The notes under the pieces are model-generated. The model ran no database searches. It was not told where the DNA came from and was given only the letters and a program-made list of their open reading frames with translations. The translations under genes and the position numbers were made by a program. A stretch of DNA of 33,491 nucleotides from NCBI GenBank assembly GCA_028873825.1, contig JAPPNM010000038.1, positions 1 to 33,491 of the forward strand, in the 5' to 3' direction. Positions 1 through 33,491 of the stretch are shown one piece after another; the first letter of the stretch is position 1, and each line of letters begins with the position of its first letter. The DNA comes from Gemmatimonadota bacterium. GTDB taxonomy: Bacteria; Gemmatimonadota; Gemmatimonadetes; Longimicrobiales; Gaopeijiaceae.

Positions 1-194
1 TTCCCCCTTCGTCGCGCCTTGCCAGCCCGGCGCCTCGCCGCTCTCGGTGCTCGGCCGGCTTTATCCACGGACTGCTAGCGGGCGCTTGATGCCCGCCCGT
101 TTCCCAGTAAGTTAGGGCGGGCACTGGAGTACCGCCGGCCCCGGCGGGGCTTCGCTGCCCCGTCGCCCTCCCTCCCGACCCACCTCGCGTCTCC

Positions 195-1325
195 ATGAAC
201 CTGCACGAGTACCAGGCCAAGGAACTCTTCCGCGCCGCCGGGATGGCGGTGAACCCCGGCGAAGTCGCCCGCGATCCCGGCGCCGCTCGCTCCGCGGCCG
301 AGCGGTACGGAGGCAGCGCCGTCGTCAAGGCGCAGGTGCATTCCGGCGGCCGCGGCAAGGCGGGCGGCGTCAAGCTGGCGAACAGTCCCGAGGAGGCGGC
401 CGACCACGCCCGAACCATCCTGGGCATGACCATCCGCGGGCTGACCGTTCGCGAGGTTCTGGTATCGCCGATCGAGAGCATCGCCTCGGAGGCGTACGTC
501 GGCGTGCTCGTCGACCGGGAGGGACAGTGCCCCGTGTTCATGGTTTCGGCGGAAGGGGGCGTCGACATCGAGGAGGTGGCGGCCACCGATCCGAAGGCCA
601 TCCACCGCTTGCGCGTGGACCCCCGCTACGGCCTGCTGCCCCACCAGGCGTACTGGCTGGCCACCCGGCTGTACGAGGATCCGGCCCTCGCCAGGCAGGG
701 CGCCCGGGCGATCGCGCAGCTCTACGACGCCTTCGTCGCCAACGGGGCTTCCATGGCGGAGATCAACCCCCTCGTCTCGACCTCCGGGGGCCGGGTCAAG
801 GCTATCGACGCCAAGGTCAGCATCGACGACAACGAGCTCTTCCGCCGCCCCGACATGGCCGCGCTTCGCGACCCCGCCTCCGAGTCCGAGGCGGACAGGC
901 GGGCCCGCGAGGCGGGGCTGAGCTTCGTCAAGCTCGACGGCGACGTGGGGTGCTGCGTGAACGGCGCGGGGCTGGCTATGGCGACCATGGATCTGGTCAA
1001 GTACTACGGGGGCGAACCCGCCAACTTCCTCGACATCGGGGGCTCGTCCAATCCGGACAAGGTGGTTGCCGCGCTGGAGATCATCACCTCGGACCCGGGC
1101 GTGGCGGTCATCCTCTTCAACATCTTCGGGGGGATCACGCGCTGTGACGACGTGGCCAAGGGAATCGTGGAGGCGGTTGGGAGAATCGGCATCGGGGTCC
1201 CGCTGGTGATCCGCCTCACCGGGACCAACGAGGAGCTCGCCCGCGGGATCCTCGCCGAAGCCGGACTCGCCGCCGTCTCCTCCATGGACGAGGTGGTGGA
1301 GAAGGCGGTGCGGCTAGCCGGATGA
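195..1325 (+). CDS. sucC: Succinyl-CoA synthetase (ADP-forming) beta subunit
   Basis: ATG ORF 376 aa; MNLHEYQAKELF start, ATP-grasp features, C-terminal NIFGGITRCDDVAKGIVEA motif; followed by sucD. Confidence 0.98.
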   Translation: MNLHEYQAKELFRAAGMAVNPGEVARDPGAARSAAERYGGSAVVKAQVHSGGRGKAGGVKLANSPEEAADHARTILGMTIRGLTVREVLVSPIESIASEAYVGVLVDREGQCPVFMVSAEGGVDIEEVAATDPKAIHRLRVDPRYGLLPHQAYWLATRLYEDPALARQGARAIAQLYDAFVANGASMAEINPLVSTSGGRVKAIDAKVSIDDNELFRRPDMAALRDPASESEADRRAREAGLSFVKLDGDVGCCVNGAGLAMATMDLVKYYGGEPANFLDIGGSSNPDKVVAALEIITSDPGVAVILFNIFGGITRCDDVAKGIVEAVGRIGIGVPLVIRLTGTNEELARGILAEAGLAAVSSMDEVVEKAVRLAG

Positions 1326-1403
1326 AGCAGCCACTCGAAGGCGGCCGAAGGGCGGTCCGCGGGCCGTCCGGACTCGGAATCGCGCCGTAACGCGGGGACA
1401 CTC

Positions 1404-2318
1404 ATGGCGATCTTCGTTGACGAGAACAGCCGCGTGGCGGTGCAGGGGATCACGGGCCGAGACGGCTCCTTCCACGCGCGGCGGATGATGGCGTACGGAA
1501 CCCGGATCGTGGCCGGGGTGACGCCGGGGAAGGGGGGGCGCGACTTCGAGGGGCCGGATGGGCGCATCGTGCCCGTCTTCGACACCGTCGCCGAGGCGGT
1601 GGCCGAGACCGGGGCGGAGTGTTCCGTCGTGTACGTGCCGCCCGCCTTCGCGGCCGGGGCGATCATGGAGGCCGCGGACGCCGGGGTGGGGTTCATCGTG
1701 TGCGTCACCGAGGGCATTCCGGTCCTGGACATGACCCGGGCCCTCGCGCTGGCCCGCGACCGGGGCAGCCGCGTGCTCGGCCCCAACTGCCCCGGGATCA
1801 TCTGTCCGGGCAGGACGACCCTGGGGATCATCCCGGGGAGCATAGTCGCGCGGGGGCCGGTCGGACTTGTCTCGCGGTCGGGAACGCTCACCTACGAGGC
1901 CGTGCTCCACCTCACCAGGGCCGGCCTGGGGCAGACCTCCTGCGTGGGCATCGGCGGCGATCCCCTGATCGGAACGAGCTTCGTGGACTGTCTCGCCGCC
2001 TTCGCCGAAGATCCGGAGACGGAGGCCGTGGTGCTGATCGGCGAGATCGGCGGGACGGCCGAACAGGACGCGGCCGCGTGGGCAAGCGCGAACCTCGACA
2101 TTCCGTTGGTGGGATTCATCGCGGGCCGAACGGCGCCCCCGGGAACGCGGATGGGCCACGCGGGCGCCATTATCAGCGGGTCGTCCGGCACCGCCGCCGA
2201 AAAGACCCGGGCCTTCGAGGACAACGGAATCAGGGTCGCGAAGCGCCCCGTCGAGATCTCCGCCCTGGTCGGGGAGTCGCTCGCTTCACGTCCGGCCCGC
2301 CCCCTCGGAGCTCCGTGA
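1404..2318 (+). CDS. sucD: Succinyl-CoA synthetase alpha subunit
   Basis: 304 aa; N-terminal VQGITGRDGSFHARRMMAYGT, GPNCPGIICPG, active-site GHAGAIISGSSGTA. Confidence 0.98.
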   Translation: MAIFVDENSRVAVQGITGRDGSFHARRMMAYGTRIVAGVTPGKGGRDFEGPDGRIVPVFDTVAEAVAETGAECSVVYVPPAFAAGAIMEAADAGVGFIVCVTEGIPVLDMTRALALARDRGSRVLGPNCPGIICPGRTTLGIIPGSIVARGPVGLVSRSGTLTYEAVLHLTRAGLGQTSCVGIGGDPLIGTSFVDCLAAFAEDPETEAVVLIGEIGGTAEQDAAAWASANLDIPLVGFIAGRTAPPGTRMGHAGAIISGSSGTAAEKTRAFEDNGIRVAKRPVEISALVGESLASRPARPLGAP

Positions 2319-3151
2319 AGCTGCGTCGGCTCCTGGCCCGGCCACCCGTTCTGACGGGAGCGGGCACCGACGTTTGGGACTTCCTCAGCCGCGGTCCCGC
2401 GGAGCTGGACGCAAGCCACCCGCTCGCGCTCTCCGTCGCTCGGCTCCGGGACCGGGGAGGCATGCCGCGCCTCGGATCGGTGGCCCCCGGCGTGGACCTC
2501 GCGGATCTGAACGGCGACGCGGCCGAACCGGGCGTGGTGCTCTGCCTGGTGGGAGAGGGCGCGGCGGGGCGCCCGGCCGGCGCCACGTGGGTGGTCTGGG
2601 GGCTGGCGCGACCGGCGGTGAACCTCTTCCTGGGTCCTCTCCTCGGCCGTCTGTCTTCGGCAATTCTCGCTACCCAGCCTGACACAGAACTTGAGGCGAC
2701 AATACTCAAAGTATTTTCTGACAACAAAATCAGGACAAACGTGAAAGTGGAACAGGTTCTGACTCCGCTCAAGTACAGGATCTACCCCGAGACGCCGATC
2801 ACCGAGATCCAGACCCTCATGCTGCGCCGGGGCGTGTCTGCGGTGCCCGTGGTGGGCGAAGACCACGAGCTGTTGGGTGTGGTCGGCATCGGAGACGTCC
2901 TGCCCCGGACTCTCCCGGGTCGCGAATCGGGCGACTCCGCCGGGAGAGCCCTTCCGGTCGCCCGCGAGATCATGACCCGTTCGGTGCTTTGCGTCTCCGA
3001 GGACGAGTCGCTGCTGGCGGCCAGCCGCTCTATGATTGCGCGGGGGGTGTCCCGGCTGCCGGTGGTCAGGAACGGGGAACTCATCGGCTTTCTGGAGCGG
3101 GGAACGGTCATGCGCGCCTTCGCCGAAGCCATTGTGCCCAGTCCAACTTGA
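2315..3151 (+). CDS. CBS-domain-pair protein with uncharacterised N-terminal domain
   Basis: GTG start overlaps the sucD stop (GTGA); C-terminal half has two CBS-like repeats (MLRRGVSAVPVVGEDHELLGVVGIGDV; MIARGVSRLPVVRNGELIGFLERGTVM). Confidence 0.8.
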   Translation: MKLRRLLARPPVLTGAGTDVWDFLSRGPAELDASHPLALSVARLRDRGGMPRLGSVAPGVDLADLNGDAAEPGVVLCLVGEGAAGRPAGATWVVWGLARPAVNLFLGPLLGRLSSAILATQPDTELEATILKVFSDNKIRTNVKVEQVLTPLKYRIYPETPITEIQTLMLRRGVSAVPVVGEDHELLGVVGIGDVLPRTLPGRESGDSAGRALPVAREIMTRSVLCVSEDESLLAASRSMIARGVSRLPVVRNGELIGFLERGTVMRAFAEAIVPSPT

Positions 3152-3220
3152 ACGGGTCCCCCGCGGGGGCCGAACCCGCTTCGCACGAGGAGTCCCCATG
3201 AATTCGCACGAGGAATCCCC

Positions 3221-3649
3221 ATGAACCGGACGCTGGCCATCGTAAAGCCCGACGCCGTCGCCGCCGGCAGGGCCGGACAGATCATCGCGCAGCTCGAGTC
3301 CGCCGGGCTCCGCCCGAGGGCGGTTCGCATGCTGACCATGACCCGGGCCCAGGCGCGGTCCTTCTACGAGGTCCACCGGGATCGTCCGTTCTACGACTCC
3401 CTGGTTGCGTTCATGACCTCCGGTCCCTGCATCCCGATCGTGCTCGAGGCGCCCGGCGCGGTCGGCAGGCTCCGGCGGGCGATCGGGGCCACGGACCCGG
3501 CCGAGGCCGCCCCGGGCACGGTTCGCCGGCTTCACGCCGAGTCCAAGGAGCGCAACGCTATCCACGGATCCGACTCGGACCCGAACGCCCGGCGCGAAAT
3601 CGGGTTCTTCTTCGCGGAGTGCGAGGTCCCGGACGGAGGCCGCGGATGA
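3221..3649 (+). CDS. ndk: Nucleoside diphosphate kinase
   Basis: 142 aa; MNRTLAIVKPDAV, catalytic NAIHGSDS motif. Confidence 0.97.
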   Translation: MNRTLAIVKPDAVAAGRAGQIIAQLESAGLRPRAVRMLTMTRAQARSFYEVHRDRPFYDSLVAFMTSGPCIPIVLEAPGAVGRLRRAIGATDPAEAAPGTVRRLHAESKERNAIHGSDSDPNARREIGFFFAECEVPDGGRG

Positions 3650-3707
3650 ACCCGCGTGAGCGACACCCGCGCGAGCGCCCCCTTTCCGGAGACATGCCGA
3701 GAACCCT

Positions 3708-4223
3708 ATGTTACAGATTGACCTGCTTCGCCTGCGGCGGAGTCGCACGCTCGAGCTGAGCGCGTCGATCGAGTCCGGCCACGAGATCTGGACCGGTTCC
3801 GAGCTGAAGTTTGCGGATCCGGTGAAGGTGGCCGGGTCGGTCGCGGCGACGGCCGCCGGAGGGGTCGTGGTGCGGGGCTTCTGGAAAGCCCCCATGCGCT
3901 ACGACTGCGGTCGCTGCCTGAGGAAGTTGCGCCTCGAGGTGGAGAGGCCGCTAACGCTGGTCTATGTTCCGGCGGACGGGCGGGAGGTCTCGGATCCGGA
4001 GATCCGAACCCTCGGGACCCGGGAGACCACATTGGATCTGACGGAGGCGATTCGCGAAGAAGTCGTTCTGGAGGTTCCGCGGTACCTGGTGCCGCGCGAG
4101 CGGGAAGACGGACGCTGCACCGAGTGCGGCGACCCGGTGGATGCCTTCAGCCGGGAAGAAGAGGAACTCGGCTCCGGGACCGACCCGCGGTGGTCGCCCC
4201 TGAGAGCCCTGCGAACCGAATAG
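3708..4223 (+). CDS. yceD: YceD/DUF177 family protein (23S rRNA accumulation protein)
   Basis: 171 aa; CGRCLRKL and CTECGDP cysteine pairs, located directly upstream of rpmF as is typical. Confidence 0.85.
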   Translation: MLQIDLLRLRRSRTLELSASIESGHEIWTGSELKFADPVKVAGSVAATAAGGVVVRGFWKAPMRYDCGRCLRKLRLEVERPLTLVYVPADGREVSDPEIRTLGTRETTLDLTEAIREEVVLEVPRYLVPREREDGRCTECGDPVDAFSREEEELGSGTDPRWSPLRALRTE

Positions 4224-4236
4224 GAAGACGATACCC

Positions 4237-4416
4237 ATGGCGGTTCCCAAGAAACGCATCTCCAAGCAGCGGAAGCGGAAGCGGCGTACGCACTACAAGG
4301 CTTCGGAAGCCACCCTCGGGACCTGCTCCGGAACCGGCGATCCGAAGCTCCGCCACCGGGTCTGTCCCACCTCGGGGGCTTACCGGGGCAGGGTGATCTT
4401 CGAAGTGGCGGAATAG
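4237..4416 (+). CDS. rpmF: 50S ribosomal protein L32
   Basis: Short ORF absent from the supplied track; reads MAVPKKRISKQRKRKRRTHYKASEATLGTCSGTGDPKLRHRVCPTSGAYRGRVIFEVAE; canonical yceD-rpmF-plsX order. Confidence 0.95.
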   Translation: MAVPKKRISKQRKRKRRTHYKASEATLGTCSGTGDPKLRHRVCPTSGAYRGRVIFEVAE

Positions 4417-4454
4417 TAGCCGCCCCGGTTCCTCCCTCGGTCCGTTCGCATCTG

Positions 4455-5435
4455 ATGAGGATCGCACTCGACGCGATGGGGTCGGACGACGCCCCCTCCA
4501 GCGAGGTTGCCGGTGCCGTGGCCGCGGTCGAGGCGGATTCCGGCCTGCATGTCATGCTGGTGGGAGACGAGAAGGCGCTGGCCGGGCCGCTGGGCGGCTT
4601 TCCGTGCCGGGACAGAATTGCCGTGGTTCACGCTCCGGAGCGCATCGTCCCCTCCGATGCGCCGGCCTCCGTGCTGCGCCGCAGGCCTCGTTCCTCGATC
4701 AGCGTCGGGCTGGGCCTGCAGGCGGCGGGGGAGGCCGACGCCTTCGTGTCGGCGGGCTCCACCGGGGCCGTCATGGCGGCTTCGCTGCTGCTGCTCCGGC
4801 CGCTCCGGGGAGTCGATCGCCCCGCCCTCGCCACGCTCTTCCCGACCGACGGGGGGTTGACGCTCGTGGCGGACATCGGGGCCAACATCGACTGCAAGCC
4901 CCACCAGCTCGTCCAGTTCGCGCGTCTCGGCGCCGTCTACATGCAGGACCTGCAGGGAATGAGGGCCCCCAGGGTCGGGCTGCTGAACGTCGGAACCGAA
5001 GCCGAGAAGGGGACCGAGGTGCTCCAGGCCGCGTACAGGCTCCTGGCCGGGAGCGATCTCAACTTCGTCGGCAACATCGAGGGGCGCGACATACTCAAGC
5101 ACGCCTGCGACGTTCTGGTCTGCGACGGCTTCACCGGGAACATCCTGCTGAAGTTCTACGAGTCGGTGGCGGCGTTCATGATCCGGAAGCTGGCTCCGGG
5201 CCTGGAGGGGATCGGACAGCGCGAGGAGGTGGACGACCTGTTGCGGGACCTCGACTACGCCGAGTACGGCGGCGCTCCCCTGCTTGGCGTCAACGGCGTG
5301 ACGGTCATATGCCACGGCCGCTCTTCTCCGAGGGCGATCAGCGCCGGCATCGGGGTGGCCGTGCGGGCGGTGCGGAGTGGCCTGGTCGAGCACATGGCCC
5401 GGGATCTCTTCGACCCGGGTGCGAGCGGGGCATGA
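4455..5435 (+). CDS. plsX: Phosphate acyltransferase PlsX
   Basis: 326 aa; MRIALDAMGSDDAP start, SAGSTGAVMAA, GFTGNILLKFYES. Confidence 0.97.
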   Translation: MRIALDAMGSDDAPSSEVAGAVAAVEADSGLHVMLVGDEKALAGPLGGFPCRDRIAVVHAPERIVPSDAPASVLRRRPRSSISVGLGLQAAGEADAFVSAGSTGAVMAASLLLLRPLRGVDRPALATLFPTDGGLTLVADIGANIDCKPHQLVQFARLGAVYMQDLQGMRAPRVGLLNVGTEAEKGTEVLQAAYRLLAGSDLNFVGNIEGRDILKHACDVLVCDGFTGNILLKFYESVAAFMIRKLAPGLEGIGQREEVDDLLRDLDYAEYGGAPLLGVNGVTVICHGRSSPRAISAGIGVAVRAVRSGLVEHMARDLFDPGASGA

Positions 5436-6427
5436 GGAGACCGGACCCCGTCGCCGGCATTTCGGCCACTGCCCGGTTCCTGCCGGATCATGTGATGACC
5501 AACGCCGATCTCGAGCAGATGGTCGACACCAGCGACGCCTGGATCCGGGAGCGCACCGGCATCGTGGAGCGCCGGATCGCGACCGATGCGATGTCGACCA
5601 CCGACATGGGCGCCCGCGCGGCCTCGCTGGCCCTCGCGAAGGCCGGGCTCGAGGCTGCCGACGTGGATCTGCTCATCGTCACTACGGCGACGCCCGACCG
5701 GTGGCTGCCTTCGACGGCCTGCGAGATCCAGGCGCGCATAGGAGCCTCCCGGAGCTGCCCGGCCTTCGACCTGCACGCCGCGTGCACGGGCTTTCTCTAC
5801 GCGGTTTCGATGGCCGAGGGGTACGTGGCCGCGGGCAGGGGAGAGACGGTCCTGGTGGTCTCGGCCGAGAAGATGTCCTCGATCGTGGACTGGCGGGACC
5901 GGGCCACCTGCATCCTCTTCGGCGACGGCGCCGGAGCCGCCGTGGTGCAACCCTCCCGGAACGGAGAGGGCATCCTGTCCAGCTTCCACCGGTCCGACGG
6001 CGACATGGCCGACCTCCTGCAGCGGCCGGCCGGCGGGGCCGTCCGTCCCCTCGACGAGCAATCCCTGCGCGACCGGGACCACATGATCCGGATGTCCGGC
6101 CGGGAGGTGTTCAAGTCGGCGGTGCGTTCGATGGCCCAGGCGGGGATCGCGGTTCTGCGGCAAGCCGGCGTCGATTCCGCCGACGTGGACCTGATGATCC
6201 CGCACCAGGCCAACATGCGGATTATCGAGTCGACGGCGAGGTACTCCGGGATCCCGATGGAGAGAGTATTCGTCAACCTCCACCGCTACGGAAACATCTC
6301 GTCGGCGACCATTCCCGTGGGCCTGGACGAAGCCGCCGACGAAGGGCTGATCGGGCCGGGTTCGCTGATCCTGATGGCCGCGTTCGGCGCCGGGCTGACC
6401 TGGGGCGCCATGGCGATGCGCTGGTAG
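5432..6427 (+). CDS. fabH: Beta-ketoacyl-ACP synthase III
   Basis: ATG overlaps the plsX stop (ATGA); TSDAWIRERTGI, DLHAACTGFLYA active-site Cys, HQANMRI, NISSATIPVGLDEA. Confidence 0.97.
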   Translation: MRRPDPVAGISATARFLPDHVMTNADLEQMVDTSDAWIRERTGIVERRIATDAMSTTDMGARAASLALAKAGLEAADVDLLIVTTATPDRWLPSTACEIQARIGASRSCPAFDLHAACTGFLYAVSMAEGYVAAGRGETVLVVSAEKMSSIVDWRDRATCILFGDGAGAAVVQPSRNGEGILSSFHRSDGDMADLLQRPAGGAVRPLDEQSLRDRDHMIRMSGREVFKSAVRSMAQAGIAVLRQAGVDSADVDLMIPHQANMRIIESTARYSGIPMERVFVNLHRYGNISSATIPVGLDEAADEGLIGPGSLILMAAFGAGLTWGAMAMRW

Positions 6428-6452
6428 CGGGGGCGGTGGCGCGGGTCGCGAG

Positions 6453-7382
6453 GTGAGAACCGGACTGCTGTTTCCCGGCCAGGGGTCCCAGCACGTAGGG
6501 ATGGGACGGACGCTGGCGGAGTGTTTTGCGGAAGCCCGCGAGACCTTCGCCGAAGCCGACGAAGTTCTCGGTTTCGCGCTGTCCCGGCTGGCCTGGGAGG
6601 GTCCCGAGGAGGTCCTCACCGCAACCGAGAACGCCCAGCCGGCGCTGTACGTGCACTCGCTGGCGGTCTTCCGCGTGGTGCGGGCCCGGCTGGGGCCCAT
6701 CGTTGCCGCCGCGGGCCATTCGCTGGGGGAGCTGTCGGCCCACGGGGCCGCGGGCACCTTCGGTTTCGCCGAGGGTCTGCGCGCGGTGCGGCGCAGGGGG
6801 GAGCTCATGGCGAGGGCGGGAGAGACGGCTCCGGGCACGATGGCGGCCGTGCTCGGCCTGGGCGCGGCGGATACCGCCGAACTGTGCCGCGAGGCCGAGG
6901 AGGCGGATTTCACCCTGGTGGCCGCCAATCTGAACGCGGACGGCCAGGTCGTCTTCAGCGGCGACGTCTGGGGAATCAACTGGATCGCCCGGGCCGCCAA
7001 GAAGAAGGGCGCGAGACGGGTGATGCCCCTCAGGGTGTCGGCCGCATTTCACTCTCCGCTCATGCGACCCGCGGCCGCGGAATTCGAGGCCGCCCTCGCG
7101 GAAACCCGCTTCGGCCGGCCGAGCTTTCCGGTCGTGTCCAACGTGACCGCTCGGTCCGTCGGGGATCCCGGGGGGATCCGGCGGCTTCTCGTTAGGCAGC
7201 TGACCTCTCCGGTCCGCTGGACGGAGTGCATCGCCGAGATGCGCCGCAGGGGCGTGACGGGCTTCCTGGAACTGGGGCCGGGCAAGGTGCTCACGGGCTT
7301 GAACCGGCGGAACGCATGGGGTATACCTACCCAGGCGCTGGGGACGCCCGAGTCGATCCATTCCATGGAGGACCCGACATGA
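6453..7382 (+). CDS. fabD: Malonyl-CoA-ACP transacylase
   Basis: GTG start; [16 protein letters not shown] active site, AFHSPLM. Confidence 0.97.
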
Positions 7383-8125
7383 CGGACACTTCGGAGCTCG
7401 CCGGCGGGGTTGCGATCGTCACGGGCGGATCGCGGGGGATCGGATTGGGGATCTCCCGCGCGCTGGCCCGCGGGGGCGCGGGCGTCGCCGTGGTGGCGAG
7501 GAACGGCGAGAGGGCCGCCGCCGCGGCCGCGGAACTGGAGGGAGAAGGGCACGCCGCCCATACGTGCGATGTCGCGGATCCGCGCGCGTGCAGGAGAACG
7601 GTTGCCGCCGTCGAGTCGCGGCAGGGCCCGGTGACCATCCTCGTGAACAACGCCGGGATCGCCCGCGACAACATCCTGCCGCGCATGCGCGACGAGGACT
7701 GGTCCCGCGTGATCGACACGAACCTCGGGGGGGCCTTCAACATGATCCGCGCCGTCTCCCGCGGGATGATGAAGCGCCGCGCGGGATGCATCGTCAACGT
7801 CACTTCGGTCATCGGTCTGGTGGGAAACGCCGGACAGGCCAACTACGCGGCCTCCAAGGCGGGCCTGCACGGGCTGACCCGAACCGTCGCGAAGGAGCTG
7901 GCGTCGCGGAACATCCGCTGCAACGCGGTGGCGCCGGGCTTCATCCGGACCGACATGACGGCGGGACTTCCCGAGGCGCGGGTGAGGGAACTGAAGGAAC
8001 GGATCCCCGCCGGCCGCCTCGGCGAGCCCGCCGACGTGGCCGGAGTCGTCCGGTTCCTCGCGGGACCGGAGGCGGGTTACATTACGGGCCAGATCATCGC
8101 GGTCGATGGCGGCATGGCAATGTAG
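7379..8125 (+). CDS. fabG: 3-oxoacyl-ACP reductase
   Basis: ATGA overlap with fabD; Rossmann [23 protein letters not shown] catalytic motif. Confidence 0.97.
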
Positions 8126-8193
8126 GCGTTCAGCTTCCCGGCCACGGCGAGGGCCGGATCGGCCGCAACGACAACCGTACGGAGAAGACAAGC

Positions 8194-8433
8194 ATGTCCG
8201 ACACAGCGGAAGCCAGGGTCAAGGAGATCATCGTCGAAGAACTCGGAGTCGAGGCCGACAAGGTGACTTCGGAGGCGTCGTTCGTGGACGACCTTGGCGC
8301 CGACTCCCTCGACACCGTCGAGCTGGTGATGGCGTTGGAAGAGGAGTTCGGGATCGACATTCCCGACGAAGACGCCGAGAAGATGCGTACGGTTGGCGAC
8401 GCCGTCGCCTACATCCGGGAGCACGCGGAATAG
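8194..8433 (+). CDS. acpP: Acyl carrier protein
   Basis: 79 aa; [20 protein letters not shown], phosphopantetheine site [18 protein letters not shown]. Confidence 0.98.
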
Positions 8434-8526
8434 CGACGCGATGGGCCGGGACCGGCGGGAGGGACGCGAAGCGGGCCTCCGCCCGGGCGTGAGCGCCGGA
8501 CGGCGACGCCGCGGCCCGGTCCCGCC

Positions 8527-9813
8527 GTGAACCGCCAGCGCGGAAGGGTCATGGACAACGGCGGACACCGGCGCAGAGTCGCGGTCACCGGAGTGGGAAT
8601 GGTCACTCCGGTCGGTCCCGATGTCGCGTCGAGCTGGGAGGCGCTGTTGGCGGGGACGCCGGGGGGCGGACCCATCACGCAGTTCGACGCCGACGGCTAC
8701 GCCACCCGCATCGCCTGCGAGATCAAGGACTTCGATCCGCTCGCCCACCTGACGCGAAAGGAGGCCCGGCGCTACGACCGATTCCTCCAGTTCGCCGTCG
8801 CGGCGGCGGACGAGGCCATGCGGACGGCGGGTCTCGCCGGCCCTCCGTCCGCATGCCCGCCCACCGCCTTCGGGGCTCTGATCGGAAGCGGGGTGGGGGG
8901 GATCGCCACCCTGGAGGCCAACTGCAGGATCCTTGATCGCCGGGGCCCGGGCCGTGTCAGCCCGTTCTTCGTTCCCATGTTCATACCCGACATCGCCGCC
9001 GGAGTCGTCTCGATCCGGTACGGTCTGCGGGGACCCAACTACGCAACGGTCTCTGCGTGCGCCTCCGGAGCCCACGCCATCGGGGAGGCCGCCCGGCACA
9101 TCGAGCGGGGCGAGGCCGACATCATGCTGGCGGGGGGCGCCGAGGCGGCGGTGACGCCGATCACGATCGCCGGGTTCGCGGCCATGAAGGCCATGTCGCG
9201 GCGCAACGACGACCCCGCCGGGGCCAGCCGCCCCTTCGATGCCGGCCGCGACGGCTTCGTGATCGGCGAGGGCGCGGGCGTCCTGGTGCTCGAGGCGATG
9301 GATGGCGCGCGCGCCCGCGGGGCGGAGATCCTGGGCGAGCTGGCCGGCTACGGAGCTACGGGCGACGCGCACCACATCACGGCCCCGCCCCCCGGGGCGG
9401 AGGGCGCGCAGGAGGCCATGAAGGCGGCGCTGGCCGATGCGGGGATCGGCCCGGACGGCATCGACTACGTCAACGCGCACGGCACCTCCACCCCGGCGAA
9501 CGACCCCGCGGAGACGGCGGCGATCAAGGCGGTCCTGGGTCCCCGCGCGCACGACGTGGTGGTCGGGTCCACCAAGTCCATGACCGGGCATCTGCTCGGA
9601 GCCGCCGGGGCGATCGAAACCGTCATGTGCGTGATGGCGTGCCGGACCGGCAGGATTCCCCCGACCATCAACTTCGCCGAAAGGGACGAAGCCTGCGACC
9701 TGGAATACGCCCACGGCGGAATGGTCGAGCGTCCGGTGGGGGCCGCCCTCAACAACTCGTTCGGTTTCGGAGGACACAACGCCTGCCTGGTGGTGCGGAG
9801 ATACCGGGACTAG
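8527..9813 (+). CDS. fabF: Beta-ketoacyl-ACP synthase II
   Basis: VSACASGAHAIGEA active-site Cys, NAHGTSTPANDPAE, GHLLGAAGAIE, NNSFGFGGHNA; ATG at 8551 is an alternative start. Confidence 0.97.
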   Translation: MNRQRGRVMDNGGHRRRVAVTGVGMVTPVGPDVASSWEALLAGTPGGGPITQFDADGYATRIACEIKDFDPLAHLTRKEARRYDRFLQFAVAAADEAMRTAGLAGPPSACPPTAFGALIGSGVGGIATLEANCRILDRRGPGRVSPFFVPMFIPDIAAGVVSIRYGLRGPNYATVSACASGAHAIGEAARHIERGEADIMLAGGAEAAVTPITIAGFAAMKAMSRRNDDPAGASRPFDAGRDGFVIGEGAGVLVLEAMDGARARGAEILGELAGYGATGDAHHITAPPPGAEGAQEAMKAALADAGIGPDGIDYVNAHGTSTPANDPAETAAIKAVLGPRAHDVVVGSTKSMTGHLLGAAGAIETVMCVMACRTGRIPPTINFAERDEACDLEYAHGGMVERPVGAALNNSFGFGGHNACLVVRRYRD

Positions 9814-9918
9814 AAAATATGGAAGGGCCGGCCACCTGCCGCCTATCGTGGGTGAGCAGCCGCTGGCCGCGCGCCGCGCGCAGTTGACGGAAGAAAATGT
9901 AAACCGCGGATGACATGT

Positions 9919-9936
9919 TGTAATGTCGACATTACA
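9919..9936. promoter_or_regulatory. Perfect 18-bp palindrome, candidate operator for a dimeric regulator
   Basis: TGTAATGTCGACATTACA equals its own reverse complement; sits in the AT-richer fabF-ispF gap. Confidence 0.55.
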
Positions 9937-10008
9937 TCGTGAGCGCTTGAGGTGACCCCCGAGCCCGGGATCCGGGTCGGGACCGGTTGCGACGCCGCCG
10001 GAGCGGGG

Positions 10009-10578
10009 ATGGCACCGGCCGCCCGGCGCCCCGGGCCCGGCATCCGGGTCGGGACCGGTTACGACTCCCACCGCTTCGACGCCGGGAGACCCCTGATCCT
10101 GGGCGGAGTGCGTTTCCCGAACCACCCCGGCCTGAGCGGGTTCTCCGACGGGGACGCGGTCGCCCACGCCGTGATCGACGCCCTGCTCGGGGCGGCCTGC
10201 CTGGGCGACATCGGCACGCACTTCCCGCCGGGCGCGGAGCGGTGGCGGGGAGCCGACTCCATGGAGCTGCTGTCGCGGGTCGTCGCGATGTTCCGGGAGG
10301 ACTCTTGGCGCGCGGGCAATATCGATGTCACGGTGATCTGCGAGAGCCCGAGGATCGGGCCGCGCGCCGAAGACATGCGGCGCCTTTTGGCCGACCGCAC
10401 CGGGCTGTCCCCGGGCGCGATCTCGGTGAAGGGCAAGTCCAACGAGGGAATGGGGTGGATAGGGCGCGGGGAGGGGATCGCCGTCCACGCCGCCGTCCTG
10501 TTGTGCCGCGACGCCGAAGGGACGGATCCGCTCCCAGGCCGCGGTCCGGCCGCCGACGGCTCGGCGCAGCCCGGGTAA
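10009..10578 (+). CDS. ispF: 2-C-methyl-D-erythritol 2,4-cyclodiphosphate synthase
   Basis: IRVGTGYDSHRFDAGRPLILGGV, SDGDAVAHAVIDALLGA, DIGTHFPP, KGKSNEGMGWIGRGEGIAVHA; ATG at 10009 preceded by GGAG; an upstream in-frame GTG at 9952 is an alternative. Confidence 0.93.
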   Translation: MAPAARRPGPGIRVGTGYDSHRFDAGRPLILGGVRFPNHPGLSGFSDGDAVAHAVIDALLGAACLGDIGTHFPPGAERWRGADSMELLSRVVAMFREDSWRAGNIDVTVICESPRIGPRAEDMRRLLADRTGLSPGAISVKGKSNEGMGWIGRGEGIAVHAAVLLCRDAEGTDPLPGRGPAADGSAQPG

Positions 10579-10585
10579 CGGTCCG

Positions 10586-11224
10586 GTGGACGGGATTCTC
10601 ACCTTCCTGGGCGACCTGCCGGCGCCTCTGGTCTACGTCGTGCTGGGGACGGGCGCGGCGCTGGAGAACGTCGTCCCGGTCGTACCGGCCGACACCTTCG
10701 TCGTGATCGGCGGCTTTGTCGCGGGTCTGGGCGCGGTTCGCGCGGTGCCCGCGTTCCTGTCCGTGTGGGGCTTCAACGTGGGAGGGGCGATGGCCGTCTA
10801 TGCGGTCGGCCGGAGATACGGACCGCGCTTCTTCAGCGAGGGACCGGGCCGCCGCCTGCTGGCGGGGGAACAGTTGGACCGGCTCGAGGCCTTCTACAGG
10901 CGCTGGGGAGTGGCCGCCATCTTCGCCGGGCGTTTCCTGCCCGGCTTTCGCGCGCTCGTCCCCGTCTTTGCGGGCGTGGCGGGGCTCGCGCCGTCCCGGG
11001 TGCTCCCGCCCCTCGTCGCGGCGTCGGCGATCTGGTACGGAGCGCTCGTCCGCGCCGGGTACCTCGCCGGCGACAATCTGGAGGCGGCGGTGGCGGCCAT
11101 CGAGCGGACGAACCGGGGGCTGCTCGCTGCATCGCTGGCGCTCGCGGCGCTGGTTCTCGGTCTTTGGTGGCGGGCCCGCCGCAAAGGGGGGGCGCGGGGA
11201 GGGGAGGTGCGGGATGCCTCGTGA
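10586..11224 (+). CDS. DedA-family (SNARE-associated) membrane protein
   Basis: 212 aa; FAGRFLPGFRALVPVFAGVAGL and NVGGAMAVYAVGRRYG typical of DedA/VTT domain. Confidence 0.88.
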   Translation: MDGILTFLGDLPAPLVYVVLGTGAALENVVPVVPADTFVVIGGFVAGLGAVRAVPAFLSVWGFNVGGAMAVYAVGRRYGPRFFSEGPGRRLLAGEQLDRLEAFYRRWGVAAIFAGRFLPGFRALVPVFAGVAGLAPSRVLPPLVAASAIWYGALVRAGYLAGDNLEAAVAAIERTNRGLLAASLALAALVLGLWWRARRKGGARGGEVRDAS

Positions 11225-12140
11225 GAGCCGGGTCGACGCACTGGCCCGGAGCTTCCATATGGAGCCCTTCATGGACTTCCTCGCTCTGGAGCGCGGACTG
11301 AGGCCGCGGACGCTGGAGGCCTACCGGAGCGACGTCGGCCGGTTTGTCGCCCATCTCGCCGATCTCGGCGTTTCCGCCCCCGCGGAGGCCGGGCCGGAGA
11401 TCCTCCACGACTACACCGTCCATCTGCGCGGCCGGGGCCTGGCCGCCGCCACGATCCGCCGGGCGCACTCGGCGCTGCGGGCGTACTTCGGCTTCCTGGT
11501 GACCGAAGGGATGATCGCGGAGGACCCCACGGGCCGGATGGACCGTCCCGCCGCGACGAAGAGGCTCCCCGAATTCCTCACCCAGGCCGAGGCCGCGCGC
11601 GTTGTCGAGGCCGTCGACGCCGATTCGCCCGTCTACTGGAGGGACCGCGCGGTTCTGGAGCTCCTCTACGCGACCGGAATGCGGGTCAGCGAACTCACCG
11701 GTCTGTCGGTGGGCGACCTCGACGCCGGGGACGGCAGCTGCCTGGTCTTCGGCAAGGGGGGCAAGGAGCGGCTGGTGCCCGTGGGGACGATGGCCCTGGA
11801 AGTCGTCGGCCGGTATCTGGGGACGGTTCGGCCGCGGTTGGACCGGGGGAGGGGGAAGGGGACCGTCTTCCTGAACCAGCGCGGGACCCCGCTTAGCCGC
11901 ATGTCCGTGTGGACCATCGTGTCGCGGGCCGCCGAGCGGGCCGGAATCGAACGCCGAATCTCTCCCCACACGCTTCGCCACTCCTGCGCCACCCATCTTC
12001 TCGAGGGCGGCGCCGACCTTGCCGCGGTGCAGGAACTGCTCGGGCACGCCGACATCTCGACGACCCAGGTGTACACGCACCTGGACAGGGAGTACCTGCG
12101 GGCGGCCCACCGGCGGTTCCATCCGCGGAGCGGGCCGTAG
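11214..12140 (+). CDS. xerD: Tyrosine recombinase XerD/XerC
   Basis: ATG 11214, 308 aa; catalytic [50 protein letters not shown]. Confidence 0.92.
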
Positions 12141-12165
12141 CCCCTGTGGAGGATGCCGGGACGGA

Positions 12166-12181
12166 CGGGCGCGGACGCCCG
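12166..12181. terminator. Possible hairpin at the convergent xerD/S41 junction
   Basis: CGGGCG-CGGA-CGCCCG, 6-bp stem with 4-nt loop between two convergent stops; no U-tract. Confidence 0.3.
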
Positions 12182-12185
12182 CGAA

Positions 12186-13781
12186 CTAACTCCGCGGCGA
12201 CCCCGGAGCCGCCCTTCCCGCAAGCGTGAACAGCTCCCCCGGCGTGCGAGCCGACCGCGCGAGCCGCAGCGCCTCGGCCAGAGCGGTGTCCCGCTCGGCT
12301 TGGACCGCCAGAGCCAGGCCGCGGGCGTCGGCCCTGTCCAGGTACCGCACCTGGGTCCTCCAGTCCAGGTAGGCCCTCGCCACCGGGTCGTTCACGATGG
12401 CGGCGTCCATCCCCTCGTCGACCAGGCCGCGCGCAAGATCGTCGAACGCGGAATCCGGCAGCCGCACGGCCCGGCCGGCCCTGATCGCGTCCCTCGCGAG
12501 CTCGAAGGCGTACTCCTCGATGCGGACGCTGACAGGCACCCGCACCCGGTTCGCGTGGTTGAGCAGAGCCAGCTCCTCGTCCTTCGGCCCGTCCGCCTCA
12601 ACCGCCACGTCCGGGAACACGCCCCCGCCGGCCCGGAGCCTCCGGCCGGACGCGGTCTCCACCCAATCGAGCTGCGTCTCGTCCTCCGGCTTGAGCCTGC
12701 CGTCGCGGTGGCGGGGCCGGTGCAGCGACCGCCCCAGCGGCGTAAACCAGGACCCGGTCGTGATCCTTATCTGGCGGCCGGCGGGAAGGGGGTGGACCGA
12801 CTGGACGACGCCCTTCCCGAATGTGCGCTCTCCCACGACCACCGCACGGTCGTGATCCTGGAGGGCGCCGGAGATGATCTCGGCCGCCGAGGCGGTGTAT
12901 TCGTCGACGAGGACGACGATCGGCATGCCGGGGACGCGGGCCGCCGAACGGGCCGTCCACACCTGCTTCTCCATCTCGCCCCGCGCGTTTCTGCCCTCGG
13001 CGCCGGCCAGCAGCTGGCGGGGGGAGAGGAAGAGGTCGACCATCTGCAACGCCTCGTCCAGGTATCCCCCCGGATTGCGCCGCAGGTCCATCACGAGCGC
13101 CCGGGCGTTGCCGTAACCGGCCAGCGCCTCGTCGAGTTCCGAGGCGATCCCGCGCGCGATCCGGTCTATGGCGAAGTGGGCCACGTCCTCGCCGACCCAG
13201 GCCGCCGCGAGTGCGGAAATGTGTACGCTGTCGCGCACGATGTCCATCGGTATTCGATCCACGAAGCCGTCCCGCTCCACGCGGACCCGGACCACAGTCC
13301 CGGGGGGTCCGCGGATCGAGTCCCGCGCCTGGTCGAGCGACCAGTCGGTTGCGTCGTACCCCTCCACCCAGACGATCCGGTCGCCCACCAGCATCCCGGC
13401 GCCTTCGGCGGGCGTGCCCCGGAACACGGCGGTCACCGTCACCCGGGCGTTCAGCCGCCCGATCTGCACTCCGATGCCGGCGTAGTTTCCGGTCGTCTGC
13501 TCGCGGAAGCGGTCGAACTCGGTCGGAGTGAAGACGGTCGCGTAGGGGTCGTCGAGCCGATCGATCAGACCTTCGATGGAGCGCTCCCAGAGCGCGGAAT
13601 CGGCAAGCGCCGAGACGTGGAACCGCGATATCGTCAGGAACGCTTCCAGAAACACCTGGGCTTCGTCGGCCCGGAGAACGGCGGTCCGGTCGCCGGCGCC
13701 CGGCGAGCTCTGTCCGGAGAGCGGGGCCGCCGGGAGGAGGATCGCGGCGGCGATGACGGTGGCGCGCAGGGATTTCGGCAT
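12186..13781 (-). CDS. S41 family carboxy-terminal processing protease (PDZ-containing, secreted)
   Basis: 531 aa; signal peptide [27 protein letters not shown] segment ([30 protein letters not shown]), [48 protein letters not shown]. Confidence 0.93.
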
Positions 13782-13888
13782 CGGACCTCTGTCGTGTCGG
13801 GTGGGCGGACCCTCTAGATTAGGGGATAACGCGGGCCGCGGGTACTGTCCGGGTCCGGTTTCCCACTCGCGACGGTCGAGGAACTCAC

Positions 13889-15676
13889 ATGAACGAAGGG
13901 CGCCGGCTCCGGGCCGTGCTCTGCCAGGTCAAGCCCCGCAAGGGCGACTTGAAGGCCAATGTCGCGGCGGTCCGCGGCGCGCTGGTGCCGGATGCCGACC
14001 TGGCTGTCTTTCCGGAGACCGTGCTCTCCGGCTACTTCGTGGAGGGCGCGGCCCTGGAGGTCGCCCTATCCGCTGGGGGCCTGATCGAGGCCCTGGGATC
14101 CCCGCCCGAGGGCTGCGGCTGCGATGTCGTCATAGGCTTCTACGAGAGGGGCCGCTCAAGCGTCCACAACAGCCTCGCCTACCTCACTCCGGGCGACGGC
14201 CGCTACGAGGTAGTTCATGTCCACCGCAAGGTCTTCCTTCCCACCTACGGGATCTTCGAAGAGGGCCGGTACGTCGAGCCGGGACGCGGCGTGCGCGCCT
14301 TCGACACTCGATTCGGCAGGGTGGGCATGCTGATCTGCGAGGACCTGTGGCACACCCTGCCCGCGACGATCCTGGCCCTCGACGGAGCCGATCTGCTTCT
14401 GTGCGGCTGCGCTTCGCCGGCGCGCGGGTACGAGGCGTCGCTGTCGCGCCCCGCCAACCTGGCCGAGTGGGACCGCATCGCGGCGCGCACCGCCAAGGAG
14501 CACGGGGTATTCGTGCTGCTCGCGCACTTGGCGGGTTCCGAGGGGGGGAAGATCTTCGCGGGGGGCTCGACCGCGTGGGGCCCCGACGGGACGCTGCTCG
14601 CGCGCGGGCCGCTCTTCGGCGACGGCAACACGGCCGCCGGCCTCGAGATGCGCGAAATCACCCGCGTCCGCACCGAGTCCCCCTTCCTCTCCGACCTCAG
14701 GACCGCGTTGCCGCACCTTCAACACTCCCTCGAGGAGTCCCGGTCCAGACGCGGATCGGGGAAAGGAGCGCCGCCTCGGAGAGCGCCGGCGGTCCGGGCG
14801 CCAGCCGTGAGGCCGCCCCGGGCCGACGGCCCCGGCGACCGCCCGAACGACGAGGACCGCGCCCTGCTCGCCATCCAGCCGGCCCTGGTGGAGGCGGCCC
14901 TGGTGGAGTTCATCCAGGAAGAGGTGGTGCGGCGCCGCGGCTTCGCCAGGGTCGTGCTGGGCGTGTCCGGCGGAGTGGATTCGGCAGTCGCTCTCGTCCT
15001 GGCCTGCCGGGCCCTGGGTCCCGAGAACGTCTTCGCCTTCCTGCTCCCCTACGCAACGTCGAGCGCCGACAGCCTCGATCACGCGTCGATGGCGGTCGAG
15101 GCCGTGGGGGCGCACCGGAGGACGCTCCCTATCACCGATGCGGTGGACGCGTACGTCGACGCCCACGAGCCCGCGGTGACGGACCTGCGGCGGGGGAACC
15201 TCGCGGCCCGCCTGCGGGCGGTCGTCCTCTTCGACCAGTCGGCCAAGCTGGACGCGCTCCCGTTGGGCACGGGGAACAAGAGCGAGCGGCTGCTCGGCTA
15301 CTTCACCTGGCACGCCGACGACTCCCCTCCCATCAACCCGCTCGGCGACCTTCTCAAGACCCAGGTGTGGGCGCTGGCCCGGCACCTCGGCGTACCCGGC
15401 GAGATCGTCGACAAACCCGCCACGGCCGACCTGGTGCGGGGCGTCTCCGACGAGGACGAACTCGGGATCTCATACCACCGCGCCGACCCGATCCTGCACT
15501 GGTTGCTGAAGGGCTACGACGTCGAGTCGCTCGTTCGGCTGGGCTTTCGCCGCGACGAGGTTGCCGTCGTATCGAAGCGCCTGTCTTCGACGCATTGGAA
15601 GCGGGAGCTTCCAACCGTGGCGCTGCTCTCGGAGAGCGCTATCGGGGAGGGGTACCTGCGGCCGGTGGACTATTAG
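13889..15676 (+). CDS. nadE: Glutamine-dependent NAD+ synthetase
   Basis: 595 aa; N-terminal nitrilase/CN-hydrolase domain (VFPETVLSGYF, RKVFLPTYGIFEE, LICEDLWH) plus NAD synthetase domain (GVSGGVDSAVALVLA, LGTGNKSERLLGYFTWHAD). Confidence 0.97.
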   Translation: MNEGRRLRAVLCQVKPRKGDLKANVAAVRGALVPDADLAVFPETVLSGYFVEGAALEVALSAGGLIEALGSPPEGCGCDVVIGFYERGRSSVHNSLAYLTPGDGRYEVVHVHRKVFLPTYGIFEEGRYVEPGRGVRAFDTRFGRVGMLICEDLWHTLPATILALDGADLLLCGCASPARGYEASLSRPANLAEWDRIAARTAKEHGVFVLLAHLAGSEGGKIFAGGSTAWGPDGTLLARGPLFGDGNTAAGLEMREITRVRTESPFLSDLRTALPHLQHSLEESRSRRGSGKGAPPRRAPAVRAPAVRPPRADGPGDRPNDEDRALLAIQPALVEAALVEFIQEEVVRRRGFARVVLGVSGGVDSAVALVLACRALGPENVFAFLLPYATSSADSLDHASMAVEAVGAHRRTLPITDAVDAYVDAHEPAVTDLRRGNLAARLRAVVLFDQSAKLDALPLGTGNKSERLLGYFTWHADDSPPINPLGDLLKTQVWALARHLGVPGEIVDKPATADLVRGVSDEDELGISYHRADPILHWLLKGYDVESLVRLGFRRDEVAVVSKRLSSTHWKRELPTVALLSESAIGEGYLRPVDY

Positions 15677-15861
15677 GTCAGTTGCCGGAAGGACAATGCG
15701 CGCCTCCCATGTGAAGGTCGATTGACCGCAACCGCTCCCGGAAGGGCTTTGCGCCGTCGCGGTGAACTCACCGGAGGCAGTCCATTGCGGTCCATTGCGC
15801 GCGTGGGCGCGGGGATGTTCGCCGTGGAGGTCGGGGCGTTATGGGGGCCCCACATGGTCCG

Positions 15862-16416
15862 TTATCTCCACACGGGATAGAACCCGGCTCTTGTGAGCAT
15901 ACCGATCTCGTTGCCGTTGGCGGCGGTGTTGATGGTCACAACGATCCTACAATCGGCCGCGTACCCTGCCTCTTGCACTGCGCGGTCGACTCGTTCCCCA
16001 AAGCTGGTCAGTTGCTCCCCGGCAACTTTGCCCTGCGGGAAGTCCTCCAGGACGCTCACAAGCGATGGGGGGATCTTTCCGCGCAACTCGGTGCCAGGGG
16101 CCCAGTGCTCGTGCACCGCCACGCTGAACCGGCCATCCCGAACCGTGACGTCAAAGGTACGGTAGTAATCTCCTGGGTCGTTGCCTCGCCAGCATGGCAG
16201 GACGCCGATTTTCTCTTCGGCCAGTGCATCCCTCAGGCTGTCGACAGCGATCTCCAGGCTGTCGATTCGTGCCTGTAGAACCTCGGGCAACGCTGAATCG
16301 GGGTCTTCCCGGTTAGCTGCTACGAGCAGGGCGCAGGCGAGCCCTACGACCGCCAGCGCCGTCATCAGATCGGCAACGGCAGGCCAGGCCGTTGTCCGGG
16401 TCCGATACCTTCTCAC
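15862..16416 (-). CDS. MotB/TolR/ZorB-like stator subunit with short non-OmpA C-terminal domain
   Basis: 184 aa; single N-terminal TM with PAVADLMTALAVVGLACALLVA, matching the conserved Asp-containing MotB/ZorB motif (ADFMTAM/ADLMTAL); start overlaps the upstream stop by 4 nt (ATGA). Confidence 0.75.
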   Translation of the reverse strand: MRRYRTRTTAWPAVADLMTALAVVGLACALLVAANREDPDSALPEVLQARIDSLEIAVDSLRDALAEEKIGVLPCWRGNDPGDYYRTFDVTVRDGRFSVAVHEHWAPGTELRGKIPPSLVSVLEDFPQGKVAGEQLTSFGERVDRAVQEAGYAADCRIVVTINTAANGNEIGMLTRAGFYPVWR

Positions 16417-17894
16417 GCGGTTCCCTCACCGGGTATAGTGTTCGGGGCCTCATCGCGCGAGCGCCGCCGACGCCTCCACCACCACCGACGCTTCCGCGGC
16501 GGTGCCTGCAGCGCTTCCGCTAGCTCCCGAATCGCTTGCGCGTGAACCTCGGCGAGCTGTCGAATCACTTGGCCCAGATCTTCCGTCGACCTCGCGAGCC
16601 CGGCCAGCATGTCACCCGTCTTGTCGTGCGCGGAATTCAGTGCCGAGGAGGTCTTCCCGATTCGGCCCACAACGTACCCAAGCTCGCCTTCCGCGTCGCC
16701 CAGCCTGGTGTTCACGGCCGCTACGTGCTCGGGGAAACCGTTTAGCACGGCCACCAGCTTATCGCTGACCCCTTCTAGGTCTCGCACTGTCTCGTTGATG
16801 AGTTGTTTGCTGACCTCTTGAAGGCGCTGGACGGTCGTGTTCAGGAGTTCGCTCTCGTGTCTCTCGAGACGTCCTCGAAGCTCTTTCGCATCCTCGCGCA
16901 GCTTGCTCTGAAGTTCGGCTACATGCTGCTTGGCTTCGTGACCGAATTCACGACCCAGCCTGCCCGACACTTTTTTGATGCTCTCGGCCATCGTGTCCGG
17001 CAAGCCATCTACACTTTTAACGATGTCGGCGGTTGTGGAGACCAGTTCGTGAATGGTGCGACCATACTGCCTTTGCGCTTCATTCAGGTGCTCGGTCACA
17101 ACGTTCTGCCACTCGATGGTCCTCGCTAGGCCATCGGCGACCCCGTCGCGAAACTTGGTCACATGTGGTTCGATCGCATCGCTGAACTTGCGGCCGAGAG
17201 ACTCCCCACTCCCTTCGACCGCCGAGGCCACCCGACCGGGAAGGCTTTCGACCGATTCCCGGAAGTCCAAGGTGGTTTCGGCAAGCCTGGCGGCCGCGTC
17301 GTTCACCGACGCAGCCACTTTCTGGCTCGTGATGTTCAACTTGCTGGCCACCTCGTTCACCGACGCGGTTACCTCCTGGCTCGCAGCGTCCAGCCTGTCG
17401 GCCGCCTTGTCGTGCTGGGAAGTCGCCCCATCAATCACGCTCTGCAGGCTGGACGTCGATTGAACTAGGTCGGCGGTGGTCGAGGTCAGCGCCGCTACGT
17501 CTGCGTCGAATTTGTCAGCCGCCTTACCGAGCACGGTGGCCGTCTTGTCGAGCTGCTCGAACATCCGGGGCACGCGGGCGATTGCGCGCCGCAGTTCCTC
17601 GCCGAGCCGCTCGCCGATGATCTCGGCCGTGGTCCGGGCCAGCCCACCTTCCGCTTGGGCAAGCTGTTCCGCCTCCTCTTTGCGCAGGTCGGACAGGAAG
17701 CGGTCGAGTTCCGGGTTGAAACGGCGATTGGCCCAGGGCAGGAGCCCCCAGAGTATGATCAGGTTGCCGAGGACGCCCGTGCCGCTCGCGAACAAGGCCC
17801 ACCCCATCTCGTCCAGCAATGGGTTGATGGCGTCACCCTGGGACGTGTCGCCAAATATCAGGTACAGTGCAAGCGCGCCCATGGTACCGCCCAC
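16413..17894 (-). CDS. MotA/TolQ/ZorA-like channel: TM2-TM3 and long coiled-coil tail (C-terminal part of interrupted gene)
   Basis: 493 aa from the first ATG; TM2/TM3 then ~430 aa of heptad-like Ala/Leu/Asp/Val-rich sequence with many repeating segments, ending PPRKRRWWWRRRRRSRDEAP. Confidence 0.75.
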   Translation of the reverse strand: MGGTMGALALYLIFGDTSQGDAINPLLDEMGWALFASGTGVLGNLIILWGLLPWANRRFNPELDRFLSDLRKEEAEQLAQAEGGLARTTAEIIGERLGEELRRAIARVPRMFEQLDKTATVLGKAADKFDADVAALTSTTADLVQSTSSLQSVIDGATSQHDKAADRLDAASQEVTASVNEVASKLNITSQKVAASVNDAAARLAETTLDFRESVESLPGRVASAVEGSGESLGRKFSDAIEPHVTKFRDGVADGLARTIEWQNVVTEHLNEAQRQYGRTIHELVSTTADIVKSVDGLPDTMAESIKKVSGRLGREFGHEAKQHVAELQSKLREDAKELRGRLERHESELLNTTVQRLQEVSKQLINETVRDLEGVSDKLVAVLNGFPEHVAAVNTRLGDAEGELGYVVGRIGKTSSALNSAHDKTGDMLAGLARSTEDLGQVIRQLAEVHAQAIRELAEALQAPPRKRRWWWRRRRRSRDEAPNTIPGEGTA

Positions 17895-17918
17895 CCCTGT
17901 GGCCAGAGAAATGGTACC

Positions 17919-18155
17919 TTAGTTGCGCAGGTGCTCCCGAAGATCCTCGTGCTTCCTCTGCGCCTCGTCCGAGAAATGAACCCAGTCGAGGTGGCGCCCA
18001 CTCGCTACCCGCGCACCGATGTCGGCGGTCAGTCGATGGCGCAGCTGTCGAAGCCGGTCGCGAGGCTTGTCCGACCGAATCAGGTGCATACAGCGGGCGA
18101 TGTATACTAGAACAAGCAGTGCGACGAAACCGAGAACGCCGTGTGTTGCGGTCAC
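17919..18155 (-). CDS. TM1 and cytoplasmic loop of the MotA/TolQ/ZorA-like channel (N-terminal part of interrupted gene)
   Basis: GTG start overlapping the upstream TGA (GTGA); reads MTATHGVLGFVALLVLVYIARCMHLIRSDKPRDRLRQLRHRLTADIGARVASGRHLDWVHFSDEAQRKHEDLREHLRN then TAA, in the same reading frame as the 16413-17894 ORF. Confidence 0.65.
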   Translation of the reverse strand: MTATHGVLGFVALLVLVYIARCMHLIRSDKPRDRLRQLRHRLTADIGARVASGRHLDWVHFSDEAQRKHEDLREHLRN

Positions 18156-19477
18156 GAAGGTCCATCCGTGAGGATGCGCAAGTCGACCCGGTAGGATGTC
18201 GGCTCCACTCGCGTTTCTTCTACGAAGTACCGGAGTTGTAGCGTGGAGCCGGGGTGCTCGGCCGTATTGTCGTCCGGCGTAGACCACTCGTCCCAACGTG
18301 GCCGGGCGGGAGGCTGCATCAGGCCCCCAATGTTCAGGTGGAGGGCGGGCGCCGAATCCGATTGCCGCACCGATTGCCGCACCGCATCACAGTCGACCCG
18401 TACCACCAGGCGTTCGCCATCGAGCTCCAGGGTGAATGGACTTGGCATGCCTCCCGACCCTGGAGCGAGCGACGCTTCCGTGGGGCCAAAGCGGCTTGCG
18501 CGGGCGAATGTGCCCCATAGCTCCACATTGTCGCCGGTATAGCAGCCGTAGGTTCCATCGCCTGCGTCGCGCCAAAGGGCGTACTGCTGCTCTCCCGGCT
18601 CGCCGCCTTCTGGAAGGGCTTCAAAGGCGACCTCAGCGCGAGGCTGCTCGTTGCCGGCCGCAGTGAGCAGCTCCCAGACAGCCTCGATCTCCTGGCTGTC
18701 GGCGTCCCGCTGAACTGCCCCCGCAATCTCGTTCAACGCCTCGGCGCTATGGCCAAAGAGCAGTACATAGAAAGGCACGCCAACCGGAGCCTGCAACCTT
18801 GGCTTCCAACCCGGCATGCGCTCGCTGTACCAGCAACCGAGCCTGCCATCTGCGGGCGGACAGCGAGTTCGGTGGAAGGCCCCCCAATACGTGCCTCTGA
18901 CGCCTATCAGTCCGAAATGGAAATCGCCCTCTCGACGCTCCGCCGAAGCTAGCCACGGGACCAGGTATCGGGCCACGTCCAGTGCGCCGGTCAGTTCGCC
19001 GGTCCCGACAAGATCTGTGATGATGGCTCCTCCCTGCGCTCGGCCGGTGCGAAGGTCCATAAGGACCTCCTCGATGGCCAGACTGAGCCGGGATTCCGTG
19101 CCCGTGAAGATCTCTCTACGAAAAACCGGGTATTGCGGCAGAGTTTCAACGCTCTCGGCCACGCCGTGCCACTGGAGCGGCACGCCAGGATAGACGCGAC
19201 CCAAGTGGTCCGGAATCCACTGCGCAACCGTACGCAGTTCGCCGCCGACCACACCCGCCGCCGGCTCCCCCGGTGGTGGGACAAACCCCGACATCGGGCT
19301 CGACAAGTCCAGGTAGATGGCGAGCCGGGGCGGCTGCGCGGAATCCACGACTACGGACGGCAAGGGACTGGAATGGGGCCACACCGGTTTGATCGAAGCG
19401 GACACAGAAAACGTAGTAGCCAGCTCCCGCGCATCGCCGACTCCGCACGACCCCAGCACCAGGGCGACGGTGTACAT
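18152..19477 (-). CDS. Lipoprotein with von Willebrand factor A-like domain
   Basis: Start at MYTVALVLGSCGVG gives signal peptide with lipobox-like LGSC; LAIYLDLSSPMSGF resembles a vWA MIDAS DxSxS strand, and GGAIITDLVGTGE a later vWA strand; an upstream ATG at 19576 is an alternative start. Confidence 0.6.
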   Translation of the reverse strand: MYTVALVLGSCGVGDARELATTFSVSASIKPVWPHSSPLPSVVVDSAQPPRLAIYLDLSSPMSGFVPPPGEPAAGVVGGELRTVAQWIPDHLGRVYPGVPLQWHGVAESVETLPQYPVFRREIFTGTESRLSLAIEEVLMDLRTGRAQGGAIITDLVGTGELTGALDVARYLVPWLASAERREGDFHFGLIGVRGTYWGAFHRTRCPPADGRLGCWYSERMPGWKPRLQAPVGVPFYVLLFGHSAEALNEIAGAVQRDADSQEIEAVWELLTAAGNEQPRAEVAFEALPEGGEPGEQQYALWRDAGDGTYGCYTGDNVELWGTFARASRFGPTEASLAPGSGGMPSPFTLELDGERLVVRVDCDAVRQSVRQSDSAPALHLNIGGLMQPPARPRWDEWSTPDDNTAEHPGSTLQLRYFVEETRVEPTSYRVDLRILTDGPS

Positions 19478-19527
19478 GCCGAAGGTGGGTACCAAGGGGC
19501 CAAAAAACCGGCCGGGTTGCAACAACC

Positions 19528-20334
19528 TCACGCGACGCTTCCTTTTTCGACCATTTCCGGGCCGCTCTCCGACCATCTGCCCCTCCCGAGCTTTCTCAGT
19601 TCCTCTGTCCGGCCACCCAATGCGCCGCCGCTCTCATCTTCGAACCAGCGTTCCGCCGACCTGGGCGACTTGCTGAAATCCGGGACAACGAAGAAACTCC
19701 GGTCGTTCGCCCACGGGTCGCAGATCATCAGGACCGCCTGTCCGGGTTGGCCGTCCAAGCCCCGAACGTCCGCGTCGATCCCAGTGTTTGCCAGTGCGGC
19801 CTTGAAGCCTTCCGCGTTGAAGTGGCCGTCGCCGTCGTCCCGGTAGCGTTTCCAGGCCTCCATCAGCTCCTTCCCGAAGTCCGGGCGGGGGGTGGGTTCT
19901 TCACCTGTCTCGCTCGGTGATTCAGGAACGGCCTGGCCGGTTCCCCGGTGCTGTCCGGCTTCCATCAACTCCATGGCCAGTCTTTCCATTCGGGTGTCGT
20001 GGCGGTCAAGTCGATGGGCCAGCTCCCCCATCTGTTCGCCGATGTGCTCCAGTGGTGTGCCGAGGCGTTCCGGCAGGGCGGCTATGCGCTCCAGTTGGTC
20101 ACGGTGGCCCTTCAGCGCGACGACAACATCCTGAGATGCTCGTGCCAGGACCGAAGCGTGCGACTCGGGCCGCGGGAAGAGAAAGCACGCGACTCCCGCA
20201 ACCACCAACGCTGCGATCACGACGGGCAGCCAGGGGCGCGTAGCGGGCAGGAGATCGCCGAAGCCCGCCCAGACGGCGCCGGTCAGAATGCCTGTGGCGA
20301 CAAAACCGAAGCCTACCAGTGCTTTCCGGCCCAT
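19528..20334 (-). CDS. Two-TM coiled-coil protein of unknown function
   Basis: ATG 20334 lies 5 nt after the Hsp70-like stop; TM segments ALVGFGFVATGILTGAVWAG and WLPVVIAALVVAGVACFLF, then heptad-like region and a soluble C-terminal domain (PWANDRSFFVVPDF...). Confidence 0.7.
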   Translation of the reverse strand: MGRKALVGFGFVATGILTGAVWAGFGDLLPATRPWLPVVIAALVVAGVACFLFPRPESHASVLARASQDVVVALKGHRDQLERIAALPERLGTPLEHIGEQMGELAHRLDRHDTRMERLAMELMEAGQHRGTGQAVPESPSETGEEPTPRPDFGKELMEAWKRYRDDGDGHFNAEGFKAALANTGIDADVRGLDGQPGQAVLMICDPWANDRSFFVVPDFSKSPRSAERWFEDESGGALGGRTEELRKLGRGRWSESGPEMVEKGSVA

Positions 20335-20339
20335 TCCGC

Positions 20340-23132
20340 TCACCCGTCGCCGGAAGGGTCGACGACCCCTCGTTCGAGCACCGCTTCCCAGACCCATGCG
20401 GCGACCGGAGCCTGGTAATCCAGCTGTGCGTCACCCACCCGCTCACCCTTGTGCCGGAGATTCTCGTTGATTCGCCGGGTCGAGTCGACGGGCAGCCTGG
20501 TTACCTCTTCCGGCCTGTCCGCGTCTGGACTACTCAGAGGAAGGCTCGGTCGGATCTCCGCGAATTCAATAGTCGTTTCCTCTCCTCCGGTCCGGAAAGG
20601 AACCCGCTCGAACCACTCGACAGTATCTCGTCTTCCCTCCGGGTCCACCTTGGTGAGCTCGACCAGTGTGTGCGAGAACCAGCTGTTGCGTACGCTGTCC
20701 GGGTCCCTCGACTTGCCCACGACTTCGTTAACCACGTCCCTTTTTGCACGGTCGGCCTGACCGGGTTCGTGGTGGTCGGTCCTCCACTTGTCGCTTCGCG
20801 GGAGAGTGGCGCCTGTATCAACGCCGGGCCACAAGCGATGGGCTGCCTCCATAACGAGGTTCTGCATGGCTCTTCCGATTTCGTCGTAGCCCTTGTCCTC
20901 GTGCCAGAGCTTCCAGCCGTTACCGCGCAGGTACACGCGGATTCGCAGTCGCTCCCGATCAGCCGTCCGCGGCAACCAGTGTTTGGCCAGATAGGCGGTG
21001 AGGCTACGCGCCATGAACTCGGCGGCCAGGAAGAAGTACCGGCGGACAATCCTCCGGCCCCTATTCGGGCCGGTCTGGTCGTCGAAACCCCGCACGTCGA
21101 GCTCGCTGCAGCCGTCAACTCTCTCCGCCTCCAATCCGAACAGCCCGGTCAGACCCTTGGTCCTCACCCATGCCGCCAGATTCGCGAGTCTGGCGTCGGG
21201 ATCGGATCCCCAGCCGTCCGGGAGCAATCCGTCCTGTTTCGCGATCAGCTTCAACAGGACGTTGCCTCCCAGCTTCACGCTGTCGGCCGTGTCCTCGAAC
21301 GCGTCACCCACAGCCGAGATGATCAGATCGAGCGTCCCGCCACCCAGGTCTCCCACCATGTTCACGTCACCGGGTCGAGCAGTTCCGACCTTGGTTGCAT
21401 TCGACTCGTCGAACAACCCGACCCTGTCGTGCAGGGCGAGCGAGCACCCGAGACACTTGCTGCCGTCTTCCAGTACCCTGCCCAGCGTCTGCCTGTATTC
21501 CGTCACGTCCCTTGGCGGTGTTCGAAGGGGGTAGGTGAAGGTGAACCGAATCGCGTCCGTGGGGGACGGCCGCCCGTGCCGGATGAACGCTTCTGCCAAG
21601 ACCTGCTCGACGATTCGGTCGAGATAGATCTTGCGCAGGTGCTTTTCCTTGCCCTGGAACGCCATCGAGGTGTTCCACTTGAAGTTGGAGATCACATGGT
21701 CGGCAAGATCACCGCGCAGCACTCCGGCGGGCGGCACCACATAGTCGCGCACTGGCTGCCAATCCAGGATTCTGGGCGTCTGGATCGACAGCTCCTTGAC
21801 CGCCTTGATCGTAAGGATCTCCGACGGCCAAAGACCTTGGAGGTCCCCCGTGGGCTCCTTCACGTAGCGCGGAAACCACGTGCCCTGACTCAGGAGCCCG
21901 TCCTCGGACTCAATGTGTTCGAGATTCTCGCTTACGTGCAGCGAGAGCCTGTGCCTGCCGTTTTGCGACAGTTCGGGGTTGAGGTCGAGCGCCTGCGCGT
22001 TTCGTCCTTTCAGCTTTATGGCTGCGGTAGTGTGCGAAGTGCCGAAATCGATCCCGATCTGCATAGGTACGGTGGCATCCTGGACGCGGTCCAAATGGAC
22101 CAGGTACAGGCCGATCTCGTCGTCTCCCTTCGAGGCGCAGAGCGCCACCGGCGGGCCAGCCGCGTGGCGAGCGTCCTGCTTCGAGAACCGTACCGGGTAG
22201 CTTCGGTTGTCCTGCGCCTCGGTGCGGGACAGCGCGACGCCGGACTCCTGCCGTTCACGCCAAAGCGTATCGATCCGGATGCGGCGGTCCGTACAGTGCT
22301 GATAGATGTAGTACGCGCTCCAGTTCGGATCACGGAACCGCGGCCAGACCATCCAGTGCGCCTTGTGGCCCACTTCGACCTTGGCCACGAAGAGCATCGA
22401 GTCGCTGCGTCCCCGCATGCGCAGGCTCCACTTTGCATGCCGCCCGCTCTCGTCTATTTCGGGCGGTTTCGGCCTCTCGGGGAGTGAACCGTCACCCTGC
22501 CTGCCGCGCGGCAGGAGGTCGAAATACCGCCAGCGCAGCGGGAAGTGCGGATAGAGGGGCGCGCCTCGGGGAGTATCGCCGTTGGGGACGGAAGCCTGCT
22601 CCATCGGCGTACAGCTGCGGATCCCGATGTCGCGCCTGCGCAACACCAGCGTGCGCTGCAGGGTGACGAGGCGGTGCCCATGCGTCCGTGACCAAGTCAC
22701 CACGTACACCTGCCGGCGTGCCGCATCGTCGTTGAAGAACGCGATCTCTCCCACCCGTTGCAGGTGTCGGAGGTGGTCGTCCCAGATGCCATGCACCTTG
22801 TCCTCGCCGGCGATCTCGAACTCGACGCACCAGTATCTGCGCTCACCCGCTGTGACCACCGAGTGCTCGCGCAGGAACTCGTCTTGCTCGGCGCGCTTCA
22901 GATCGTTCAAGTCCGGCGGAAGACCTGCTTCGTCTCTCCTTGGGAGGAAGACGGTGATCGGTTCATTGCCGCTCCACCGCACCTGGAGCGCCGCCCCGCC
23001 GCCGTATCCGGGCTCGACCGATACGCCGACGAAGATCCTCGTCCACGCTGGGGGTGTCGCATGGGGGTGTCGTCGCTTGCACGCCTCATCCATGCGCGGA
23101 TTCGCCCGGCGCTGGAGGTCCCGCTTCCCCAC
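20340..23132 (-). CDS. Hsp70/actin-fold ATPase with ~356-aa novel N-terminal domain
   Basis: Phosphate-1 motif MQIGIDFGTSHTTAAIKL (from 22064) and phosphate-2 motif GDLGGGTLDLIIS (near 21340); adenosine-motif-like VYLRGNGWKLW. GTG start at 23132 has GGAAGGTAGG upstream; ORF remains open to ATG 23195. Confidence 0.82.
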   Translation of the reverse strand: MGKRDLQRRANPRMDEACKRRHPHATPPAWTRIFVGVSVEPGYGGGAALQVRWSGNEPITVFLPRRDEAGLPPDLNDLKRAEQDEFLREHSVVTAGERRYWCVEFEIAGEDKVHGIWDDHLRHLQRVGEIAFFNDDAARRQVYVVTWSRTHGHRLVTLQRTLVLRRRDIGIRSCTPMEQASVPNGDTPRGAPLYPHFPLRWRYFDLLPRGRQGDGSLPERPKPPEIDESGRHAKWSLRMRGRSDSMLFVAKVEVGHKAHWMVWPRFRDPNWSAYYIYQHCTDRRIRIDTLWRERQESGVALSRTEAQDNRSYPVRFSKQDARHAAGPPVALCASKGDDEIGLYLVHLDRVQDATVPMQIGIDFGTSHTTAAIKLKGRNAQALDLNPELSQNGRHRLSLHVSENLEHIESEDGLLSQGTWFPRYVKEPTGDLQGLWPSEILTIKAVKELSIQTPRILDWQPVRDYVVPPAGVLRGDLADHVISNFKWNTSMAFQGKEKHLRKIYLDRIVEQVLAEAFIRHGRPSPTDAIRFTFTYPLRTPPRDVTEYRQTLGRVLEDGSKCLGCSLALHDRVGLFDESNATKVGTARPGDVNMVGDLGGGTLDLIISAVGDAFEDTADSVKLGGNVLLKLIAKQDGLLPDGWGSDPDARLANLAAWVRTKGLTGLFGLEAERVDGCSELDVRGFDDQTGPNRGRRIVRRYFFLAAEFMARSLTAYLAKHWLPRTADRERLRIRVYLRGNGWKLWHEDKGYDEIGRAMQNLVMEAAHRLWPGVDTGATLPRSDKWRTDHHEPGQADRAKRDVVNEVVGKSRDPDSVRNSWFSHTLVELTKVDPEGRRDTVEWFERVPFRTGGEETTIEFAEIRPSLPLSSPDADRPEEVTRLPVDSTRRINENLRHKGERVGDAQLDYQAPVAAWVWEAVLERGVVDPSGDG

Positions 23133-25045
23133 GATTGACCTACCTTCCAGTCGGCGGCCCTCTGGCCCGTCACCGCGTTCCAAAGGCCCGCCCACTCCGA
23201 GTCGGGCAGACCGGGAACCGGGCAGAACAGGGTACCGGGCGACGTGAACCCCATGACCACGCCCCCCCGCCCGACACGCTCGAGGGCGTAGCGCGCGAGA
23301 TCTTTGCCATCTGTGGCTCGGTGGTCTTCGACAAGTGCGTCAAGCGACACCGGCCGATTGTCCCGCCGCTTCTCGTTCGTGCGCAGCTTGAGTTCCCCCA
23401 CGAACAGGCCGAGGAAAAGCAGCTCGAGCTGGCGGATGGCGGTGGGGCGGTCGTCGGCGATCGCTTCGCGAAAATAGTCGGTCGCGGCAAGTGGGTGAGG
23501 CCAACCGTTCTGTGCCATCAGCCTTGGGTCGACGAAGCTGTCCAGGGTGGCTCGAACATTGGACCTCCGAACCCTTTGGAGCGCACCCGACTTCTTGGGC
23601 GACGGCGTGAGTCCCTTGTCGCCGCGGATCTCCGGCCAGTACACATGATTCGGAGCGGCGGGAGTGGAGGTCGGCTCCTCTCTCACCCACTCTGCCAGCC
23701 ACCTCAAGATCTCGGAAGCGGCTCGATCCGGAGAGGCAAGGCGGGGGGACCTCAGTTGGTGTTGGTGCTTCAGGCGCTGCCGTATCGCAGCTTCACTCCT
23801 GAAGGCTCCCCGGGTCCGTTCGGGGCCGTCACCGTTGAGCATCCCGCACAGCCATTGCAAGTTTTCGGCGTAGCGACCGCGGTGCTTGGCGAGCTCCTCG
23901 GCGACTCGTTGCCGCCGGTCTCCCAACAGCTTGCTGAGTATCGGCTCGATGTAAGGCATATCCGAGGAGCCAAGCACCTTCTGGTAAACCTCCAGTATGT
24001 TGACGAGCGCTTTCCCCTGCGCTGCCAGGTCTCCGATCGTGCCGCCGCCGGGCAGCCCGGTTCCCGCGCCGAGCCGGGACGGATCCTCGGCGTCGAGGTG
24101 ATACAGGCCGCTGGTGTAGGCGTCGTCGTTGAGGAACTGGCGCAGGCAGCAGATGGCGGCCAAAGCGTGCGGGTAGGCCTCGAGCATCGGCTGGTGGTTG
24201 TCTCCAGAGAAAACGCGTGGCGCCATGGCCGCCCTTGGGATCCCGACAGGCACGGTGGCCACGTGCTCTGCCAGACGGTTGCCATAGTAACGGAGTCCCG
24301 AGTGAGCGTTCTCCTGCATCACCTTGTTGCGGCGCTGTGCTCTGAGCCGGTTCTCTCCAAGGTGCTCGTGGAGCTCGTCGAACTCGAACCAGTTTAGGAG
24401 CATCACCGCCATGACCTGCCGCTCGTCCACACCCGAAAGCTCCTCCGCGAGTGTAGGACCCACAGCGGCCCCAGTGCCTCCCACACCCGACCCCACGACT
24501 GCGACGCGACCCCGCACGTTGAGCAGTTGGTGGTAGGACTCGTCGTGGTTGATTTCGGGATCGTCCGGCCTAGTATCGTAGCTCTTGAGCTTGAAGAGAA
24601 GCGATCCGACGGCCGGAGATCCCATCATCCCGCGCGAGAACTCGATGTCCCGCTGGCCGGGAGACAGGATGCAGGTGAGATAGTCGGAGTTGGGGTAGTG
24701 CTGCCTGAGGCTGGTCATGCCGTCGTTCAGGAAGTCCTGGTTCGCCCCTTCCGGCAGCGGGGTTATGGCCCGCAGCTCCGGCCACCGCCGGCCGATGTCG
24801 CCGTCGTCGCCCCACAGGCGGGAAGGGTGCCCCTCAAGCACTCGGCGGAGCGTCTGCCACGCCGTCGGTCGGTCCGCGTCGGCCCCGTCGCCACTGTCTT
24901 GGTCCACGAGATACAGGGCTGGTAAATCCATCGGCTTGCTCCCGTGCCGGAAGAAGCCCAAGGGGTCGCCGAGGGCGTGCAGGCGCATGAACGCCAGAGC
25001 CACATGGGCGCCGGTGCCGCCGCAACCAATCAGTGTGTTGGCCAT
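22907..25045 (-). CDS. Tubulin/FtsZ-like GTPase (Tubulin_2-like)
   Basis: 712 aa; N-terminal T1-like NTLIGCGGTGAHVALAF and T4 signature-like VVGSGVGGTGAAVGPTLAEEL, consistent with tubulin superfamily GTP-binding loops. Confidence 0.72.
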   Translation of the reverse strand: MANTLIGCGGTGAHVALAFMRLHALGDPLGFFRHGSKPMDLPALYLVDQDSGDGADADRPTAWQTLRRVLEGHPSRLWGDDGDIGRRWPELRAITPLPEGANQDFLNDGMTSLRQHYPNSDYLTCILSPGQRDIEFSRGMMGSPAVGSLLFKLKSYDTRPDDPEINHDESYHQLLNVRGRVAVVGSGVGGTGAAVGPTLAEELSGVDERQVMAVMLLNWFEFDELHEHLGENRLRAQRRNKVMQENAHSGLRYYGNRLAEHVATVPVGIPRAAMAPRVFSGDNHQPMLEAYPHALAAICCLRQFLNDDAYTSGLYHLDAEDPSRLGAGTGLPGGGTIGDLAAQGKALVNILEVYQKVLGSSDMPYIEPILSKLLGDRRQRVAEELAKHRGRYAENLQWLCGMLNGDGPERTRGAFRSEAAIRQRLKHQHQLRSPRLASPDRAASEILRWLAEWVREEPTSTPAAPNHVYWPEIRGDKGLTPSPKKSGALQRVRRSNVRATLDSFVDPRLMAQNGWPHPLAATDYFREAIADDRPTAIRQLELLFLGLFVGELKLRTNEKRRDNRPVSLDALVEDHRATDGKDLARYALERVGRGGVVMGFTSPGTLFCPVPGLPDSEWAGLWNAVTGQRAADWKVGQSWGSGTSSAGRIRAWMRRASDDTPMRHPQRGRGSSSAYRSSPDTAAGRRSRCGGAAMNRSPSSSQGETKQVFRRT

Positions 25046-25049
25046 TTAG

Positions 25050-25547
25050 CTAGAATCGAACCCCATTTCGAGTGTTCTTCAATTCAATTCGGTTCACTTT
25101 CGACTGACCGGGGTAAGCCCTCTCGAACCACCTGCGGGCGCCCTCCCTGCCGACGAACCACCCGGCCAGGGCACCGATCAACGAGCCGAGAAACCACATG
25201 CCCGCATTCCACCATTGCTGTTCCGGCGACGACGGCAACGGATTGAGGGAGAAATTGTAGAGGGCGAACACGCCGAAGACGACGACCACGATCAGAATCG
25301 GAGTCCACGCCTTCGTCACCGGTTTCGGTGGATCCGGATGCTCCCATGCCTTCAGAGCCTCGGACCATGCTAGCCATCGAAGCCCACCTACGATCAGTCC
25401 GGCCAAGAGCACGGAGACGACGAGCCAAATCATTGAAAGAGCCTGAACCAGCGTCTCGTTGACGAACGAGCACCCGGAAGTCAACGCGGGAAGAGCGCAG
25501 AGAAGAATCCGCGCCGCGGTGCCGCTCTGCGGGCTTCGCGTTCGCAT
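25050..25547 (-). CDS. Small lipoprotein/membrane protein, first gene of the operon
   Basis: 165 aa from ATG 25547 with AGAGGAGG 9 nt upstream; ILLCALPALTSGC lipobox-like signal, TM segments ALSMIWLVVSVLLAGLIVGGL, ILIVVVVFGVFALYNF and MWFLGSLIGALAGWFVG. Confidence 0.65.
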   Translation of the reverse strand: MRTRSPQSGTAARILLCALPALTSGCSFVNETLVQALSMIWLVVSVLLAGLIVGGLRWLAWSEALKAWEHPDPPKPVTKAWTPILIVVVVFGVFALYNFSLNPLPSSPEQQWWNAGMWFLGSLIGALAGWFVGREGARRWFERAYPGQSKVNRIELKNTRNGVRF

Positions 25548-26012
25548 CGGTAACATCCTCCTCTGTGAAGTTCGGTCTGAACTGAATGAGCCCCACCGGC
25601 ACGGGACCATGCAACCGCCAGCGTGGCGGCGCGGATGGAAAAGAGGTGGCGCGACACGGATTCGCAAGGTTGAGCGCGGTGGTACATGTACCGCGCGCTC
25701 CCGCCGCTCCTCGGTCACGACGATAGTGCGGCAGCCGAGGCTACGCTGTCCTTCATCCCTCGCGCCAAGGCCGGCACTCCCCCGCGGCGCGCGCCCGGGA
25801 AAGCGAACGCATCGCGACAGCCGGGCCGGTCCTCGATGCGCTGCTCGACCGCGGCGCCCTTGTTGCAGAGGTGCCAGAGCGAATCGCATCGGGTCCATCC
25901 CGTATATGGTTGGGGTCTTGCGGTTCGGGAACATGCCTTATGGTGCATTCCGGGAGGCTCTCTGTCAATCAATCGGCACGGAAAGTGGCCGGGCCATCGG
26001 CATTGAACGGCT

Positions 26013-27041
26013 CTATTCGCCCGAAACGCCACCGGCCGGTCCTCCCCGCCGGCGCGCGCCGCCCGGCAGAAACGTCAGCTCCCCGTCCATGATCCGCGCC
26101 AGCTCCTCCTCCCTCCGCCAGTAGGCCTCCAGCTCCGCGACCTCCATAGACAGCAGCCGCCGCTCGTGTTCTTCGTGGACCGCGATTTCGAGCGCGATCA
26201 GACCGACCCGTCCGACTTGGTGCAGAGGCGTCGCCCGCCTGAGAATCCTCGACGGGAGCCTCCCCGAGCCCCCCGCAACCTCGATTAGCCGCGCCGCGTT
26301 GTCCACCCGCCCTTCCGAAGCACCGGCGAAGTGGCGGTGGGCGAGGACCCTGCGCAGCGTCCGGCTGGCCTCCCGTCCGCGGAGAGGGAACCCGCCGCCG
26401 GTTTCTCCGCAGTGGAGGCAGAAGACCCGGATCCCCACCGACTCTCCCTCGCTTCGCAGGAGCAGATCGTGCCCGTACCGGACCCGGTCGACCGGACGTC
26501 CGCAGTGTTCGCACTCGCCGCCGCCGCGCCAGGCGGTGCGTCCGAAACGGAGCAGGCGGGCCCCGCCCGTTACGAGCCCGGGCAGCCGGTCCCAGACCAG
26601 CCAGGCGGCGACGAAGCTCATTCCGCCGGTGGCCCAGGAGCCGGCGATCGTGGCGGCCGCCGCCACCGTTCCCGCCGTCGACAGCTTTTGGTACCGCTCC
26701 CTCCGCCTTCTCAGTTCCCGCCCGTACCGCCACCACGCCTCTTCGCGCAGTTCGGCGCCCCCCACCCGCACGATCTCCAGCGGCCCGGCCCTGAGCAGCG
26801 CCACGTTGGCGGTGCTCGAGAGCAGACGCCCCCGGTCGGCGACCAGCTTCTCCAGCTCTTCCAGGGCCTCCCAGCGCGACTCCATCGGGACCAGCGACCA
26901 CCTGGAGCAGGCGCGGCAGATCAGCCAGAGGCGGCCCCGCGCGGGATCGTAGGCCACCCGGCGGCCCCGGTCCACATGTTCCAGGGAGTCGTTGGGGGCG
27001 AAGTCGCGGCCGCAGACCAGGCACCTCCGGTACATGCTCAT
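26013..27041 (-). CDS. Uncharacterised protein with two zinc-ribbon-like CxxC pairs and a central hydrophobic segment
   Basis: 342 aa; CLVCGRDF...CRAC, CEHCGRP...CLHCGE; hydrophobic AGTVAAAATIAGSWATGGMSFVAAWLVW. Confidence 0.7.
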   Translation of the reverse strand: MSMYRRCLVCGRDFAPNDSLEHVDRGRRVAYDPARGRLWLICRACSRWSLVPMESRWEALEELEKLVADRGRLLSSTANVALLRAGPLEIVRVGGAELREEAWWRYGRELRRRRERYQKLSTAGTVAAAATIAGSWATGGMSFVAAWLVWDRLPGLVTGGARLLRFGRTAWRGGGECEHCGRPVDRVRYGHDLLLRSEGESVGIRVFCLHCGETGGGFPLRGREASRTLRRVLAHRHFAGASEGRVDNAARLIEVAGGSGRLPSRILRRATPLHQVGRVGLIALEIAVHEEHERRLLSMEVAELEAYWRREEELARIMDGELTFLPGGARRRGGPAGGVSGE

Positions 27042-27116
27042 CGGTCGTACGCGCTCCTCATGATCCGCTTATCATAATCCGTATTCCCGCGGCCTTCGAC
27101 CCGCACCGGAGCAGCC

Positions 27117-27695
27117 ATGCTGGCGGTCATCGACAACTACGACTCCTTCACCTGGAATCTTGTCCAGATCCTGGGCGAGCTGGGCGCCGAGCCCCGGGTC
27201 TTCCGCAACGACGCGGTCACTCCCGCTGAACTGCTCCGGCTGGGGACGACATGCCTTGTCGTGTCGCCCGGGCCGCGCACCCCGGCCGAGGCGGGGATCA
27301 GCGTGGAGGCGATCCGCCGGCTGGGCCCCACCACTCCGACGCTGGGCGTCTGCCTGGGCCACCAGGCCATCGGCGAGGCCTACGGGGGGCGAACCGTCCG
27401 CGCCGCCAGGACCGTTCACGGCAAGGTCTCGCCCGTCGCGCACAACGGAGATCCCCTCTTCTCGGGCATCCCGTCGCCGATGCGCGTTGCCCGGTACCAC
27501 TCGCTGGTCACGGCGCCGGAGCTGCCGCGCGGCCTCGTTCCCATCGCGTGGAGCGCCGACCGGGCCGACAGAGGCGAGATCCAGGCACTCCGGCATCGCG
27601 AACACCCCGTCTGGGGAGTCCAGTTCCACCCCGAGTCCCTCTTCACCGAATACGGACGCAGGCTGCTGGCGAATTTTCTGGGAGCCCGCGGATAG
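27117..27695 (+). CDS. pabA: Class I glutamine amidotransferase, anthranilate/aminodeoxychorismate synthase component II
   Basis: MLAVIDNYDSFTWNLVQ, SPGPRTPAEAG, GVCLGHQAIGEA nucleophile, WGVQFHPES; pabA vs trpG cannot be distinguished here. Confidence 0.9.
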   Translation: MLAVIDNYDSFTWNLVQILGELGAEPRVFRNDAVTPAELLRLGTTCLVVSPGPRTPAEAGISVEAIRRLGPTTPTLGVCLGHQAIGEAYGGRTVRAARTVHGKVSPVAHNGDPLFSGIPSPMRVARYHSLVTAPELPRGLVPIAWSADRADRGEIQALRHREHPVWGVQFHPESLFTEYGRRLLANFLGARG

Positions 27696-27704
27696 GAGCC
27701 GCTC

Positions 27705-27798
27705 GAATCTCGCATGGCCGCGAGCGGTCACCCCGCCGGCTGAGACTCGCGGTGCGGAGCGGTGCTTGTTTCGTAGGAATCTCGCATGGCCGCGAGCG
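27705..27798. repeat. 22-bp perfect direct repeat (two copies, 72-bp period), each with internal inverted repeat
   Basis: GAATCTCGCATGGCCGCGAGCG at 27705-27726 and 27777-27798; CTCGC-atggcc-GCGAG dyad within each. Confidence 0.85.
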
Positions 27799-27854
27799 CC
27801 CACCCGCGCTTCCGTTGCCAGCGCTCCGGCGCGGGGGTAGCTTGAGGTCCGTGA

Positions 27855-30314
<2,460 letters not shown>

Positions 30315-30320
30315 CAGCCC

Positions 30321-31247
30321 GTGGACAACCCCCCCCCGGCGCTCGCGGGGCCATATCCGCGGACTGCTGGAGGCCCCGTGCGGGATTCCCGGCCGGCGGT
30401 CGGCGGCGACACCGCGCGCGGCGCCGAGGCGGAAGGCTCGTCCGGATCGCGAAGCGCCTTCGTTCTCCTTCTCGGTCCGTGCGTTCTCGAGGACGACGAC
30501 CTGAACCTCGAAGTCGCGCGCGGCGTCCGGGCCGCCGCCCGGGAACGGGATTTTCCGGTGGTGTTCAAGGCCTCCTTCGACAAGGCCAACCGGTCTCGGC
30601 TCGGATCCCCCCGGGGTCCCGGGCTCTCCCGGGGCGTCGAGCAGCTCCTGAGGGTCCGCGAAGCCACGGGTCTCCCGATCCTGACCGACGTCCACGAACC
30701 CGGGCAGGCCGCCCCGGCCGCCGAGGTGGCCGACGTCCTGCAGATTCCGGCCTTCCTCTGCCGCCAGACGGCGCTCCTGACGGCGGCCGGGAGGACGGGC
30801 AGGGCGGTGAACGTCAAGAAGGGACAGTGGATGTCGGCCGAAGCGATGGCCGGCGCGGTGGAGAAGGTGCGGGCCGGCGGAGCCCGCCGGGTCTTCGTGA
30901 CCGAACGGGGGACGGCGTTCGGCTACGGGGACCTCGTCGTGGACATGCGGAACTTCTCCCGGATCCGGCGTGCCACCGGCGCGCCCGCGATCTTCGACGG
31001 GACCCACTCGGTGCAGCGGCCGGGGGGACTGGCGGACGGATCCACGAGCGGGGCTCCCGAGCACATCGCGGCGCTCGTCCGCGCAGCGGTGGCCGCCGGT
31101 TGCGACGGCCTCTTCCTGGAGGTGCATCCGGACCCGCCGTCGGCGCCCTCGGACTCCACCAACATGCTGCCGCTCGACAAGCTGTCCGGGCTGCTCGGCG
31201 AAGTCGCGGCGATCCGCGCGGCGCTGGCCCCGGGAGCATCCGCGTGA
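30321..31247 (+). CDS. kdsA: 2-dehydro-3-deoxyphosphooctonate aldolase (Kdo-8-P synthase)
   Basis: GPCVLEDDD, VFKASFDKANRS, DVHEP, QIPAFLCRQTALL, NVKKGQWMSAE, FDGTHSVQRPGG; exact GTG start uncertain. Confidence 0.95.
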   Translation: MDNPPPALAGPYPRTAGGPVRDSRPAVGGDTARGAEAEGSSGSRSAFVLLLGPCVLEDDDLNLEVARGVRAAARERDFPVVFKASFDKANRSRLGSPRGPGLSRGVEQLLRVREATGLPILTDVHEPGQAAPAAEVADVLQIPAFLCRQTALLTAAGRTGRAVNVKKGQWMSAEAMAGAVEKVRAGGARRVFVTERGTAFGYGDLVVDMRNFSRIRRATGAPAIFDGTHSVQRPGGLADGSTSGAPEHIAALVRAAVAAGCDGLFLEVHPDPPSAPSDSTNMLPLDKLSGLLGEVAAIRAALAPGASA

Positions 31248-31810
31248 CGACGGCGTCGATGGAGATCGCGAAGGCAACCGCCCGCCGCATCCGGATGGTC
31301 GTACTGGACGTGGACGGCGTCCTCACCGGCGGGGGGCTCTACGTCGGCGCGACCCGGAGCGGCGACGCGGTGGAGCTCAAGCGTTTCGACGTTCAGGACG
31401 GTATCGCGGTCAGGATGTTGCAGAATGCGGGAATACGGGTGGCGATCGTCTCCGGGAGGGTCTCCGCGGCCACGGACCTTCGGGCCGCCGAGCTCGGTAT
31501 CGAGGAGGTGTACCAGGATGACAACGCGCGTAAGATCCCCCTGCTGGAGAAGATCCTCGCCGAGCACGGTCTCGGGTGGGGAGAGATCGCCCATCTGGGC
31601 GACGACCTGGCGGATCTGCCCGTGCTCCAGCGCGCGGGTCTGGCCGCCACTGTCGCGAACGGGGCGCCGGAGGTGTGCCGGGTCGCCGCGTGGCAGAGTT
31701 CCAAGGAAGGCGGGCGGGGGGCCGTTCGCGAATTCGCCGAAGCGCTCCTGCGCGCCCGCGACGAATGGGACGGACTGGTCGATGAGTACTGTCGCGAACG
31801 CGGCGGCTGA
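31244..31810 (+). CDS. kdsC: Kdo-8-P phosphatase (HAD family)
   Basis: GTGA overlap with kdsA; MVVLDVDGVLTGG, FDVQDGIAVRMLQNAGI, HLGDDLADLPVL. Confidence 0.93.
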   Translation: MTTASMEIAKATARRIRMVVLDVDGVLTGGGLYVGATRSGDAVELKRFDVQDGIAVRMLQNAGIRVAIVSGRVSAATDLRAAELGIEEVYQDDNARKIPLLEKILAEHGLGWGEIAHLGDDLADLPVLQRAGLAATVANGAPEVCRVAAWQSSKEGGRGAVREFAEALLRARDEWDGLVDEYCRERGG

Positions 31811-32837
31811 GCGGATGGCCGGGAGCGCCGCCAATCCGGGCTCGCCGGCCGCCGCCGGGCGCGCGCCGCCGTCCGCGCGCGACGAGGCGCTGGTCGCCGA
31901 AGGGCGCCGGGTGCTCGCGCTGGAGGCGAAGGCGGTCGGGGCGTTGGCCGGACGGCTCGACGAGCGCTTCGCCCGCGCCGTGGACCTCGTCTTCGCCTGC
32001 CGGGGCCGCGTGGTGGCGTCCGGGATCGGCAAGTCGGGGCTGATCGCCCGCAAGGTGGCCGCCACCCTGACCTCCACCGGCACGCCGGCGGTCTTTCTTC
32101 ACCCCGTTGACGGCCTGCACGGCGACCTGGGGATCGTGGGAGCGGACGACATGATGATCCTCGTTTCGAAGAGCGGCTCCACCCGCGAGCTGGAGGGTTT
32201 GCTGGCCTTCGCCGAGAGGCACGACGTGCCCGTCGTGGCGCTGGTGGGCGATCCCGGATCCCCTCTGGGAAGGCGCGCCGCCGCGGCACTCGACTGCGGT
32301 GTGCGGGCGGAGGCCTGCCCCCTGGAATTGGCGCCGACATCGTCGTCCACCGCCGCCCTTGCGATGGGCGACGCGCTCGCCATGGCGCTGCTCAGGCGGC
32401 GCGGGTTCGAACGGGGCGACTTCGCGCGCATCCACCCGGCCGGCTCGCTGGGCCGCCGCCTCACGTTGCGGGTGCGGGACGTGATGGAGAGCGATGGCTA
32501 CCCCGCCGTGCCGCCCCATTGCAGCGCCCGCGAGATCATCGAACCCCTGGCGCGGATGCGGGGGACCGTGCCGGTGATCGGCCGGGACCGCTCGGTGCTC
32601 GGGGTTGTCACCGCCGGGGATCTTACGAGGTTCATGCAGCGGACCGAGGACTTTCTCGACGTCCCGGTCTCGGAGTTCATGACCCGGGCACCCAGGATCG
32701 CGTCGCCGGAGGACCCGGGCGCGGCCGCGGTGCGCAGAATGGAGGAACACGGAATCATGGCCCTTCCCGTAGTGAGCGAAGGCGCCCTGGTGGGCATAGT
32801 CCACCTTCACGATCTCCTGCGGTCGGGAGCGGCATGA
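31782..32837 (+). CDS. kdsD: Arabinose-5-phosphate isomerase (SIS + two CBS domains)
   Basis: 351 aa; VVASGIGKSGLIARKVAATLTSTGTPAVFLHPVDGLHGDLG, SKSGSTRE, IHPAGSLGRRL, CBS repeats. Confidence 0.94.
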   Translation: MSTVANAAAERMAGSAANPGSPAAAGRAPPSARDEALVAEGRRVLALEAKAVGALAGRLDERFARAVDLVFACRGRVVASGIGKSGLIARKVAATLTSTGTPAVFLHPVDGLHGDLGIVGADDMMILVSKSGSTRELEGLLAFAERHDVPVVALVGDPGSPLGRRAAAALDCGVRAEACPLELAPTSSSTAALAMGDALAMALLRRRGFERGDFARIHPAGSLGRRLTLRVRDVMESDGYPAVPPHCSAREIIEPLARMRGTVPVIGRDRSVLGVVTAGDLTRFMQRTEDFLDVPVSEFMTRAPRIASPEDPGAAAVRRMEEHGIMALPVVSEGALVGIVHLHDLLRSGAA

Positions 32838-33403
32838 TGGAGGGGCGGAATGGAAGAGCACCCGGCTTGCGCCCGGCCCGGTGGGCCGCGGGACTGCAGC
32901 TTGCGGTTGCGGCGGCATGCATCGGCGACCCCGACGACGCGCCCCCGACCGAGTTCGAGGAAATGGGCGCCGACGAAGTCCTGTACGGCGTGTCGCACAA
33001 CATGACCAACAACGGCGTCCGGGAAGCGCTGCTGACCGCCGACAGCATGTTCAGCTGGCGGGATTCCTCCAACACCTGGGCCATCGGGCTCACCCTGCAG
33101 GTCTTCGACGAGAGAACGGGCGCGCAGCAGGCCACGATCACCTCCGACCGGGGGCGCCTGGACATGAGCGGCAACGAGCTGAAGGCGATCGGGAACGCCG
33201 TGCTCGACATACCCGACCAGGACCGCCAGATCCGCACCGACGAGCTGTACGTTTCCCCGGATTCCGACCGAATCTGGAGCGAGCTTCCGGTGGTCATGCG
33301 CCAGGAGGACTGCGAGCTCGAAGGTGACCGCTTCGAATCCGACCTGTCGTTTCGCCGGGTCAAGCTCTGGCGCACCCGGGAGAGGGACTGTCCCGACCGA
33401 TGA
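32834..33403 (+). CDS. lptC: LptC-family LPS export periplasmic protein
   Basis: ATGA overlap with kdsD; N-terminal hydrophobic segment, EFEEMGADEVLYGVSHNMTNNGVREALLTADSMF then LptC-like beta repeats. Confidence 0.8.
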   Translation: MMEGRNGRAPGLRPARWAAGLQLAVAAACIGDPDDAPPTEFEEMGADEVLYGVSHNMTNNGVREALLTADSMFSWRDSSNTWAIGLTLQVFDERTGAQQATITSDRGRLDMSGNELKAIGNAVLDIPDQDRQIRTDELYVSPDSDRIWSELPVVMRQEDCELEGDRFESDLSFRRVKLWRTRERDCPDR

Positions 33404-33491
33404 GAGCCGCGAGGGTGCCGGGCGGCGGACCCCCTACGCGTGGACGGGTGAAGCGAAGCGGCCAGCGCGGATGCGTCGCCGTTCGAATGCC

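What the first reader, a model, noticed from the sequence alone, without database searches (positions are those of the whole stretch)
15862..25547. Candidate undescribed system: ZorAB/MotAB-like ion-driven motor fused in one operon with tubulin-like and Hsp70-like NTPases and a vWA-like lipoprotein
Sequence shows seven tightly packed minus-strand genes with motif signatures for a tubulin-superfamily GTPase (GCGGTGAH, GSGVGGTGAA), an Hsp70/actin-fold ATPase (IGIDFGTSHTT, GDLGGGTLD), a MotA/TolQ-type channel with a long coiled-coil tail, and a MotB-type stator (ADLMTAL). Established knowledge: Zorya anti-phage systems pair ZorA (long tail) and ZorB with ZorC/D or ZorE effectors; MotAB, TolQR, ExbBD, GldLM and ZorAB are 5:2 ion-driven rotary motors. 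Inference: here the ZorC/D/E effector slots seem replaced by two cytoskeletal-fold NTPases plus envelope sensor components, suggesting an envelope-to-cytoplasm signalling or conflict machine, possibly anti-phage.
Basis: partly seen in the sequence, partly recalled or inferred. Interest (0 to 1): 0.93.

Follow-up and report, generated by a model that had tools for sequence, protein, structure and literature searches.

The report
Tubulin–Hsp70 envelope operon with motor
A horizontally moving seven-gene bacterial operon pairs a tubulin-like and an Hsp70/actin-like protein with a surface lipoprotein and, in many members, a Zorya-type ion-driven motor; relatives occur in six phyla and no description of it was found, but its function is unknown and an anti-phage role is still only a guess.

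Summary
Seven minus-strand genes (15862 to about 25550) form a ~10-kb island inserted between two genes that abut in sister species. Tubulin and Hsp70 identities are solid: profiles built without the window find its copies at E=1.2e-16 and 2.4e-16, and fold and profile searches agree. The order vWA-like lipoprotein, 3-TM, tubulin, Hsp70, 1-TM, ZorA-like, ZorB-like recurs in Gemmatimonadota, Bacteroidota and Spirochaetota; core or partial loci occur in Cyanobacteriota, Bacillota and Acidobacteriota. In some lineages tubulin and Hsp70 are one fused protein.

The motor is ZorAB-like, not flagellar, and optional (about seven changes on the tubulin tree). So this is not Zorya with swapped effectors but a tubulin–Hsp70 envelope system that gains or loses a motor. 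The window's copy is very divergent: its ZorA-like frame has an in-frame stop and no significant ZorA similarity; the vWA fold rests on motifs only. Flanks show no clear defence islands, so anti-phage function is unproven. The nearest published systems (Zorya, FtsZl1–vWA, GTPase–tubulin/HSP70) each fail a defining test.

The parts
25050..25550 (-). small membrane protein with about 3 TM helices, first gene of the operon (likely start ATG near 25550; the longer ORF reaches 25934)
   Evidence: TM segments; same position before tubulin as the 3-TM gene of relatives. No detectable sequence similarity to their 3-TM family: assignment by position and topology only
22907..25045 (-). tubulin/FtsZ-superfamily GTPase-like protein, highly divergent
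   Evidence: window-free family profile E=1.2e-16; relatives hit Pfam Tubulin PF00091 at 8e-5; Foldseek of its model: the 50 hits listed are all tubulin/FtsZ/CetZ (model pLDDT only 47.7)
20340..23195 (-). Hsp70/actin-fold ATPase with a long N-terminal extension (true start probably near 23093)
   Evidence: window-free profile E=2.4e-16; family profile hits MreB 5e-6 and DnaK 8e-4 in PDB; DFGT, KW, E and DxGGGTxD columns conserved in all or nearly all of 29 rows, window included
19528..20397 (-). inner-membrane protein, 1-2 TM plus helical region
   Evidence: same operon slot as the 1-TM/coil protein of relatives; similarity not significant (at most 6% probability)
18152..19576 (-). vWA-like secreted lipoprotein (motif IYLDLSSPMSGF ... 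IITDL), MIDAS degenerate
   Evidence: best window frame for the window-free lipoprotein profile, E=0.0033, hhalign probability 94.8%; vWA fold itself not confirmed (no Pfam match in window or relatives; no PDB profile match; no Foldseek match)
16413..18185 (-). ZorA/MotA/TolQ-like 3-TM protein with long coiled-coil tail, interrupted by one in-frame TAA at 17919-17921
   Evidence: topology and operon position; membrane-part homology not significant
15862..16416 (-). ZorB/MotB-like stator, TM with conserved Asp16 (AWPAVADLMTAL); lacks a detectable OmpA/peptidoglycan-binding domain
   Evidence: window-free ZorB profile E=5.6e-4, hhalign 84.9%; Asp shared by the 9 other B subunits examined; no Pfam OmpA hit in the window copy
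15680..26030 (.). accessory island holding only this operon, inserted between nadE and a conserved gene that are adjacent in sister species
   Evidence: empty sites in four congeners; tubulin-like gene absent from 22 congeners; GC about 0.64 against about 0.70

Best explanation
A horizontally acquired operon for an envelope-spanning NTP-driven machine. Shown: (i) the constant core is a secreted vWA-like lipoprotein, a 3-TM membrane protein, a tubulin-superfamily protein and an Hsp70/actin-fold protein, usually followed by a 1-TM protein; (ii) tubulin and Hsp70 are constant partners (adjacent in every locus with room, fused in Spirochaetota and a Syntrophomonadaceae, co-diverging); (iii) many members add a ZorAB-like pair with the motor Asp. 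Inferred: tubulin and Hsp70 form one GTP/ATP-controlled complex or co-polymer docked on the inner membrane through the 3-TM and 1-TM proteins; the lipoprotein monitors the periplasm or outer membrane; in motor-bearing members ion flow through ZorAB, gated from the cell wall, moves the coiled-coil tail and drives or switches the tubulin-Hsp70 assembly. The most likely use is sensing and answering envelope perturbation such as phage entry or wall damage. Anti-phage defence is the leading single candidate but is not demonstrated.
For: Co-conservation and order in about 36 distinct loci; whole gene set including ZorA- and ZorB-like genes in Gemmatimonadota, Bacteroidota and Spirochaetota. Tubulin-Hsp70 fusion in L041, L047, L048. 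Distance matrices of the two proteins correlate, Pearson 0.963, 0 of 5000 permutations as high. Folds. Motor. Horizontal island with clean empty site and patchy distribution. Motor optional: about seven state changes on the tree, at least five forced by well-supported branches.
Against: No experiment. No recognisable effector in the operon; flanks mostly housekeeping. The tubulin-Hsp70 distance correlation may partly reflect shared species history. The window's own copy has a stop in the ZorA-like frame and a tubulin on a very long branch (6.4 changes per site), so it may be decaying, mis-assembled or a far subtype. vWA fold unproven. Coupling of the motor to tubulin-Hsp70 is inferred from operon linkage only.
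Confidence: 0.5

Rival explanations
1. Zorya-type anti-phage system in which ZorAB senses phage entry and the tubulin/Hsp70 pair is the effector.
For: B subunits match ZorB best among PADLOC families; island-like, patchy, horizontally acquired; occasional TIR, caspase, CHAT and restriction-like neighbours.
Against: No ZorC/D/E/F/G; motor absent from many full core operons and from those genomes; few defence neighbours; not found in phages, and among plasmids only four cyanobacterial records plus one Prevotella replicon.
Confidence: 0.3
2. Envelope remodelling or surface-structure machine (the FtsZl1-type reading): tubulin/actin-fold assemblies shape or move the inner membrane, and the lipoprotein and motor couple this to wall and outer membrane.
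For: Same theme as the FtsZl1 operons of Makarova and Koonin 2010 (tubulin-like + vWA + OmpA, PMC2875224); two filament-type folds; several membrane components.
Against: Patchy presence in sister species and clean insertion of the whole unit is unusual for cell-architecture genes; no obvious cell-envelope biosynthesis genes travel with it.
Confidence: 0.3
3. Member of the GTPase-centric conflict systems of Kaur et al. 2020 (DO-GTPase/GAP1 with tubulin or HSP70).
For: That paper reports tubulin, HSP70 and extracellular vWA proteins in conflict-type neighbourhoods (PMC7159879).
Against: No DO-GTPase2 in nine genomes that carry this operon, the model ringing in a control genome; no P-loop (Walker A) in any window gene; no GAP1 or DO-GTPase hit in Pfam scans of the genes.
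Confidence: 0.05
4. In this particular genome the operon is a decaying, non-functional copy (compatible with any function elsewhere).
For: In-frame TAA in the ZorA-like gene, tubulin/Hsp70 frame overlap with a change of coding frame, degenerate MIDAS, very long tubulin branch.
Against: Six of seven frames are open with clear coding signal; NTPase motifs and the motor Asp are intact; a single stop in a draft genome may be an assembly error.
Confidence: 0.3

Closest known systems
Zorya anti-phage systems (ZorAB + ZorCD / ZorE / ZorFG)
   Same: ZorB-like stator with the motor Asp; in relatives an OmpA peptidoglycan-binding domain; ZorA-like membrane region and long coiled-coil tail; horizontally mobile
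   Different: No ZorC/D/E/F/G; instead tubulin-like, Hsp70-like, vWA-like lipoprotein, 3-TM and 1-TM proteins; motor is optional; the window's B subunit lacks a detectable OmpA domain
FtsZl1 (Tubulin_2, PF13809) - vWA - GTPase - OmpA operons (Makarova and Koonin 2010)
   Same: Divergent FtsZ/tubulin-superfamily protein beside a vWA-type secreted/membrane protein and sometimes OmpA-domain proteins
   Different: Sub-threshold or no PF13809 match (window none; best relative 20.5 bits against cut-off 27); shorter protein without the coiled-coil plus alpha-helical tail; always paired with an Hsp70/actin-fold protein; no P-loop GTPase
GTPase-centric conflict systems with tubulin or HSP70 (Kaur et al. 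2020)
   Same: Combine tubulin, HSP70 and membrane vWA genes
   Different: Their core is DO-GTPase + GAP1, not found here; in the GAP1-N2 type tubulin and HSP70 are non-overlapping themes, here they are constant neighbours or one protein; no motor reported there
vWA-TolQ periplasmic force transducers (PMC12204202, 2025)
   Same: vWA proteins linked to 5:2 ion-driven motor genes
   Different: There vWA is membrane-tethered and acts like TolA or replaces TolR; here it is a lipoprotein, a ZorB-like subunit is kept, and tubulin and Hsp70 are present
MotAB / TolQR / ExbBD motors
   Same: Same A/B subunit pair by homology of the B subunit and topology of the A subunit
   Different: Closest PADLOC matches are ZorB/ZorA; no flagellar, Tol or Ton genes in the operon

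Membership tests
Zorya | ZorB subunit with TM Asp essential for ion flow | tested here: met
   W[P/T/A]xxxD motif in the window (Asp16) and all 9 other B subunits examined; ZorB PADLOC hits about 1e-9 to 1e-15 in relatives; window 84.9% hhalign to that family
Zorya | peptidoglycan-binding (OmpA-like) periplasmic domain on ZorB | tested here: inconclusive
   Met in relatives (Pfam OmpA 2e-14 and 8e-7); not detected in the window copy
Zorya | ZorA subunit with long cytoplasmic tail | tested here: inconclusive
   Several relatives hit ZorA in the membrane region; window has topology and coil but no significant membrane-domain similarity, and an in-frame stop
Zorya | ZorC/D, ZorE or ZorF/G effector genes | tested here: not met
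   No PADLOC hit to any of them in the scanned genes of the operon or its relatives
Zorya | anti-phage activity | not testable with these tools
   needs experiment
FtsZl1/Tubulin_2 (PF13809) vWA system | tubulin-like protein above the PF13809 cut-off | tested here: not met
   No match at E<=0.001 in the own genome; best relative 20.5 bits against cut-off 27
FtsZl1/Tubulin_2 (PF13809) vWA system | partner P-loop GTPase (frequent component) | tested here: not met
   No Walker A motif in any window gene; none in Pfam scans
DO-GTPase/GAP1 conflict systems | DO-GTPase gene | tested here: not met
   PF19993 (DO-GTPase2) absent from 9 of 9 carrier genomes, control positive; DO-GTPase1 and GAP1 not searched genome-wide
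tubulin/FtsZ superfamily | T1 and T4 glycine-rich loops in a tubulin fold | tested here: met
   GGxG and GGTG conserved in 29 of 29 rows; Foldseek hits listed are all tubulin/FtsZ; PF00091 8e-5 in a relative
tubulin/FtsZ superfamily | T7 catalytic acid and polymerisation | not tested
   no confident alignment beyond about residue 300; the conserved QxN...H..E block of the family is altered in the window
Hsp70/actin superfamily | phosphate-1 and phosphate-2 motifs | tested here: met
   DFGTxxT and DxGGGTxD; MreB 5e-6 and DnaK 8e-4
Hsp70 chaperones proper | Hsp70 family match with substrate-binding domain after the ATPase domain | tested here: not met
   No Pfam HSP70 match in the window or relatives; long N-terminal extension and unrelated C-terminus
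vWA domain | vWA fold with DxSxS...T..D MIDAS | tested here: inconclusive
   Motif order D/E-x-S/T-x-S-M ... TD in most relatives, degenerate in the window; no Pfam, PDB-profile or Foldseek support

The most novel reading that the evidence does not exclude
An ion-driven rotary motor of the ZorAB type mechanically drives or switches a mixed tubulin-fold/actin-fold NTPase assembly at the inner membrane: the first machine known to couple the proton motive force directly to tubulin- and actin-family proteins, spread as a mobile operon over several bacterial phyla.
Probability: 0.35. Interest if true: 0.94.

Novelty: categorically new. Interest (0 to 1): 0.82.

Why it matters
If the machine works as inferred, it joins three force- or switch-generating protein families not reported together before (tubulin, Hsp70/actin and a 5:2 ion-driven motor) in one envelope-spanning system. 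The natural tubulin-Hsp70 fusion is direct evidence that these two folds act as one unit and makes polymerisation testable in a single protein. It also suggests that ZorAB-type motors are interchangeable modules with uses outside Zorya, and gives a genome-mining handle (tubulin-like T4 motif next to an Hsp70-like gene) to a system whose genes are annotated hypothetical, for example in Picosynechococcus plasmids.

Tried and rejected
PADLOC ZorA hits on the window's coiled coil were rejected as compositional: they fall largely in the coil, the same stretch also hits Leo, Jet, Dru and apolipoprotein models, and a membrane-only ZorA profile finds nothing significant. PDB profile searches with the A subunits return only coiled coils. 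The viral-contig scan found no relative; phage records none; plasmid records none with the window proteins. The lipoprotein model (pLDDT 52.6) gave no vWA match. The tubulin model is low confidence (pLDDT 47.7), so its Foldseek result is used only as agreement with sequence evidence. The 3-TM and 1-TM genes of the window could not be tied to their positional counterparts by sequence. A PADLOC scan of 61 flanking genes gave only five family matches, too few for a defence-island claim and without a background control. Literature: no held paper has ZorA/ZorB with tubulin and Hsp70; bioRxiv and subscription papers could not be searched.

Full report
WHAT IS THERE. The window lies in a 3.3-Mb draft genome (G000, contig 76). 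Relatives in the same order include a record titled Gemmatimonadetes (L038 and L014 share a 147,008-base contig), so the host is taken to be Gemmatimonadota (inference). Between 15.86 and about 25.55 kb seven genes run on the minus strand: 3-TM protein, tubulin-like, Hsp70-like, 1-2-TM protein, vWA-like lipoprotein, ZorA-like, ZorB-like. GC falls from about 0.70 to about 0.64 across them.

IT IS AN INSERTED ISLAND. In four congeners nadE and the next conserved gene sit back to back (in G021 their ends overlap by a few bases), whereas in the window the operon lies between them. The tubulin-like gene is absent from all 22 congeners searched. The unit therefore most likely arrived whole; nothing but the operon is in the island.

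TUBULIN AND HSP70 ARE REAL. No Pfam family fires convincingly on the window's tubulin or Hsp70. Relatives do better: a Dysgonomonas homologue hits PF00091 at 8e-5 and PF13809 below its cut-off. Profiles made without the window find its tubulin at 1.2e-16 and its Hsp70 at 2.4e-16 among 383 window frames. The AlphaFold model of the window tubulin is poor (pLDDT 47.7), yet the 50 Foldseek hits listed are all tubulin, FtsZ or CetZ. The Hsp70-like family profile hits MreB (5e-6) and DnaK (8e-4).

THE OPERON IS CONSERVED. Searching by tubulin alone and reading the neighbourhoods shows the order lipoprotein > 3-TM > tubulin > Hsp70 > 1-TM > ZorA-like > ZorB-like in Gemmatimonadota, Bacteroidota and Spirochaetota. 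The lipoprotein > 3-TM > tubulin > Hsp70 core without a motor is found in further Bacteroidota and in Picosynechococcus plasmids, where the core genes are annotated hypothetical or unknown. Partial loci occur in Acidobacteriota and Ruminococcaceae. In Spirochaetota and a Syntrophomonadaceae the tubulin and Hsp70 parts are one protein of about 1,660 residues. Distances of the two proteins over 29 loci correlate at 0.963, above all 5,000 permutations; shared species history could contribute. Sampled frequencies are low: 9 of 395 genomes of the phylum, about 13 clear cases of 299 in one Bacteroidota order, 4 of 296 Spirochaetota.

THE MOTOR IS ZORYA-LIKE AND OPTIONAL. B subunits of relatives match PADLOC ZorB at about 1e-9 to 1e-15, their profile hits ZorB/MotB structures, and two carry a Pfam OmpA domain. 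Several A subunits match ZorA in the membrane region. All ten B subunits, the window's included, keep the W...D motif. A profile of the Bacteroidota A subunit finds no copy in 13 of 15 genomes tested, most of them carrying motor-less operons, and motor presence needs about seven changes on the tubulin tree, at least five of them forced by well-supported branches. In L096 a ZorA-derived protein (96% hhalign probability to the others) persists without a detected ZorB.

THE WINDOW'S OWN COPY IS ODD. Its ZorA-like frame carries one TAA at 17919-17921 with coding signal on both sides. Membrane-part homology to ZorA is not significant. Its B subunit lacks a detectable OmpA domain, the lipoprotein MIDAS is degenerate, the lipoprotein gene lies behind the 1-TM gene instead of first, and the tubulin sits on a 6.4-change branch. 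The tubulin and Hsp70 frames overlap by 288 nt and the coding signal changes frame near 23.1 kb; whether this is a plain overlap, an assembly error or a frameshifted fusion like the natural fusion elsewhere is unresolved.

HOW IT MOST LIKELY WORKS. Shown: gene set, fusion, horizontal transfer, motor Asp. Inferred: a tubulin-Hsp70 NTPase complex docked at the inner membrane, with a periplasm-facing lipoprotein sensor, and in many members an ion-driven ZorAB module whose cytoplasmic tail acts on that complex. For Zorya, ion flow, peptidoglycan binding and the tail are each required for defence (PMC11890865), which is the basis for the analogy. Use against phage or other envelope insults fits the patchy mobile distribution; envelope remodelling, the proposal made for FtsZl1-vWA-OmpA operons (PMC2875224), fits the folds. 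Flanking genes do not decide: TIR, caspase, CHAT and restriction-like neighbours occur in a few loci, most flanks look like housekeeping.

KNOWN OR NEW. Zorya fails on effectors; FtsZl1 fails on PF13809 and GTPase; the DO-GTPase/GAP1 systems of Kaur et al. 2020 (PMC7159879), the nearest published mention of tubulin with HSP70 and vWA, fail on the GTPase. The recent vWA-TolQ transducers (PMC12204202) and the MotAB survey (PMC12505986) mention neither tubulin nor Hsp70. I rate the system categorically new at the level of gene set, while every component fold is known and the theme (tubulin-like plus vWA at the envelope) was foreseen in 2010 and 2020; a reader who gives more weight to that theme would call it a new variant. 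Preprints and subscription papers could not be searched.

Noticed in passing
window 22907-23195: Tubulin and Hsp70 ORFs overlap by 288 nt and the coding signal hands over between frames at about 23.1 kb; a frameshifted fusion, as in the natural fusion of Spirochaetota, is not excluded.
   Followed up: partly
window 17919-17921: Single in-frame TAA in the ZorA-like gene with coding signal on both sides.
   Followed up: partly
L045 7289-8131 and 3442-4410 (Taibaiella koreensis): TIR-domain protein directly upstream of the lipoprotein gene and a caspase-domain protein nearby.
   Followed up: no
L012 16053-17606; L014 190-1698: CHAT-domain plus Sel1-repeat proteins beside the operon in Gemmatimonadota.
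   Followed up: no
L096 2198-3955: ZorA-derived protein kept where no ZorB is detected: a possible motor remnant that lost its stator and its LGTMxG motif.
   Followed up: partly
G438 (Ruminococcaceae RUG14146), L049, L098: Three tubulin-like copies in one genome, one with an Hsp70-like gene upstream instead of downstream.
   Followed up: no
L091-L093 (Bacteroidota order of G434): A distant tubulin-Hsp70 clade with different flanking genes, including an OmpA-type protein in two of the loci.
   Followed up: no
L015 14300-16369; L034 296-2479: A conserved ~690-730-aa gene of unknown function follows the ZorB-like gene in several Gemmatimonadota loci and is absent from the window.
   Followed up: no
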